Assembly: GCA_944393745.1 (NCBI GenBank)
Contig: CALYBD010000004.1
Coordinates: 1 to 64,000, forward strand
Direction: 5' to 3'
From: an uncultured Alphaproteobacteria bacterium
GTDB taxonomy: Bacteria > Pseudomonadota > Alphaproteobacteria > CAAGCB01 > CAG-977
DNA length: 64,000 bases
Made by a program: the position numbers and the translations under genes. The notes beneath the pieces are model-generated. The model worked only from the letters and a program-made list of their open reading frames with translations. It searched no databases and had not been told where the DNA came from. Each line of letters begins with the position of its first letter. Positions within the stretch are counted from its first letter, which is position 1. Positions 1-64,000 of the stretch are shown one piece after another.

Positions 1-104
1 AGAACTACTGCGACGGCGAAAAAGCGATACCGAACTGTACGGACGTATCGTGTTTATCGGGATTCGCCCCCGTCGCCAATGCAACGGGTTGTTGCTGCGT
101 GTAA
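1..104 (+). CDS. C-terminal fragment of a Cys-rich protein (partial)
   Basis: The frame beginning at base 3 is open from the window edge to a TAA at 102-104 and encodes about 33 residues with six Cys, ending in a GCCCV tail. A hairpin follows eight bases after the stop, as expected at the end of a plus-strand gene. The rest of the gene lies outside the window. Cys-rich exported proteins also occur near 23.5 kb, so a surface or secreted protein is possible, but no family can be named from this fragment. A second frame is open here too and cannot be fully excluded. Confidence 0.4.
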   Translation, partial: NYCDGEKAIPNCTDVSCLSGFAPVANATGCCCV

Positions 105-112
105 AGATTAAA

Positions 113-145
113 AAACAGGCTGCAAAATCAAATTGCGGCCTGTTT
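113..145. terminator. Bidirectional hairpin terminator
   Basis: A 13-bp stem with one G-T pair (113-125 with 133-145) lies between the end of the left-edge partial gene and the end of the minus-strand deacylase gene. On the minus strand it is followed by a run of T; on the plus strand the arm ends in TTTAATT. It can serve both convergent genes. Confidence 0.65.
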
Positions 146-167
146 AATTCTGTCCGACAGGAAAGGA

Positions 168-635
168 TTACATTTCCTTGCAGACATCAACCCAGCCGGT
201 ATTTAAAGTATATTTATCCAATTCTTCCGGTGTCAGTTCAATGGCACTGTTAGAACTGCCGCATGCCGGAAAAACCGTTGAAAAACGCTTTAAAGAAATG
301 TCCAGATAAATTTTTACGTTTTCCGGCACGGCAAAGGGACAAACCCCGCCGATTTCATGTCCGGTAAAAAGAAGAGCTTCCTGCGGCGTCAGCATCTTGG
401 CTTTTGTATGAAAGCACTGTTTGAACTTCGTATTGTCTATTTTACGATCCCCCGCCGTTACCAACAATAAAGTTTCGCCGTTACAATTAAAAGACAATGT
501 TTTGGCAATGCGGCCGGGATCACAATTCAACGCCCGTGCCGCCAATTCAACCGTCGCGCTGGAAACGGAAAATTCAAGTATTCTGTTTTCCATTCCAAAT
601 TTTTTGAAATATGCCCTGACCTTTTCAATCGACAT
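168..635 (-). CDS. YbaK/EbsC-family aminoacyl-tRNA deacylase
   Basis: This 155-residue protein matches the single-domain YbaK/EbsC (ProX-like) editing fold. Family members hydrolyse mischarged tRNA, typically Cys-tRNA(Pro) or Ala-tRNA(Pro), in the cytoplasm. Visible hallmarks are the conserved Lys in RIAKTL near residue 45, the segment VTAGDRKID near 60, and the GHEIGGVCPF loop near residues 93-102, which forms the substrate pocket. Length is normal for a free-standing editing protein. GAGGAAA sits upstream of the ATG. Which mischarged tRNA is edited cannot be told from sequence. Confidence 0.85.
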   Translation of the reverse strand: MSIEKVRAYFKKFGMENRILEFSVSSATVELAARALNCDPGRIAKTLSFNCNGETLLLVTAGDRKIDNTKFKQCFHTKAKMLTPQEALLFTGHEIGGVCPFAVPENVKIYLDISLKRFSTVFPACGSSNSAIELTPEELDKYTLNTGWVDVCKEM

Positions 636-671
636 CTTTTTTCCTCAGAATATATCTTCATCTAAACAATC

Positions 672-702
672 AAAAAAAGAGGAAGCGCAAACTTCCTCTT
701 TT
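672..702 (-). terminator. Terminator of rplM-rpsI
   Basis: A perfect 11-bp inverted repeat (675-685 with 692-702, six-base loop) is followed on the minus strand by seven T. It lies 20 bases past the rpsI stop and separates the ribosomal pair from the downstream deacylase gene. Confidence 0.85.
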
Positions 703-721
703 GAAATTGTCCGATAAAACG

Positions 722-1195
722 TTAACGTTTGGAGAACTGATAGCTGCGACGCGCTTTGGCTTTACCGTATTTCTTACGTTCAACAACACGCGGATCGCGG
801 GTCAGGAAACCGGCACGTTTCAAAGCCGTATGCAATTCCGGTTCAAAATTATCCAAACAACGGCTGACCCCGTGGCGAACAGCTCCGGCCTGACCGGATA
901 AACCGCCGCCGGTAACCGTAACGACAACGTCAAACTGACCGACACGATTGGTCACTTCAAACGGCTGATTGATAATCATACGCAAAACAGGACGCGTAAA
1001 ATATTTTTCAACATCAATGCCGTTGACCGTCATTTTACCCGATCCCAGCTTGATCCAAACGCGTGCGCTGGCGCCCTTACGACGCCCCGTCGCATAAGCG
1101 CGACCAAACTTATCCTTTTTCGGTTCACGAACAACCGCCGGTTCAACAACAGCGGGCATTTCCATTTCTTTTTTTAAATCTTCCAAACCAGCCAT
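722..1195 (-). CDS. rpsI: 30S ribosomal protein uS9
   Basis: The protein has 157 residues and ends with the characteristic basic tail SYQFSKR, which reaches toward the P-site tRNA. The S9 core is clear: [14 protein letters not shown] near residues 34-47, [15 protein letters not shown] near 96-110 and [12 protein letters not shown] near 134. About 30 residues precede the core, an N-terminal extension common in Alphaproteobacteria. It starts three bases after the rplM stop, the usual two-gene operon. Confidence 0.98.
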
Positions 1196-1198
1196 GGA

Positions 1199-1660
1199 TT
1201 AATTCCTCTTGTTTTTGGGGTTCAAAGCAGCAACGTCCAAAACTTCGGGATTTTGGGCGGCATGCGGATGTTCGGGACCGGCATAAACACGCAGATTTGT
1301 CATCTGTTTGCGTCCCAGCGGATTACGCGTAATCATGCGTTCGACCGCCTTGATAATAACGCGTTCGGGGTGTTTTCCGGAAATAACCTTGCCGGCTGTC
1401 ACGCCCTTAATTCCGCCCGGGTGACCGGTATGGCGGTAATACACTTTGTCTTCCAGTTTTTTACCGGTCAAGTGTACCTTTTCAGCGTTGATAATAATAA
1501 CATAATCACCGCAGTCAACGTGCGGCGTAAAACAGGTTTTGTGCTTGCCGCGCAGAATCTTGGCGACAATGCTGGCCAAACGCCCCAAGACCAAATCTTC
1601 GGCATCGATCAGATACCATTTCTTTTGGACTTCAGACGGTTTAACGGATAAGGTCTGCAT
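1199..1660 (-). CDS. rplM: 50S ribosomal protein uL13
   Basis: This 153-residue protein has the L13 landmarks [16 protein letters not shown] at residues 16-31, the [15 protein letters not shown] segment and [18 protein letters not shown] near residues 116-133. It binds 23S rRNA early in large-subunit assembly. It is the first gene of rplM-rpsI, with a consensus-like promoter directly upstream. Confidence 0.98.
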
Positions 1661-1702
1661 TTAGTTTTATTCCTTATAATTACAGTTAAAAACTGCGGCT
1701 AA

Positions 1703-1729
1703 AGTATAACGAGCTTTTAAAAATGTCAA
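1703..1729 (-). promoter_or_regulatory. Promoter of rplM-rpsI
   Basis: On the minus strand a perfect -35 TTGACA (1724-1729) is followed by TATACT (1703-1708). The spacing is 15 bases, shorter than the usual 17, so the exact -10 hexamer is uncertain. The start site would fall about 35 bases before the rplM ATG. Confidence 0.6.
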
Positions 1730-1900
1730 CACTTTTTATTTAAATAAAATCAATCGGATAGCAAGTTGGTATTATTTTACCTATTCTCAACGGCTTATTA
1801 TAAGCGCTTTTAAAGCCAAACAACGGATTTATGAAAAATCATTTCTTTCCTTTTTATGATCCCGTATACTGTACTGTATTAATAAATTAGGAGAATTTTT

Positions 1901-2806
1901 ATGTCTTTAAAGATTGCTGTATTAATCCCCTGCTATAACGAAGAAAAAACAATAGAAGCCGTTGTCGAACAAGCCAAAAAGACTTTTTCAGATGCAAAAA
2001 TTTATGTTTACGACAATAATTCAACGGACAATACGGCCGAAATCGCGGCGCAGTCCGGCGCGATCGTCCGCCGGGTTTCCCAACAGGGAAAAGGCAGTGT
2101 CGTCCGCCGTATGTTCGCCGATATCGAAGCGGACGTTTATGTCATGACAGACGGCGACATGACCTATGATCTGGCCGCTGCTCCGCGTTTGATTGATATT
2201 TTAATCAAAGAACAAAAGGATATGGTTGTCGGAACACGCAAAGAACAACAAAAGGAAGCTTATCCTTTGTTTCATAAATTCGGAAATATGTTCCTGACAG
2301 GCTTGGTTCGGGTGTTGTTCGGCATCAGACAAACCGATATGTTGTCCGGTTTGCGCGTTTTTTCAAAAAGATTTGTAAAAACTTTCCCTGCCCGATCAAA
2401 CGGTTTTGAAATCGAAACGGAATTAAACGTTTTTACGGCAATGAACAATTTGCCTTTTGCCGAAGCTGAAACCAGATATTTTGCCAGACCCGAGGGATCT
2501 GTCAGAAAGCTTTCCACCATAAAAGACGGGCTGAAAGTGTTATGGATGATTTTCCGGTTGCTGCATTCGGAACGCCCGATGCTGTTTTATTTTACCTTGG
2601 CCTGCATTTTCGCCGTTTTGATGATATCCGCCGCTCATATCTGTTATTTACAAGCCGCCCCTTACTGTCCCGGTCTGTTTTTCAGTTTTCTGCTGTTTTG
2701 TTTGTGCGCGTTATGCGGTATCTTGTTTAACAGCCAGTTAAAAATCCGGCGTGAAAACACCCGCTTGTTTTATATGTCTTATCCGTTTACGGATAATCAG
2801 GATTAA
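1901..2806 (+). CDS. GT2 glycosyltransferase, DPM1-like, membrane-anchored
   Basis: The first ~220 of 301 residues form a GT-A fold of family GT2: the start IAVLIPCYNEEKTI at 5-18, DNNSTDNT at 38-45 and the metal-binding acidic motif TDGD at 83-86. Two hydrophobic helices follow, about 227-249 and 257-277. This layout matches polyprenyl-phosphate sugar transferases that load a sugar from a nucleotide donor onto a lipid carrier at the inner membrane. Donor and acceptor cannot be read from sequence. AGGAGAA provides a good ribosome site. The next gene begins 39 bases later on the same strand. Confidence 0.85.
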   Translation: MSLKIAVLIPCYNEEKTIEAVVEQAKKTFSDAKIYVYDNNSTDNTAEIAAQSGAIVRRVSQQGKGSVVRRMFADIEADVYVMTDGDMTYDLAAAPRLIDILIKEQKDMVVGTRKEQQKEAYPLFHKFGNMFLTGLVRVLFGIRQTDMLSGLRVFSKRFVKTFPARSNGFEIETELNVFTAMNNLPFAEAETRYFARPEGSVRKLSTIKDGLKVLWMIFRLLHSERPMLFYFTLACIFAVLMISAAHICYLQAAPYCPGLFFSFLLFCLCALCGILFNSQLKIRRENTRLFYMSYPFTDNQD

Positions 2807-2845
2807 ATATTGATTTTTTAACCGATATACGACATAGTTTGAACC

Positions 2846-4135
2846 ATGACTACATCAAATGAAATGAAATCTGCTGCTGTTCCCGCCGATCTTCCTTTTG
2901 ACAAAGAAAGGGATATCCCGTTTGGCGTTCCCATTCATATTGAACTGGACGATAACGGCGGCATTGTCGAATTGCGTTCTTTTTACGAAGCCGGTGTGTT
3001 TGCCTTCAATGAATTAAAGGCATGGCACGATATCATCGGCACGGAAACATCTGACAAACCGTTTATTCAAAAAATTATAGATTTTCAGCTGCAGACTCCC
3101 AGATCGATTTTACAGGCCGTTCAGGCTGTTTTAAATACAGAAATGAGCTCTGCCGAAGGTTTTACGATTATTCGCAAGGATCTGAACGCTTATCTGGGAT
3201 TCAAATGTATTCATTCCCGGGGCACGCTGGGGCAGATGGCAACAATCATGTATCGTTACGAACCGATGCTGATGGGGTTGCTGGCCGGGGCAACGGGCGC
3301 GGCGTCTCTGGCCGATGCGGCGGGTTTCGGAACGGCGGCAGATGCCGAAAGCTTTACGTTCGGTTACGCTTTTACCCTGCAGTTCAGAACAAATGTCCAA
3401 CCGGAAATGCTGGACGGAAAAGTCTCAGAAACCCTGCGAAAAATTAACGGTATTATCCGTCGTGTCGAACTGGCCGAAAAGCAAATCAAACCGATTGAAA
3501 ACGAACATTTTGCCCTGCAGCAGGGAATAGAAGAAGCCCGTCGGCAGCTGCAGATTTACAGAAACGATGTTGCCGAATATGTTTCTCAGCTGGTCGCTGA
3601 AATCAAGCAAACATCTGACAGCGCCGTTAATGCGATGTGGGATCAGTTGAATTTAATTCAAAATGATCATGAACGTCAGTTAGCTTCTTTGCGTCAAAGC
3701 GTGGCCAGCCGGATTCGCTATGGCACGGCATTGGATTATTGGAATGATCAGCTTAATCAAAATCAAACCAAAGCCAACCAGATGACCGGTTGGTACGTGA
3801 TTTCCGGCCTGTTTTCAATTACGGCGGTTTTAGCCATTGTGGCCGGCATTTCGTTTAAGCTGACGAATATTTCGACTTTTATGACGATTGTAACGCTGGG
3901 ACTGCCGATTTTAATTGCGTGCGGTTTGATGTTCATGCTGATCCAGACGCGCACGCGTTACGAAAAAGTTGCAGCGCAGGCCCAGGAAAAAGTATCTATG
4001 CTGGAAACGCTGGCCGCGCTGGAAACGGAAGGAAGAGCCAAAGACGAAGACCGAGAAAAAATCCTGGAAGATATTTTCAAAACCAGCTTTACGCCTTCCT
4101 CTTCCCCTGCCGTTGAAAAAGCAGAAGAAAATTAA
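2846..4135 (+). CDS. Coiled-coil membrane protein of unknown function
   Basis: I do not recognise this 429-residue family. No signal peptide is seen. Residues 1-185 look globular and include a Gly/Ala-rich stretch near 143-165. Residues 190-290 are rich in Glu, Gln and Arg with heptad character, suggesting a long coiled coil. Two membrane helices lie near 313-337 and 343-368, closely spaced like a hairpin. The tail (369-429) is charged and again helical. Both soluble parts would then face the same side, probably the cytoplasm. No clear Shine-Dalgarno precedes the ATG. Its stop overlaps the stop of the convergent metallophosphoesterase. Confidence 0.75.
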   Translation: MTTSNEMKSAAVPADLPFDKERDIPFGVPIHIELDDNGGIVELRSFYEAGVFAFNELKAWHDIIGTETSDKPFIQKIIDFQLQTPRSILQAVQAVLNTEMSSAEGFTIIRKDLNAYLGFKCIHSRGTLGQMATIMYRYEPMLMGLLAGATGAASLADAAGFGTAADAESFTFGYAFTLQFRTNVQPEMLDGKVSETLRKINGIIRRVELAEKQIKPIENEHFALQQGIEEARRQLQIYRNDVAEYVSQLVAEIKQTSDSAVNAMWDQLNLIQNDHERQLASLRQSVASRIRYGTALDYWNDQLNQNQTKANQMTGWYVISGLFSITAVLAIVAGISFKLTNISTFMTIVTLGLPILIACGLMFMLIQTRTRYEKVAAQAQEKVSMLETLAALETEGRAKDEDREKILEDIFKTSFTPSSSPAVEKAEEN

Positions 4136-5289
4136 TTTTTCTTTTCAGGTATTAAGTCAATAACGGCAATTTCCGACGGAGCAAACAAACGCATCGGCGG
4201 CCCCCAGCCGCTGACACCGCGTGAAACATACAGTTTCATGCCATTGACGTCATATAATCCGGCAACAAAATCATTAAAACGCTTAACCAAAAAATGAAAC
4301 GGGAAAATCTGTCCGCCGTGCGTGTGACCGGAAATCTGCAGATCAATCAAATCTTTATTCAGCCGTTTTATAAAACGCGGAGAATGCGATAAAAATATCC
4401 TGTATGAAGAAGACGGTGCCTGCCTTAAATTATTTCGAATACCGGCCATTGTAATGTCATTCAACCGCAACAAATTCGGATCCGGCAATCCGTTCAAAGA
4501 CACATTTGTTGCCCCTAGCAGAACACCGCTGTTTGCCAGAGGAAAAAAACCCATTTCTTTAAATTTCCTTTCCCATCTCAGGCTGCCGTGATAAAACTCG
4601 TGATTGCCCAATGTTACATACACGCCGTATTTGGCTTTGAATTTAGCCAGAGCTTCCGTTTCTTCATTCAGGCGATATATTTTCGAATCAACAATATCGC
4701 CGACCAACACAATAATATCCGGTTTTAATCCGTTGACGGTTTCAACAATTTTATTAATACGGGAAATCGGCGTTGCGGGCGTAATATGCATATCCGTCAA
4801 CGCAACGATTTTAAAGGCAGAATTCAGTTTTTGCGTATAAATTGCCGTTTCTTTGATATCCGGAAACTTAACGCCTTCATACACGGCATATCCCGACAAT
4901 AAAAGCGCCGCTGCAGCCGTAACGATATTGGCCTTTTTAAGAGTTGCCGGATTCATCGGATCAAACGAAGGCGTGGCTTTTTTTAATTTCCGGGCAATTT
5001 TATACCCGAAAATCCAGAAAATATCCCGAATCATCAAAAAACATAAAAGAAAAAAAACCGTAACAAACAGAACATAACAGGTCTGAGAAATCATCTGATT
5101 TGCTTCGGTCGAAAAAATATGCAGGCGGCGTAAAAATCGCGCTATCATCGGCGCAAACCAAGAAAAAACAACGATTCCCGCAATTGTCAGCCGATATTTT
5201 AACGAAACTTCCGGGTTATAGCCGATCAAAATCTTTAATGTGATGGCCAAACCGGCAAATACAAAAATAAACGGCAGAGCAAAAAGCAT
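4132..5289 (-). CDS. Membrane-anchored metallophosphoesterase (YkuE/YaeI type)
   Basis: The N-terminal 150 or so residues contain about four membrane helices. The rest is a calcineurin-like phosphoesterase with the metal ligands in order: DMH (near 170), GDIVD (near 198), GNHE (near 228), a later HSP, and SGHTHGGQ (near 320). Related proteins act on phospholipid or lipid A precursor substrates, but the substrate here is unknown. The ATG has an AAGGGG ribosome site and lies 18 bases after malQ, so it may be the last gene of the glucan operon. Confidence 0.85.
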   Translation of the reverse strand: MLFALPFIFVFAGLAITLKILIGYNPEVSLKYRLTIAGIVVFSWFAPMIARFLRRLHIFSTEANQMISQTCYVLFVTVFFLLCFLMIRDIFWIFGYKIARKLKKATPSFDPMNPATLKKANIVTAAAALLLSGYAVYEGVKFPDIKETAIYTQKLNSAFKIVALTDMHITPATPISRINKIVETVNGLKPDIIVLVGDIVDSKIYRLNEETEALAKFKAKYGVYVTLGNHEFYHGSLRWERKFKEMGFFPLANSGVLLGATNVSLNGLPDPNLLRLNDITMAGIRNNLRQAPSSSYRIFLSHSPRFIKRLNKDLIDLQISGHTHGGQIFPFHFLVKRFNDFVAGLYDVNGMKLYVSRGVSGWGPPMRLFAPSEIAVIDLIPEKKN

Positions 5290-5307
5290 CTTTTCCCCTT
5301 TTTATAT

Positions 5308-7497
5308 TCAGTTTTGTCTGATACGTCTGATCACAGTGCAAATTCTTTTCATTTTCTCATCGTTATACAGATTTTCTATTGTTTTCGGCAGTTTACAGCG
5401 CCAGTTCGGATATTCCAAATTCGTACCGGGGACATTCATTTGTTCTGTTTGTTCCAGAATGTCTTCCAGCTGAACCAACAGCAAACAGCACGGCGCCGAT
5501 GCCAAATAAGAATAAAGTACTTCTGTCAGACGGGCGGGTGCTTTTTTTCCGTTAATTTCGTCTTCAAACGATTCCGCAGATACAAACCACAAACCGTGTG
5601 AAGCCAGTGTTTCAACCATTGCATAGCGGTCTTTGGTACGCATTGCCAAGGCCTGTTCGTAACGTCCGTCGTTTCCCATCAGGCCGATTTTTTTGGCCGT
5701 TTCAATATCCGTTCCAAGCCAAAAACCGATTAATGTCGGCATATCATGCGTTCCTGCCGCAACCAAAGCCGTCTTCGGATAGATGTTCAGCGGCTTATAT
5801 CGCCCGTCATTTTGTTGTTCATACCTGAAAACACGAAAAGACAGAATACCCGCTTTTTCCAATATTTCGCGGAAAAAGCCCGGCACCACGCCTAAATCTT
5901 CACCGACGACCAAACATTTATTGCGATGACTTTCCAAAGCGACAATGCCGATTAAATCATTAACGTTATAACGGATATAAGCCCCCTTTTCTTTTTTCGG
6001 AATACAGAACAAACGCACCAGCCCCATCACATGATCAATGCGAACCGCGCCGGCATATTTCATGTTTGCCGACAACACCCTGCGATAAGAAGCATAAGCC
6101 TCTTGCCGCATCACTTCGGGACGCATGGGAGCAACGCCCCATTCCTGTCCGTTGGCATTAAACATATCCGGCGGCGACCCGATGCTGAGATCCGTTGCAA
6201 ACAGCCTCTGATTGCCCCATGTTTCCGCACTTTCCGCCGCAACGCCGACAGCCAGATCCTGATATAAACCGACTGAAAGCCCCTGACGTTCGCTTTCAAT
6301 CGATACCGCCTGGAACTGTTCGTCTGCCAGCCAGAACAAATACTTGTAATATGTAATTTTTTCGGCATTTTCTTCGGCAAAATTCAGACTGGCCGGCGTA
6401 TCCGGAGAAGCATATTGCTTTCCCCACGATTTAAAACCGATTTTTTTCTTTTTTCCGACAAAGTAATCGGCCAAAACCTGATACAAAGCCGCCGTTTGCA
6501 AATCATGTCCGCCTTTTTCGCAGAACAGGTCAAAAGCTTTACGGCGTTCGTTTGCGGCCTTTTTAAACTTTTCAAACAACAGTTCAAAAGCTTTTTTCTT
6601 TAATTTTGCTACGGCCTTATAATCCACCAAAGAATCCGATCTGACCTTTTTTAAAGCAGACACAAAGGATTTTGACTGCATATATTTTTTCAAAGCATCG
6701 TTGTTTTCGGCTTCGGGAACGGCCGTAACGTCAATATACAACGGATTTAAAAACAATCGGCATGACGAATAATACGGACTGGCCGTTTCCGGTTTCGCCA
6801 TAAAAGCAACATTAACCGGATTAATCCCAACAATATCGGCACCGAAAAACTTGGCAACACCAAGCATTTCTTTTAAATCGGAAAAATCACCTATTCCCCA
6901 GTTATGTTTTGAACGCAACGCGTATAACTGAACGGGGAATCCCCAAGGTTTCGCCCCCTGCTGCATTGTTTCAGGCATATAGCATTTTTCCGGTACAACG
7001 ATCAAAGGCATTTCTCCGCCCCGGTTTAAAACCCCTTCCCCGGACACGCGCAGCGTGTGATATCCGATCTGTTCCGGCAGATCAATTGTCAATCGCCGAT
7101 GTTCATATTCTGTTTTTCCAATCGTCAGAGAATCCGTTACGGGCAGATCGTCCGAATTTCTTTGTCCCGAAAAAACGTCTCCGTTTTCCTGAATAATCTC
7201 AAACGATAACGGCGCTGATGTCTTTGACGCAACGAAAGTAACATCAATTTCGGCTGTTTTTTTGGTCATACAGACAACCGTAACAGGCGGCAATGCCGTT
7301 GTATAAGGCTTTTCCTCCGCAACTTTTAAAGATTCCTTGGCTTCTTTAAGTGTACGGACAGGAATCCCCAGAGAATCCAACAAAGCCTTTTTTGTTTCAA
7401 AAGACGTTGTATAAATTCCGCCGTCAGCTTCAAATTCCGGTAAAATCCCGGTTTTTTCGGCCAAAGCGTCAACAATCTGAGAATAATCCAAAACCAC
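5308..7497 (-). CDS. malQ: 4-alpha-glucanotransferase (amylomaltase, GH77)
   Basis: This cytoplasmic enzyme moves maltosyl and longer units between alpha-1,4-glucans, releasing glucose. It has 729 residues, with an N-terminal accessory domain of about 150 residues as in the enterobacterial type. GH77 landmarks are the entry segment WGFPVQLYALRSKHNWGIG, the nucleophile region VRIDHVMGL, the acid/base region GEDLGVVP and GTHDMPT. The start codon is GTG. It has a textbook AAGGAGGT seven bases upstream, and the previous gene stops inside that site. MalQ would process the short chains released by GlgX. Confidence 0.95.
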   Translation of the reverse strand: MVLDYSQIVDALAEKTGILPEFEADGGIYTTSFETKKALLDSLGIPVRTLKEAKESLKVAEEKPYTTALPPVTVVCMTKKTAEIDVTFVASKTSAPLSFEIIQENGDVFSGQRNSDDLPVTDSLTIGKTEYEHRRLTIDLPEQIGYHTLRVSGEGVLNRGGEMPLIVVPEKCYMPETMQQGAKPWGFPVQLYALRSKHNWGIGDFSDLKEMLGVAKFFGADIVGINPVNVAFMAKPETASPYYSSCRLFLNPLYIDVTAVPEAENNDALKKYMQSKSFVSALKKVRSDSLVDYKAVAKLKKKAFELLFEKFKKAANERRKAFDLFCEKGGHDLQTAALYQVLADYFVGKKKKIGFKSWGKQYASPDTPASLNFAEENAEKITYYKYLFWLADEQFQAVSIESERQGLSVGLYQDLAVGVAAESAETWGNQRLFATDLSIGSPPDMFNANGQEWGVAPMRPEVMRQEAYASYRRVLSANMKYAGAVRIDHVMGLVRLFCIPKKEKGAYIRYNVNDLIGIVALESHRNKCLVVGEDLGVVPGFFREILEKAGILSFRVFRYEQQNDGRYKPLNIYPKTALVAAGTHDMPTLIGFWLGTDIETAKKIGLMGNDGRYEQALAMRTKDRYAMVETLASHGLWFVSAESFEDEINGKKAPARLTEVLYSYLASAPCCLLLVQLEDILEQTEQMNVPGTNLEYPNWRCKLPKTIENLYNDEKMKRICTVIRRIRQN

Positions 7498-7503
7498 GTT
7501 ATT

Positions 7504-7511
7504 ACCTCCTT
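7504..7511 (-). promoter_or_regulatory. Consensus Shine-Dalgarno deciding a GTG start of malQ
   Basis: AAGGAGGT on the minus strand is a full match to the anti-SD sequence, seven bases before GTG at 7497. It overlaps the glgX stop codon, so malQ translation can follow glgX efficiently despite the weaker start codon. Confidence 0.8.
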
Positions 7512-9849
7512 AAATCAAACGGGTAAAGCCATCTTTTTCTTCTTCTTTTTCCATATCCGCCAATGTTGCCACCGGCCCCATGGGACCATAAGTCATAAAG
7601 TCCAGATTATCCAGATCTTTTATTGTCGCGACCAGACGACCGCTCTGCACGTTTTGATAAACGCGCCCTAAAATACCGGTCATGCCTTCACGGGAATGCA
7701 AAACGGCCTTTTCTTCATCTGTCAACGGCGCTTCAAATAACACCACCGACCACCCGGGCACATTAAAAGAAGCCCCCGGTCTGTACGTTTCACCTTCAAC
7801 GGCCGGTTTATCACGCGATGTATCCAAAATTAAATTCCAGGCCGTTTCTTTGTCCATTTCCGGCAACAACCATTCAATGCTGTCCTGAAACGCGTTTAAA
7901 ATAAGGAAGAAATGATTGTCCGAATAAAATCGCCCTTCTTCATTGCAAAAAGCAACGTTTAAAGCGCCGGAAATCAATGCCGACAAACTTTGCGCGTACG
8001 GCTTGTTCCAATCGGCAGAAGTCATCTCCAACCCTTCCGGCGTAATCCAGGTAATATCTTTAATAACCGCATCATTTGCCTTTTTGCCCGTATAATAACG
8101 TTTGCGCCTGAATACGCGGTGTTCTTTGCGCAAATTAATCAAATAGCGCATAAATTCCCTGAATTCGGCATCTTCCGCGCTGATCTGATCCCAATTCAAC
8201 CAACTGATCGGACTGTCCTGACAATACGCATTATTATTTCCCTTTTGCGTGCGACAGAACTCATCGCCGGCAGAAATCATCGGCACCCCCAAAGACAACA
8301 GCAACGTTGCCGCCATGGCGCGCATTCTTTTACGACGCAGAATCAAAACCGCAGGATCTTTCGTTTCACCTTCAATGCCGCTGTTCCATGATTTGTTATC
8401 ATTCGCCCCGTCTTTGTTATTTTCGTTATTGGCTTCATTATGTTTTTCGTTATAGCTGACCAGATCCTTTAACGTAAAACCGTCATGAGCCGTTATAAAA
8501 TTAACACTGGTCCACGGGTGACGGCCGCGATAACCGAAAGTTTCGCTGGATCCGGTCAAACGCGAAGCCATATTGCCGATTTGTCCTTTTTCCCCTTTCC
8601 AAAACAACCGGATCGTATCGCGGAAACGGTCATTCCATTCCGACCAGCCGGGCGGAAAAGCCCCGACCTGATATCCGCCAAGCCCGACGTCCCAAGGTTC
8701 CGCAATCATTTTGACCCGCTGCAACACCGGATCTTGCTGTACAGCCGTTAAAAATCCGGCCGTATTCGTAAACCCGGCTCCTGTCCGCGCCAACGTCGGT
8801 GCCAGATCGAAACGGAAACCGTCAACATGCATCTGTTCCACCCAATAGCGCAAAGAATCCATAACCAGCTGAATCACGCGCGGGTGTTCCACATTAAACG
8901 ACGCGCCACAACCGGTCGTGTCTTCGTAATAACGCGGATTATCCCGGCGCAGTCTGTAATAAACGGCATTGTCTATACCGCGGAAAGACAAGGTAACCCC
9001 CATTTGGTTGCCTTCGCCCGTGTGGTTATAGACAACGTCCATAAAAACCTCTATTCCGGCATCATGAAAGACACGAATCATATTCTTGATTTCGCCAAGA
9101 TCCGTACCTGTCATATAAAGCGGGTGCGGTGCAAAATAACTGATCGGATCGTATCCCCAATAGTTATGCAAACCGGCTTTTAACAAATGGCTGCCGGTAA
9201 AAAAAGCCTGTATCGGTAACAGTTCAACAGCCGTTATTCCCAGATTTTTCAGGTAATTAACAGCCTGCTGCGTACCCATTCCGGCAAAAGTCCCGCGCAC
9301 TTGTTCGTCAATTTCCGGATTACGAAACGTAAATCCTTTTAAATGCGATTCATAAATAATGGTTTCCGACCACGGTGTCTGAGGCGCCTTGTCCCCGGCC
9401 CATGAAAACGTATCGTCGACAACCCGGCATTTCGGAACGAACGGCGCACTGTCGCGGCGGTCAAAAGACATATCGGCCTTCGGACTGCCGGTACGATATC
9501 CCTGCATTGTATCATGGAAAACCAACGGCCCCGTAATTGATTTGGCATACGGATCCAACAGCAGTTTATTATGATTAAACCGATGCCCGCGTTCGGGATC
9601 ATACGGACCAAAGACACGATAACCGTACAACTGCCCCGGCTGCAAATCCGGTAAATACACGTGCCAGACTTCGTCCGTTCTTTCCGGCATGGCAATACGT
9701 TGTATTTCCCGCGTTCCGGTTTCATCAAAAAGACACAGCAAAACTTTTTCGGCATTTGCTGAAAATAAGGCAAAATTAACGCCTCTGCCGTCCCAGGTCG
9801 CTCCTAAAGGATAAGGGCGACCGGGAAGAACACGTATCCCGGTCGGCAT
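7510..9849 (-). CDS. glgX: Glycogen debranching enzyme, isoamylase type (GH13)
   Basis: The enzyme cleaves alpha-1,6 branch points of glycogen-like glucan. It begins with a CBM48-like domain (PYPLGATWDGRGVNFALFSA, residues 12-31). The GH13 barrel follows, with VFMDVVYNHTGEG, the nucleophile region GFRFDLAPTL, the acid/base region MIAEPWD and NFITAHDGFTLKD. It has 779 residues, longer than typical GlgX (about 650-720), with extra sequence in the C-terminal third. It lies 25 bases after glgB, with GGAG upstream of the ATG. Confidence 0.93.
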   Translation of the reverse strand: MPTGIRVLPGRPYPLGATWDGRGVNFALFSANAEKVLLCLFDETGTREIQRIAMPERTDEVWHVYLPDLQPGQLYGYRVFGPYDPERGHRFNHNKLLLDPYAKSITGPLVFHDTMQGYRTGSPKADMSFDRRDSAPFVPKCRVVDDTFSWAGDKAPQTPWSETIIYESHLKGFTFRNPEIDEQVRGTFAGMGTQQAVNYLKNLGITAVELLPIQAFFTGSHLLKAGLHNYWGYDPISYFAPHPLYMTGTDLGEIKNMIRVFHDAGIEVFMDVVYNHTGEGNQMGVTLSFRGIDNAVYYRLRRDNPRYYEDTTGCGASFNVEHPRVIQLVMDSLRYWVEQMHVDGFRFDLAPTLARTGAGFTNTAGFLTAVQQDPVLQRVKMIAEPWDVGLGGYQVGAFPPGWSEWNDRFRDTIRLFWKGEKGQIGNMASRLTGSSETFGYRGRHPWTSVNFITAHDGFTLKDLVSYNEKHNEANNENNKDGANDNKSWNSGIEGETKDPAVLILRRKRMRAMAATLLLSLGVPMISAGDEFCRTQKGNNNAYCQDSPISWLNWDQISAEDAEFREFMRYLINLRKEHRVFRRKRYYTGKKANDAVIKDITWITPEGLEMTSADWNKPYAQSLSALISGALNVAFCNEEGRFYSDNHFFLILNAFQDSIEWLLPEMDKETAWNLILDTSRDKPAVEGETYRPGASFNVPGWSVVLFEAPLTDEEKAVLHSREGMTGILGRVYQNVQSGRLVATIKDLDNLDFMTYGPMGPVATLADMEKEEEKDGFTRLI

Positions 9850-9874
9850 TTGCTTTGTTTACTCCAACATTAAA

Positions 9875-12079
9875 TCAACGCTGCGGCACAAACAGAACCG
9901 TTGCCAAAGGCGGTATTGTAATCGACAACGAATACGGCCGGCCGTTCCAGCCTTCTTCTTTGGCATCAACGCCACCCATATTGCCCATGCCGCTTCCGCC
10001 GTATATTTCGGCATCTGAATTGAAAATTTCAATATAACGTCCGCCTTTGGGCACGCCGATTTTGAAATTTTCACGCGGCACCGGCGTGAAATTGGAAACA
10101 ACGACAACCATTTCGTCTGATTCTTTGGCTTTACGAATAAACGAAAAGACGCTTTCGTCCGCATTGTCGGCATCAATCCATTCAAAACCGGCCGGATCAT
10201 AATCCTGTTCATACAAAGCCGGTGTTTCGCGATAAATACGGTTTAAATCGCGTACTGAATTCTGAATACCGCGGTGCATCGGATCATTCAGCAGATGCCA
10301 GCTTAACGAACCGTTGTAATCCCATTCGCGGTCTTGAGCGAATTCACCGCCCATAAACAACAGCTTTTTGCCGGGGAAGCCGTACATAAAGCCGTAATAA
10401 GCGCGCAAATTGGCGAATTTCTGCCAACGGTCGCCGGACATCTTGTTAAGTAAGGAACACTTGCCGTGAACGACTTCGTCATGGCTTAACGGCAAAACAA
10501 AGTTTTCGTTATAAGCATACAACATGCCGAACGTCATTTTATTATGATGATAACGACGATAGATCGGATCTTTGGCCATATATTCCAACGTATCGTGCAT
10601 CCAGCCCATATTCCACTTATAGCCAAAACCCAAACCGCCCATATACGTCGGACGGGAAACCATCGGCCATGCGGTTGATTCTTCGGCAAAAGTCGCCGTT
10701 CCCGGACAATGTTCGTACATCAGTTCGTTTGTCCGTTTCAGGAACGCGACGGCTTCCAGATCTTCATGGCCGCCGAATTCGTTCGGAATCCATTCACCGG
10801 CTTTACGGCTGTAATCCAAATAAAGCATTGAAGCGACGGCATCGACACGCAATCCGTCAATCTGATATTTCTTATTCCAGAACATCGCGTTTGACGTCAG
10901 GAAGTTATTGACTTCGCGTCTGCCGTAGTTATAGATCTTCGTTCCCCAGTCTTTATGTTCTCCGCGTCTGGGATCGGCGTGTTCATACAAAGCCGTTCCG
11001 TCAAAGTTGGCCAACCCGAAAGAATCTTTGGGGAAATGCCCGGGCACCCAGTCCATGATGACGGCAATGCCCGCCTTGTGAAAAGCATCAACCAAAGCGC
11101 GGAAATCATCTGGTTTCCCGAAACGGCTGGTCGGCGCATACAGTCCTGTCGCCTGATAGCCCCATGATCCGTCAAACGGGTGTTCGTTCACCGGCAACAG
11201 TTCGACATGCGTATAGCCCATATCTTTGACATAGTTGACCAGATCCTGCGCCATTTCCTGATATGTCAGATAGCTGTTGTCATCAAAGTGGCGTTTCCAT
11301 GATCCCAGATGCACTTCATAAATTGAAATCGGCGCATCTAAAGCATTGACCTTTTCACGTTTCTTTTCCCAGCCTTTTGCCTGCCATTCATATTTTTCCA
11401 GATCATAGACAACAGAAGCCGTTGACGGACGTTTTTCGGCATAAAATGCAACGGGATCCGCTTTTAACGGCAGAATATTGCCGTCAGGACCGATCAATTC
11501 GTACTTGTATAAAACGCCGGCGGAAATATGCGGAATAAAGATTTCCCAAACGCCCGTAGAACCGCGCGGACGCATCATGTGACGCCGTCCGTCCCATTCG
11601 TTAAACGTTCCGACAACGGAAACGCGCCTGGCGTTCGGCGCCCAAACGGCAAAAGAAACACCGTCAACATTATCGTGTTTAATCGGATGAGCCCCCAGAC
11701 GGTCATATTCGTCCAAATGCGATCCTTCGGACAGGAAATAAAGATCCATATCCCCCAAAACCGGCGGGAAACGATACGGGTCTTCGGTATCATACGAAGA
11801 ACCGACCCACAAATCTATACGCAGACGATATTTAAAATATTCCCAATCGGCCGGAAATTCATACTGGAACAAGCCCGAGCTGTGGACGCGTTCCATTTGC
11901 GCCATGATTTTACCGGTTTCATATTCCAGCACATAAACGTTTTGGGCTTGCGGCTGAAACGTGCGCAAAACCAGATCCCCGTCTTTTCCTTCGCGGTGCA
12001 GGCCTAAAACAGAGAACGGATCCCCGTAGCCGGAAGTTACCAGAGCTTCTACGATACTTTCATCTAAATAATTTTTCAT
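9875..12079 (-). CDS. glgB: 1,4-alpha-glucan branching enzyme (GH13)
   Basis: GlgB introduces alpha-1,6 branches into linear glucan. The 734 residues hold an N1 domain, a CBM48 domain ([20 protein letters not shown] near 143), and a GH13 barrel. The barrel shows the nucleophile region [17 protein letters not shown], the acid/base region [10 protein letters not shown] and [11 protein letters not shown]. The C-terminal beta domain is complete. GGAGAA precedes the ATG, which follows the maltokinase stop within four bases, indicating one transcript and probable coupling. In GlgE pathways this enzyme branches the chains that GlgE extends. Confidence 0.96.
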
Positions 12080-12082
12080 ATT

Positions 12083-13654
12083 TTATTCTCCATTCAGGTC
12101 AATCAAACGGGACAATCCGTTCATCGGTATTTCCAGCCAGTCGGGACGATTGGCGACTTCATAAATGACTTCGTACAATGCTTTTTCCAAAACAAACAAA
12201 TCAAGCAGCTTTAAAGTCACTTCCTTTTCTGCCGGCAAAGAATCACAGCCGGCCATATGATCAAAATAGCCGTCTAAAAAAGCCTGCGTTGCCAAACGCT
12301 GCCAACGTGCTGCCAGCTTTGACGCTTTTTCCCGGTTTTCGGGCAGTACGTATGTCAAAACGGAACCGAAAGCGGCATAATCAAATGAACGCACCATACC
12401 CGCAACGTCTTTTAACACGGACTGTTTTACCTGACGTTGTGTAATCGGGCGCAACGGTTCGCCTTCAAAATCAAGAATATAAAAATCGCCCGTTTCATCT
12501 ATAACAACCTGTCCCAGATGATAATCGCCGTGAAAACGCGTCTTGTTTCCGTCCGCGACAACGGGCAACAGTTCATGAATGCGGGAAACAATCCGTTCTC
12601 GGCCGTTAATTAAAGTTTCAACACGTTTTTTAACGTCTCCGGTTAAATGTTCAACATTTGCACCGGCAACGCTTATTGTCTGATCAGCCTGTGCAACGGC
12701 CTGGTCCCGCCAGGCTTCCAGATCTTCAGCCGTCACGGGTTCCGGTTTAAAGACCGCGTCCGTTCCCAAAGCAAACGCTTTATGCATTTCGGCCGTTCTT
12801 TGCCCCAACAGGCGGACTTTTTTCAAATATGCCGTATGATTTGATTTTTTGTTTTCGCCCAAAGCTTCGGCAAAATACGATTTTAAATACTCCATCGTAT
12901 ATGACCAGCCGTCACCGACATTCGGCACAAAAGATTGCAAAATCCCCAAAGCCATCGTGCGACCGTCCGCATATTTTAAATCCAGCATCCCCAGATAAGC
13001 CGGCGTATTTTTAAATTTAGCCTCTTCCGTCAAAAAGCTGGTCGTTGCCACTTCCGGGTGGGAACCGAAAGCCGTGCGCCGATACATCTTCAGCATGACT
13101 TTCTTGCCGATAATCAGGGACGTATTGCTTTGTTCAACGCCCAGCATCTTTTGGGGTTGCCCCTCAACTTCGCGGATCAAAGCCTTGCCGGCCGTCGTCG
13201 ACACACCCGATAAAACCATTGAATCACCGACATCAACGGACAGATCTTCGGCCAAAAAAGGCAACAGACACGCGGCAAAATCATCATCGCCGGCGGCATC
13301 ATATATCGCGCCTTTTTTTCCTTCGGCCGTCGTAACACCCGTGATAACGGCATTTTCGGAAACGGCATCGGCTTTTTCATCAAACGCCAAACGCAGCGGA
13401 AGTAAAAAAGTCGGTTTTTCCCCGCCCTTTAAAGCAACCAAAACAACCGCCAAAAATACCTTTTTCAAAGGAATCAAAGCCTGAAAAGAAACGGCGGCGA
13501 TCGTGTCGTCCTTTGCGCTGTACCAGCGTTTGGAAGGCAGGAAAGACTCCAATTTCCGGCAAAAAGAATCCTGAAAAACCAAATCCTTGAAAATTTCATT
13601 CAAATTTTCTTTGTCAATCAACAGGAAATCCTGATCTTTTAAACTGGAAAGCAT
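12083..13654 (-). CDS. mak: Maltokinase (aminoglycoside-phosphotransferase fold)
   Basis: This enzyme phosphorylates maltose with ATP to alpha-maltose 1-phosphate, the donor used by GlgE. Recognition rests on the N-terminal FLPSKRWYSAKD motif near residue 40, the catalytic loop FHGDYHLGQVV near 373, and the metal motif with its family-specific sequel LDFEGEPLRP (near 393), followed by KDVAGMVRSFDYA. In many bacteria this domain is fused to trehalose synthase; here it stands alone at 523 residues, rather long for the family. It heads the run with glgB, glgX and malQ. Confidence 0.88.
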   Translation of the reverse strand: MLSSLKDQDFLLIDKENLNEIFKDLVFQDSFCRKLESFLPSKRWYSAKDDTIAAVSFQALIPLKKVFLAVVLVALKGGEKPTFLLPLRLAFDEKADAVSENAVITGVTTAEGKKGAIYDAAGDDDFAACLLPFLAEDLSVDVGDSMVLSGVSTTAGKALIREVEGQPQKMLGVEQSNTSLIIGKKVMLKMYRRTAFGSHPEVATTSFLTEEAKFKNTPAYLGMLDLKYADGRTMALGILQSFVPNVGDGWSYTMEYLKSYFAEALGENKKSNHTAYLKKVRLLGQRTAEMHKAFALGTDAVFKPEPVTAEDLEAWRDQAVAQADQTISVAGANVEHLTGDVKKRVETLINGRERIVSRIHELLPVVADGNKTRFHGDYHLGQVVIDETGDFYILDFEGEPLRPITQRQVKQSVLKDVAGMVRSFDYAAFGSVLTYVLPENREKASKLAARWQRLATQAFLDGYFDHMAGCDSLPAEKEVTLKLLDLFVLEKALYEVIYEVANRPDWLEIPMNGLSRLIDLNGE

Positions 13655-13708
13655 GAAAACAACCCGATTTGTTACGTGTTAAAACAGAGTATGACCCAAC
13701 TAAACCAA

Positions 13709-13740
13709 AAGTGACAACTGTTTTTTTTCAGTCGTCACTT
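13709..13740 (-). terminator. Terminator between glgE and maltokinase
   Basis: A 12-bp stem with one G-T pair (13709-13720 with 13729-13740, eight-base loop) lies 16 bases after the glgE stop on the minus strand and is followed by TTTTGG. It should end the glgE transcript and would make maltokinase-glgB-glgX-malQ a separate unit. A regulatory inverted repeat is the alternative. Confidence 0.6.
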
Positions 13741-13756
13741 TATTAAAAATTTTATT

Positions 13757-15871
13757 CTACCACCATGACTTGTCAATCGGCGTAATACGGTAAATTTCCG
13801 CCTGATTCCCGGCCGGATATAAATTCACCCAGAATTCGGAACCGCGCGCTTCAAACTGGCGGCCGCTTAATAATTCCTCAACCCAAAATCTGCCGCCCGG
13901 CGCTATTCCCATTTCATCGGTCGGGAACCACACTCTGCCGGCCTGACCGTGATAAGGATCCAAACTGATGGCAACAAAAATCATGTTGCTGCGGTCATCG
14001 GTCATCTTGCCGTAAAACATGATATTGTCGTTTTCGGAACCGTAAAAACGCAGATTTTCATACAGCTGCAACGCGTAGTTTTCGCCGCGGATCCAGTTGA
14101 TCTGCGCGATCAGATCCTTAATGTTTCCCTCGGCATTCCAATCGCGCGTTCTGATTTCGTATTTTTCTGAATTATTAAATTCTTCCTTACCGAAAATCCC
14201 GTCGTTTTCACACAATTCATAACCGTTCAGCATACCGTAAGACGGAGACAGCGTCGCCGCCAGAATGAACCGGATAATAAAAGCCGAACGCGGCGCATCA
14301 TGCAAATAAAACGGCATAATATCCGGCGTTGTCGGAAACAGGTTCGGACGGAAATAGTCTTTCATTTCCGACTGTGTCAATTCATTAAAATATTCTTCCA
14401 GATCATGACGGTTTTCACGCCATGTGAAATAAGTATACGACTGCGAAAAACCGACCTTTGCCAGCATCTGCATCATCGGCGGACGCGTAAACGCTTCTGC
14501 CAGAAAAATCGTATCGGGATAAATATTCTGCACTTCGCGAATAACCCATTCCCAAAACGGAACGGATTTCGTATGCGGATTGTCTATACGGAATATTCTG
14601 ATCCCTTCGTTTGCCCAGAATAAGAACGTATCGCGCAGTTCAATCCACAAAGAATCGCTTTGCGGGCCGTAAAAATCGACATTAACGATATCCTGATATT
14701 TTTTCGGCGGATTTTCGGCATATTTGATCGTACCGTCCGGACGGAAAACAAACCATTCGGGGTGTTCTTTGATCCACGGATGATCCGGAGAACACTGAAT
14801 GGCAAAGTCCAGTGCGACTTCCATATCCAATTCATGCGCGCGACGAACAAAAGAACGAAAATCGTCCATCGTTCCCAGCTGCGGATGAATGGCCTTATGC
14901 CCGCCTTCTTCCGAACCGACCGCATACATTGAACCGACATCGCCCGGTTCACAGATCAAAGAGTTGTTTTTACCTTTGCGGTGCGTATGCCCGATCGGGT
15001 GAATCGGTAACAAATAAACAACATCAAAGCCCATTTCTTTGATTTCGGGCAGACGAGCTTCCCCGTCCTTGAACGTGCCGTGAACGCCCGGGTCCGTGCC
15101 CTGAGAACGCACGTCCATTTCGTACCACGCCCCGAACCGCGCCCGCGGACGATCAACGAAGACCTCCAATTCGCGGTCATAGCGTGTTGCTTTTTCCCGA
15201 TCCGGCCAGCGATCCATCGCTTCCAGGACTTCTTCGCTCATCAGCATATTGGCGCATTCATATTCGTCATTGCAGGCATCAAAGCGATTCAAAACATCGT
15301 CAAGGAAGGCAATATCATGTTCGCGGGCTTCGAAATCGCGGACTTCCGTTGTTTTTTTCAACCGATCCAAAGTCTTGCGAACGATATCCGCCCCTTCGAC
15401 CAATTCCAGAGCGACCCCCTGCCCGGCTTCGCGTTTTTTTGTCGTTCCGTCACGCCAGGTGCCGAATTCATCGACCCAGGCTTCAATCGTATAGATATAG
15501 CGCGTGTTATCGCCGAACCACAAATCCCCGCCCCACAGGGCTAAACCGTGATTGATTTCCCACATCGGCGCTTCCCACCATTCGTCCGAATCCGCCCGGC
15601 GGCACAGAATAACGGCCTTTAGCAGATCGTGGCCGTCTTTAAAAATGTTGGCCCAAACCTCCATCGTATCGCCGACTTCGCGTTTAACCGCATATCGTCC
15701 GGCGCTGATCTGCGGGCTGACATGTTCAATCGTGATCGGAGAACTGGCCGCAAAATCCATTAAATGATGTTTTTTTTCTTTGATCACCCAGCCGCGTTTG
15801 CTGACGTCAGAAACGTCGGAACCGCTGATCACGGGGGTTTTTTTCGGCTTGATTTTTCTTTCTCGTCCCAT
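13757..15871 (-). CDS. glgE: Alpha-1,4-glucan:maltose-1-phosphate maltosyltransferase (GH13_3)
   Basis: GlgE transfers maltose from maltose 1-phosphate to the end of an alpha-1,4-glucan. Family landmarks are GAWYEMDVRSQG near residue 248, YLLPIHPIGHTHRKG near 286, ALDFAIQCSPDHPW, the nucleophile Asp of FRIDNPHTK near 430 and the acid/base Glu of LAEAFTRP near 459. I start at the ATG at 15871 (704 residues) because GGGAGAAC lies just upstream. An in-frame TTG at 15913 would add 14 residues but lacks a ribosome site. An N-terminal linker of about 45 residues is rich in Lys and Ser. Confidence 0.94.
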   Translation of the reverse strand: MGRERKIKPKKTPVISGSDVSDVSKRGWVIKEKKHHLMDFAASSPITIEHVSPQISAGRYAVKREVGDTMEVWANIFKDGHDLLKAVILCRRADSDEWWEAPMWEINHGLALWGGDLWFGDNTRYIYTIEAWVDEFGTWRDGTTKKREAGQGVALELVEGADIVRKTLDRLKKTTEVRDFEAREHDIAFLDDVLNRFDACNDEYECANMLMSEEVLEAMDRWPDREKATRYDRELEVFVDRPRARFGAWYEMDVRSQGTDPGVHGTFKDGEARLPEIKEMGFDVVYLLPIHPIGHTHRKGKNNSLICEPGDVGSMYAVGSEEGGHKAIHPQLGTMDDFRSFVRRAHELDMEVALDFAIQCSPDHPWIKEHPEWFVFRPDGTIKYAENPPKKYQDIVNVDFYGPQSDSLWIELRDTFLFWANEGIRIFRIDNPHTKSVPFWEWVIREVQNIYPDTIFLAEAFTRPPMMQMLAKVGFSQSYTYFTWRENRHDLEEYFNELTQSEMKDYFRPNLFPTTPDIMPFYLHDAPRSAFIIRFILAATLSPSYGMLNGYELCENDGIFGKEEFNNSEKYEIRTRDWNAEGNIKDLIAQINWIRGENYALQLYENLRFYGSENDNIMFYGKMTDDRSNMIFVAISLDPYHGQAGRVWFPTDEMGIAPGGRFWVEELLSGRQFEARGSEFWVNLYPAGNQAEIYRITPIDKSWW

Positions 15872-16023
15872 AGAAGTGTTCTCCCAATCAAAATTTTTAG
15901 TCAGTATATACAAACCGTCGGATTTTTTCTACATTTTTAAATGATTGTCATGCAGCCGTTTTCTTTTGATTTTATAAAATGTTGTGATAGTATTTTTCCG
16001 TGTTTTTGGACCGGATCAATTTC

Positions 16024-16659
16024 ATGCAGACCGTTATCAATAAAATTTTATCTCCGTATACGACATTAAGCCGCATTTTCCCGCCGGACGTTGATTTATT
16101 GTCCGTCAAACGCGAAATACGCACTGCCGTCAGACATGCGCTGAGCGGCGTTTCTCCGGTCGCATGTCCGTATCTGATCAATATATGCGGTCTGCCGGCT
16201 TCCGGAAAAACATACATCTGTCGGGCGTTCAAGGCCGCCAATGCCGGTATGTTGTACATTTCTTTTGATGCCATCATGGAGGATCTGCCTTCCTATTTGT
16301 CCGAACATTTAAAAGACCGGAAAAAATCGTTTGAACGCTGGGAACTGCCGGCTCGATTTGTGGGATATCAGTTATTAAAACAGGCTGTCAAACATCGACT
16401 GCCGATTTTATTCGAACATTCCAACGCCACGGCGCACCACATTGAACTGTACGAAAAAATCAAACAGGCGGGATATACGGTGGATATCCGTTACATCAAT
16501 GCCGATCCGGAACTGGTTTTACCGCGTTTGGAAAAACGCGAACGCTATTTTCCGCCGGAAAGAACGCGGGAACGCGCAAACATTCTGCGCGAACTGATGC
16601 CCGTTTTTGAACAAACGGCGACAAAGTTTACTGTTTTGGCTCCTTGGAAAGAATCTTAG
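16024..16659 (+). CDS. P-loop kinase related to zeta toxin / AAA_33
   Basis: This 211-residue protein has a Walker A GLPASGKT at residues 56-63, an SFDAIMED segment near 85, an LFEHSNAT strand near 130 and a basic lid KRERYFPPERTRER near 176. That is the pattern of zeta-toxin-like and polynucleotide-kinase-like P-loop proteins. The ATG at 16024 is preferred over a GTG at 16000, although neither has a strong ribosome site. No antitoxin-like gene is next to it, so toxin action is not supported; a housekeeping nucleotide or sugar kinase is equally possible. It is divergent from glgE. Confidence 0.7.
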   Translation: MQTVINKILSPYTTLSRIFPPDVDLLSVKREIRTAVRHALSGVSPVACPYLINICGLPASGKTYICRAFKAANAGMLYISFDAIMEDLPSYLSEHLKDRKKSFERWELPARFVGYQLLKQAVKHRLPILFEHSNATAHHIELYEKIKQAGYTVDIRYINADPELVLPRLEKRERYFPPERTRERANILRELMPVFEQTATKFTVLAPWKES

Positions 16660-16800
16660 AAATTCATGGAACGGGCATCGTTTTTTTGATTGTTGAAAAA
16701 ACGTTGAGTTTTGGAAAAAAATCAGCTAAAAGTAAAAAATAGCGTGAGGAAATAATCAGGCTGAAAAAAATAATTGTTTTTAAGTTTTGGGAGAACATAA

Positions 16801-17070
16801 ATGGCTAAAGAAGATCAAGTCCGCGAAGCGGCATATTTTGTTTGGTTGAACAACGGCTGCCCGGAAGGGGTTGAAATCGACTGCTGGCTGGAAGCCGAAG
16901 CTCAGGAAAGCGGTTGCTGCGAAGAAGAATGCTGCTGCGCCGAAGAAACCGAAGAAAAGAAACCGGCTAAAAAAGCCGCTGCGAAGAAAACAACGGCTAA
17001 AGCTGAAAAAGCCGAAAAGAAACCGGCTGCTAAAAAAGCAACAACGAAAAAAGCTGCTGCTAAAAAATAA
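16801..17070 (+). CDS. Small DUF2934 protein with Cys cluster and histone-H1-like tail
   Basis: The 89-residue protein has three parts. Residues 5-33 match the DUF2934 pattern (VREAAYFVWLNNGCPEG then DCWLEAE). Residues 39-46 form a Cys cluster, CC-x3-CCC, inside an acidic stretch. Residues 53-89 are almost only Lys, Ala and Thr, with KKPA repeats like bacterial histone-H1 or AlgP-type tails. The acidic head and basic tail suggest nucleic acid binding by the tail and possibly metal or thiol chemistry in the middle; both are inference. GGGAGAA precedes the ATG and a terminator follows, so it is a single-gene unit. Confidence 0.8.
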   Translation: MAKEDQVREAAYFVWLNNGCPEGVEIDCWLEAEAQESGCCEEECCCAEETEEKKPAKKAAAKKTTAKAEKAEKKPAAKKATTKKAAAKK

Positions 17071-17086
17071 GCTTTTATTTTTCAAG

Positions 17087-17123
17087 AAAAACGGCACGAG
17101 GGGATATCTCCGGCCGTTTTTTT
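17087..17123 (+). terminator. Terminator of the DUF2934 gene
   Basis: AAAAACGGC at 17087-17095 pairs with GCCGTTTTT at 17113-17121, with partial pairing inside the loop, and the arm continues into seven T. It begins 17 bases after the stop codon. Confidence 0.8.
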
Positions 17124-17145
17124 ATTTTCCTGAAAGAAATCTGTT

Positions 17146-18756
17146 ATGCTTAAATTTATTTTGTTTCTTGTTTTTTCTTGTTTTCCCGCACATGCGGCAA
17201 ATATGATTACCGTTTTGCCCGAACCGACAGATCCTGACGCACCTTATGCGGCTTTAAACAAAATAAACGGCGGATCCATTCCTTTTGCCGATTATCTGAA
17301 CCGCCTGATTTTAAAACAAAAAAATGCCAATATTCTGATTGCCCGCGGATTTCCCGTGCCGTTTGATATTGCCAAAGTTAATGCAGCCAACCGGGAACTT
17401 TTGACCGCTTTTGCCAAAGGACAGTCCGACACGTCAATGGCAGAAATCAGAAAACTGTTTTTTCGTTTTATTCAATGTTATCCCGACAAAGAAATCTGCA
17501 TGGAAACAATACCGGAAGATTTATCCAAATATCTGACTTTGTCCGAAACCGAAAAAAACACTCTGCCCGCCGCGCACAAGCAAGAAAGAGTCCGTCCTTT
17601 ACCTGTTCGGCCCCTGTCGGAAAATGCCGACGATGAGGACAAACGTCGTTTTTATGATCTTATTTTACTCAATCGTCTAAAGAAAAAAGCCAACGAAGCC
17701 TTAAACAGACAAGCTTCACACAGCTTTGACGATTCTGTTTTATATCAGACTCTAAGCGCCGGCGACGCTTTACGCCGGCATAATGAAACGTATGAAAATC
17801 TGCTGCCCGCCGTTAATACAAAAGGAGGCGACATAGCAACAACAGAAGCGGAAATCAAAAAAACTCTATCAGCTCTGCCGATGAACATCAATACATCAGC
17901 CTTGTGCCTGTCCATCAGGGAAGACAAACCGTTTAAAGCTCTTCAGAAAAAAATATCCTACACCGCGGCGAATTCAACAACATATACGTTTACTCTGAAT
18001 ACCGGACGCATGATAGATGAAGCTCCTTTTTACTTTATCTTTCTTAACGGCACGAAACAAAATGACAACCGATTGTCCGAACGTTTTTTGCTGCCTTATT
18101 CTTTCCCGGCTGGATTTTTTGAATATAAAAATCGTATTTTCCTGACATTTTCTGACGGGGAAGAAGAACAAAAGATTTATGAATTTGATCCGGCCGTTTA
18201 TGCTTTTCTGCCCGTTTGCATGCTCAACAAAGACATGACCGTTTTTCATATTGACGCGACCAAAGAAAATATGCCTTTATGTCGCCGTATCACGCGCAAA
18301 GAATATAATCTTTATCCGGAAAAGCCACTTTCACAAAAATTAACCGCGACGCAACTGAAAGACTTCTTTGCATTGGAATGCCCGCCGGAAAATCAAACAT
18401 GTATCAATGAACAGATGTATAATTTCCGTGATAAAACCGGCATCTTTGCCGATTATGACAATAACGGTACTGACGATATTTTATATGAGAAGGATCAGCG
18501 TCTTTTCGTTTATTTGCCGGAACAACAAACAAGCGCCGTTTTGATTAAAACGCCCGATGAAGAACGCCAGCAAATCGTTCAAATCGACAATCAGAACTAT
18601 TTGCTGACAACAAAAGAATATAAACTGAATAACCCGAAAAAGCCATTCGATGAAGAATATTCATGGCAAAGTATCCCTAAAGACTTATATAAAATCGCAA
18701 ACGGCAACAAACCCGAACGGATTTGTTCTTTTACTCCGACCGGAGAATATCACTGA
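17146..18756 (+). CDS. Exported protein of unknown function
   Basis: I do not recognise this 536-residue protein. A signal peptide is clear (hydrophobic residues 3-15, cleavage after AHA near 18). The mature part has no membrane helix, so a periplasmic location is likely. One segment near residue 435, DYDNNGTDDI, resembles the Asp/Asn-rich calcium loops of FG-GAP or dockerin-like repeats, but only one copy is seen. Several Cys are spread through the mature part. Its TGA overlaps the ATG of queH by one base, so the two are translationally coupled. Confidence 0.8.
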   Translation: MLKFILFLVFSCFPAHAANMITVLPEPTDPDAPYAALNKINGGSIPFADYLNRLILKQKNANILIARGFPVPFDIAKVNAANRELLTAFAKGQSDTSMAEIRKLFFRFIQCYPDKEICMETIPEDLSKYLTLSETEKNTLPAAHKQERVRPLPVRPLSENADDEDKRRFYDLILLNRLKKKANEALNRQASHSFDDSVLYQTLSAGDALRRHNETYENLLPAVNTKGGDIATTEAEIKKTLSALPMNINTSALCLSIREDKPFKALQKKISYTAANSTTYTFTLNTGRMIDEAPFYFIFLNGTKQNDNRLSERFLLPYSFPAGFFEYKNRIFLTFSDGEEEQKIYEFDPAVYAFLPVCMLNKDMTVFHIDATKENMPLCRRITRKEYNLYPEKPLSQKLTATQLKDFFALECPPENQTCINEQMYNFRDKTGIFADYDNNGTDDILYEKDQRLFVYLPEQQTSAVLIKTPDEERQQIVQIDNQNYLLTTKEYKLNNPKKPFDEEYSWQSIPKDLYKIANGNKPERICSFTPTGEYH

Positions 18757-19292
18757 TGTCAAAATTGCTTTTACTTTCCTGTTGCGCCCCTTGTTCTTGC
18801 GCCGTGATCGATAAACTGGCGAAAGAAAAGGTTGATTTTGCCGTCTTGTTTTATAATCCGAATATTTCACCCGTTCAGGAATATGAAAAAAGGCGTGATG
18901 AAAACGAACGGTTTTGTTTGTCCCGAAACGTTCCGTTTATCTCTTTGGAATATGATCCTGAACATTGGTTCGACGCGATCAAAGGATTGGAAAAAGAACC
19001 GGAGCGCGGGAAGCGCTGTTCCGTCTGTTTTTACTTACGGCTGAAACGAGCGATGCAATATGCCAAAGACAATGGCTTTGACCTTGTCACGTCCGTTTTA
19101 GGCATATCCCGATACAAAGATATGGATCAGGTCAACGCCGCTGCCCAGCAGGCTTCGCAAGAAACAGACCTGCCTTACGATTTTACGAACTGGCGCAAAG
19201 GCGGATTGGAACAAATCCGTCAACAGCTGATCAAAGAAACACAACTGTATGCCCAAGATTATTGCGGCTGCCCGTTTTCCAAAAAGGCATAA
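18756..19292 (+). CDS. queH: Epoxyqueuosine reductase QueH
   Basis: QueH reduces epoxyqueuosine to queuosine in the tRNA wobble position and replaces the unrelated, cobalamin-dependent QueG. The 178-residue protein shows the full Cys signature: adjacent Cys 9-10 in LLLSCCAPCS, Cys 88 and 91 in KRCSVC, and YCGCPFS at 169-175, which hold an iron-sulfur cluster and a further metal site. The start at 18756 is set by the TGATG junction with the exported-protein gene; an upstream in-frame ATG would overlap that gene by 34 bases. A terminator follows at once. Confidence 0.93.
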   Translation: MSKLLLLSCCAPCSCAVIDKLAKEKVDFAVLFYNPNISPVQEYEKRRDENERFCLSRNVPFISLEYDPEHWFDAIKGLEKEPERGKRCSVCFYLRLKRAMQYAKDNGFDLVTSVLGISRYKDMDQVNAAAQQASQETDLPYDFTNWRKGGLEQIRQQLIKETQLYAQDYCGCPFSKKA

Positions 19293-19293
19293 G

Positions 19294-19326
19294 AAAAAGC
19301 CCTTACTTTCGGTAAGGGCTTTTTTT
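19294..19326. terminator. Bidirectional terminator
   Basis: A 13-bp perfect stem (19294-19306 with 19312-19324) has A-run and T-run flanks on both sides. It sits between the convergent queH and lipoprotein genes and should stop transcription from both directions. Confidence 0.9.
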
Positions 19327-19327
19327 G

Positions 19328-19858
19328 TTATTCAAACACTTTTTCCAGATTGGCTTTAATGGATTTTTTCATACGAACTTTTGTTCCGTAACGCTGATAC
19401 TTAAAGTTACTTCTTTCTTTTTCGGAAAAACCGTCACACGGACAAAGAACGGCCCCGACATAATATTCACCGGGCGGCAAATCAACAAAGGTAAACCAAC
19501 CGCCTTTATCGGTTTTAGTCAGTTTCGTATATTTTTGCGTACGAGGATCCGGAGCCGATAAAAATTCATTATTTACCCAGTGTCTTTGGTACCATTCGTT
19601 TGAATAATCCGTTACGGGATTAATCAGAACAACCTGATCGGCAGGGCATTTTTTTTGTCCGTCAATTCCCGTCACGCAAAAACGACCGTTAATTCTGGCT
19701 GATCCTTTACCGTTATAAGGATCATATTGCGTTTGATCAAAAACAGCTTTTCGCTCTGAAGGAACCGGACAACCGTTTGTCGTTTCCGTTTTCGATTGCG
19801 TTGACGCACAGGCCGACAAAAAAAGAAGTCCAAAAGAAAGTATCCATAGCTTTTTCAT
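19328..19858 (-). CDS. Lipoprotein, paralogue of the one at 21,685
   Basis: The 176-residue product has a lipoprotein signal with the lipobox LSAC (Cys 17). I use the ATG at 19858 with GGGAGAA upstream; a longer reading adds 21 unsupported residues. The mature part shares an ordered set of motifs with the second lipoprotein: a Phe-Asp-x-x-Gln-Tyr box, an RINGRFC strand, KKCPADQVVLINPVTDYS, and a C-terminal half with DLPPGEYYVGAVLCP then FKYQRYG. The last part resembles the beta-sandwich repeats seen in carboxypeptidase-regulatory-like domains. Function is unknown; it is probably membrane-anchored in the periplasm. Confidence 0.85.
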   Translation of the reverse strand: MKKLWILSFGLLFLSACASTQSKTETTNGCPVPSERKAVFDQTQYDPYNGKGSARINGRFCVTGIDGQKKCPADQVVLINPVTDYSNEWYQRHWVNNEFLSAPDPRTQKYTKLTKTDKGGWFTFVDLPPGEYYVGAVLCPCDGFSEKERSNFKYQRYGTKVRMKKSIKANLEKVFE

Positions 19859-19892
19859 GTTTTTCTCCCTTACTTTTCGAACACAACTATTT

Positions 19893-19921
19893 ATTAGATT
19901 TTCTTTTGAACTTTTTGTCAA
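19893..19921 (-). promoter_or_regulatory. Promoter of the first lipoprotein gene
   Basis: On the minus strand TTGACA (19916-19921) is separated by 17 bases from TCTAAT (19893-19898), followed by AAAT. The same hexamers and spacing occur before the paralogous lipoprotein gene. The -35 lies 12 bases past the rmuC stop, so the gene is independently transcribed. Confidence 0.75.
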
Positions 19922-19932
19922 ATCAAAAAAGA

Positions 19933-21255
19933 TTAATCCTCTATCTGCAACAAATCCGCATCATCGGAATCAATTGAAAATTCTTTGGTAACTTTGGCGC
20001 CCTGTATTTTTAATTTTTCGGCCCAACCGATAGCATTTCCCTTTCCTTCCGAAAGCTTTTTAAACGCTTTGTCATAGCTGTTTTTGGCATTCAGAAGCGC
20101 TTTGTCAATGCCTTGCATATCCTCGACAAAGCCGACCAGCTTATCATGCAGTTTTCCCCCGATTTCAGCAATTTTTTGAACATTTTTATTTTGCTTTTCG
20201 ATCCGCCACATATTTTCAATCGTACGCAGAATCGGCAACAAAGAAGAAGCCGTCGTGATTGCTATGTTATTCTGATACGCCGCTTCATAAATTTCCGGAT
20301 CCGCACTCAGCGCTTCGATATAAGCATGTTCGATCGGAATGAACATAAAAACATAATCCAGATCCATTTCTTTGACGATTGTCTGATAATTTTTGGAAGC
20401 CAACCCTTTGATATGGTTTCGTAGCGCCTGCACATGTTCCGCCAGATATTTTTTCCTGTCTTCCGGCGTTTCGGCTTTGACATAACGCATATAAGCATTC
20501 AACGACACTTTACAATCCACAATCAGCCGTCTGTTATCAGGCAGATTGACAATAAAGTCGGGACGTTTATTGTTGCCTTCGTCATCTTTAAAATTCGTTT
20601 GGGTTGTATAATTGATGCCTTTTTCAAAACCGGCAACTTCAAAAACGCGTTCCAATTGCGTTTCTCCCCAATCTCCCTGCCGTTTTGTATTACCTTTTAA
20701 AGCATTCGTCAGATTTTGGGCATCTGCGGACAAAGTCTGATTCATCGCCAACAGGTTACGCAGCTGTTCGTCCATTTTTCCTTTATCGTTGGCATTAATC
20801 TGGTTGATTTCTTCCATGCGCTTTTTAAACGCGTCCAACTGGTCTTTCAACGGCGTAAGGATTTGCCCCAAAGACTCCTGTTGATTTTTCTTAAAATCCT
20901 GACTTTGTTCTTTTAACACATCGGCGGAAACCGTTTTAAACTGTATTGACAGTTCGGCTCTGGCATTTTTCAATTCCTCGATTTTATCGTTCAGATGGTG
21001 TTTTTCCTCTTTCATCTGTGTTTCCAAAGCGGCCGTCTGTGCCGTCAAACGCATATTTTCATTATTCAAACGGGAATTTTCTTTTTTCAGTTCTTCTAAC
21101 TGATCCTGCAGAAACAATGTCTGACCGGACGCTTTGGTCAATTCTTCTTTTTCCCGAGCCAGGCGAGTATTCTTTTTCAGCAAGACAACGGAAAGAACAA
21201 GGAAAACAGCCAGCAAGCTGCCGAAAACAATCAACAAATCTGAAAGTGTCAACAT
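19933..21255 (-). CDS. rmuC: RmuC-family DNA recombination protein
   Basis: RmuC proteins limit inversion and rearrangement at short inverted repeats and carry a PD-(D/E)XK-like nuclease domain. The 440 residues show an N-terminal membrane helix (about 5-27), a coiled coil rich in Glu, Lys and Gln (about 28-165), then the conserved core: KRQGDWGETQLERV near 192, RPDFIVNLPDNRRLIVDCKVSL near 230, and VFMFIPIEHAYIEAL near 302. The ATG overlaps the yhcH stop by seven bases. Confidence 0.93.
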   Translation of the reverse strand: MLTLSDLLIVFGSLLAVFLVLSVVLLKKNTRLAREKEELTKASGQTLFLQDQLEELKKENSRLNNENMRLTAQTAALETQMKEEKHHLNDKIEELKNARAELSIQFKTVSADVLKEQSQDFKKNQQESLGQILTPLKDQLDAFKKRMEEINQINANDKGKMDEQLRNLLAMNQTLSADAQNLTNALKGNTKRQGDWGETQLERVFEVAGFEKGINYTTQTNFKDDEGNNKRPDFIVNLPDNRRLIVDCKVSLNAYMRYVKAETPEDRKKYLAEHVQALRNHIKGLASKNYQTIVKEMDLDYVFMFIPIEHAYIEALSADPEIYEAAYQNNIAITTASSLLPILRTIENMWRIEKQNKNVQKIAEIGGKLHDKLVGFVEDMQGIDKALLNAKNSYDKAFKKLSEGKGNAIGWAEKLKIQGAKVTKEFSIDSDDADLLQIED

Positions 21256-21695
21256 TTTATTTTAACCAAAATTTTTTTAACTTTTTCACCCTCTTGAACA
21301 GCCACGCAAGGACGATGCGCTTCATGCGGGAAATAAACGGCAAACATACCGGCCGTTAATTCCGTAAAATCGGATTCGCCGGCATATTTGGCAATGTCTT
21401 TTTCCGGATTATACGGAACGGTTTCCGCCAGACCTTTTAAAGGCGCATAACCGATTTTTTCGCGTCCCGCATAAATATACTGAATATCAGCATAAACGCG
21501 ATGTGCTTCCAGCGCCGTTTTTTCCAAAGGACGAGCTTCGTATTCCTGCACGACATAATAAATGTCCGTTCCGTCAATTTCATGACGTTGACCGTCGGTT
21601 TGAAAATTGCCGGCCTGTAAAAAAGCAAACGCTTTTCTGAATTTTTCGTTCAATCCCGTATACAAAGAACAAAACTCAATCTTATCAATGATCAT
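21249..21695 (-). CDS. YhcH/YjgK/YiaL family protein (DUF386)
   Basis: The 148-residue cupin-like protein matches the YhcH/TabA/NanQ family, some members of which open or epimerise sugar rings such as sialic acids. Visible conserved pieces are HEIDGTDIYYVVQEYEAR near 38-55, the metal-ligand region EAHRVYADIQYIYAG near 63-77, and MFAVYFPHEAHRP near 117-129. The substrate cannot be inferred. It overlaps the upstream lipoprotein gene by 11 bases and rmuC by seven, an unusually tight three-gene unit. Confidence 0.88.
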   Translation of the reverse strand: MIIDKIEFCSLYTGLNEKFRKAFAFLQAGNFQTDGQRHEIDGTDIYYVVQEYEARPLEKTALEAHRVYADIQYIYAGREKIGYAPLKGLAETVPYNPEKDIAKYAGESDFTELTAGMFAVYFPHEAHRPCVAVQEGEKVKKILVKIKC

Positions 21696-22230
21696 ATTCC
21701 AACACCTTTTTTAAAACGACTTCTGCCGGTTCCGTTTGGGAATTAAGGGTTATTTTCGCCCCCCAGCGCTGATATTTAAAAGGACGTATTTTTTTTGAAT
21801 CTCTGCCCGAATAAGGACAAGCAACAGCCGCAACATAATAGTCGCCGTTCGGCAAAGACGAAAAAACAAACCGGCCGTATTTATTTGTTCTGACCATTCT
21901 ATTGCGCCGGGCGGCTTCGTCATTGGGATCTTCCAGCAATTCGCCGTTTTTCCAATAACGTTCGAACCATTCCGTTGAATAATCCGTTACGGGATTTAAC
22001 AAAACCAACTGATCCGGCGGACATTCTTTTTTACCGTTATCCAAAATAATGCAGAATTCCCCCCGGATTCTGCCTTTTCCTTTTTTCATATAAGGCTTGT
22101 ATTGATTAACATCAAATTCGGCATGGCGCTTTGCCCCGACCATCAGATCAAAACGTTCGTAGTCCTGTTTTTGATACGAACACCCCGACAACAAACAGAT
22201 TGAAAAAAAAATCAAAAAAAGTTTTGTCAA
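21685..22230 (-). CDS. Lipoprotein, paralogue of the one at 19,328
   Basis: The 181-residue product begins at a TTG codon: GGGAA lies seven bases before it, and the signal peptide with lipobox LSGC (Cys 17) starts there with no ATG available. It follows the same motif order as its paralogue: FDVNQYKPY, RIRGEFC, KECPPDQLVLLNPVTDYS, an SLPNGDYYVAAVACP strand and FKYQRWG. A conserved Cys pair in the mature part could form a disulfide. It is first in a three-gene overlapping unit with yhcH and rmuC. Confidence 0.85.
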   Translation of the reverse strand: MTKLFLIFFSICLLSGCSYQKQDYERFDLMVGAKRHAEFDVNQYKPYMKKGKGRIRGEFCIILDNGKKECPPDQLVLLNPVTDYSTEWFERYWKNGELLEDPNDEAARRNRMVRTNKYGRFVFSSLPNGDYYVAAVACPYSGRDSKKIRPFKYQRWGAKITLNSQTEPAEVVLKKVLEYDH

Positions 22231-22260
22231 CGGCCGTTCCCTTATAATTTTAACCGATTT

Positions 22261-22289
22261 ATTAGAAAACTTTTTTTATATTTTGTCAA
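22261..22289 (-). promoter_or_regulatory. Promoter of lipoprotein-yhcH-rmuC
   Basis: On the minus strand TTGACA (22284-22289), a 17-base A-rich spacer and TCTAAT (22261-22266) repeat exactly the design of the promoter at 19893-19921. The start site would be about 25 bases before the TTG start codon. Confidence 0.75.
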
Positions 22290-22337
22290 TCAAAGTGGTT
22301 TATCATACAGCTTTAAGAAAAGCTAAAAAGGGCAGAA

Positions 22338-23483
22338 ATGAAACATTTTTTTCTGATTTTGTTTTTTATTGTTCTGGGATTAACAAATGCCGATGCCGCC
22401 TCTGAAACAAAAAAGACGGCCGCGGCGGTTGCCGAAAAAGAAAAAAACAAGGCTGATTTTCTGGCTGCCGAAAATTTGTTATATCGTCAAAAAACGAAAG
22501 AAGCTCTGCCCGAATTAATCCGTCTGTGCGATGCGGATTATTTGCGCGCCTGTTCTTTGCTGGGCTTTGGTTATTATGCCGGGCGTTACGGCATCAAACA
22601 GGATACGCAACAAGGAATTGAATGGTATAAAAAGTGCGCTAAAAAAGAAAAAAACTATTTCTGCCACAAAGAACTGGGGCGTATTTATTACCGCACCGGA
22701 AACTATGCCGAAGCGCTGAATTATTATCAAAAAGCCGCCCTCGGTAATGATACAGAGGCTCAATACTGGCTGGGAAAACTGTATATGGAAGGCAAAGGCG
22801 TACATATGAATTATGAAACGGCTCTGCGCTGGATGCGCAAAGCGGCTCATGCCAGAAAAAATCCCAGCAAAGCCGCCCGTTGCACTTTGGTCGCAATGTC
22901 TTATTTCGGCATCGGAATGCGCCGAAATATCAATGACACGAAATACTGGTTGAAATTATGCGATAACGCTTTGGTACGCGCATTAATGGCCTTTTACGGC
23001 CACGGCACCTCCAAAAACAAAGCCAAAGCCAAAGAAATACTCATTCAGGCCGATTTAAAAGAAATGCTGTCGGATTGGAATGATTTAAACGGCAAATCGC
23101 GTCCTTCCGTCGGCAAAAAAATTCTCAGGGATCAGGCTATTCCCGAAGATTGCCTGAAAAATGAACTGCCGATCGCTGCGGGTCGCAGAAACCCGAAAAT
23201 TGCCACGTATGCCGTTAAAATTTTCGATCCGGACTATTTCCGCAGTTTCGATGTCCATGACGGATATATCGAAAAATCGGGCATCGGCGATCAGACACTG
23301 GAAGCCTGCGGCATCACTTTTTATACAACACTGGAAAACAAACGTTTGTTCAACAAGGCGTTAAAAAATAAAGACGTTATAAAAATCAGCCGTTATACAA
23401 ATGCCTGTCTGGGCGCCGAAATGACCGGCATCTGTGATTTAAACCTGACCTGGCAGGAAGAAAAAAGAAAGACCGATCAATGA
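22338..23483 (+). CDS. Exported Sel1-repeat protein
   Basis: This 381-residue protein has a signal peptide (cleavage near residue 21, NADA-A) and Sel1-like helical repeats in the region 50-230. The clearest are LGFGYYAGRYGIKQDTQQGI, LGRIYYRTGNYAEALNYYQKA and LGKLYMEGKGVHMNYETALRW. Such repeats mediate protein contacts, often in the periplasm. The C-terminal 130 residues have no recognised domain and contain several Cys. AGGGCAG precedes the ATG. The stop overlaps the next start as ATGA, so the two exported proteins are coupled. Confidence 0.85.
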   Translation: MKHFFLILFFIVLGLTNADAASETKKTAAAVAEKEKNKADFLAAENLLYRQKTKEALPELIRLCDADYLRACSLLGFGYYAGRYGIKQDTQQGIEWYKKCAKKEKNYFCHKELGRIYYRTGNYAEALNYYQKAALGNDTEAQYWLGKLYMEGKGVHMNYETALRWMRKAAHARKNPSKAARCTLVAMSYFGIGMRRNINDTKYWLKLCDNALVRALMAFYGHGTSKNKAKAKEILIQADLKEMLSDWNDLNGKSRPSVGKKILRDQAIPEDCLKNELPIAAGRRNPKIATYAVKIFDPDYFRSFDVHDGYIEKSGIGDQTLEACGITFYTTLENKRLFNKALKNKDVIKISRYTNACLGAEMTGICDLNLTWQEEKRKTDQ

Positions 23484-24220
23484 AAAAACTACTGTTTCTT
23501 TTTTTGTTTTTTTTCTCTGAACAGGCCGCGGCCGCTTATCAATATGCGTATATCCCGAAAACTTCGGCCGCGACAATTTATAATTTTTTACGTCGTAAAC
23601 GGGAAAAATGCCCTGTCGGAGAAAAATATGAATATCCCGGAAAAATCGGCGTATGCGCTTCCTGCCCGGACGGAACGGCTTATTTGGTTGACGACAGCCG
23701 AAAAAAAGCACTTTGTTTTCGCTGTCCTCAGGGCACATTACTGGTAAAACGCAACGGCTATCCCATGTGCCTCAGCGCTTATCCGGTCATAAACGGAAAG
23801 GCACAAAAACCAAACGGCAACGATGTTTCCGATGAAGAACTGGAACGTATGGCTCGACAGCTGAGTGCCGACTATAAGGTTCGTCTGCCGGCTTTGACCG
23901 AAAAGCCGAAAGAAACATATCGTAACAAAGAAAAACTAAAGAATGTTTGCCCGTCTTCTTATCCGGAAGACGAATCGGCACAAAAGCAGATTGACATGTG
24001 CCGCAGACTGGCCAGTCAGAATGATTTTCTATGCCCTTATGTCGAAAAAAACACGCAAGGTCAGTGGATATGCCGAGCCTGTCCGAAAAATGCTCCGTAT
24101 AAGAACGAACAAGGCGGCTGTTTTAACTGTCCGTACGGGGAAGAAATGACAGAATTGGAAGACGGGACGTTGGTCTGTGCCTCCGAAGCTTCACGTCAAA
24201 AGAAAAGCAAAAAACCGTAA
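23480..24220 (+). CDS. Exported protein with duplicated six-Cys modules
   Basis: The 246-residue protein has a signal peptide (cleavage near AAA 17-19). Two copies of one Cys module are visible: Cys 44, 59, 62, 79, 82, 97 and Cys 185, 198, 201, 214, 217, 233. Each copy runs C, about 14 residues, CxxCP, 12-16 residues, CFxCPxG, 14-15 residues, C. Two more Cys (157, 174) lie in the linker. The spacing recalls the small disulfide-rich repeats of eukaryotic TNFR/GCC2-type domains, but the resemblance is only in pattern. The C-terminus is Lys-rich. It is coupled to the Sel1 protein, a possible partner. Confidence 0.8.
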   Translation: MKKLLFLFLFFFSEQAAAAYQYAYIPKTSAATIYNFLRRKREKCPVGEKYEYPGKIGVCASCPDGTAYLVDDSRKKALCFRCPQGTLLVKRNGYPMCLSAYPVINGKAQKPNGNDVSDEELERMARQLSADYKVRLPALTEKPKETYRNKEKLKNVCPSSYPEDESAQKQIDMCRRLASQNDFLCPYVEKNTQGQWICRACPKNAPYKNEQGGCFNCPYGEEMTELEDGTLVCASEASRQKKSKKP

Positions 24221-24231
24221 TGCCTGCAAAA

Positions 24232-24969
24232 TCAACGACGCGCCAAATCGGCAATTACGCCGTGCAGCGTACGAACGTCCTGAGACGTCAATTCAGCCCG
24301 CATAAAAATATTGCGCAGATTACGCATCATGCGCGGCCGTTTTTCCGGTGATTTAAAATAACCGGCATTTTCCAATTCCTGTTCCAGATGATCAAACAAA
24401 TGTTCGGTTTCCGCCTTATTGGCCGGTTCCGTATTCGGCATGGATAAATATTTATCCGCCGTCGTATCCGACAATCTGAAGATTTCATATCCGGCCAACA
24501 AAACCGCCTGCGCCAGATTTAAAGAACAATGTTTCGGGTTCAGGGGAATGTTTACAATCGCATCGGCATAAACCAGATCATCATTTTCCAACCCTGTCCT
24601 TTCCGGACCGAACAAGACGCCGCATTTTATTCCGGTTCGGCGATCGGCTTCAATTTCCTTGGCCATGCCCTGTCCCGTTAAAACGGGTTTGATCATATCA
24701 CGGGAACGCCCGGTTGTCGCATAGACCTTTTGCAGGTCTTCAACGGCCTCTTTCAGTGTTTGAAATACTTTTGCGTTTTGCAGAATTTCTTCCGCGCCGG
24801 AAGAAGCTGCCAAAGCTCTGTCGCACAAATGATCTTCATCGGGATCAACCAAACGCATTTCACCGATGCAGCAATTCATCATCGCCCGAGCCGCCGTGCC
24901 GACATTTTCTGCCAGCTGCGGGCGCACTAAAATAAAAACAGGATCCGACACGTTCGCCCCGGAAATCAT
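24232..24969 (-). CDS. trmJ: tRNA (cytidine/uridine-2'-O-) methyltransferase TrmJ
   Basis: TrmJ methylates the ribose of nucleotide 32 in tRNA, using S-adenosylmethionine. The SPOUT-class motifs are all present: RPQLAENVGTAARAM near residue 17, LFGPERTGLENDD near 107 and LNPKHCSLNLAQAV near 128 (numbered from the chosen start). The start at 24969 makes an ATGA overlap with the upstream gene; an ATG at 24987 would add six residues. The C-terminal helical extension used for dimer and tRNA contacts is present. Convergent with the six-Cys gene, 11 bases away. Confidence 0.93.
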   Translation of the reverse strand: MISGANVSDPVFILVRPQLAENVGTAARAMMNCCIGEMRLVDPDEDHLCDRALAASSGAEEILQNAKVFQTLKEAVEDLQKVYATTGRSRDMIKPVLTGQGMAKEIEADRRTGIKCGVLFGPERTGLENDDLVYADAIVNIPLNPKHCSLNLAQAVLLAGYEIFRLSDTTADKYLSMPNTEPANKAETEHLFDHLEQELENAGYFKSPEKRPRMMRNLRNIFMRAELTSQDVRTLHGVIADLARR

Positions 24970-25547
24970 TTCACCCGTTGACCCCATCTTCTTTTTTTGG
25001 AAGAAGCCGGCGTCATCATTTTCTTTTGATTATCGAGAATTTCTTTAAAACCGATGCCCAAAGTTGTTTCGGCCCCTTTAATGGCCGCGCGGCGTTGTTT
25101 GGCGATATCTTCCTTATCTTTGATTTCGGCCGGCGGAATTGTTTCAAAAGCTTCATTCATTAACTGCGAAGCCATCTCCGGATTCTTTTTAATTTTTTCT
25201 TCCAGATCTTCGGGCAAGGCAATTCCCTGGCGCCGCATAGCCGCAATCGACAGCAAAGCCTGCTGAGTCGTCATAAAATCAAATCCCTGCCCCGCACCGT
25301 ATAAAGTCTGTGCCGACACCGCGTCCATACCTTCGGGGACGGCCTCCAGCTCCAGGAAATCCTCAATTGTCAGACTGCCGATATCCTGAACCTGCTGTCC
25401 GGCTTTGACGGCCTCTTTTTCCAGCGCTGCTTTTTTTTCCCGCGCCGCAGAAATTCTGGAGGCGGCTTCGGAAATGCTTTCGGCAAAAGCAACAGAAGCA
25501 AACGCGTTGAAAAAGAAAACGACAAGAACGATTTTAAACAAAGCCAT
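24966..25547 (-). CDS. Exported protein of unknown function
   Basis: I do not recognise this 193-residue protein. The ATG at 25547 is set by GGGAGAG just upstream. The signal peptide ends at AFA near residue 22. The mature part is helical and highly charged, with an Ala/Glu/Lys-rich start of coiled-coil character (about 23-55), and a basic C-terminus. Met/Gln-rich helices occupy 90-130. The stop overlaps trmJ by four bases (ATGA), although the two products work in different compartments. Confidence 0.75.
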   Translation of the reverse strand: MALFKIVLVVFFFNAFASVAFAESISEAASRISAAREKKAALEKEAVKAGQQVQDIGSLTIEDFLELEAVPEGMDAVSAQTLYGAGQGFDFMTTQQALLSIAAMRRQGIALPEDLEEKIKKNPEMASQLMNEAFETIPPAEIKDKEDIAKQRRAAIKGAETTLGIGFKEILDNQKKMMTPASSKKRRWGQRVK

Positions 25548-25699
25548 ACTGTACTCTCCCGTCTGATAAAGGACCTTTTTAATATACCTCAACGCCTTTT
25601 ATTTTGCGACAGAAATCTGTTAAACCGACAGATATAACATCTTGCTTATCTTTATCTTTCGCAAAAGCCGGCGCATGATTAATCGGATCGGAGGATAAA

Positions 25700-26176
25700 A
25701 TGCCCTTGAAACGTTTTAATTTTAAACCTGCCGCCCGGCTGTTTTTACTGTTATGCGTCTGCATCGGCGGCTTGTTCGCCTTTGTTATGAAAGAATACTG
25801 GAATACCGTTCAGTATAAAGATATGCCCCTGCAACTGCCCGGTGTTTCCGTTCTGTATATCATCTGCATTTTTTCCTATCTGACACAGGGAATATCTTTC
25901 GGCATTATGACAAATCATTCTCAAAAGGCGGTTTATGAAACGGCCGTACTGCTTTTTTGGGGACAGTTCATCCTGGGGATTTTGTGGCCGGGAATATTTT
26001 TCGGACTGAAGTTTTTCGGTCTGGCTTTGGTAGATTTGTTCGCTGCTTTTATTCTGATGATATTTACATTTTCACTTTTTAGAAAGATTGATCTGATTGC
26101 AGCCTATTTACTGGTACCTTTAGGCGCTTTTCTGATTTTTATCGCCATGCTGAACGCTTGGTTTTATATTTTCTGA
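25700..26176 (+). CDS. TspO/MBR-family membrane protein (divergent)
   Basis: The 158 residues form about five membrane helices. The second half matches TspO in order: GQFILGILWPGIFFGLKF near 93-110 (family pattern with LLWSPxFFG), a short helix starting ALVDL, then the Arg/Lys-Asp pair in FRKIDLIAAYLLVP near 129-142 and a closing LNAWFYIF. Several family Trp are replaced by Leu, Ile or Phe, and the N-terminal helix is more divergent. TspO proteins bind porphyrins or sterols in the membrane. GGAGG lies upstream of the ATG. Convergence or coupling with neighbours is absent. Confidence 0.72.
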   Translation: MPLKRFNFKPAARLFLLLCVCIGGLFAFVMKEYWNTVQYKDMPLQLPGVSVLYIICIFSYLTQGISFGIMTNHSQKAVYETAVLLFWGQFILGILWPGIFFGLKFFGLALVDLFAAFILMIFTFSLFRKIDLIAAYLLVPLGAFLIFIAMLNAWFYIF

Positions 26177-26196
26177 TCTTTTTAAGAAAAAACATA

Positions 26197-26226
26197 TTGA
26201 CTTAAAGTCAACTTTAGCTGTTATCT
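26197..26226 (+). promoter_or_regulatory. Promoter of larBCE overlapping a palindrome
   Basis: TTGACT (26197-26202) and TTATCT (26221-26226) are 18 bases apart. The -35 is the left half of a perfect palindrome, TTGACTT-A-AAGTCAA (26197-26211), so a dimeric regulator bound there would cover the -35. No regulator gene is adjacent. Confidence 0.6.
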
Positions 26227-26242
26227 TGGAAAAAATTTCCAA
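26226..26242 (+). promoter_or_regulatory. Second palindrome at the larB start site
   Basis: TTGGAAA-AAA-TTTCCAA (seven-base arms, three-base centre) abuts the AAGAGG ribosome site and covers the predicted transcription start. It could be an operator or, in RNA, a small hairpin limiting access to the ribosome site. Confidence 0.5.
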
Positions 26243-26254
26243 GAGGTTATTCCT

Positions 26255-26941
26255 ATGACTTCAGACAATTACACTGATTTGGGCTTTGCCAAGCTGGATA
26301 TCAGCCGCGCCGACAGAACGGGAATGAATGAAACCGTTTTCTGCCCCGGAAAGACAAAAGAACAGTTATCTGCCATTTTAAAAACGTTTTCAGACCAAAG
26401 CAAATCCGTTTTGGGGACAAGATGCAGCGCCGAACAATTCGAATATGTTTGTCGCGAGGTATCGGATCTGAACTATGATCCCGTTTCGAAAACACTTTGG
26501 CTTCAAAAAAACACACCGCCTCGTCTAAACGGCAAAATTACCGTGTGTACCGGCGGTACGGCAGACCTTCCCGTTGCCGAAGAAGCCGCACGAACAGCCG
26601 AATTTTTCGGTGCGACGACGGAACGTTGTTTTGATATCGGCATTGCCGGCATTCACCGTTTGTTTGCAAAACTGAATGATATCCGTCAGGCTGATGTGAT
26701 CATTGCCGTTGCCGGCATGGAAGGCGCCCTGCCCGGTGTCATTGCCGGTCTGGTTGACAGCCCTGTCATCGCCGTTCCGACTTCCGTGGGCTACGGCGCC
26801 TCTTTTTCAGGTCTGTCGGCCTTATTAACCATGCTGAATTCCTGTGCGGAAGGAATCTCCGTTGTCAATATCGACAACGGATTCGGTGCCGGAGTGTTGG
26901 CCTGCAGAATTATCAGATTACTTGAAAGGAAAAGAAAATGA
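26255..26941 (+). CDS. larB: Nickel-pincer cofactor biosynthesis protein LarB
   Basis: LarB carboxylates nicotinic acid adenine dinucleotide, the first step toward the nickel-pincer nucleotide cofactor. The C-terminal half has the PurE-like core: TGGTADLPVAEEAA near 100, IAVAGMEGALPGVIAGLV near 149 and PVIAVPTSVGYGASF near 168. At 228 residues it has the usual length. AAGAGG precedes the ATG and the stop overlaps larC as ATGA. Confidence 0.93.
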   Translation: MTSDNYTDLGFAKLDISRADRTGMNETVFCPGKTKEQLSAILKTFSDQSKSVLGTRCSAEQFEYVCREVSDLNYDPVSKTLWLQKNTPPRLNGKITVCTGGTADLPVAEEAARTAEFFGATTERCFDIGIAGIHRLFAKLNDIRQADVIIAVAGMEGALPGVIAGLVDSPVIAVPTSVGYGASFSGLSALLTMLNSCAEGISVVNIDNGFGAGVLACRIIRLLERKRK

Positions 26942-28152
26942 CCTCTGTTTTATATTTGGACGGTTCCTGCGGAATCAGCGGCGACATGACCGTTGCAGCC
27001 CTGCTGGATCTGGGAGCAGATGTCACAAAACTGGATCATGTTTTAAAAAATCTTCCCGTAAAGGAATTTGACTACCGCATTTCGACAAAGCAGTCTTACG
27101 GTATTAACGGCTGTGATTTTGACGTTATCCTGCACGAACACAAACATGAACATAAACATCAACATGCCCATGAACATCATCACGAACACCGTCATTTAGA
27201 TGATATTTATACACTCATCGAACAGGCGCAGATGACCGATAAGGCAAAAGAGCTGGCCAAAAAGATTTTTTTAATCGTTGCCGAAGCGGAAAGCCTGGCT
27301 CACGGTTGTCCGGTGAACGAAGTCCACTTTCATGAAGTCGGCGCCGTTGATTCCATTGTTGATATTATTTCGGCAGCCGTGTTGTTTGATGATCTGGGCA
27401 TAACCGATTGTATTGTCACAGGGTTAAGCGAAGGCAGCGGCTTTGTCAGCTGTCAGCACGGCAAACTGCCCGTCCCTGTTCCGGCCGTATTAAATATTGC
27501 CCGACAAAGCGGTATTCCTTTGCGTCCTTCCGGCCTGACGGGAGAAATGGTAACGCCGACGGGCATTGCCATTGCTGCGGCGGTGCGCACGCGTTCGTCT
27601 TTGCCGGCACAGTACAAAGTTATCAAAACAGGCACCGGATTGGGAAAACGTGATTTCGGACAGGCAAATATGTTGCGCGCCATGATTATTGAAGAAGATC
27701 AAAATGAAGATCAGATTTATGTGGTGGAATGCAATATTGATGACGCGGCGGGGGAAGAACTGGGCTATACGATGGAAAAACTGATATCGGCCGGTGCGCG
27801 CGATGTCCATTTCATTCCGTGCTTTATGAAAAAAAACCGTCCGGGCTATATCCTGCGGGTTATCACCGGCGTCAAGGAATTAGCCGAAATTGAACGAACC
27901 GTTTTTGCATATACCTCCACAATCGGGCTGCGCAAATATCCGGTAGAACGAACCTGCATGTCCCGGGAAACAATGACCGTATCTTTGGCAGAAGCCGAGA
28001 TTAACGTCAAAAAATGCACGCTGGGCGATATTGTACGTTATTATCCCGAATATGAAAGCCTGCGAAGCGCTGCCGAAAAATCAGGAAAATCTTTGCGAAC
28101 TCTTTATGAACAGGCGGCATTGCAGGCCGGTGAAAAAGATGAACACCGCTGA
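26938..28152 (+). CDS. larC: Nickel-pincer cofactor nickel insertase LarC
   Basis: LarC inserts nickel into the pincer nucleotide in a CTP-dependent reaction. The 404-residue protein is one continuous frame, unlike the lactobacillus gene that needs a frameshift to join its two parts. Landmarks are the N-terminal GSCGISGDMTVAALLDLG, a His-rich insertion at about 66-86 that may hold nickel, HFHEVGAVDSIVDI near 126 and GLTGEMVTPTG near 199. It overlaps larB by four bases and larE by 14. Confidence 0.94.
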   Translation: MTSVLYLDGSCGISGDMTVAALLDLGADVTKLDHVLKNLPVKEFDYRISTKQSYGINGCDFDVILHEHKHEHKHQHAHEHHHEHRHLDDIYTLIEQAQMTDKAKELAKKIFLIVAEAESLAHGCPVNEVHFHEVGAVDSIVDIISAAVLFDDLGITDCIVTGLSEGSGFVSCQHGKLPVPVPAVLNIARQSGIPLRPSGLTGEMVTPTGIAIAAAVRTRSSLPAQYKVIKTGTGLGKRDFGQANMLRAMIIEEDQNEDQIYVVECNIDDAAGEELGYTMEKLISAGARDVHFIPCFMKKNRPGYILRVITGVKELAEIERTVFAYTSTIGLRKYPVERTCMSRETMTVSLAEAEINVKKCTLGDIVRYYPEYESLRSAAEKSGKSLRTLYEQAALQAGEKDEHR

Positions 28153-28948
28153 ACGCTTAAAAAATTATTTGCGTCCGCTGTGCCCCGCGGGCATTGCTCT
28201 GGCTTTTTCAGGAGGAACGGACAGTACCGTTTTATTAAAACTGCTCAGTGATCTGCACAAAGAAAAACCATTTCCTTTTGCCGCTTTTTATGCACAATCT
28301 GTTCTGCAATACAAAAAAAATTTCGCGGACGTAAAAACACTGTGCGATTCCTGCAATGCGGAATTAATTCTGATACAAACGGATCCGCTGGCGATTCCGG
28401 AAATAAAATACAATCGTTTTGATCGTTGCTATCTGTGTAAAAAAGATATTTTTTCCCGTTTAATCTCTCTTGCCGACAGCAAAGGATTAAAGAACGTCAT
28501 TGACGGAACAAACGCCGATGATTTAAACGTTTACCGCCCCGGATTAAAAGCTTTAAAAGAACTGAACGTTTTATCCCCCTTGGCGGAATTGGGAATATCA
28601 AAAAAGGACATACGCCGGACAGCCGCAGAACTCGGATTAAAAAATGCTGCCAAGCCGGCGGCTCCCTGCCTGGCCACCCGATTTGAATATAATACGCAAC
28701 TTGATCCGGAAAAAATAAACAAGATTGCCCGTGCAGAAGCTTTTTTACAGCGACTTTTCGCGCATACCGACAATATCCGTTTACGCTGTCACGGGAACAT
28801 TGCACGTATTGAAATCACACGGGATAACTTTGCTGTCGTTTTGCAGCATTCAACGGAAATAACCGAATATCTCAAAAAAACGGGGTTTTCCTATATAACG
28901 CTTGATCTGGACGGTTTCCGATCCGGCAGTATGGATATACAAAAGTAA
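28139..28948 (+). CDS. larE: Pincer cofactor sulfur transferase LarE
   Basis: LarE puts sulfur into the pincer precursor. The 269 residues carry the PP-loop SGGTDS at 24-29, RCYLCK with Cys 97 and 100, and PCLATR with Cys 177. In the best-studied LarE the Cys in the last position is consumed as sulfur donor; versions with three Cys have been linked to an iron-sulfur cluster that can act catalytically. The pattern here suits the latter, by inference. The ATG at 28139, inside larC, is chosen over an upstream ATG because residues before it do not belong to the family. Confidence 0.92.
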   Translation: MNTAERLKNYLRPLCPAGIALAFSGGTDSTVLLKLLSDLHKEKPFPFAAFYAQSVLQYKKNFADVKTLCDSCNAELILIQTDPLAIPEIKYNRFDRCYLCKKDIFSRLISLADSKGLKNVIDGTNADDLNVYRPGLKALKELNVLSPLAELGISKKDIRRTAAELGLKNAAKPAAPCLATRFEYNTQLDPEKINKIARAEAFLQRLFAHTDNIRLRCHGNIARIEITRDNFAVVLQHSTEITEYLKKTGFSYITLDLDGFRSGSMDIQK

Positions 28949-29195
28949 AATCATATATAGTTTTGCTTTTATTTTTTTTCTGAACGTCACCTGTTGCGCA
29001 GAATATGAACAAATACTGTTTATACCGTCTTCTGATGATTGATTAATCGATTCGCTTTTTCGTGACCGTTAGAGCAAAGATCATTTTAAACATAACGACA
29101 AATTGATAAAAAAACTTGCCCGATCCGGTTGACAAACGTTGCCTGTCAATACACTCCCTGACAGATAAGCATTTCCTGCCGATTTTCACGCAAAC
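28949..29195. other. AT-rich intergenic region without a gene
   Basis: About 250 bases between larE and the following terminator hold no credible frame. An inverted repeat TTGACA (29129-29134) with TGTCAA (29144-29149) is present, followed by CCCTGACAG. TTGACA could be a -35 but no good -10 lies at 16-18 bases. A larE terminator was not identified. A small RNA cannot be ruled out or supported. Confidence 0.4.
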
Positions 29196-29226
29196 AAAAA
29201 AAACCTTGCACCACTCGGGTGCAAGG
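29196..29226 (-). terminator. Terminator of the exported-protein gene at 29,251
   Basis: A 9-bp stem CCTTGCACC/GGTGCAAGG (29204-29212 with 29218-29226) is followed on the minus strand by eight T. It starts 24 bases after the stop codon. Confidence 0.88.
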
Positions 29227-29250
29227 GAAAAAAGTTTTTATAGAAAACAA

Positions 29251-29853
29251 TTATTTTGCCGAAAGCAGGTTTAATGAATTTCCGATCAGATTTTCATAGG
29301 ACAGACCTGTTTCAACTTCAAACTGGTCTAACACCAGACGTGCCCCCTGTGAAAAAGGATCGTCCTGACGTTTCAGGTCTCGCATTGCTTTAAAAATACG
29401 CTTACGCACCGCTTCAGGTGCCGCCTTGACCCGTTTTTCAAACGTATCCGGAATTTCATAGCCCATATTACGCAAATGCTGTGTAATAGACAAAATATTA
29501 TGAATATTGACTTCCGGAGCCGTTGCCCGCTGACCGTAATCGGTTCCCCAAGTTGTCATTTCACCCGTAAATTCCGGCATTTTTGTATTCCAAATGTTAT
29601 CGCTGCCACCTTCATATGTCGGCTGATACGGCTGAGAACCATAAATAACGGGTCCCACCTGCTGTACGTGAACAACCGTTGTGCCCGTTGCCCCTGTTTG
29701 CACATTGGAAACAGCCGAAGAAGAAGGCTGCTGCTGTGCCGCCCACGGGTCTGCCGGCAAAGCCTGAGCATGAGCCAAAGAAGTTGTCAAAACAACAGCC
29801 AAAGAAACAACGGCTGCCCGGCAATATGTCATTTTGTCTTGTGTTCTTTTCAT
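29251..29853 (-). CDS. Exported protein of unknown function
   Basis: The 200-residue product has a signal peptide with cleavage after AHA near residue 29. Residues 35-75 are rich in Gln, Ser, Val and Gly and look disordered; residues 110-200 look helical, with basic stretches such as RVKAAPEAVRKRIFKAMRDL. No Cys remains in the mature part and no family is recognised. GAGGATG precedes the ATG. The gene is monocistronic, with its own terminator. Confidence 0.75.
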   Translation of the reverse strand: MKRTQDKMTYCRAAVVSLAVVLTTSLAHAQALPADPWAAQQQPSSSAVSNVQTGATGTTVVHVQQVGPVIYGSQPYQPTYEGGSDNIWNTKMPEFTGEMTTWGTDYGQRATAPEVNIHNILSITQHLRNMGYEIPDTFEKRVKAAPEAVRKRIFKAMRDLKRQDDPFSQGARLVLDQFEVETGLSYENLIGNSLNLLSAK

Positions 29854-29991
29854 CGCATCCTCGCCGATAAAAGTTTCACCTTATTTATAGAATACTCCTT
29901 TTCTGCAAAAAGGAATAGTTACAAATATATGTCATCAGACGTTTTTTTCAAAAAAAACATATTTTTGTTTTTTATCAATGCGTTAAAAAGA

Positions 29992-31377
29992 TCAAATCCT
30001 TTTCCACTGCGTACCGTTCGGTGTGTCTTCAATCACAATGCCCAGATCGGCCAGCTGTTTACGGACGGCGTCTGCCGTTGTGAAATCCTTGGCTTTACGC
30101 GCATCGGTTCGTTTCTGAATCAATGATTCTATTTCTGATTCACTGATTTCATTTTCTGCCGATGCCGACGATCCGGTACGGAACCATTCTTCGGGATCCC
30201 GGTACAACAATCCCAGCAAATGCGCCGACGCAATCAGTTCTTTTTTTATTTCCGCCTGTTCGTCGGCCGTCTTTGCCTTATTCAAAGCCGTTGCCAAACC
30301 ATGCAGGACGGCAATGGCTTTCGGCGTATTCAAATCGTCCTGTAAAGCTTCAACAACTTCCGTATTCGGCTTTGTTTCCGACCAATCCACTTCAGGTGTT
30401 GAACGCAAAGCCGTATAAAAACGATCCATGGTCTGTTTGGCCTGTTTTAATCCTTCCGGCAACCAGTTTAAAGGTTGATGATAATGTGTTCCCAGCACAT
30501 ACAAACGGAAAGCTTCCCCCGGCACCTGATCCAGAATTTCCCGAATGGTAAAAAAGTTGCCCAATGATTTTGACATCTTTTCGCCGTTTACCATTAAATG
30601 TCCGTTATGCAACCAATATTTGGCATAAAAGTCATGTCCGAAGGCACAGCAGGATTGCGCAATTTCATTTTCATGATGCGGGAAAATCAAATCCTGTCCG
30701 CCGCCGTGAATATCAAACGTTTCCCCCAGATATTTGCTGCTCATGGCCGAACATTCCAAGTGCCAGCCCGGACGACCGAAGCCCCAGGGACTGTCCCAGC
30801 CCGGCTGCATTTCATCAGACGGCTTCCATAAAATAAAATCACCGGGATCTTTTTTATACGGCGCCACCTCTACCCGCGCGCCGGCAATCATCTCGTCCAT
30901 TGATCGGCCGGACAACGCCCCGTAATTTTTCATTTTCGATACGCTGAACAAAACGTGCCCTTGCGCTTCATAAGCATATCCGTTATCAACCAACCGACGA
31001 ACCAGATCAATCATTTCAGCAATATGTTGTGTCGCGCGCGGTTCAATGTCCGGCGGCAAAGCATTTAATTCGGCAATATCTTCATGAAAAAAGCGTGCTG
31101 TCTTTTCCGTAATAACATCAATCGGTTCACCGCTTTCCTGCGATTTTTTAATGATTTTATCGTCAACGTCCGTGATATTGCGTACGTAAGTCACCTTGGG
31201 ATACATGACCTTAAGCAAACGATATAATGTGTCAAACACAATAATCGGACGGGCATTGCCGATATGAGCACGGTCGTAAACCGTCGGTCCGCAAACATAC
31301 ATGCGAACATTGTTTTCATCTAAAGGAACAAAGGGTTCTTTGCGGCGGGTTAAAGTATTGAATACGGTAAAAGTCAT
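29992..31377 (-). CDS. cysS: Cysteinyl-tRNA synthetase
   Basis: Class I synthetase of 461 residues. The zinc and HIGH region reads MYVCGPTVYDRAHIGNARP near residues 27-45, with Cys 29; the remaining zinc ligands are in WHLECSAMSS near 205 and HHENEIAQS near 235. The KMSKS loop is present (EKMSKSLGNF near 269). The C-terminal anticodon-binding helices are complete. It lies four bases after gltX, last of nadE-gltX-cysS. Confidence 0.98.
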   Translation of the reverse strand: MTFTVFNTLTRRKEPFVPLDENNVRMYVCGPTVYDRAHIGNARPIIVFDTLYRLLKVMYPKVTYVRNITDVDDKIIKKSQESGEPIDVITEKTARFFHEDIAELNALPPDIEPRATQHIAEMIDLVRRLVDNGYAYEAQGHVLFSVSKMKNYGALSGRSMDEMIAGARVEVAPYKKDPGDFILWKPSDEMQPGWDSPWGFGRPGWHLECSAMSSKYLGETFDIHGGGQDLIFPHHENEIAQSCCAFGHDFYAKYWLHNGHLMVNGEKMSKSLGNFFTIREILDQVPGEAFRLYVLGTHYHQPLNWLPEGLKQAKQTMDRFYTALRSTPEVDWSETKPNTEVVEALQDDLNTPKAIAVLHGLATALNKAKTADEQAEIKKELIASAHLLGLLYRDPEEWFRTGSSASAENEISESEIESLIQKRTDARKAKDFTTADAVRKQLADLGIVIEDTPNGTQWKRI

Positions 31378-31381
31378 TTTT

Positions 31382-32731
31382 TTATCCTTGCAGACGCATA
31401 ATTGTTTTTTGACGCCCCAATACGGGCAAAAGCATTTTCAATTCGGGTCCTTGTTCCCGGCCGGTCAAAGCCAGACGAATCGGGTGGAACAAATCACGGC
31501 CTTTTCTGCCTGTTTCCGCCTTAACAACAGCCGTCCAGACTGCAAAAGTCGTTTCGTCAAAATCACCGGAAGGCAAAAGTGCCGCGGCCTGCCTGCAAAA
31601 AAGGCGATCCTGTTCATTCAACGAAAACCGTTCATCGGAAGAACAAATACGTTCCCATTCGGCAATGTCGGCTATTTGATCAATATTCGGACTGACTGCG
31701 GCCCAGAATAAAGCCGATATTTCCGGTTCGCCCCGTTCTTTTAAACGAGCATTTACTGCCGGCAACGACATGGATCGGACAACACGCGGATTCAGTTTAA
31801 ACAAATCGTCCGTATCAAAATGCGGCTGAGCCCGTCCGAAATGCGTTAAATCAAAATGATCCGCCAATTCTTCCAACGTTTGACAAACAACAACCGGATC
31901 CGATGTCCCCAGACGCGCCAACAGACAAGCAATCGTCATCGGTTCGATTCCCTGTTCGCGCAATTCCCGAGAACTCAGCGACCCCAAACGTTTTGATAAC
32001 TTGCCTTCATGCCCCGTCAATAACGGCGGGTGACCGAATTCGGGAATTTTTGCCCCCAAAGCTTCAAACATCTGGATCTGAACCGCCGTATTGGTGACAT
32101 GATCTTCTCCGCGGATAATATGCGTTATGCCGAAATCCATATCGTCAATTACGGACGGCAGCATATACGGGAAAGTTCCGTCTTCACGAACAATAATCGG
32201 GTCGCTTAAATGCGCGCCGTTATAGGAACAATGACCGCGAACCATATCGTCCCAGGACGTTTCCTTATGTTCCAGCATAAAACGATAATGCGGCCGGCGC
32301 CCTTGTGCTTCCAGTTCGTTTTTTTCCTCCGGCGACAGTTTCAAACCGGAACGATCGTAAACGGGGGGCAATCCTCTGGCCCGCTGACGGCGGCGTTTGT
32401 ATTCCAGCTCTTCGGCCGTTTCATAACACGCGTAAACCAATCCGCGCTGTTTTAATTCTTCCAGGACCTGACGGTAACGATCCAGCCGAGCAGACTGATG
32501 TTCCAACCTGTCCCAGGAAATCCCCAGCCAACGCATATCCTCGTAAACCGCCTGTTCATATTCGGGTCTGGATCGTTCCGTATCCGTATCGTCCATACGC
32601 AACACGAAACGAAACTTTTCGCCCGTACGTTTTTGAACACTGAGCGCAAACAAGTAATTTAACAACGCCGTACGCAGATTCCCGATATGCATATACCCCG
32701 TCGGGCTGGGAGCAAAACGAACACTAACCAC
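31382..32731 (-). CDS. gltX: Glutamyl-tRNA synthetase
   Basis: Class I synthetase with RFAPSPTGYMHIGNLRTA at the N-terminus (HIGH motif) and KLSKR near residue 245 as the KMSKS equivalent. The start is GTG at 32731, giving 449 residues: it lies four bases after the nadE stop with AAGG upstream, and the family begins here. A longer reading would run 62 residues into nadE out of frame and has no family support. Alphaproteobacteria often have two gltX copies, one of which may load tRNA(Gln); which one this is cannot be told. Confidence 0.95.
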   Translation of the reverse strand: MVSVRFAPSPTGYMHIGNLRTALLNYLFALSVQKRTGEKFRFVLRMDDTDTERSRPEYEQAVYEDMRWLGISWDRLEHQSARLDRYRQVLEELKQRGLVYACYETAEELEYKRRRQRARGLPPVYDRSGLKLSPEEKNELEAQGRRPHYRFMLEHKETSWDDMVRGHCSYNGAHLSDPIIVREDGTFPYMLPSVIDDMDFGITHIIRGEDHVTNTAVQIQMFEALGAKIPEFGHPPLLTGHEGKLSKRLGSLSSRELREQGIEPMTIACLLARLGTSDPVVVCQTLEELADHFDLTHFGRAQPHFDTDDLFKLNPRVVRSMSLPAVNARLKERGEPEISALFWAAVSPNIDQIADIAEWERICSSDERFSLNEQDRLFCRQAAALLPSGDFDETTFAVWTAVVKAETGRKGRDLFHPIRLALTGREQGPELKMLLPVLGRQKTIMRLQG

Positions 32732-32735
32732 GTTT

Positions 32736-34214
32736 TTAAACCTTTTTGGTAATCGGATAATGCCAGTCACCGTTAAAAGACCTGCGGGACAACTTAACGC
32801 CCAACGCCCCTTGTGCGCGTTTAAATTCGGCACGGTGCAGCAAAGAATATACTTTTTTGACAACGGCTTCGTCATATCCGGCGCTGACGACCTCTTCAAT
32901 GCCGGCATCGTTTTCAACCAACAGCTTTAAGATGCCGTCCAGCGTCTCGTACGGCGGCAAAGAATCTTCGTCTTTTTGTCCTTCACGCAGTTCGGCCGTC
33001 GGTGCTTTGGTAATCAGGCGATCCGGCATAATCCGATGAACATCGTTTTTAATCCAAGCCGGGTGATTGGCATTACGCCAGCGCGCCAAGTCATAAGCGT
33101 CCGTTTTATATAAGTCGTTAATCGGCGCAAAGCCGCCGCACGTATCGCCGTACAGGGTTGCGTATCCGACGGAAGCTTCGGATTTGTTACCCGTTGCCAA
33201 CAACAAATCGCCGAATTTGTTTGACAAAGCCATCAACAAAACGCCGCGCAGACGCGCCTGCAAATTTTCTTCCGTCGTATCGGCGGAATATCCTTTAAAC
33301 ATCGGCGTCAACAGCTTTTCAAAACAATTCACGGGATCAACAATCGGTAAAATATCGTAACGAACGCCCAAAGCCTCTGCCACGGCCCGCGCATCGTCCA
33401 GACTTTCCTTAGACGTATATTCGGACGGCATCATTACGGTACGCACCTTATCCGCCCCCAATGCGTCCACGGCAATAGCCGCACACAGGGCGCTGTCAAA
33501 ACCGCCGGACAAACCGAGAATAACCCCTTTAAAACCGTTCTTGCGCACAAAATCGCCCAACCCCATTGTCAGCGCCCGCCATGTATTTTCGGGCTCTGTC
33601 GTCCAAGGCCAGGAAATATCGTCTACACCGGCAACGCCCGTTTCCCATAACGGCAGACATTCCACAAAACCGCCGTCCAGATCCAGCATGAAAGACCCGC
33701 CCGGGAAAACAGCACCGTCATTGCCGCCCACCAGATTTGTATAAACCAACGGCAGGCGAATACGAGTCGCAAACGTTCTGGAATGTTCCAATGTTTCCGT
33801 AACGGAACCGCTGCGGAACGGCCGAGCGTCCAGGACAATCAGTTTATCCGATCCTTCACAGTTAACGGGTTCAAACCCGACGGAAACAGCGACCGTCCGC
33901 CCCGCAATCGTAAAACGATTTCCGTAATGAACGCCTTTTTCATTCAACAGCACCGGCGAAGCACCGCCCGCGCCATCGGGAATAGCCGTCAGGATTTCAC
34001 GACCGTTATGATAAACTTCAGCCAATTTTTTATGGACTTCGGCCATAAACGATTTTGAAAAAGCCAGATCACCCAACGGCCAGCCGGTCAAAGCATATGC
34101 CGGCAGAATTAATGTTTCGCCTTTGCAGTGCGGGCATTGTTCCGCCGCCCAATGGATCAGTTTCAGGTTGCCGTCCAAATCGCCCGGAATAGGATTCAAC
34201 TGTGCAATCAGCAT
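32736..34214 (-). CDS. nadE: NAD synthetase with a degenerate glutaminase domain
   Basis: The C-terminal synthetase domain is intact: LGLSGGFDSAL (PP-loop at 236-241), MMPSEYTSKES, LLATGNKSEASVGYATLYGD and a complete tail. It forms NAD from deamido-NAD, ATP and ammonia. The N-terminal domain has the nitrilase fold but not its catalytic triad: LILPAYALTGW has Ala 39 where the family has Glu; the loop carrying the catalytic Lys before the next strand is largely missing; and VAVSVGFE has Gly 113 where the nucleophilic Cys is expected. Cys 119 is nearby but off the pattern. Length is 492, about 50 short of two-domain NadE. Free ammonia may be the nitrogen source. Confidence 0.9.
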   Translation of the reverse strand: MLIAQLNPIPGDLDGNLKLIHWAAEQCPHCKGETLILPAYALTGWPLGDLAFSKSFMAEVHKKLAEVYHNGREILTAIPDGAGGASPVLLNEKGVHYGNRFTIAGRTVAVSVGFEPVNCEGSDKLIVLDARPFRSGSVTETLEHSRTFATRIRLPLVYTNLVGGNDGAVFPGGSFMLDLDGGFVECLPLWETGVAGVDDISWPWTTEPENTWRALTMGLGDFVRKNGFKGVILGLSGGFDSALCAAIAVDALGADKVRTVMMPSEYTSKESLDDARAVAEALGVRYDILPIVDPVNCFEKLLTPMFKGYSADTTEENLQARLRGVLLMALSNKFGDLLLATGNKSEASVGYATLYGDTCGGFAPINDLYKTDAYDLARWRNANHPAWIKNDVHRIMPDRLITKAPTAELREGQKDEDSLPPYETLDGILKLLVENDAGIEEVVSAGYDEAVVKKVYSLLHRAEFKRAQGALGVKLSRRSFNGDWHYPITKKV

Positions 34215-34287
34215 AAGAAAAACCTCTGTAATTAAAACAAATTTTTATCAGTTTATAACTGTTTTCGGCGTAATGCCATAAAAAAAC

Positions 34288-35202
34288 CTAACTTATTTTA
34301 ATTTCTTCAATGCGCGATTCGATTTCTTTTAACGTCGGCAGAGATTCCTGTGCGCCGATTTTCAAACAAGCCAACCCTGCCCCCGCGGCGGCATAGCGGA
34401 CGGCCTGGCGCGTATCCAGACCGTTATCCAGCATGGCGGCAAAAATCCCGACAAAAGCATCGCCTGCTCCTGTCGTGTCAACAGGGCAAACAGGCAAAGC
34501 AGAAGCTTTAAATATATCACCCCGTTGTGCACCGACGACACCGTCTGCGCCTGTTGTAATCAGGCAGACCCCGCCCGTTTTATCAGAAATAGCCGCGGCT
34601 TTTTCTTCAATTCCCAGAAACGTTTTTTCAAACAACGCGCTGTAAACGGTATCGGCTTCGATTTCGTTTAAAATCAGATAATCCGCCAACTTCAGGTCAG
34701 ATTCGGATATGGCGCGGGCCGGCGCGACATTTAAAATCGTTTTTGCCCCCGCGGCTTTGGCACGACGCAGCAGTTTAAAGTTTTCTTCGGGCGGAACCTC
34801 CATCTGCATAACCAGAATCGTTTCTTCGTTTAAAACTGTTTGTGCTACCGCATCCGCAGATACGGTTGTATTTGCACCGCTGGCGACAACAATTGAATTT
34901 TCCCCCTGTCCGTCAACCATAATCATTGCCATTCCCGTTGCCAGTTGTGAAACCTGAATTCCCGAACAGTCAATTCCCAAAGCTTTTAACGCCGTTACGG
35001 GGACTTTGGCGACTTCATCCGTTCCGACGGCACCGATCATTTTAACCAAACCGCCCGCTTTGGCGGCGGCAGCGGCCTGATTGGCTCCTTTTCCGCCGGC
35101 TTTAATCAAAGCGCCGGGCGTTAAAACGGTTTCTCCCGGCAGGGGAAAAGTCTGCACGGACAGAAAAAAATCAGCATTCAAAGATCCAAACACCAAAATC
35201 AT
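34288..35202 (-). CDS. rbsK: Ribokinase (PfkB family)
   Basis: The 304-residue sugar kinase starts MILVFGSLNADFFLSV and contains the two PfkB signatures, GGKGANQAAAAAKAG near 37-51 and DTTGAGDAFVGIFAAML near 245-261. The Asp in the second is the catalytic base. Ribokinase makes ribose 5-phosphate from ribose. No ribose transporter or regulator is adjacent, and other pentose or nucleoside substrates are possible. It is divergent from the gene at 35305. Confidence 0.88.
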   Translation of the reverse strand: MILVFGSLNADFFLSVQTFPLPGETVLTPGALIKAGGKGANQAAAAAKAGGLVKMIGAVGTDEVAKVPVTALKALGIDCSGIQVSQLATGMAMIMVDGQGENSIVVASGANTTVSADAVAQTVLNEETILVMQMEVPPEENFKLLRRAKAAGAKTILNVAPARAISESDLKLADYLILNEIEADTVYSALFEKTFLGIEEKAAAISDKTGGVCLITTGADGVVGAQRGDIFKASALPVCPVDTTGAGDAFVGIFAAMLDNGLDTRQAVRYAAAGAGLACLKIGAQESLPTLKEIESRIEEIKIS

Positions 35203-35304
35203 TGCCTTATCTCTTTCTTTTGCGTTAAACGGAAACGGGATTTTATTTTGCTTTTTAATTAAAAAGAGATACTATTTTTCTGAAAAAAAATAAATGGGGA
35301 AATA

Positions 35305-36234
35305 ATGACGGAAACAAAAACATTTGAAGATCAGTTTGATCACGATCCGAACGCTGTCTATACGGACGAAGAAGATATCGATTTGGGCCCGGACGATGAA
35401 CTCGCGGACGCACCGCCAAAACCGGTTACACCGAAAAGACCGGACAATCAGCTTCCGTCCGGGGGCGGCTGTCTGGGGGGATTATTTAAAATCGCCTTGT
35501 CATTGGGACTGATTGCTTTTTGTTATTTTTATATTTCCGCCCCTGAAAAATTTACGACCGTACAGCAAAAGATTACCGAACTGTTGGCCGAACGCACCGA
35601 AGAATTGCAGTCCCCTTCATCAGTAACGGACAAACCCGCCGCGGTTGATTTGCCGCAGGCGACTTCTCTGCCTCAGGCCGTACCGGGGATTATTCTGCGC
35701 GGTGTCGGAACTTTGCCGGATTTTTCGACCGCGACCAAAAACAATCCGTCTTTAAATTCCTATTTAATTACGGCCGATCAGCTTAACTTTAAAACACTTG
35801 ATACGTATCACGACCTGCTGACAAAGATGATCACGGAATGGACCGGACAGACGGATCCGAAAAAAATCGAACAGATTACCGGCCTGCCGTACAAACAATT
35901 TTTTAATCAGATTTCCGTTTCTTTGCTGTCCCAGACCGTTTTAAAACAGGCCGGACTGACACCTTCGGGCACTAACAAAATAATTGTTCAGGATCCCGTT
36001 CAGGCAATGGCTTCCGTTTATCCGCATTTAAAAGAAGCAATGGCGGAAAAACAAACCGTCCGCGACCAGTTAAAAACGCTTGAACCTGTTTCTTCATTTT
36101 TGGTCCATATCTGCCGAGACGGTTCGGAATGCCTGGCCTCATGGGATTTGTTGATTGATATGCTGGGGGCAAAACAATATGCGCCGATTTTGGAAAAAAC
36201 CCCCGAAAATATTTATCGGTCTGCCGGAGAATAA
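35305..36234 (+). CDS. Single-pass membrane protein of unknown function
   Basis: I do not recognise this 309-residue protein. An acidic, Pro-rich N-terminus (1-53) precedes a Gly-rich turn and one membrane helix (about 57-78). The following ~230 residues, probably periplasmic, include a Glu-rich coiled segment at 85-105 and a more globular region after 120 with two Cys near 270-277 (ICRDGSEC), a potential disulfide. GGGGAAA serves as ribosome site. It ends nine bases before the GT-C-like gene and likely shares its transcript. Confidence 0.75.
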   Translation: MTETKTFEDQFDHDPNAVYTDEEDIDLGPDDELADAPPKPVTPKRPDNQLPSGGGCLGGLFKIALSLGLIAFCYFYISAPEKFTTVQQKITELLAERTEELQSPSSVTDKPAAVDLPQATSLPQAVPGIILRGVGTLPDFSTATKNNPSLNSYLITADQLNFKTLDTYHDLLTKMITEWTGQTDPKKIEQITGLPYKQFFNQISVSLLSQTVLKQAGLTPSGTNKIIVQDPVQAMASVYPHLKEAMAEKQTVRDQLKTLEPVSSFLVHICRDGSECLASWDLLIDMLGAKQYAPILEKTPENIYRSAGE

Positions 36235-36243
36235 AAAACAGTC

Positions 36244-38100
36244 ATGTCTGTCAAAAACCGTCTTTTTAAATTAAAACTGAAATTAACGGATCTGAAGTTA
36301 AAGGCAAAACAGGCAGGACCGACATTTGTTTCCGGCCTCAGATCCGTTCATTCCGGATCCTTCAAAGACTTATTGCGTCGCCTGATTTTCGGCACTCAAT
36401 CCTTAATTTTTCAGATACCCGGCAATTTAAAAGAATGGAATGCCAAAACAACAATCGGAAAAATCCGGTATGTTTTATTGTTTTTATTTCTATGCCTTGT
36501 TTTCGGCATAGCTGGATTATCTTATGCTTTTACGGCAAATGACGCGTTTATTTCCTTTCGTTACGTATCGAATGCCGTCAGAGGCTGGGGCTACACGTTT
36601 AATCCGCCGCCGTTTGAACCGATCAGCGGATTCAGCAGCTTTTTATGGCTAAGCGTTCTGCACGGCCTGTGGAACGCGGGAATACAACCACCGCAAAGCG
36701 CGCATTTTGCCACATATTTATTTTCCCTGGGACAGGTTATGCTGTGTTTTTTCTTTATCCGCCGTATGCATATTCAGCCGAAAATACAGCAAAAAAGCCT
36801 GCTTTTATTCTTTGCTTTATGCCTGCTTTTATTGTCAAACAGAACATTTTTGGCTTTTATTACGTCCGGGACGGAAGCGGCTTTGTTCAATTTTCTGGTT
36901 TTATGGTGGACGTATGAAGCAACGTCAGACAAAACAAGGAATCCGATTTATCTGTCCGTTGCCGCCGTTTTATTGGCATTATGCCGGTTTGAAGGAGGTC
37001 TTTTTATCCCGGCATCGGCAGTTTTTTTAATTTTTTTCATTTTTCAGGGGCATTCAAAAATAAAAAGCATCATTGCTTTTTTTCTGCTGGGATCGGTTTG
37101 GTTTTATTACCGCTGGTTGTTTCAGACTTACGGCAGTTATGTGCCCAATTTTATTTCTGTTTTTTATAATCAGCCGTTTCCGGATTTCGGGCGGGATTAT
37201 ATCTTGTCGTTTGTTTTAGAGTATGCGCTGTATTATTGGCTGTTTTTCTTTTTGATATGGGCTTTATTTAAATTTGTCGTCAAACGGCAGAGCGGATTTG
37301 GCGTTCTGATTTTACTGATGCTGACATTTTTGTCATACATCGGATTTTACCTGTTTGTTATGGGCGGTGATATTTTGGAATATCGTCCGCTGAGTTTTTT
37401 TATTCCGCTGTGTACTTTGGCCGGAATAAAAATGATTTCTGAAAATGTTGTCAGTTCAATACGTTCCGTACTGGTGCTTCTTTTGATCTATGCTCTGATC
37501 GCATCAGCCATACCCGGAACGCACCGATCTTTGACAAAAGATCTGATGACTCGCAAAGAAACGGAATTTTTATACCGCTCCGTTTCCCAAAAAACAGGCT
37601 GGTTCGGATTTTTTACGCAAAAATGGGACGCTGCCCAGAAAAATCTGATTTATCAAGGGGTCGGACTGCGCCATCAGGAACATAAAATCCTGACCGAAGA
37701 ATTATTAAAAACTTTTCCGTCCCGCGAAGAAGGCAGCCGGATAAAAAAATCGGACTATCGTTTATTTGCCTGGGATTTTGTCGGCGTTGCCGGCTGGGTT
37801 TTACCCGAGGTTATTATTATTGATCTGTCCGGACAGAACAACATGATTGTCGCCAAATCGGAATTAAAAAACAAAAAACATCGTCTGTTTGGTCATGAAC
37901 GTGCCGTTCCTGCCGGCTATGTTCAATGTTTTAACGGCGGCAACAATGTGTATATCGAACCTTTTTCCGGCAAAAAGAATTTGCGGTTGTTGCGTTCGGC
38001 TCCTTTAAACGACGGTCAGATCAAAGGCTGTGAAAATTTCTGGAAATCACAGATCGGTGCAGCAAAAGCAAGATCATTGCGGCAAAGAAGATCTTTCTGA
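36244..38100 (+). CDS. Polytopic membrane protein, probable GT-C glycosyltransferase
   Basis: This 618-residue protein has about ten or more membrane helices after a basic N-terminal segment of ~75 residues. Near residue 97 it has NDAFISFRYVSNAVRGWGY then FNPPPFEPISGFSSFLW. That is the pattern of a lipid-linked-sugar glycosyltransferase group (AftB/ZomB-like) with an acidic residue pair in the first periplasmic loop, although here the Asp-Asp is Asn-Asp. The C-terminal 180 residues are periplasmic. It may glycosylate an envelope component using a donor made by a GT2 enzyme; acceptor unknown. Its stop is one base from the convergent DAHP synthase stop. Confidence 0.7.
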   Translation: MSVKNRLFKLKLKLTDLKLKAKQAGPTFVSGLRSVHSGSFKDLLRRLIFGTQSLIFQIPGNLKEWNAKTTIGKIRYVLLFLFLCLVFGIAGLSYAFTANDAFISFRYVSNAVRGWGYTFNPPPFEPISGFSSFLWLSVLHGLWNAGIQPPQSAHFATYLFSLGQVMLCFFFIRRMHIQPKIQQKSLLLFFALCLLLLSNRTFLAFITSGTEAALFNFLVLWWTYEATSDKTRNPIYLSVAAVLLALCRFEGGLFIPASAVFLIFFIFQGHSKIKSIIAFFLLGSVWFYYRWLFQTYGSYVPNFISVFYNQPFPDFGRDYILSFVLEYALYYWLFFFLIWALFKFVVKRQSGFGVLILLMLTFLSYIGFYLFVMGGDILEYRPLSFFIPLCTLAGIKMISENVVSSIRSVLVLLLIYALIASAIPGTHRSLTKDLMTRKETEFLYRSVSQKTGWFGFFTQKWDAAQKNLIYQGVGLRHQEHKILTEELLKTFPSREEGSRIKKSDYRLFAWDFVGVAGWVLPEVIIIDLSGQNNMIVAKSELKNKKHRLFGHERAVPAGYVQCFNGGNNVYIEPFSGKKNLRLLRSAPLNDGQIKGCENFWKSQIGAAKARSLRQRRSF

Positions 38101-38101
38101 T

Positions 38102-39481
38102 TTATTCAGCCAGAACAGTCGGCGCCGGTTTTGCCGTTGTGTTTTTTTTCAAAATTTCGGCGACCAAAAAAGCCAGTTCCAAAGACTGATTCGCATTCAA
38201 GCGCGGATCACACAACGTGCTGTAATGTTCGGCCAGATTTTCTTCGGTAATTTTTTGTGAACCGCCGACACATTCCGTTACGTCCTGCCCGGTCATTTCA
38301 AAATGCAGCCCGCCGGCATAGGTTCCTTCGGCCCGATGAACGGCAAAAAAGCGTTTTACTTCTTCCAAAATCGCTTGGAAATCGCGCGTTTTATAACCGT
38401 TTGAAGCGACTTGCGTATTAGCATGCATCGGATCGCATGACCAGACAACCTGATAGCCTTCTTTTTCAACGGCGCGAATCAAAGGCGGCAGATTTTTTTC
38501 AATGCAATCCACCCCCATGCGCACGATAAAAGTCAATCGTCCGGCTTCATTCAGCGGGTTTAAAATATCACATAAACGCAGCAAATCATCACTTTGCGTT
38601 TTCGGTCCGATTTTCACACCGACAGGATTACAAATTCCTCGGGCAAATTCGACATGAGCCCCGTTGGGATCCCGTGTTCTTTCCCCGATCCACAGCATAT
38701 GTGCCGAACAATCGTACCAATCGCCCGATGAGGTATCAACGCGTGTCATCGCCTCTTCAAACGGTAAAAGCAGCGCTTCGTGTGATGTATAAAACGGCGT
38801 TTCGCGCACTAAAGGAACAGAATCGGCAGAAATACCGCAAGCGGCCATAAAGTCCAACGTTTCACTGATTCTGTCGGCAAAACGGCGGTATTGTTCGCCT
38901 TGCAAAGAATGGGCAACAAAGCCCAAATTCCATTCCTGCACTTTATTTAAATCGGCAAATCCGCCCTGAGAAAATGCGCGCAATAAATTCAATGTTGCCG
39001 AAGCATGATGATATGCCTGCAACATTCTGTCCGGCTGTGCGGCGCGGGATTGCGGCGTAAATTCAATCCCGTTAATGTTATCCCCTTTATAAGACGGCAA
39101 CGTCACTCCGTTGATTGTTTCATAAGGAGACGACCGCGGCTTTGCAAACTGTCCGGCCATGCGTCCGACTTTAACAACGGGACGGGACGCGCCGAACATT
39201 AAAACGACAGCCATCTGCAGTAAAATACGAAACATATCGCGAATATTGCCCGCGCCGAATTCGGCAAAACTTTCCGCACAATCGCCGCCCTGCAGCAAAA
39301 ACGCTTTGCCGTTTGCAACATCTCCCAATGATTTTTTCAAACGAAAAGCTTCTTCGGCAAAAACCAGCGGCGGATATTTGCGCAGTTTTTGTTCAACCGA
39401 TTTCAAATGTTCGGTATCGGTATATTCCGGCAGATGAGCCGCCGGTTTTGAACGCCAGGAATCGGGCAACCATTCTTCCAT
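38102..39481 (-). CDS. 3-deoxy-7-phosphoheptulonate synthase, class II
   Basis: This enzyme condenses phosphoenolpyruvate and erythrose 4-phosphate, the first step of the shikimate pathway. The plant-type (class II) family is clear: KPPLVFAEE-like entry, [15 protein letters not shown] near 62-76, [16 protein letters not shown] near 102, [19 protein letters not shown] and [10 protein letters not shown] near 350. The ATG at 39481 (459 residues) is preferred over a GTG one codon upstream. It stands alone, with no other aromatic-pathway gene beside it. Confidence 0.95.
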
Positions 39482-39520
39482 CACAGCAACCTTATAAAAA
39501 GCCTTGCTTTTTTATATGCT

Positions 39521-40099
39521 TTATTTTGCTTTTTTTCCAGATAAATTATTTTCCTTGTTATTGCTTTTGCTGTTGTATTCCTCGGCAAAAGCTTTTCTTT
39601 GTTCGGCCTGTTGTTTTTCAAAAGCAATTCTTTCGCGGCGGACTTGTTCCATATATTCTTTTAACTTTTCTTTTGGAGGCAGTCCCGTTTCCGGCGGATT
39701 TTTCCGTTCTTCTTCTTCCAGTTCCCGGAATCTTTGCTCCAAAAATTCGTCCGAAGTCAGCTTTTCAAACAATTCCTTATCAGCCTTTTCATCAACGACC
39801 GGCAATCCGGGCAAATCCGGGAATTTTTTGCCGTTCATTTTATCCCACACAACCGTTATATCGCACCATGCCGTTTGATACGCACATTTTGCCATTCGTC
39901 CCAAAGACGGATTATCCCCCGAACACTGTGTCAGCAATTGCGTGCAGGAATAAAAAGAAGCATCTTTGGACAAACCGACGGACAGTAAAATAAATGCAAA
40001 AAAAACAGCGATCAGTCCGGCCGGCAGCCACACAAGCAGAATCGAACGCAAATTTCGTTTCAATCGCCTGAACAATCGCGCGCATTTTTCCTTTAACAT
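39521..40099 (-). CDS. Small membrane protein with charged helical tail, coupled to glmS
   Basis: I do not recognise this 192-residue protein. A basic N-terminus (residues 3-18) and one membrane helix (about 19-42) anchor it, with the rest outside the cytoplasm by the positive-inside rule. Four Cys lie at about 52-89 (CTQLLTQC, MAKCAYQTAWC). Residues 108-192 are highly charged with coiled-coil character. The glmS stop and this start are directly joined (TAAATG), so translation is probably by re-initiation. Confidence 0.72.
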   Translation of the reverse strand: MLKEKCARLFRRLKRNLRSILLVWLPAGLIAVFFAFILLSVGLSKDASFYSCTQLLTQCSGDNPSLGRMAKCAYQTAWCDITVVWDKMNGKKFPDLPGLPVVDEKADKELFEKLTSDEFLEQRFRELEEEERKNPPETGLPPKEKLKEYMEQVRRERIAFEKQQAEQRKAFAEEYNSKSNNKENNLSGKKAK

Positions 40100-41926
40100 T
40101 TATTCCACCGTTACGCTTTTTGCCAGATTTCGCGGCTGATCAACGTCCGTTCCTTTGGCTACGGCCGTATGATATGCCAGCAATTGCACGGGAATGGCAT
40201 ATAAAATCGGTGCAACAAAAGAATCTACTGCCGGCAGAATAACCGAAGCCGTCGAACGGTCTTTGACCGAACCGATCCCCATCTGATCGCCGAAAAAGAC
40301 GACTTTGCCGCCGCGCGCCAACACTTCCTGCATATTGGAAACCGTTTTGTCAAACAGATTGTCCGTCGGTGCGACAACGACGACCGGAACGCTTTCGTCA
40401 ATCAAAGCAATCGGCCCGTGCTTCATTTCACCGGCAGCATATCCTTCCGCATGAATATAGGAAATTTCCTTTAATTTCAAAGCCCCTTCCAAAGCAATCG
40501 GAAAGCTGCTGCCGCGCCCCAGATACAACACGTCACGGGCATCGGCAAACAAATTCTGCGCAATTTTGGCAATGGCGGAATCATTGTTTAACACTTCGGC
40601 TGCGCGGGACGGAACCTCAACCAGCGCACGGGACAAACGGGATTCCTCAGCTTTGGACAACGCCCCGTTCGCCCGCCCCAAAGCAATCGCGAAACACGCC
40701 AGCAACGTTAATTGTGTCGTAAACGCCTTTGTCGAAGCCACACCGATTTCGGGGCCGGCCAGCGTCCTTAAAACACAATCGGATTCGCGTGCCATTGTGC
40801 TTTCGGCCACATTGACGATCGAAACGATCTTCTGCCCCTGTTCTTTGCAGTAACGCAAAGCCGCCAGCGTATCCGCCGTTTCGCCCGACTGAGAAATAAA
40901 CAAGGAAACGCCGCCTTTTTCCAAGATCGGACAACGATATCTGAATTCCGAAGCAACATCTATATCAACGGGAATACGCGCAACGGATTCAATCCAGTAT
41001 TTGCCGACCAGACCGGCATAATAAGACGTTCCGCAGGCAACAATCGTCAGACGCGGCACGTCTTTTAATTCAAACGGCACATTCGGCAGCGTAATCGTAT
41101 CCATATCCTGATTGATCATCGTGTTCAGCGTATCGCCGATCACTTGCGGCTGTTCATAAATTTCTTTAAGCATAAAGTGGCGATATCCGCCTTTTCCGAT
41201 CATTGCTCCGGACGTTGCGGAAAGAACGACCTTACGTTCAACCTTTTGATCATTCGAATCAAAAACTTCTGCCCCCGTATGCGTTAAAACGGCATAGTCG
41301 CCTTCTTCCAGATACATGATTTTCTGGGTCAGGGGCGCCAAAGCCAAGGCATCGGATCCCAAAAACATTTCTCCGTCTCCGAAACCGACGGCCAAAGGAG
41401 ATCCTTTGCGCGCGCCGATAATTATATCTTCACGTCCGGCAAAAATAATCGCCAAAGCAAAAGCTCCCTTCAGCCGCTTTAATGACTGCGCCACGGCCGT
41501 TTGCGGATCAAGCCCTTCTTCAATTTTTTGCGAAATCAGATGAACGACGACTTCTGTATCGGTTTCGCTTTCAAACACATGGCCCTGTGCGGTCAATTCG
41601 TCACGCAGCTCGCGATAATTTTCAATAATGCCGTTATGCACGACGGCGACATGTTTTGTCGCATGCGGGTGCGCATTGATTTCGTTCGGCACGCCGTGAG
41701 TCGCCCAGCGCGTATGCCCGATACCGACCGTTCCCGGCAAAGGATTTTCCGCGATTTTAGCCTCCAGATTAACAATTTTACCCTTTGCCCGGCGCCGTTC
41801 GATCCGGCCGTCAACCAGCGTTGCGACGCCGGCGGAATCATATCCGCGATATTCCAGCCTTTTCAGCCCGTCAATTAAAAGAGGTGTCACCTGTCTGTTG
41901 GAAATAATACCGACAATACCGCACAT
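40100..41926 (-). CDS. glmS: Glutamine-fructose-6-phosphate aminotransferase
   Basis: GlmS makes glucosamine 6-phosphate, entry point for UDP-GlcNAc. The start MCGIVG exposes Cys 2, the glutaminase nucleophile after removal of Met. The class II amidotransferase domain (about 1-240) includes GIGHTRWATHG and the HNGIIENY segment. Two SIS domains follow, with SQSGETADT near 350 and the C-terminal signature LAKSVTVE. It has 608 residues and lies 15 bases after glmU. Confidence 0.98.
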   Translation of the reverse strand: MCGIVGIISNRQVTPLLIDGLKRLEYRGYDSAGVATLVDGRIERRRAKGKIVNLEAKIAENPLPGTVGIGHTRWATHGVPNEINAHPHATKHVAVVHNGIIENYRELRDELTAQGHVFESETDTEVVVHLISQKIEEGLDPQTAVAQSLKRLKGAFALAIIFAGREDIIIGARKGSPLAVGFGDGEMFLGSDALALAPLTQKIMYLEEGDYAVLTHTGAEVFDSNDQKVERKVVLSATSGAMIGKGGYRHFMLKEIYEQPQVIGDTLNTMINQDMDTITLPNVPFELKDVPRLTIVACGTSYYAGLVGKYWIESVARIPVDIDVASEFRYRCPILEKGGVSLFISQSGETADTLAALRYCKEQGQKIVSIVNVAESTMARESDCVLRTLAGPEIGVASTKAFTTQLTLLACFAIALGRANGALSKAEESRLSRALVEVPSRAAEVLNNDSAIAKIAQNLFADARDVLYLGRGSSFPIALEGALKLKEISYIHAEGYAAGEMKHGPIALIDESVPVVVVAPTDNLFDKTVSNMQEVLARGGKVVFFGDQMGIGSVKDRSTASVILPAVDSFVAPILYAIPVQLLAYHTAVAKGTDVDQPRNLAKSVTVE

Positions 41927-41941
41927 AATGTATTTTATCCT

Positions 41942-43288
41942 TTATTTTGAAAGTTTTTCTTTTAACGCTTTTTTCTGTTCGCGAAACTTTTCCGCCCAGC
42001 CGGCCAAAGCCGTCTGTTTGCCGCGCGATACGGCCATGGCGTTCGGTTCAACGTTCTTTGTAATAACGGAACCGGCGGCCGTCATCGCGCCGTCGCCGAT
42101 CGTGCACGGCGCGACAATCACCGTATCCGATCCGATAAAAGCTCCCGCGCCGATTTCCGTCCTTGATTTGAAATAGCCGTCATAATTACATGTAATCGTA
42201 CCGGCGCCAATGTTTGTTTTTTCACCGATTCTGGCGTCTCCGATATAGGACAAATGGTTGACCTTCGCTCCGTTTTCAATGACCGCGTTTTTAATTTCGA
42301 CAAAATCGCCGATATGGCACCCGCAGCCGACGTCCGCCCCCGGACGCAGACGCGCAAACGGTCCGACCTTTGCCCCCGAACGGATATGAGTTCCTTCAAA
42401 ATGGCAGAATCCTTTAATCTCAACATTATCTTCCACCACACAACCCGGTTCAAAAATCACGGACGGCTCTATCGTAATGTCTTTACCCAAAACGGTGTCG
42501 TAAGAAAAATAAACCGTATCGGGATCCGTCATGGTAACCCCTTGCGCCAGAAATTTTTCACGCAGCCGTTTTTGAACAGTGCCTTCAATTATTGCCAGAT
42601 CGGCACGCGAATTTGCCCCGGCCATTTCTTCTTCCGTTCCGGTCACGACAACGGCGGAACACCCGTCCATACGTGCCAAAGCAACAATGTCAGTCAAATA
42701 ATATTCTCCGGCCGCATTATCGTTTTTCAACCGATCCAGCCAGCCGAACAGTTTTTCCCCGTCCAGACACATCACGCCGGAATTGCACAGGCGCACAGCT
42801 TTTTCCTGTTCCGATGCATCTTTAAATTCAACAATTTTTTCCAAAACGCCGTCTTTGACGATCAAACGCCCGTAACGTCCCGGATCAGACGGTTCAAAGC
42901 CCAAAACAACGACAGCAGCACCGTTTTCGCGCAGACGGATCATTTCTTCCAGCGTTTCTTTTTTGATCAAAGGTGTATCGCCGTACAACACCAGAACGCT
43001 GCCTTTAAATCCCTGTAATTCTTCCCGTGCGGCCTTAACCGCATCGCCGGTTCCCTGTTGTTTATGCTGCACCACCACACGATGCGGAGCAACCGTTTCG
43101 GCAACCTGATCCATGCCCGGACCGACAACGACAACGGCCTTTTCGGCCTTTAAAGCGTCAACGGTCGCCAGCAAATGGCAAACCATCGGACGGCCGGCAA
43201 TTTTATGCAACACTTTGGGCAGATCGGACTTCATTCTTGTCCCCTGCCCGGCAGCCAGAACAACGGCGCAAATTTTATTTTCAGACAT
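41942..43288 (-). CDS. glmU: Bifunctional GlcNAc-1-P uridyltransferase / GlcN-1-P acetyltransferase
   Basis: GlmU acetylates glucosamine 1-phosphate and joins it to UMP. The N-terminal pyrophosphorylase domain has VVLAAGQGTRMKSDLPKVLH at 9-28 and the LYGDTPLI strand near 100. The C-terminal left-handed beta-helix shows hexapeptide repeats from about 250, including RLRPGADVG, and the catalytic region KVNHLSYIGDA. The product feeds the lipid A genes to the right and peptidoglycan synthesis. Confidence 0.98.
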   Translation of the reverse strand: MSENKICAVVLAAGQGTRMKSDLPKVLHKIAGRPMVCHLLATVDALKAEKAVVVVGPGMDQVAETVAPHRVVVQHKQQGTGDAVKAAREELQGFKGSVLVLYGDTPLIKKETLEEMIRLRENGAAVVVLGFEPSDPGRYGRLIVKDGVLEKIVEFKDASEQEKAVRLCNSGVMCLDGEKLFGWLDRLKNDNAAGEYYLTDIVALARMDGCSAVVVTGTEEEMAGANSRADLAIIEGTVQKRLREKFLAQGVTMTDPDTVYFSYDTVLGKDITIEPSVIFEPGCVVEDNVEIKGFCHFEGTHIRSGAKVGPFARLRPGADVGCGCHIGDFVEIKNAVIENGAKVNHLSYIGDARIGEKTNIGAGTITCNYDGYFKSRTEIGAGAFIGSDTVIVAPCTIGDGAMTAAGSVITKNVEPNAMAVSRGKQTALAGWAEKFREQKKALKEKLSK

Positions 43289-43389
43289 TCAAAAGAATCC
43301 TTTTCTTTGTAATTTTAAAGGCAATTTGGCATACTTAGATCAAAAATTAAAATAAATTATGACAACAGTTTGTTACGGAAGTTTAAACA

Positions 43390-44052
43390 ATGGCCAAAAA
43401 ATATGTGATTTTTGATCTGGACGGCACGCTGATTGACAGCATTCCGGATATGTGCCGCGAGATCAGCCTGTTTTTAACAGATCACGGCCGACGTGAATTA
43501 ACGACAGCCGAAGCCATGTCCATTATCGGCAACGGAGCGGCAATGATGCTGAAAGGGGCGTATGCTTTGACCGGGGATCCGATTGCCGAAGAAGCTCTGC
43601 CCGATCTGTTGGCCTGCTGGATCAGCCAGTATTCGCATGCGCAGATGGCGCTGACAAAACCTTATCCGCAGGTTATTGAAACGCTTAAACGGCTGAAAAA
43701 AGACGGATATAAACAGGCCGTTTGTACAAACAAACCGGCCGGCCCGACAAAAGCAATTCTGGACAAACTGGATTTAAGAAAATACTTTGACGTTGTTTTG
43801 GACGCCGACGCTTTGCCCGTACGCAAACCGAATCCCGAACCGCTGTGGGAAGCCGTCAAACGTATGGGTGGCACAAACGACAATGCCGTCATGGTCGGCG
43901 ACGGCGAAACGGATGCGCAGGCCGCCCGTGCCGCGGGCTTTCCCGTTGTCCTGCTGACCTACGGTTATGCGCATATCCCTTTTGAAGAAATCAAGCCGGA
44001 CGTATTAATTGATCATTTTTCGGACCTGCCGGACATTTTGAAACGGCTTTAG
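43390..44052 (+). CDS. gph: Phosphoglycolate phosphatase (HAD superfamily)
   Basis: The 220-residue hydrolase has HAD motif I FDLDGTLIDS at 8-17, motif II in AVCTNKPAG near 118, a Lys in VRKPNPEPL near 143 and motif III VGDGETDAQAA near 167. The four-helix cap between motifs I and II places it in the Gph-like group, which removes phosphate from 2-phosphoglycolate; related sugar phosphatases look similar. It is divergent from glmU and its stop overlaps the lpxB stop by four bases. Confidence 0.85.
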   Translation: MAKKYVIFDLDGTLIDSIPDMCREISLFLTDHGRRELTTAEAMSIIGNGAAMMLKGAYALTGDPIAEEALPDLLACWISQYSHAQMALTKPYPQVIETLKRLKKDGYKQAVCTNKPAGPTKAILDKLDLRKYFDVVLDADALPVRKPNPEPLWEAVKRMGGTNDNAVMVGDGETDAQAARAAGFPVVLLTYGYAHIPFEEIKPDVLIDHFSDLPDILKRL

Positions 44053-45224
44053 TTTTTTTTGCCGGCCGTTTCCAAAACAACCGCCGCAGCCTTTTGACTG
44101 GGTGTAACCGTATCGTCCGCCCCCAGCGTTTTTAATACGTCAAAAGCCTGCGTAACCTCTGTTTCGCGATAAACCTGATCGTCCAACAGCTTTTCAATTT
44201 CCGCCGTTAAATTGACGACGGTACAGTCTTCCAACAAATATTCTTTCACAATTTCCCGATCGGGCAAAATGTTCACCAGATTTGCAAACCGTCCGGACAC
44301 CAGCTTTCTGGCTAAAAAAGAACTGATCGGATTCATTTTATACGCTATTGTGTACGGCACTTTTGCCATCGCCAATTCCAGCGCAACCGTCCCCGAAGCC
44401 GCCAAAGCCGCATCACAGGCGGCAAAAGCATCATAACGATTTGCTTCGCCCGTCACAACGTGCACCGGCAAAACCCAATCCGCAACAGCCGTTCGAACCG
44501 TTCTTTCAACCGTTACAACCGTCGGGATCACAATGTGCATATCCGGATATTTCTTTGCCAAAGCCGCAACGGTTTCCTTGAAAACCGGCAATAAATATTT
44601 CGTTTCGGACCGCCTTGATCCCGGCAAAACGCATAACAGCTTCACCTGATCCGACACGCCGATCTGTTTTCTGAACGCTTTGCCGTTTCCTTTTGACGCA
44701 CCGCCTTCAACAACGGGGTGGCCGACAAAATCCACTTTTAACCCGTATGGTTCAAAATATTTCGCTTCGTACGGTAACAGAGCCATCAGCCGGTCAATAT
44801 AACGCCCGCAGGTTTTTGCGCGCCCTTTTTTCCAGGCCCACACCTGCGGCGCGACATAATGAATCTGCGGAATCCCGGTATGCAGAGCCTTCAACCCTTT
44901 ATTCACGCGGGCAGAAAAGCTCCAGCTGTCAACCGTTATGACAACGTCCGGCTTTTGCGCGGCAATATCTTCAACCGTTTGCCGGATTCTCTTTAAAATT
45001 CTGGGAATGGACGGAATGACCTCTGCCAGCCCCATCACCGCCAATTCGGAAGAATCAAACAGGCTTTCAAAACCGTTTTCAATCATGGTTTCTCCGCCGA
45101 CGCCGGCAAAACGGACTTTTCCGTTCGTTTTTTCACGCAAAGCCCGCATCAGTCTGGACGCCAGCAAATCGCCGGACGGTTCGCCTGCCACCAAATAAAT
45201 GAACAATTCGTCATTCTGTGTCAT
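44049..45224 (-). CDS. lpxB: Lipid-A-disaccharide synthase
   Basis: GT19 enzyme that joins UDP-2,3-diacylglucosamine and lipid X to form the lipid A disaccharide at the inner membrane. Landmarks are LVAGEPSGDLLASRL at 11-25, FAGVGGETMIENGF near 38, YVAPQVWAWKKGRAK near 125 and the C-terminal PGSRRSE and VTGEANRYDAFAACDAALAASGTVALE. It has 391 residues and closes the long pyrH-lpxB operon. It overlaps lpxI by 14 bases. Confidence 0.97.
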   Translation of the reverse strand: MTQNDELFIYLVAGEPSGDLLASRLMRALREKTNGKVRFAGVGGETMIENGFESLFDSSELAVMGLAEVIPSIPRILKRIRQTVEDIAAQKPDVVITVDSWSFSARVNKGLKALHTGIPQIHYVAPQVWAWKKGRAKTCGRYIDRLMALLPYEAKYFEPYGLKVDFVGHPVVEGGASKGNGKAFRKQIGVSDQVKLLCVLPGSRRSETKYLLPVFKETVAALAKKYPDMHIVIPTVVTVERTVRTAVADWVLPVHVVTGEANRYDAFAACDAALAASGTVALELAMAKVPYTIAYKMNPISSFLARKLVSGRFANLVNILPDREIVKEYLLEDCTVVNLTAEIEKLLDDQVYRETEVTQAFDVLKTLGADDTVTPSQKAAAVVLETAGKKN

Positions 45225-46041
45225 CTGCTATCTTTATCCCAACAATAAACACCTTTAATTCATTTGCTTTGGCCAGAACGGATTCCCGATCGGCAATCAG
45301 TGTTTTTCCCGCTTGAACGGCAATGCCGCGCAGTCCGGATTCATACACGTTGATAACGGTCTGAACGCCGATTGTCGGCAAATCCGCCCTTTGTTCCTGA
45401 CGGGGTTTTTTTGTTTTGACCAAAACGCCGCCGGGACCGGGACGCGACAGATCTTTGCAGCGTTTGATCAATGCGTCCGTTCCTTCTACGGCTTCCACCC
45501 CCAAAACAATGCCTTGTTGAACCACCACGGATTGCCCGACGTCCAAAGCCCCCAAACCCCGCGCAATTTTAATGCCGTGTTCAATATCGTCCCGCGCCTG
45601 TTTGTCAGGCTTGACTTTTCCCAAAACACCTTCGCCGGCCAGAATATCCCCCATGACCTGATGAATACCAATAATTTTAAAACCTTCCGTTTCAATATAT
45701 TTGATAACGGAAGTCAGCAGATGATCGTCTCCGAAAGCTTTAAAACCGATTTTGGCCAGAAACTTTGCCGTCCACCAATCCGGACGCAACTGAAACAAAG
45801 ACGGACGCTGAACCGGTCCGATCATTACGATTTCCCGCACATCGTGTTTTTTAAAAAAAGCGACTGCTTTGCCGGCCTCTCCCAGTCGGATCCACAGGCT
45901 GGGTTCATTTCCGACGATTTCGGGCAAAGCAAAATCTTTTAAACAGACCAAAACAAAAGGACGGCCTTCCTGACGACAGTGATCCATCAACTGTTTCGGC
46001 AGAAAGCCGCCCCCGGCAATAATTCCCAGTTTTTCAGCCAT
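45211..46041 (-). CDS. lpxI: UDP-2,3-diacylglucosamine pyrophosphatase LpxI
   Basis: LpxI cleaves UDP-2,3-diacylglucosamine to lipid X and UMP and replaces LpxH in most Alphaproteobacteria. The 276 residues begin MAEKLGIIAGGGFLP; further family pieces are VMIGPVQRPSLFQLRPD near 81, GEGVLGKVKPD near 132 and the C-terminal RADLPTIGVQTV segment. The start at 46041 directly follows the lpxA stop; a longer reading adds 38 residues inside lpxA. Confidence 0.95.
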   Translation of the reverse strand: MAEKLGIIAGGGFLPKQLMDHCRQEGRPFVLVCLKDFALPEIVGNEPSLWIRLGEAGKAVAFFKKHDVREIVMIGPVQRPSLFQLRPDWWTAKFLAKIGFKAFGDDHLLTSVIKYIETEGFKIIGIHQVMGDILAGEGVLGKVKPDKQARDDIEHGIKIARGLGALDVGQSVVVQQGIVLGVEAVEGTDALIKRCKDLSRPGPGGVLVKTKKPRQEQRADLPTIGVQTVINVYESGLRGIAVQAGKTLIADRESVLAKANELKVFIVGIKIADDTE

Positions 46042-46042
46042 A

Positions 46043-46843
46043 TTATTCCGCAATAGATGATTTTTCGGACGGATGCATAAAACCGCGTTTGTAATCCGTC
46101 TGCATAAAATCAACAATTTCCTGAACGGGCGTGCAGTCGTGATACGTCTCGCCAACCCGTTTAATACGATCGGCCAACGTTCCTTCGCCCTTAAATATTT
46201 CGGAAACGGCCAAGCGCAGATTATTGATGACTTCCAAAGAAAACCCCCGACGCTTCAATCCGATAATATTCACGCCTTCCAGGCAATTAAAGGAAATCAG
46301 CGAATACGGAATAACATCGCGCGTTATTCCGCACATGCCGCCGACCATGGCATGAGCCCCGATTCGGGAAAATTGATGCACCGCAGATAAACCGCCGATA
46401 ATCACATTATCGCCGACTTTAACGTGTCCGGCCAAAGTGGCATTATTGGACATCAGCACATTATTGCCGATCACACAATCATGCGCGATATGCGTCCCGA
46501 TCATAAACAACCCGTTATCGCCGACGATCGTGACGTTCTTATCCCCCGGTGTTCCCGGCTGCATCGTTGCATATTCCCGGATAGAGTTGTTTTTTCCGAT
46601 AATCAGTTTTCCTTTTTTTTCTTTGTCTTTCAGGTCCTGATTTTTTCCGCCGATTGCGGCAAAAGGACGAATTTCCGTGTTTTCGCCGACCACCGTATCA
46701 CCGCCGACCCAAACATGAGACACCAGCTGAACGCCGTCTTTTAATTCAACCTGAGAACCGACAAAACAATACGGCCCGATTGAAACATCGTTTCCGATTT
46801 TTGCACCGTCTTCAATAATTGCGGTGGAATGTATTGTTGTCAT
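46043..46843 (-). CDS. lpxA: UDP-GlcNAc acyltransferase
   Basis: LpxA adds the first 3-hydroxyacyl chain to UDP-GlcNAc. The 266-residue protein is a left-handed beta-helix of hexapeptide repeats over about 185 residues, followed by a C-terminal helical part. The catalytic His lies in THIAHDCVIGN near residue 121, and GMCGITRDVIPYSL near 168 matches the substrate region. It lies six bases after fabZ. Confidence 0.97.
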   Translation of the reverse strand: MTTIHSTAIIEDGAKIGNDVSIGPYCFVGSQVELKDGVQLVSHVWVGGDTVVGENTEIRPFAAIGGKNQDLKDKEKKGKLIIGKNNSIREYATMQPGTPGDKNVTIVGDNGLFMIGTHIAHDCVIGNNVLMSNNATLAGHVKVGDNVIIGGLSAVHQFSRIGAHAMVGGMCGITRDVIPYSLISFNCLEGVNIIGLKRRGFSLEVINNLRLAVSEIFKGEGTLADRIKRVGETYHDCTPVQEIVDFMQTDYKRGFMHPSEKSSIAE

Positions 46844-46849
46844 ATTTTT

Positions 46850-47305
46850 TTACTTTTCATCAAAAATCATTGCCGTAAAGGTCGATTCGGCATGCAGGAC
46901 ACCGTTAACGGTTGCTTCTCCGCGGAAACGATATACGTTGCGGCGGGCGACTTCTTTGGTGACATGCATTTTCAACTGATCCCCCGGCAAAACGGGTTTG
47001 CGGAATTTAGCGGATTCGACGCTCATGAAAAAAACGCCTTTTTTAGCTCCGTCCGTATTGGCAGACATCACCGTTACCGCGGCGGTCTGCGCCATGGCTT
47101 CAATCATCAAAACGCCCGGCATAACCGGATTTTCGGGAAAATGGCCCGTAAACTGCGGTTCGTTCATCGTAATATTCTTTATGCCGATGCCTTCTTCGCC
47201 TTCCCTTAGGATAGCCACCTTATCCACCAGCAAAAACGGATAACGATGAGGAATTAATTTCAAAATTTCATTAATACCGATTTCTCTGATAACATTTTCT
47301 TCCAT
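46850..47305 (-). CDS. fabZ: 3-hydroxyacyl-ACP dehydratase
   Basis: FabZ dehydrates 3-hydroxyacyl-ACP in fatty acid synthesis and competes with LpxA and LpxD for this substrate, which explains its place between them. The 151-residue hot-dog fold has LIPHRYPFLLVDKV at 16-29, the catalytic His in GHFPENPVMPGVLMIEAMAQ near 54-73 with the Glu that follows, and a normal C-terminus. Confidence 0.97.
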   Translation of the reverse strand: MEENVIREIGINEILKLIPHRYPFLLVDKVAILREGEEGIGIKNITMNEPQFTGHFPENPVMPGVLMIEAMAQTAAVTVMSANTDGAKKGVFFMSVESAKFRKPVLPGDQLKMHVTKEVARRNVYRFRGEATVNGVLHAESTFTAMIFDEK

Positions 47306-47316
47306 AACAGACTCTC

Positions 47317-48333
47317 TTAACGTTTTGTAATTTTCTTTAAAGTCGCAAAATGGCGCATAAACTCTTTAATCGGAACGGCCGGAGTCCCCATCAGGCTTTC
47401 CATCGGCGCAACGTCACGCATCACGCCGGACTGAGCCGCAATCTGAGCACCGCTGCCGATTTCCAAATGTCCGGCCAAACCGGCCTGTCCGGCCAGAACG
47501 ACGAAATCGCCAAGCTTTGTGCTGCCGGCAACGCCGACCTGAGAAACAATGACGCAGCATTTTCCCGTCTGAACGTTATGTCCGAACTGAATCAGGTTAT
47601 CCATACGCGTTCCGTCACCGATCACCGTATCGCCCAAAGCGCCTCTGTCAATACAGGTATTGGCACCGATTTCGACATCATTGCCGATAAGAACACGCCC
47701 CAACTGAGGAATTTTCGTATGCCCTTTGGGACTCATGAAAAATCCGAAACCGTCCTGCCCGATGCGTGCGCCGGGATAAATATAGACCTGGTTGCCGGCC
47801 AATGTATAAAGAACCGAAGCATTTTCCCCGATAATACAATCATCGCCGAAAACAACATTATCCCCGATCACCGCATTCGGGCAAACATGACAATTTTTTC
47901 CCAGCGTTACATTTTCGCCGATAACGGCCCCCGCATCAATGCGTGATCCCTGACCGATAACGGCACTGTCGGCAACAACAGCTTTCGGGTGGACAACGGT
48001 TTCTTTTGCCGATTCTGACGGATAAAAAGCCGCTGCCACCAACCCGTAAGACCTGTACGGTTCTTTGGAAAGCAGGACGGCCGTTCCCTTCGGCGCCGAA
48101 GCGGCAAAATCCGGATGAACAATACAAGCACCGGCTTTTGTCTGTTCCAGATCGGCAATGTATTTTTTGCTCAGCAGAAAGCTGATATCGTCCGCACCGG
48201 CGTCATGCAGCGAATTGACGTTTTTGATTATCTTTTCCGGATCAACGCCGTCGGGCAATTCACATCCGCCGATTTCAGCCAGCTGCTTTAAGGTAAACGG
48301 TCCTGCCGTTTTAAAAAAACGCGTATCAGGCAT
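47317..48333 (-). CDS. lpxD: UDP-3-O-(3-hydroxyacyl)glucosamine N-acyltransferase
   Basis: LpxD adds the second hydroxyacyl chain. The 338 residues comprise an N-terminal uridine-binding domain (to about 105), a hexapeptide beta-helix (about 110-290) with DGFGFFMSPKGHTKIPQLG near 194, the catalytic His in NLIQFGHNVQTG near 243, and a C-terminal helix. GGGAG precedes the ATG. Confidence 0.97.
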   Translation of the reverse strand: MPDTRFFKTAGPFTLKQLAEIGGCELPDGVDPEKIIKNVNSLHDAGADDISFLLSKKYIADLEQTKAGACIVHPDFAASAPKGTAVLLSKEPYRSYGLVAAAFYPSESAKETVVHPKAVVADSAVIGQGSRIDAGAVIGENVTLGKNCHVCPNAVIGDNVVFGDDCIIGENASVLYTLAGNQVYIYPGARIGQDGFGFFMSPKGHTKIPQLGRVLIGNDVEIGANTCIDRGALGDTVIGDGTRMDNLIQFGHNVQTGKCCVIVSQVGVAGSTKLGDFVVLAGQAGLAGHLEIGSGAQIAAQSGVMRDVAPMESLMGTPAVPIKEFMRHFATLKKITKR

Positions 48334-48348
48334 TTAATGCTCCCGTAC

Positions 48349-48909
48349 TTATTTAGATTTAGACTCAGACTTTTCCAAAGTCACCTTTTTCAACTCAAGC
48401 TTGGGCATTTTTTTGTTAATGCGCTTAATCGCTTCTTCGGTGACGTTCAGTTTTTCGTCAACATAAAAAGTATTGGCCAGATTTAAAACGGCATCAAAAT
48501 CGTTTTCTTCGGCCAGTTCTTTGATGACCGGATTAATCGCTTTTTCTTTAAATGACAACACGGCGTCAACAAAATTTTTCTGCAATTCGGCAGCCGCGGC
48601 CTGAGCTCTGGCCTGCAGATCTTTTTCCGATTTATCAATCGCATCCAAACGTTTGCCGACATCGGCCTTGGATAATTTTGTGCTTTCTTCTTCTAATTTT
48701 TGTTTTTCCGCAATAATTTCTTCCAGTTCTTTTTCCAGATCAACCTTCAAGACAGCCAGAATTTTATCGCGTTGCATCTGCAACCCCTGCAAAGCCGTTG
48801 ATTTCTGAGCCAGTTCCGGATCATTGACAAAGCCAAACTTTTCAGCCTTTGCCGTATCCGCAAAGAAAATACAGGCAAGAGCGATTGAAAGACTGATTAC
48901 TTTTTTCAT
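48349..48909 (-). CDS. skp: OmpH/Skp-family periplasmic chaperone
   Basis: The 186-residue product has a signal peptide (cleavage after AKA near 22) and a long Lys/Glu/Gln-rich helical hairpin in the region 40-140, the tentacles of the Skp trimer. Skp shields unfolded outer-membrane proteins on the way to BamA, whose gene ends only four bases upstream. Sequence conservation in this family is low, so the call rests on architecture and context. Confidence 0.9.
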   Translation of the reverse strand: MKKVISLSIALACIFFADTAKAEKFGFVNDPELAQKSTALQGLQMQRDKILAVLKVDLEKELEEIIAEKQKLEEESTKLSKADVGKRLDAIDKSEKDLQARAQAAAAELQKNFVDAVLSFKEKAINPVIKELAEENDFDAVLNLANTFYVDEKLNVTEEAIKRINKKMPKLELKKVTLEKSESKSK

Positions 48910-48912
48910 GTT

Positions 48913-51183
48913 TTAAAATCCCCATCCAAAGTTTAAACGAAAATACTCTGTTTCATCAAAACGTTCTTTTAAGATCGGTATCGCGTAATCGACATTTATC
49001 GGTCCCAACGGAGACGACCACACAAAACCGATACCGATACTACCACGCAATTTTGAAGAATACCACATTTCAGATGCATCAAAATCATCAGGTTTTCCGA
49101 TCAGGCCGAAATCCGCAATATTTTTCCCCCTCATACCAAATTCGCTGGGCAGTCCCAGAGGAAACATCAACTGCACTCCGGCCGTTGCCTGCCAGTTGCC
49201 GCCCAAAGCATCATCACCGACTTTGGAACGCGCCGTGACACCGCCGTCTTCAAACCCGCGCAGGGTTGAACCGCCCAAGAAATAACGGTTATTTAACCGA
49301 ACGTCCTGCCCGATTCCAAAAATATACCCGCCCGATGTTGACAGCCCCAGAACCCACTTGTCGGACAGCGGATAATAATACGCCGCGCTGATATCCGTGC
49401 GCAGATATCGCGTATCGCCGCCAAAACCGGCCAAATCGTTTGATAAAGAAATATAATACCCTTCCGACGGATTGTAACGATTGTCCAAATAATCCCAGAA
49501 CAGTGTCTGACTGATCATGGACGTCAAAGTGGTCCCTTCCTGTTCTTTAACATAAATAGACGCGGATTCGCTGACGTCCACGATTTTATCCTGGCGCAAC
49601 GTATATTTGACGGTATGCGATAATTCTTCGGTATATTTCCAGCTGAAGAAAACAGAACCGCCGCCCATTTCCGAATCATAAGAACTGCGGTCCGAATAAT
49701 TCCGAGTCAGATAAAAAACATCAAACCCCAAAGCCAATTCCCGATCCAAAAACCACGGTTCGACGAAACTGATGTCAAACAGAGTCCTTTCTTCGGCAAT
49801 CGAGGCGGAAACCCCTACCCGGCGCCCTGTTCCCAAAAAGTTATTTTCCTGAACGGACACTTCCGCCAAAGGCCCGTCATACGATGACCAACCGACCCCT
49901 AATTTCAAAGACCCCGTTGATTTTTCAGAGACTTCCGTTTTCAAAATTGCCCGATCCGGCGTGCCTTCCACCGGTTCCAGATCCATCATTACCCGATCGA
50001 AATAATTTAAATTTTCAATCCTTTGTTTGGACCGGCGGATTTTTGCGGGACTGTAAGCATCTCCCTCGGAAAAACGAAATTCACGGCGAATCACGCGATC
50101 CTGAGTACGGGCATTTCCCGTAATCTGAATTTCATCAACAAACAGATGTTGACCTTCTTTGATATTAAAAACAACGTCAACAATGTCTTCTCCTTCGCGC
50201 TTTTTTAAATCAGAAGACACGTCAACAAAAGGAAATCCTTTTGCCCCGACGGCATTAATCAACGCAATTTCGCTGTTTTCGACCTTTACATTATTAAACC
50301 ACGCACCCGATTTTACGGATACGACATCTGCCACACTGTCGGCATCCAGTCCTTTTAAATCAGATAAAACCGTCACATCGCCGACCTGATACCTGGGCCC
50401 CTCCTCCATGACAAGAGACAAATAAAAATCTTCGCGATTCGGGGACAGTTCGGCAGAAGCGGAAATAATCCCGAAATCCATATAACCGTGCTGCAGATAA
50501 AAACGGCGCAACAATTCCTGATCATACGCAAAACGATCCGGATCATAAGTATCCATGGACGTAAACCAACGATACCAGCGGTTTTCTTTGGACAGCATTT
50601 GTTCTTCCAGCTCGGTCGCGTCAAAAGCCTGATTGCCGATAAAATCAATTTTGCGGATAAATGCCGGCTGTCCTTCGTTAATTTCGAAAACGACGTCCAA
50701 TCGGTTCTGAGAACGTTCGATAATTTTCGGTTCAACCTGAGCCGAATACCGCCCCATACGCTTGTATAATTCTACAATCCGCTGTGTATCCCGACGAGCT
50801 TTGGAACGTGTAAAGACAGAACGCGGATGCAAAGACAGTTCGTCTTTAAGCTGTTGGGTTTTGATTTTTTTGTTTCCTTCAAACGAAATCTGATTGACTA
50901 TCGGATTTTCAACCAGATCAACGTTCAGCACGCCGTCTGTCACGGACAGGCGCACATCGGCAAACAGCCCCGTCGAAAACAAAGACTTCAACCCTCTGTC
51001 AAGCTGTTCGTCGGAAACAATGTCTCCTTTGCGAATCATCAGGTACGTCAAAACCGTTTCCGGCTCTATACGCATAATCCCGCTGATCACGATCCGGGAC
51101 ACCGTTTCTTCTTTTTCCGCGGCCGCAGCGACGCAAAAAGGAAAAAACAGCAAAAAAACGACGAAAACAAGCAGTCTTTTCAA
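48913..51183 (-). CDS. bamA: Outer-membrane protein assembly factor BamA
   Basis: The 756-residue protein has a signal peptide (to about residue 20), five POTRA domains (about 25-420) and a C-terminal Omp85 barrel ending in FRLNFGWGF, the Phe-terminated barrel signal. GSTLRGFEDGGV near 610 is the family VRGF/Y loop. The start codon is TTG at 51183: AGGTGA lies before it, an in-frame stop precedes it and the signal peptide begins there. The next Met is after the signal peptide. Confidence 0.96.
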   Translation of the reverse strand: MKRLLVFVVFLLFFPFCVAAAAEKEETVSRIVISGIMRIEPETVLTYLMIRKGDIVSDEQLDRGLKSLFSTGLFADVRLSVTDGVLNVDLVENPIVNQISFEGNKKIKTQQLKDELSLHPRSVFTRSKARRDTQRIVELYKRMGRYSAQVEPKIIERSQNRLDVVFEINEGQPAFIRKIDFIGNQAFDATELEEQMLSKENRWYRWFTSMDTYDPDRFAYDQELLRRFYLQHGYMDFGIISASAELSPNREDFYLSLVMEEGPRYQVGDVTVLSDLKGLDADSVADVVSVKSGAWFNNVKVENSEIALINAVGAKGFPFVDVSSDLKKREGEDIVDVVFNIKEGQHLFVDEIQITGNARTQDRVIRREFRFSEGDAYSPAKIRRSKQRIENLNYFDRVMMDLEPVEGTPDRAILKTEVSEKSTGSLKLGVGWSSYDGPLAEVSVQENNFLGTGRRVGVSASIAEERTLFDISFVEPWFLDRELALGFDVFYLTRNYSDRSSYDSEMGGGSVFFSWKYTEELSHTVKYTLRQDKIVDVSESASIYVKEQEGTTLTSMISQTLFWDYLDNRYNPSEGYYISLSNDLAGFGGDTRYLRTDISAAYYYPLSDKWVLGLSTSGGYIFGIGQDVRLNNRYFLGGSTLRGFEDGGVTARSKVGDDALGGNWQATAGVQLMFPLGLPSEFGMRGKNIADFGLIGKPDDFDASEMWYSSKLRGSIGIGFVWSSPLGPINVDYAIPILKERFDETEYFRLNFGWGF

Positions 51184-51191
51184 AAAATCAC

Positions 51192-52283
51192 CTAATGAAA
51201 CAAACGGACGAATATACGGACGATATCATTCCATGAAGTGAGTATCAACAGGCATAACAGTAAACCTATCCCTATGTTTAGGGCTGCCATTTGTATTTTT
51301 TCGCTGACCGGGCGGCGAATAATTCCTTCAACGGCGTAAAACAGCAAATGCCCGCCGTCCAAAACGGGAATGGGCAGCAAGTTCACTAAACCGATTCCGA
51401 TCGAAACCTGAATTAAAAACAAAACAAAGCTGATCACGCCGCCTCTGGCCGCATCACCAGACGCTTCGGCAATGCCCAAAGGCCCGCGCATATCATCGGC
51501 CGAACGTTGCCCCAGCAGAATGCGTTTTAAAATAACCAGCGTATCCGCCGTAATTTCCCAAGCTTCCCGCACGGATTCGACAAAAGCCTGCGGCACGGAC
51601 AACGGTTTAAAGTGTTCGGACGTCATAACGGCCTGCACGCCTAAGACAGCACCGCCCTTTTCTTCGGACAAATGTGCCGTCAAAGGAACTTCTTTGCCTT
51701 CCCGCAAAACAACCATATTCAATACGCTGTGCAACTGGACATAACGGCGCACATCGGCAAATTCTTTAATTTCTTCGCCGTTAATTTCTATGATCCGGTC
51801 ATTTTTCAAAATCCCTGCCGCTTCGGCCGCGGATCCCTTGCTGACTTCGGAAACAATCGGCGGAACGACAATCATGCCGAAAATCGACAGAAAAATCGTC
51901 AAGAGAACAATCGCAAAAATATAATTCATTGCCGGCCCTGCGGCAGAAATAAAAGCTTTTGCCCATAACGGCTGATGCGGAAAAGAAATTTTCTTTTCTT
52001 CTTCGGTAAATTCTTTGGCTGCTTCGTCCGTTGTGGCGCTGGCCGCATCGGCGTCACCGAACATCTTGACATAACCGCCCAAAGGAATCAGACACACTTT
52101 CCACAGTGTTCCTTTTTTATCCTGGCGCGACCACAAAGTCTTTCCGAATCCCAAAGAAAACTCGTCAACCTTTACGCCGGACAGACGTGCCGCCCAGAAA
52201 TGACCGAATTCGTGCACGATCACAACCAGGGAAAGAACGATCAAAAAAGAAAGCGGATATAATACGGCCAAAAAAGCTGACAT
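51192..52283 (-). CDS. rseP: Site-2 intramembrane protease RseP
   Basis: RseP cleaves membrane-bound anti-sigma factors and signal peptide remnants within the inner membrane. The zinc motif HEFGH is near residue 24, followed by GVKVDEFSLGFG. One PDZ domain is visible (GSAAEAAGILKNDRIIEING), shorter than the enterobacterial two-PDZ form, and LLPIPVLDGGHLLFY near 311 provides the third metal ligand. The ATG at 52283 follows an in-frame TTG one codon earlier. Length 363 residues. Confidence 0.95.
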   Translation of the reverse strand: MSAFLAVLYPLSFLIVLSLVVIVHEFGHFWAARLSGVKVDEFSLGFGKTLWSRQDKKGTLWKVCLIPLGGYVKMFGDADAASATTDEAAKEFTEEEKKISFPHQPLWAKAFISAAGPAMNYIFAIVLLTIFLSIFGMIVVPPIVSEVSKGSAAEAAGILKNDRIIEINGEEIKEFADVRRYVQLHSVLNMVVLREGKEVPLTAHLSEEKGGAVLGVQAVMTSEHFKPLSVPQAFVESVREAWEITADTLVILKRILLGQRSADDMRGPLGIAEASGDAARGGVISFVLFLIQVSIGIGLVNLLPIPVLDGGHLLFYAVEGIIRRPVSEKIQMAALNIGIGLLLCLLILTSWNDIVRIFVRLFH

Positions 52284-52291
52284 CAATTTTT

Positions 52292-53449
52292 TTACCCCTT
52301 CTGCAAAACAGATTCTGCCGTTTTTCTGGCTTCACCGTCCACGGCCATGACATCTTGTATTGTTGATACAGGATCAAGCGGCAACATTTCAACGACTTTT
52401 TCAACAATGCGCACAATATCCAAAAATCCGATTCTGCGCTTTAGAAAAGCGCCGACGGCCACTTCGTTGGCAGCATTCATAACCGCCGTTGCCGTCTGAC
52501 CTTTTTGCTGACATTCTTTGGCCAAACGCAGCGCGGGAAAACGATCTTCATCTGGCGCATAAAAAGTCAATGCCGCCATTTTCGTAAAATCCAGTCTGGC
52601 CGTCGGAGATTCCATTCTGTCCGGCCAGGCCAAAGCATAAGCAATCGGCGTGCGCATATCCGGCATTCCCATATGCGCCAAAACAGAACCGTCTGCATAT
52701 CCGACGGCACTGTGCACAATAGACTGCGGGTGAACCAAAACTTCGATTTTATCCACCGGTACTTTGAACAAATGGCAGGCTTCGATAATTTCCAGTCCTT
52801 TATTCATCATTGTTGCGGAATCGACCGATATTTTCGCCCCCATGTTCCAGTTCGGGTGAGCCACGGCCTGTTGCGGCGTTGCTTTTTCCATAAAGCTTAA
52901 ATCTTTTTCGCGGAAAGGCCCGCCCGAAGCAGTCAGCAAAATACGATCAACGGCGCCGCGGTGTTTTTCTTCCAACGTTTGAAAAATCGCACTGTGTTCC
53001 GAATCAACGGGAATCAAAGTTGTATGATATTCCCGAATCGCCTGCATAACAATTTCACCGGCACAGACCAACGTTTCCTTATTCGCCAAAGCCAACGTTC
53101 TGCCGCGTTTAACGACTTCCATCGTCGGCAACAATCCGGCAGCACCGACAATGGAAGACATCGTCCAGTCCGCGTCTTCTTTGGCTGCATCAACAACAGC
53201 CTGAAAACCGGCCGCGACACGAACGGAGGTCCCCGCTAAAAGTTCTTTTAATTCGGTATATTTTGTTTCATCTGCGCTGACGGCCAGTTCCGCTTTTAAC
53301 AGCTTTGCCTGTTCCGCCAACAAAGAAATATTCTGATTTCCTGTCAACGCCGTCACGCGATAATTATCCGGATACCGGCGAATAATATCCACCGTGTTTT
53401 TCCCGATAGAACCGGTTGACCCCAGAATCGTAATCTTTTTTTGTGCCAT
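52292..53449 (-). CDS. dxr: 1-deoxy-D-xylulose-5-phosphate reductoisomerase
   Basis: Dxr makes MEP, the committed step of the non-mevalonate isoprenoid route, using NADPH. The 385 residues begin MAQKKITILGSTGSIGKNT (nucleotide-binding Gly motif); ALANKETLVCAG near 120, PVDSEHSAIFQ near 144 with the metal-binding residues, and LTASGGPFRE near 171 are typical. The start at 53449 lies one base after the cdsA stop with GGGGGT upstream; an 11-residue longer reading enters cdsA. Confidence 0.97.
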   Translation of the reverse strand: MAQKKITILGSTGSIGKNTVDIIRRYPDNYRVTALTGNQNISLLAEQAKLLKAELAVSADETKYTELKELLAGTSVRVAAGFQAVVDAAKEDADWTMSSIVGAAGLLPTMEVVKRGRTLALANKETLVCAGEIVMQAIREYHTTLIPVDSEHSAIFQTLEEKHRGAVDRILLTASGGPFREKDLSFMEKATPQQAVAHPNWNMGAKISVDSATMMNKGLEIIEACHLFKVPVDKIEVLVHPQSIVHSAVGYADGSVLAHMGMPDMRTPIAYALAWPDRMESPTARLDFTKMAALTFYAPDEDRFPALRLAKECQQKGQTATAVMNAANEVAVGAFLKRRIGFLDIVRIVEKVVEMLPLDPVSTIQDVMAVDGEARKTAESVLQKG

Positions 53450-53450
53450 T

Positions 53451-54236
53451 TTACCCCCAGAAATCCAAGCCGGGGCAAACAAAAATCAGAATCATGACAA
53501 CAATCGGCGCTACGGCCAGCAAAGCGTCCATACGATCGAACACACCGCCGTGCCCCGGTATCAGATTGCTGGAATCTTTGACCCCCAGATAACGTTTTAT
53601 CCAGGATTCAAACAAATCTCCGCCCTGAGAAACAGCCCCTAAAACAGCAGAAACGATCATCACGTTTTCATATGCTGTCGACCCGCCGCACTTAACGCAC
53701 AAAGCCCCCCACAGCGCCGCCGTAGCCATACCGCCCAACAATCCGGCCCACGTTTTTTTGGGACTGATTTTCGGACACATTTTCGGCCCGCCGATTATTT
53801 TGCCGAACGTATAAGCCCCCGTATCCATCGCCCACACGGAACCGATCAGCCAAATCGTGCTGATAAATCCGTAATTTTGCAACATAAACGTCAGCGAAAT
53901 CATCGGATACGAAGAATAAAGCACGCCGAATGCAAACAATTTTTGATGTTCCAATCCCTGTTTTTTAACAATCACATAAAGAACAACCGTCATAACGGCG
54001 GGCAAAACCCATGCGACGACGGGACTGATATCCAACAGAAAAATGCCGCATATTCCCGTAACGGCAATCAGCATACCCAAAACGGAAAAGCGTTTAAGCA
54101 CCAGCTGTTCCCATTCCCAGCCCATTGCGGTCAAAGAAACGGCGCAAATCAATTCAAACCAGGGCGGACCGAAATAAAGCGCCAAAATAGGCAAAGGCAG
54201 CAACAAAAAAGCTGACAGAATACGCTGTTTTAACAT
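53451..54236 (-). CDS. cdsA: Phosphatidate cytidylyltransferase
   Basis: CdsA activates phosphatidic acid with CTP to CDP-diacylglycerol, precursor of all phospholipids. The 261-residue inner-membrane protein has about seven or eight helices and the C-terminal signature region with PKISPKKTWAGLLGG near 155 and SQGGDLFESWIKRYLGVKDS near 203-222, containing the metal-binding Asp residues. It follows uppS by 11 bases. Confidence 0.96.
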   Translation of the reverse strand: MLKQRILSAFLLLPLPILALYFGPPWFELICAVSLTAMGWEWEQLVLKRFSVLGMLIAVTGICGIFLLDISPVVAWVLPAVMTVVLYVIVKKQGLEHQKLFAFGVLYSSYPMISLTFMLQNYGFISTIWLIGSVWAMDTGAYTFGKIIGGPKMCPKISPKKTWAGLLGGMATAALWGALCVKCGGSTAYENVMIVSAVLGAVSQGGDLFESWIKRYLGVKDSSNLIPGHGGVFDRMDALLAVAPIVVMILIFVCPGLDFWG

Positions 54237-54247
54237 GACATCTCCTT

Positions 54248-54964
54248 TTATACTTTGCCGAATCGGCGGTGACGGGCGGCAAATTCGTCCAATGCCGCAT
54301 TAAAATCTTTTTCGGTGCAATCCGGCCATAACGTATCCAAAAACACAAATTCGGAATAAGCCGACTGCCATAACAAAAAGTTGCTGATTCGTTTTTCCCC
54401 GCTGGTGCGGATAATCAGGTCGGGATCTGGAATATCCGGCAAATATAAAGCCGAAGCAAAGACCTTTTCATCAATTTGATCCGGCGTGATTTTACCGTCC
54501 CGCACATCTTTTGCCAAACGTTTTGCCGCGTCTGCGATTTCTTCGCGCCCGCCGTAACTTAAAGCCAGAATCAAATGCATTTTTTCCTGTTCCGGCGGCA
54601 GATTTTCTTTTTTAAGCTTATCGATCATCAAACGGATATTTTTCGGCAATTGTTCCGTGCGCCCTTGAATTGAAAAATTAATGCCTTTTTCCCGAAACGG
54701 GCGGCTTTCTTTATGCAAATAATCTTCCAGCATGGAAAACAAAGCCTCAACTTCTTCTTTCGGCCTGTTCCAGTTTTCCGAAGAAAAACAAAACAATGTT
54801 AAATAACGTATTCCGGACGACAAACAAACTTCCGCCAGTTTTTCAACGACTTTTGCGCCTTCACGATGGCCGGCGGTACGCGGCAAAGATCTTTTTTTTG
54901 CCCAGCGCCCGTTGCCGTCCATAATAACGCCGACATGAATCGGCAAAATACGTTCTTTATTCAT
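54248..54964 (-). CDS. uppS: Undecaprenyl diphosphate synthase (cis-prenyltransferase)
   Basis: UppS extends farnesyl diphosphate with isopentenyl diphosphate to the C55 carrier lipid. IMDGNGRWAKKR at 14-25 holds the catalytic Asp; RTAGHREGA near 30, FSSENWNRP near 60-68 and the C-terminal DLIIRTSGEKRISNFLLWQ near 185 are all conserved. It has 238 residues and overlaps frr by one base. Confidence 0.97.
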   Translation of the reverse strand: MNKERILPIHVGVIMDGNGRWAKKRSLPRTAGHREGAKVVEKLAEVCLSSGIRYLTLFCFSSENWNRPKEEVEALFSMLEDYLHKESRPFREKGINFSIQGRTEQLPKNIRLMIDKLKKENLPPEQEKMHLILALSYGGREEIADAAKRLAKDVRDGKITPDQIDEKVFASALYLPDIPDPDLIIRTSGEKRISNFLLWQSAYSEFVFLDTLWPDCTEKDFNAALDEFAARHRRFGKV

Positions 54965-55536
54965 CAGACTTGTTTGATTTCCTGTTCTTTTGCCTTCAGC
55001 ATTTCGTCCATGTTTTTAATCGTTGTATCCGTCAGGTTTTGGATTTCCGTTTCGTATTTTTTTTGTTCATCTTCCGAAATACTGCCGTCTTTTTGCATTT
55101 TTTTGACGGCATCCATTGCGTCGCGGCGAATGTTGCGTACCGCAATACGTGCCTGTTCCGTATATTTTGCCGCAATTTTAGTTAATTCAACGCGGCGTTC
55201 TTCGTTCAAAGGCGGAATGGGAATACGGATCAACTGGCCGTCATTCATCGGATTCAATCCCAGTTCGGACGTCCGGATTGCTTTTTCAACGGCTTTTACC
55301 AAAGATTTATCCCATACCTGGACGGACAGCATACGCGATTCGGGCACGCTGACCGTTCCGACCTGAGACAACGGCGTCATCGCGCCGTAGGCTTCAACCA
55401 TTATTCCGTCCAGCAAAGCCGTTGATGCCCGTCCCGTCCGCAATCCCGAAAAATCTTTTTTAAGCGAATCAACCGTTTTATCCATACGAGTGCGTGTATC
55501 CTGGCGTATTTCGTCATAAGTAGAAAAAGCTGGCAT
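54964..55536 (-). CDS. frr: Ribosome recycling factor
   Basis: Frr splits post-termination ribosomes with EF-G. The 190-residue protein has the two-domain form: a three-helix bundle (about 1-30 and 105-190) and a beta domain between. Landmarks are [14 protein letters not shown] near 32, [17 protein letters not shown] near 59 and the pair [11 protein letters not shown] near 107-117. It sits two bases after pyrH. Confidence 0.98.
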
Positions 55537-55538
55537 TT

Positions 55539-56261
55539 TTATTTCTCCTGTTCAGCGTTGGTAATGACCGTAAAAGCGCCTTCGCCGGCTAAAGCGCGAT
55601 ATAAAGCCTTTTCCCCGTGCATTGAAAAAACAACAATCGAGATATTATTGTCACGGGCCAAAGCAATCGCCGATGCGTCCATTACCTTTAAGTTCTTTAA
55701 TAATACTTCATCATAGCTGACTTTTTCAAACCGTACAGCGTTTTTATCTTTTTTCGGATCGGCAGAATAAACACCGTCAACCTGCGTGGCTTTAAAAATC
55801 GCTTCACAGCCCATTTCGGCCGCCCGCAAAGCTGCCCCCGTATCCGTTGTAAAGAAGGGATTCCCCGTTCCCGCCGCAAAAATAATAACACTGCCTTCTT
55901 CCAGTTTCTTTTTAACGCGCGGCTGGACATACGGTTCGCAGATTGTCGGCATAACAACGCCGGAAACGACACGCGCGGGCACGCCGGCACGCTGCAGCGC
56001 GTCCTGCATAGCCAGAGAATTGATCACGGTTGCCAACATTCCCATATGATCGGCTCTGACTCGATCCATACCGCCGGCCGCACCGGACAGGCCGCGAAAA
56101 ATATTCCCGCCGCCGATCACAAGAGCGATCTGCACACCGGCTTCATGCACCAGCTTAATTTCCCGGGCGATTTCATTCAGCATTGCCTCGTCCAGGCCAA
56201 AGCTTTTGTTTCCCATCAATCCTTCACCGGAAAGCTTTAATAAAATACGTTTATATTTCAT
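55539..56261 (-). CDS. pyrH: Uridylate kinase
   Basis: PyrH phosphorylates UMP to UDP and is a hexameric amino-acid-kinase-fold enzyme. [14 protein letters not shown] at 4-17, [10 protein letters not shown] near 49, [17 protein letters not shown] near 132 and [15 protein letters not shown] near 193 are typical. At 240 residues it has normal length. It is the first gene after the tsf terminator and so heads the roughly 12-kb run to lpxB, although no clear promoter was recognised in the 66-base gap. Confidence 0.98.
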
Positions 56262-56283
56262 TGTCCGTCACTTTGTTGTTGAT

Positions 56284-56315
56284 AAAAAAACGGCGGGAAA
56301 TAAAAAATCCCGCCG
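56284..56315 (-). terminator. Terminator of rpsB-tsf
   Basis: An 8-bp GC-rich stem CGGCGGGA/TCCCGCCG (56291-56298 with 56308-56315) is followed on the minus strand by seven T. It lies 11 bases after the tsf stop. Confidence 0.9.
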
Positions 56316-56326
56316 ATTAAAAAGGG

Positions 56327-57268
56327 TTATTTACCGGCCGCGGCAGCGACTTCTGCGGCAAAATCTTCTTGTTTTTTCTCAATGCCTTCTCCCAAAGCAA
56401 AGCGGGCAAATGCCTTTAATTCAACGGGAGCGCCAACCTCTTTGGCCGCTTCGGCGACAACGTCCTTAATTTTCTTTTTATCGTCCATAATAAAGAACTG
56501 TTCGTTTAAAACAATTTCTTCATGGAATTTGCGGATACGACCGATCATCATTTTTTCAATGACTTCAGCCGGTTTTGTCTTACCTGTTTTGGCCTGTTCT
56601 TCTTTAATTTGATCTTCAACGACTTTCTTTTCGCGTTCTTCCATATCAGCGGGAACATCGGCAATATTCAAACAAACCGGCGCGGCAGCGGCAACGTGCA
56701 TTGCCAGATTTTTGGCCAATTTTTCCAAAGCCGCCTGATCCCCTGCCGATTCCAAAGCAACCAGAGTCCCGATTTTACCCAATCCGCCGGCAATCGCGCC
56801 ATGGATATATCCGACAACGACACCGTTGTTCACTGACAGCTTTGCACAGCGGCGCAATGTCATGTTTTCGCCGATTTTGGCAATCAGATCGGTCAAAGCC
56901 CCCTGCACATCTTTGTCATCGGAAAAAGCCGTTGTTTTCAGGGTTTCGACATTTCCGTCGCCTTTTAAAGCGATCTCGGCCGTTTTGGAAACAAATTCCT
57001 GGAATAATTCATTTTTGGAAACGAAATCCGTTTCGGAATTGATTTCGACAACAACACCTTCTTTGCCGTCGGTTTTCACGGCGACAAGCCCCTGAGAAGC
57101 AACGCGGCCGGCCTTTTTCGCGGCAGAAGCCAACCCTTTTTTACGCAACCAGTCAACTGCCTTTTCGACATCACCGGCAGCTTCGGACAAAGCCTTTTTG
57201 CAATCCATCATGCCTGCGCCCGTTTTTTCACGCAGTTCCTTAACAACAGCGGCTGTAATTTCGGCCAT
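56327..57268 (-). CDS. tsf: Elongation factor Ts
   Basis: EF-Ts exchanges GDP for GTP on EF-Tu. VKELREKTGAGMMDCKKAL at 9-27 is the N-terminal module; VVEINSETDFVSKNELF near 72-88 includes the TDF motif that inserts into EF-Tu; the two core subdomains and the C-terminal module follow. It has 313 residues and is separated from rpsB by 84 bases containing a hairpin. Confidence 0.98.
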   Translation of the reverse strand: MAEITAAVVKELREKTGAGMMDCKKALSEAAGDVEKAVDWLRKKGLASAAKKAGRVASQGLVAVKTDGKEGVVVEINSETDFVSKNELFQEFVSKTAEIALKGDGNVETLKTTAFSDDKDVQGALTDLIAKIGENMTLRRCAKLSVNNGVVVGYIHGAIAGGLGKIGTLVALESAGDQAALEKLAKNLAMHVAAAAPVCLNIADVPADMEEREKKVVEDQIKEEQAKTGKTKPAEVIEKMMIGRIRKFHEEIVLNEQFFIMDDKKKIKDVVAEAAKEVGAPVELKAFARFALGEGIEKKQEDFAAEVAAAAGK

Positions 57269-57305
57269 TTGTTTTTCCTTTCTGAATAATACGTAACTTC
57301 ATACA

Positions 57306-57338
57306 ATAATGGCGGCAGAACAATACCACCGCCATTAT
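57306..57338 (-). promoter_or_regulatory. Hairpin between rpsB and tsf
   Basis: A 10-bp perfect stem (57306-57315 with 57329-57338, 13-base loop) occurs 15 bases past the rpsB stop. No T run follows on the minus strand, so a partial terminator, processing site or message stabiliser is more likely than a full terminator. Confidence 0.55.
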
Positions 57339-57352
57339 AAAACATTTTTGTT

Positions 57353-58138
57353 CTAAGCGTCGGCGCCGGCTTTTTCTTCGTCTGCGGTCGTTTCAACTTC
57401 TTCAACCGCAACTTCCTGAGCCCCCAGATCAACGCCGGCAGCAGCCATTTCGGCCTGAATACCGTCCAAAACCGAACCGGATACCAAATCACAGTACAGG
57501 TTGATCGCGCGAATCGCGTCATCGTTTCCCGGGACCGGGAAATCAATGCCGTCGGGATCGGAATTCGTATCACAAATGGCAATCACGGGAATGCCCAGGC
57601 GGCGTGCTTCGTGCAAAGCCAATCCTTCTTTGATTGTGTCAATAACAAAAATCAAATCGGGACGACCGCCCATATCTTTGATTCCGCCCAAAGAACGATA
57701 CAATTTTTCACGTTCGCGGGAAATATTCAGCTTTTCTTTTTTCGTCAAGCCTTCAAATTCACCCTTTTCCTGTTTGGAATCGATTTCTTTTAAACGACGG
57801 ATCGACTGAGAAACTGTTTTCCAGTTCGTCAGCGTACCGCCCAGCCAGCGATGGTTGACATAATACTGGCCGCAGCGTTCGGCAGCTTCGCGTACGGGCT
57901 GCTGCGCCTGCGTTTTCGTGCCGACAAACAAAATACGACCGCCCTGAGCCGCCGTATCGCGGACAGCCTGCATGGCGCGGTACAGCATCGGCACCGTTTG
58001 CTGCAAATCAATGATATGAACATTGTCACGCGTCCCGAAAATATACTGTTTCATCTTCGGATTCCAGCGACGCGTATTGTGACCGAAATGAACACCAGCT
58101 TCTATCAGCTGACGCATTGTAAATGTAGGAAGAGCCAT
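57353..58138 (-). CDS. rpsB: 30S ribosomal protein uS2
   Basis: The 261-residue S2 has [24 protein letters not shown] at its start, [20 protein letters not shown] near 68-87, [15 protein letters not shown] near 88, and the signature [19 protein letters not shown] near 155-173. A Glu/Ala-rich tail of about 35 residues extends past the core, as in many Alphaproteobacteria. AGAGG precedes the ATG. Confidence 0.98.
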
Positions 58139-58287
58139 TTTTTTACCTCTTTTTTCCGGTTAAACCTCCGCAGACAGATGAGCCGGGAACCTTCCCGACA
58201 CCGGAACGAAAACACAAAACTGTCTTTCCGCCGATATCTGCGTGTGAAATCACGCCTCGTTTTAATCTGTTTTTTTATTTTTGGCAA
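58139..58287 (-). promoter_or_regulatory. Promoter and structured 5' leader of rpsB
   Basis: On the minus strand TTGCCA (58282-58287) and TAAAAC (58259-58264) are 17 bases apart. The resulting leader of about 110 bases can fold: AGACAG (58220-58225) pairs with CTGTCT (58172-58177) and encloses the palindrome CGGGAA/TTCCCG (58184-58197); a small GCGTG/CACGC hairpin precedes it. S2 controls its own synthesis in other bacteria through a leader, so autoregulation is a reasonable inference. Confidence 0.45.
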
Positions 58288-58317
58288 GAGATAAAATATC
58301 CGATCCCCGAAAAAGAA

Positions 58318-59100
58318 TCATTCCTGTGAAACAACGGCCGAATACAAATACGCCATATAAGTTCCGTATAAAATACAGGAACACTGTACGGAAAAAAGAG
58401 CGCATAAATTTGTTATAAAATAAACAATTTCCTCATTATAAACGACCGCCTGGAAAATTGAATATATCCCGGCGGCAATACCCAAAGGCAAAAATAAAAA
58501 CAGCGCAATCATCAAAGCAATTGCCGGGCTGATCCGCCGGGTCATTTTCCAAGAATCCCATAACCGTTGTTTTTTCCCGGCAGCTTTTGCGGGCAGTAAA
58601 AAACTGAACCGAATCATAAAATACGGCAGAAGAATGACAACCCCCAGCAACAAAAACAGATTCTTTTTATCAGACATCGGCAAAATATAATCCAAAAGGG
58701 AAATCAGGATATAAGCAGAAGCCGTCGCAAAAAGCAGCGCACTGACAAAAAGGTACAGCAATTCGGCCAAATAAGCAAAAAACGCCTGATTAAGAGGCGG
58801 CAGAAAAAACTTCTTTTGGTCGGTCGGGGATCCGAAAAAAACGGTTTGCTGAATATACAGCATCAAAGACAAAGATAAATAAAGAATAATTACGCCCAAT
58901 AACACAAACATATAAACATTGACCGACAGTTTTACTTCTGCCGTCGGCGCCAGGAAAAAAAGCGGATAAAACGATTCCATCAGCAAAAAAACAAAGCTCG
59001 CCACAAACGGAACAAACATTAAATGAATGAAACGCTGATAATTCAAAACAAATGTAAACGTCGGTTTAAGCAGCCGCATCATCGTTAAAACATTGATCAT
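58318..59100 (-). CDS. Polytopic inner-membrane protein of unknown function
   Basis: The 260-residue protein has about six membrane helices, with cytoplasmic stretches near 90-105 and 172-190 rich in Lys, Arg and Trp (KKQRLWDSWKMTRR). No catalytic motif was seen and the family is not recognised. Its ATG overlaps the dnaE stop by one base (TAATG), so it is translationally coupled to the polymerase gene, without any evident functional link. Confidence 0.75.
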   Translation of the reverse strand: MINVLTMMRLLKPTFTFVLNYQRFIHLMFVPFVASFVFLLMESFYPLFFLAPTAEVKLSVNVYMFVLLGVIILYLSLSLMLYIQQTVFFGSPTDQKKFFLPPLNQAFFAYLAELLYLFVSALLFATASAYILISLLDYILPMSDKKNLFLLLGVVILLPYFMIRFSFLLPAKAAGKKQRLWDSWKMTRRISPAIALMIALFLFLPLGIAAGIYSIFQAVVYNEEIVYFITNLCALFSVQCSCILYGTYMAYLYSAVVSQE

Positions 59101-62100
59101 TATAATTCCCGAACCTCCGTCACACCTTGTATTTTTGGCAAAGCCGATAAAACATCAGCCGTTAAAGCATACGTTTTTTCACAAACAATTTCCACTTCCC
59201 ATTTATCGGCGGGAATCATAAACAAAATCCGGCTGCGTCCCGGACGCAAATTGTCAATCAGTTTTTTCAGCGGTTCAAGGGCTTCTTTGCGATCGACAAC
59301 AATCATAATGCCCCCCGCCGTCTGAGAAACAACATCGTCCAATATTTCGGCATGTTGCAATATCATGCGCGGTTCATCGCTGCCTTCCTCTTTTTCGGCA
59401 TTTATCGTAATCAGCAGCGGCCGATCTGATTTCAGGATATCCCTGTAATGGCTTAATGGTTCAGAAAACACGGTAAATTCAAAACTGCCCGACGTATCGG
59501 AAGCGGAAACAAAAGCGTATTTTGATCCTTTTTTGCTCATACGTTCGCGCACAGACGTTATCGTCACGGCCATTTTGACACGCAAAGAGCCGGCTTTTTC
59601 CGCCGCTGTTTTGACTTCTTTGTACGGCATTGTCCGCAACCGTTCCAAACTTTTTGCATAACGGTCCAACGGATGAGCCGACAAATAAAAACCGATAACC
59701 GACGCTTCCATCTTCAGCTTTTCATCAGGCGTCCAGGGCGGTGCAGCAACCAAAGGAATGGCTTCTTCCGTAACGGCCTGCCCGAACAGATTGATTTGCG
59801 TGCTGTTTTTTTCTTCTCCGGCAACGCGGGCATGTTTCATCAACAAATCCACATTGGCATGCAACAGTCCCCTGTTTTTTTCCAAACTGTCAAAAGCCCC
59901 TGCTTTTATCCATGTTTCCAGACTCTTCTTGTCCAGATGAGAAGAATCCATTCGCCGGATAAAATCGGATACGGATTTAAACAAACCGTGTTCTTGACGC
60001 TCTGCCACGACGGCTTTTGCAGCCGCCTCCCCGGATCCTTTAACGGCCATCAAAGCATAACGCACCGCGTTGTTTTCAACGGCAAAACGGACTTCCGAAT
60101 AATTAACATCGGGGGGCAAGAGGTCGATTTTTAAACGTGCCAATTCTTTTTTATACAAAGCCAGCTTGTCGGTATTCTGCATATCATAGGTCATTGTCGC
60201 AGCCATAAATTCAACCGGATAATGCGCTTTTAAATACGCTGTTTGATACGCAATTAAAGCATAGGCCGCCGCGTGCGACTTGTTAAAACCGTATTCGGCA
60301 AATTTTGCCATACGGGCAAAAATGCTTTTGGCTTTAGCCGGATCAATGCCGTTTTTTGTTGCCCCTTCAATAAAAACGGCTTCCTGCAGTTCCATTTCTT
60401 CTTTTTTCTTTTTTCCCATGGCACGGCGCAACAAATCGGCGGCTCCAAGCGTATATCCCGCCATTTTCTGCGCGATCTGCATGACTTGTTCCTGATAAAT
60501 CATAATGCCGTAAGTTTCTTTCAGAATATCTTCCAGCATCGGGTGCATATAATCCGGTTGTTCCACACCGTGTTTACGGGCAATATAACTGGGAATATTA
60601 TCCATCGGCCCCGGACGATACAAGGAAACCAAAGCGATCAGATCTTCCAGTGTATCGGGCTGCATATCACGCAATGTTTTGCGCATGCCGCCGCTTTCCA
60701 GCTGAAACACTCCGTCCGTTTCGGCTCTGTGCAACAGTTCGTATGTTTCTTTGTCGTCCAGCGATATTTCCGAAATGTTCAGCTCTATATCGCGTTTTCG
60801 AATCATTTTGACCGCTTCGGCAATAACGGTCAGCGTTTTTAACCCTAAAAAGTCGAACTTAACCAGTCCCGTCGATTCGACAAATTTCATATTGTACTGT
60901 GTGACGGGCAGATCCGAATCGGCACTGAGATCACGATAAATCGGCACGATCTGGTTTAACGGCTTTTGTCCGACGACAACCCCCGCGGCATGCGTTGACG
61001 CGTTTCTGTACAGCCCTTCCAGTTTTACGGCAATATTCAGCAGTTGATCGACACGAGAATCACCTTTGCGCTGTTTGTCGAATTCCGGTTCGACGGAAAA
61101 AGCTTCCGCCAATGTCGTACCGGGCTTTGCGGGGACAAGACGCGCCAGCTTGTCAGCCACGAAATCCATCTGCAAAACACGTCCGACATCACGTATGACG
61201 GCTTTAGCCTGCAGCTTGCCGAACGTAATGATTTGCGCCACACGGTCGTGCCCGTATTTTTCACGCACGTAATCAATCGTTTCACCGCGCCTGTCCTGAC
61301 AAAAGTCAACGTCAAAGTCCGGCATGTTGACACGTTCCGGATTTAAAAAGCGTTCAAACAGCAAATGAAAACGGATCGGATCCAGATCCGTAATCGTTAA
61401 CGACCACGCCACGACCGATCCCGCCCCGGAACCGCGTCCCGGCCCGACAGGAATACCGTGCGCCTTTGACCATTGAATAAAGTCGGAAACGATCAGAAAG
61501 TAACCGGGAAAATCCATTTGAATAATCACGCCCAGTTCATATTCCAGCCTTTGCGTATATTGCTCGCGCAAGGCCTTTTTTTCTTCTTCGCTCATGCCTT
61601 CTTTGAACACATGAACGTTTAAGCGCTTTTCCAGCCCGGCACGCGCGCGTTCCTGCAGCACTTCGGCCTCTGTCTTATCGCCGCAGTCGGGATAACGCGG
61701 CAGAGCCGGCGGCTGTTTTTCCACCATAAAACCGCATCGTTTGGCAATAACAACCGTATTTTCAACGGCTTCGGGCAAGTCTTCAAAAAGCTTTTTCATC
61801 TCTTCCGGAGATTTAAAATAATGTTCCGGAGTCAAACGACGGCGTTCATTGACAATGACATGCGTTTTTTCCTTAATGCAAATCAGCGCATCGTGTGCTT
61901 CAAACATATCGGGGTCGGTAAAAAAGACTTCGTTTGTCGCCACCAACGGCACATCATGCTTATAAGCCATATCCAAAAAAACAGGTTCTGTCTGAGCCTC
62001 CTCTGCCGTACCGTGGCGCTGAATTTCCATATACAAGCGTTTAGGAAACATTTCCGCCAGACGTTTCAACACTTCTTCCGCTTTTTCGGGTTTTCCGGCC

Positions 62101-62585
62101 AGAATCATACGGCCGATGGCGCCTTTTGCCCCGCCGGTCAGACAAATCAGGCCGTCCGAATATTTCCGTAAAACCTCATAGGAAACATGCGGCTTTTCAT
62201 CGTTCGGCGTAAACATATACGATTGCTCGGACAGGATACGCAGATTGGCATACCCCTGTTCGTTTTGAACCAGCAAAACAATATCGTCAATACCGGCATC
62301 GGGATCTTTGACCGAAAAACGTTTTTCTTCAACTTCCAGATCAACGGCCAGCTGAATGCCGATAATCGGCTGTATTCCGTGCGCCGCACATTCCGTTGAC
62401 ATTTCAAACGCGCCGAACAGATTGTTCGTATCCGTCATGGCAACGGCAGGCATACGGTATTTTTCGCACAGTTCTGTCAGCTTTTTGATTTTAACGGCGC
62501 CTTCCAGCAAAGAATAAGCCGTGTGCACGCGCAAATGCACAAAATCCGCAAGAGTCAAAGCCGATAAAACCGTTTCCTGAGCCAT
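59100..62585 (-). CDS. dnaE: DNA polymerase III alpha subunit
   Basis: Replicative polymerase of 1161 residues, normal for DnaE1. An N-terminal PHP domain begins FVHLRVHTAYSLLEGA at 15-30. The C-family polymerase core has GPGRGSGAGSVVAW near 380 and the catalytic Asp pair in NMPDFDVDFCQDRRGE near 416. The sequence PGPMDNIPSYIARKHG, a helix-hairpin-helix region and a C-terminal OB domain follow. It lies three bases after lolD, the common alphaproteobacterial order lolC-lolD-dnaE. Confidence 0.98.
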   Translation of the reverse strand: MAQETVLSALTLADFVHLRVHTAYSLLEGAVKIKKLTELCEKYRMPAVAMTDTNNLFGAFEMSTECAAHGIQPIIGIQLAVDLEVEEKRFSVKDPDAGIDDIVLLVQNEQGYANLRILSEQSYMFTPNDEKPHVSYEVLRKYSDGLICLTGGAKGAIGRMILAGKPEKAEEVLKRLAEMFPKRLYMEIQRHGTAEEAQTEPVFLDMAYKHDVPLVATNEVFFTDPDMFEAHDALICIKEKTHVIVNERRRLTPEHYFKSPEEMKKLFEDLPEAVENTVVIAKRCGFMVEKQPPALPRYPDCGDKTEAEVLQERARAGLEKRLNVHVFKEGMSEEEKKALREQYTQRLEYELGVIIQMDFPGYFLIVSDFIQWSKAHGIPVGPGRGSGAGSVVAWSLTITDLDPIRFHLLFERFLNPERVNMPDFDVDFCQDRRGETIDYVREKYGHDRVAQIITFGKLQAKAVIRDVGRVLQMDFVADKLARLVPAKPGTTLAEAFSVEPEFDKQRKGDSRVDQLLNIAVKLEGLYRNASTHAAGVVVGQKPLNQIVPIYRDLSADSDLPVTQYNMKFVESTGLVKFDFLGLKTLTVIAEAVKMIRKRDIELNISEISLDDKETYELLHRAETDGVFQLESGGMRKTLRDMQPDTLEDLIALVSLYRPGPMDNIPSYIARKHGVEQPDYMHPMLEDILKETYGIMIYQEQVMQIAQKMAGYTLGAADLLRRAMGKKKKEEMELQEAVFIEGATKNGIDPAKAKSIFARMAKFAEYGFNKSHAAAYALIAYQTAYLKAHYPVEFMAATMTYDMQNTDKLALYKKELARLKIDLLPPDVNYSEVRFAVENNAVRYALMAVKGSGEAAAKAVVAERQEHGLFKSVSDFIRRMDSSHLDKKSLETWIKAGAFDSLEKNRGLLHANVDLLMKHARVAGEEKNSTQINLFGQAVTEEAIPLVAAPPWTPDEKLKMEASVIGFYLSAHPLDRYAKSLERLRTMPYKEVKTAAEKAGSLRVKMAVTITSVRERMSKKGSKYAFVSASDTSGSFEFTVFSEPLSHYRDILKSDRPLLITINAEKEEGSDEPRMILQHAEILDDVVSQTAGGIMIVVDRKEALEPLKKLIDNLRPGRSRILFMIPADKWEVEIVCEKTYALTADVLSALPKIQGVTEVREL

Positions 62586-62588
62586 TCA

Positions 62589-63356
62589 TCAAACTTCAAT
62601 AAAGCGTTGTTTAAAAGCAATGCGACCGCTCATTCCCAGCGTATCGAGTTCTTCCAGCCGGCCGTCACGCAAAGCGATTTTGCGATCCATACGATCCGCC
62701 AGTTCCGGGTTATGCGTAGCAATCAAAGCCGACAATCCCGTTTCGCGCACGACATCCACCAAAACACCGAAAACAGATTCGGACGTCATCGGATCCAGAT
62801 TGCCGGTCGGTTCGTCCGCCAACAGCATATGCGGCTTGTTGGCCAAAGCTCTGGCAATTGCAACGCGTTGCGCTTCGCCGCCGGACAACTGCGCCGGACG
62901 ATGCTTCATACGGTCGGCCAGCTTCATTTTTTCCAGTAAAAACGCGGCGTATTCGGCAGCTTCTTTTTTCTTCTTGCCGGCAATCATTTGCGGAATCATC
63001 ACATTTTCCAATGCATTAAATTCCGGCTGCAAATTATGATTCTGATAGACAAAGCCCAGATATTCCCGCCGCATTTTCGTGCGCGTATCATCGTCCATGT
63101 CGGAACTGGGCGCGCCGCTTAAAAAAACTTCGCCTTCATCAGGCGCTTCCAACAATCCGGTAACGTGCAACAACGTTGATTTTCCCGCTCCGGAAGGCCC
63201 TACCAAAGCCACCATCTCGCCCTGAGAAACTGTCAAATCAATCCCCCTGAGCACATCTATAACCGCTTTGCCCTGAATATAGTGGCGACGCACGCCTTTT
63301 AACACCAACACGGGAACCGTCGATTGATTAACGGCCATTTCACGTTTGTCATTCAT
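62589..63356 (-). CDS. lolD: Lipoprotein-releasing ABC transporter ATP-binding subunit
   Basis: LolD powers extraction of outer-membrane lipoproteins from the inner membrane with the LolC/E subunits. Walker [10 protein letters not shown] near 53, signature [15 protein letters not shown] near 158, Walker [12 protein letters not shown] near 179-189 and a switch His in ATHN near 213. It has 255 residues, slightly long owing to an N-terminal extension of about ten residues. It overlaps lolC by eight bases. Confidence 0.95.
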
Positions 63357-64000
63357 AGCGCAAAGCCTCCACCGGATCTAATTTGGCCGCCCGCCAAGAC
63401 GGGTAAAGCGTTGCGGCAAAAGACAAAAACAAAGCCATAATCACGACGGCAACGACTTCTACGGGGTCAACTTCGGCCGGCAGCTGGGTAAGGAAGTAAA
63501 TTTCGGCGGCAAACAAATCCGTACCGGTCAGACTTTCCAAAAAACGACGGATCGTCTCGATATTATCACAAAACAGCAGCCCGAACAGCACGCCGAACGC
63601 GGTTCCGAAAAATCCGATGGAAGCGCCGCTCATGAAAAAAATCCGCATCACCATACCCCGTGTTGCCCCCATCGTACGTAAAACGGCAATGTCCCGCCCT
63701 TTGTCTTTTACCAGCATAATCAGGCCGGAAATCATGTTAAACGATGCCACCAAAATAATCAGCGTCAAAATCAAAAACATGACGTTTCGTTCCACCTGAA
63801 TGGCATTAAAAAACGCCGCATTCGAACGCTGCCAGTCATAAATGCGCACTTCGGATCCCAGACGGGAATACATTTCCGACTGAACGGAAGAAACCAAATC
63901 ATGGTGATTTAGAAAAACTTCCAGATTGGTAACGGTGTTATCCATGTTAAAGAACTTCTGCGCTTCGTTCATCGGCATAAAAATAAACGCCGAATCATAT
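63349..64000 (-). CDS. lolC: Lipoprotein-releasing ABC transporter permease (partial)
   Basis: The C-terminal ~217 residues of a LolC/LolE-type permease; the gene continues past the right edge. The frame is open to the window end ([17 protein letters not shown]). Three membrane helices are visible, in [23 protein letters not shown], the [16 protein letters not shown] region and [21 protein letters not shown]. The closing [16 protein letters not shown] is the family hallmark. Whether it corresponds to LolC, LolE or the combined LolF cannot be decided from this part. Confidence 0.93.

Follow-up and report, generated by a model that had tools for sequence, protein, structure and literature searches.

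In the evolutionary scheme set out in one study (PMC3376133), NAD synthetases first worked with ammonia and came to use glutamine once a nitrilase domain had been recruited. The YRE loop couples the two active sites of glutamine-type NadE (PMC6946656), and an extended C-terminal loop touching the glutaminase domain is given as a NadE-Gln signature in the first study (PMC3376133). Two-domain enzymes of the glutamine type also accept free ammonia, according to two reports (PMC6946656, PMC3376133). A NadE carrying a pseudo-glutaminase was found in none of the open-access literature sampled, an incomplete sample that includes the accessible part of PMC3376133.

The stretch of DNA analysed here, 64,000 nucleotides long and called the window below, encodes on its minus strand a 492-aa two-domain NAD+ synthetase (nadE, 32736..34214, stop codon 32736-32738) recognized by Pfam and NCBIfam profiles. 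Residues 1-206 (33597..34214, minus strand) make up a degenerate glutaminase domain of the nitrilase fold, supported by CN_hydrolase, hhalign and AF2, and residues 207-492 (32739..33596, minus strand) contain the linker and the synthetase domain with its SGGFDS P-loop and TAELR-Q-DEDSLP loop. The first-pass annotation had described a two-domain NadE with a lost glutaminase triad; this description is borne out, with strand and coordinates exact. The Pfam NAD_synthase profile matches residues 212-468 (E = 4.2e-73), and the best PDB matches, by sequence and by fold, are 4F4H and 5KHA, both of them dimeric NadEs that depend on glutamine. The N-terminal half scores 18-22 bits against CN_hydrolase (21.9 for residues 1-206), below the cut-off of 23.2. 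Despite the triad loss, the protein passes the NCBIfam NAD+ synthase equivalog PRK13981 (512 bits versus a cut-off of 479), and pipelines label such proteins 'glutamine-dependent'. A PF02540 search identified a single NadE in the window's genome; a second match was rejected as another NadE, as it is MnmA.

The glutaminase domain of the window's NadE has lost its catalytic residues. The catalytic Glu position is taken by Ala39 (codon 34098..34100, minus strand) in the motif PAYALTGWP, which corresponds to xPELxxxGYP in ordinary alphaproteobacterial NadEs. Glu occurs at this position in essentially all normal NadEs, and the Ala read there by the first-pass annotation is invariant in 12/12 genomes of the order. 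The block K..LPNYGVFDExR, which holds the Lys-bearing loop and the YRE loop, is missing at the junction formed by residues ~91-100 (33915..33944, minus strand), and about 27 residues of gaps are needed there in the profile-profile alignment, as the proposed deletion of the Lys loop predicts. The catalytic Cys aligns with Gly113 (codon 33876..33878, minus strand) in an hhalign register that is ungapped from Gly105, obtained by comparing profiles of 12 family members and 95 ordinary NadE glutaminase domains (probability 99.9%), and the original Cys-to-Gly assignment therefore holds. Position 113 is Gly in 11 of the 12 genomes and Ser in the other, never Cys. Residue 113 stands immediately after the strand formed by residues 106-112 in both AF2 models, full-length and isolated domain; the nucleophile of nitrilases sits right after such a strand. 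A MAFFT alignment places a gap opposite the catalytic Cys. Ser111, chosen for the Cys position in a first alignment by eye, was rejected because the hhalign register runs without gaps to Gly113.

The losses are concentrated in the N-terminal domain. Among signature columns, defined as at least 93% conserved in ordinary NadEs, the window's NadE keeps 17/41 in the glutaminase domain and 81/88 in the synthetase domain. Besides the E, K and C of the triad, the lost glutaminase columns include conserved residues around the pocket, namely the N of YNA, the S of NxSPF with the K and R that follow, and the E and W of CEDxW, and the kept ones fall in the LxGYPxEDL and NxxGGxDxxVFxGxS segments. The earlier statement that the synthetase domain is fully conserved is right for most columns and slightly too strong, as the C-terminal Arg-Arg of GRDRRYPITN is replaced; the tail itself is present and reads NGDWHYPITKK. 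Of the features of NadE-Gln, the protein thus has the SGGxDS synthetase domain and, by homology and fold only, the nitrilase-fold domain, and it has neither the Glu-Lys-Cys triad nor the YRE loop.

A search of related genomes for the same losses found them throughout the order (12/12 genomes, representing one family and three genera), with a NadE length of 492-493 aa. The named records of this order are MAGs of Alphaproteobacteria; several come from rumen and horse faeces. Strong purifying selection acts on the pseudo-glutaminase domain: its dN/dS is 0.014-0.15 in computable pairs and mostly 0.02-0.1, with synonymous sites near saturation and low dN, and in most pairs it does not exceed the dN/dS of the synthetase domain. 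In control pairs drawn from ordinary NadEs, identity is 5-15 points lower in the glutaminase domain than in the synthetase domain, whereas in the 80-90% identity class of the order's NadEs it is 3 points higher in the pseudo-glutaminase. Some deeper pairs within the family show the opposite trend, so our claim is limited to constraint that has not been relaxed. The alignment of the 12 genomes also contains new invariant motifs in this domain, such as TAIPDGAGG and FEPV.

The isolated pseudo-glutaminase is modelled by AF2 with moderate confidence (pLDDT 70.6, pTM 0.74) as a NadE-type nitrilase fold, with a TM score of 0.70-0.72 to the glutaminase half of 4F4H (0.72 for chain A); free-standing nitrilases match it too. 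The full-length model has a pTM of 0.55 with low confidence in domain packing, and any claim about the domain interface therefore rests on sequence. Fixation of the losses in all 12 genomes, purifying selection and the modelled fold together support the earlier proposal that the domain is kept in frame for a structural or regulatory role.

The gene order around nadE points to an ancestral enzyme that was altered in place. The gene gltX (31382..32731, minus strand) lies 4 bp downstream of nadE, and the nadE-gltX(-cysS) order is common to many ordinary Alphaproteobacteria, which argues that an ancestral two-domain glutamine-dependent nadE was modified at its own locus. A PfkB-family sugar kinase gene (34288..35202, minus strand) lies upstream and is given as context only. 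Beyond it, on the plus strand, stand two adjoining genes for proteins without a Pfam match: a fast-evolving protein of 309 aa (35305-36234) with 26-63% identity in relatives, and a protein of 618 aa (36244-38100) with apparently many membrane segments. About 5 kb from nadE, an operon of larB (AIRC-type), larC and larE for the nickel-pincer nucleotide cofactor occupies 26255-28948 on the plus strand. LarB starts from nicotinic acid adenine dinucleotide (NaAD), which is also the substrate of NadE, so the window holds two NaAD users near each other.

The loss is specific to NadE, as other glutaminases of the genome are intact. The catalytic Cys is retained in PyrG (GICLG), HisH (GICVG) and GlmS (MCGIVG; encoded within the window), and glutamine is thus used elsewhere in the genome. 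Profile searches family by family found no match to CarA, GuaA or TrpG in the window's genome. NadD was found in 12/12 genomes of the order, and the NaAD route therefore exists; NadA is absent from all 12. Nicotinate phosphoribosyltransferase (TIGR01513) has no match in the window's genus and weak matches in three genomes outside it. The lack of NadA and of a clear PncB, together with PyrG and HisH as the only class I GATases, suggests that the organism behind the window depends on nucleotide, tryptophan and NAD precursors.

The pseudo-glutaminase NadE stands alone in 8/12 genomes of the order, the window's included, which implies that the enzyme works. The other four carry a further NadE. Two of them have an extra two-domain NadE of the 675-aa type (L033 in G002, L034 in G011) and one has an extra two-domain NadE of 634 aa (L035 in G006), all with the triad intact and all apparently acquired. 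The fourth (G009) has a 257-aa single-domain NadE (L036) beside nadD and a pncB-like gene, and no high-scoring vertical nadD. In its own two-domain NadE (L014), synthetase motifs have gone as well (TEEN to MQAN, AELR..DEDSLP to PEWH..DFGTLP), which is what a takeover by the cassette would lead one to expect. This suggests that the pncB-like/nadD/nadE cassette replaced the function of the two-domain enzyme in G009.

Taken together, we consider, at a probability of about 0.82, that the window's NadE is an NAD+ synthetase whose glutaminase is dead, that it depends on ammonia and that its pseudo-glutaminase is retained as a structural element. The lack of NadA throughout the order and of a TIGR01513 match in the window's genus, which bears on the supply of NaMN, weighs against this reading. 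The synthetase domain would adenylate NaAD with ATP, and the adenylated NaAD would then be amidated with free cytoplasmic NH3. The N-terminal domain would be unable to bind or hydrolyse glutamine and would be kept as a structural part that packs on the synthetase domain, on the dimer, or on both; it may also preserve a path by which NH3 enters, or a surface for regulation. The enzyme would be two-domain and probably dimeric. The residue losses and their fixation in the order, the purifying selection, the retained fold, the synteny and the absence of another nitrilase glutaminase are results of the analysis; loss of glutaminase activity, ammonia as the donor and the structural role of the domain are predictions. 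The genomes of the order come from rumen and gut, and rumen bacteria are described as preferring ammonium to other sources of nitrogen (PMC5552732).

The alternative that deserves most attention is that the pseudo-domain is mainly regulatory, binding a partner such as PII (GlnB) or a metabolite that controls the synthetase, which we regard as possible and clearly short of probable. PII regulates the dimeric NadE2-Gln of Azospirillum, Herbaspirillum and Synechocystis, according to PMC7196632, and a single PII gene is present in the window's genome, immediately ahead of glnA. The conservation of the domain, with its newly invariant motifs, is also unusual for a dead domain. However, the passages of that report that were consulted do not assign the PII-binding face to the glutaminase domain, glnB and nadE are unlinked in the window's genome, and conservation alone cannot tell structure from regulation. 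Decay, by contrast, would make the domain a remnant without a present role on the way to a single-domain NadE. Its catalytic segments are indeed gone, and another alphaproteobacterium has a domain reduced much further (L147, see below), but purifying selection is strong, conservation is equal to or above that of the synthetase domain, and in-frame decay is not seen in any of the 12 genomes, where length is constant; we find a decaying remnant very doubtful.

The source of ammonia raises two further readings. The first-pass annotation had offered free ammonia or an outside glutaminase, and the ammonia half fares better. A glutaminase subunit feeding NadE in trans, comparable to the two-subunit NadE of Thermus, has precedent in the two-subunit systems described in PMC3376133, and a non-homologous partner glutaminase is conceivable. 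Lnt, however, is the sole other CN_hydrolase protein in the window's genome, which disfavours a separate nitrilase-type glutaminase subunit such as those of two-subunit NadE (types C/R); the class I GATases found are PyrG and HisH only, the neighbours of nadE are gltX and the PfkB kinase, and the site-coupling Lys/YRE loop is deleted, so that supply in trans appears very unlikely. It is still less credible that a reorganised site keeps the glutaminase active, with Cys119 (codon 33858..33860, minus strand) as one conceivable nucleophile, as the first-pass annotation had allowed. Most of the 12 genomes have Cys119, but the residue is Val in one (L011) and is aligned by hhalign beyond the nucleophile elbow, six residues past Gly113, and we rejected it. 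The Glu and Lys are gone as well, no invariant Cys/Glu/Lys set lies near the pocket, and other conserved residues of the pocket region have been lost too. An assembly or frameshift artefact is hardly worth entertaining: every genome of the order is a metagenome assembly, but identical residues and length recur in 12 species-level genomes whose records come from several independent projects.

The loss of the triad is rare. Our survey took in ~80 alphaproteobacterial families and a sampling of Coriobacteriia; of its 151 distinct NadE ORFs, 132 keep E/K/C. Those that do not are members of the window's family, proteins that are truncated or have a single domain, and a few newly noticed losses. Elsewhere in Alphaproteobacteria, every family whose full-length NadE could be read retains E/K/C, with one exception. 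A profile of the pseudo-domain run against 385 genomes recovered the family members at E<=1e-118 and its next best match at 6e-15; no intermediate sister lineage was found in the class by this search, and the readable next-best NadEs are all ordinary.

Comparable losses appear in Coriobacteriia. Two Coriobacteriales NadEs (L050, 3989-5758; L051, 3989-5812), from a termite-gut habitat as judged by their isolate codes, carry PAYALTG with Glu replaced by Ala and have no CEDxW. A third coriobacterial protein (L085) has a degenerate glutaminase domain with the same Glu-to-Ala change and no CEDxW, and its genome has a second NadE. A fourth (L086, from G455) keeps Glu and Lys and has Gly in place of Cys (IGEDI) with an altered YRE loop, and it resembles a first step towards the same loss. 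In another alphaproteobacterial family, a 432-aa NadE (L147, 619-1917 in G080) lacks, through deletion, the greater part of the central glutaminase domain. The synthetase domains of the degenerate coriobacterial NadEs are 0.48-0.65 identical to those of ordinary coriobacterial NadEs versus 0.44-0.49 to the window's family, and the coriobacterial losses therefore look separate. AU tests on a quick tree of the short synthetase domain did not reject a clade of the window's family plus the degenerate Coriobacteriia (p 0.37), nor one of the window's family plus L147 (p 0.90). Independence of the coriobacterial losses is therefore claimed from identity and synteny only, with L147 excepted.

A wider reading is possible, though clearly less likely than not. 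The dead domain would now serve as a pseudoenzyme dedicated to regulation or partner binding, by which an ammonia-dependent NadE is tuned, and a return from glutamine to ammonia without loss of the domain would have occurred repeatedly in bacteria of the ammonia-rich gut, namely in this order, in several Coriobacteriia lineages including one with loss of Cys only, and in one distant alphaproteobacterium. As for the main reading, the window's family would offer a clear case of the reverse evolutionary step, with the recruited domain kept and the change fixed across a whole order, and with apparent parallels in another phylum, among which L086 (Cys to Gly only) is an intermediate. It makes testable in vivo a long-debated matter, whether free ammonia suffices as the physiological donor for a two-domain NadE, and also what the synthetase gains from a glutaminase domain other than ammonia.

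Compared with known systems, the window's NadE is closest to the dimeric glutamine-dependent NadEs (type 2/type F; Burkholderia thailandensis 4F4H, Acinetobacter baumannii 5KHA, Azospirillum NadE2), with which it has the two-domain architecture and the synthetase domain in common, and within Alphaproteobacteria it shares the nadE-gltX synteny with glutamine-type NadEs. It differs from them in lacking the triad, the YRE loop, the glutamine-pocket residues and the C-terminal Arg-Arg, and it is ~40-60 residues shorter. With the single-domain NH3-dependent NadEs (E. coli, B. subtilis, H. pylori 1XNG) it shares the synthetase fold (TM ~0.85, normalised to 1XNG chain A) and a predicted dependence on ammonia, whereas those enzymes have no glutaminase domain and the window's NadE keeps a present and strongly conserved one and groups by sequence with the two-domain enzymes. 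The degenerate coriobacterial NadEs (L050, L051, L085, L086) resemble it in being two-domain proteins with lost triad residues; L050 and L051 even have the same PAYALTG, but with long interdomain linkers and a synthetase domain that is 0.48-0.53 identical to ordinary Coriobacteriia NadE versus 0.44-0.46 to the window's family. Mammalian carbamoyl phosphate synthetase 1 (CPS1) takes ammonia and keeps an inactive ancestral glutaminase-like domain with Ser in place of Cys (PMC4655335). CPS1 combines a class I GATase domain with an ATP-grasp synthetase and is not homologous to the window's NadE, and the evolutionary pattern alone is common to both.
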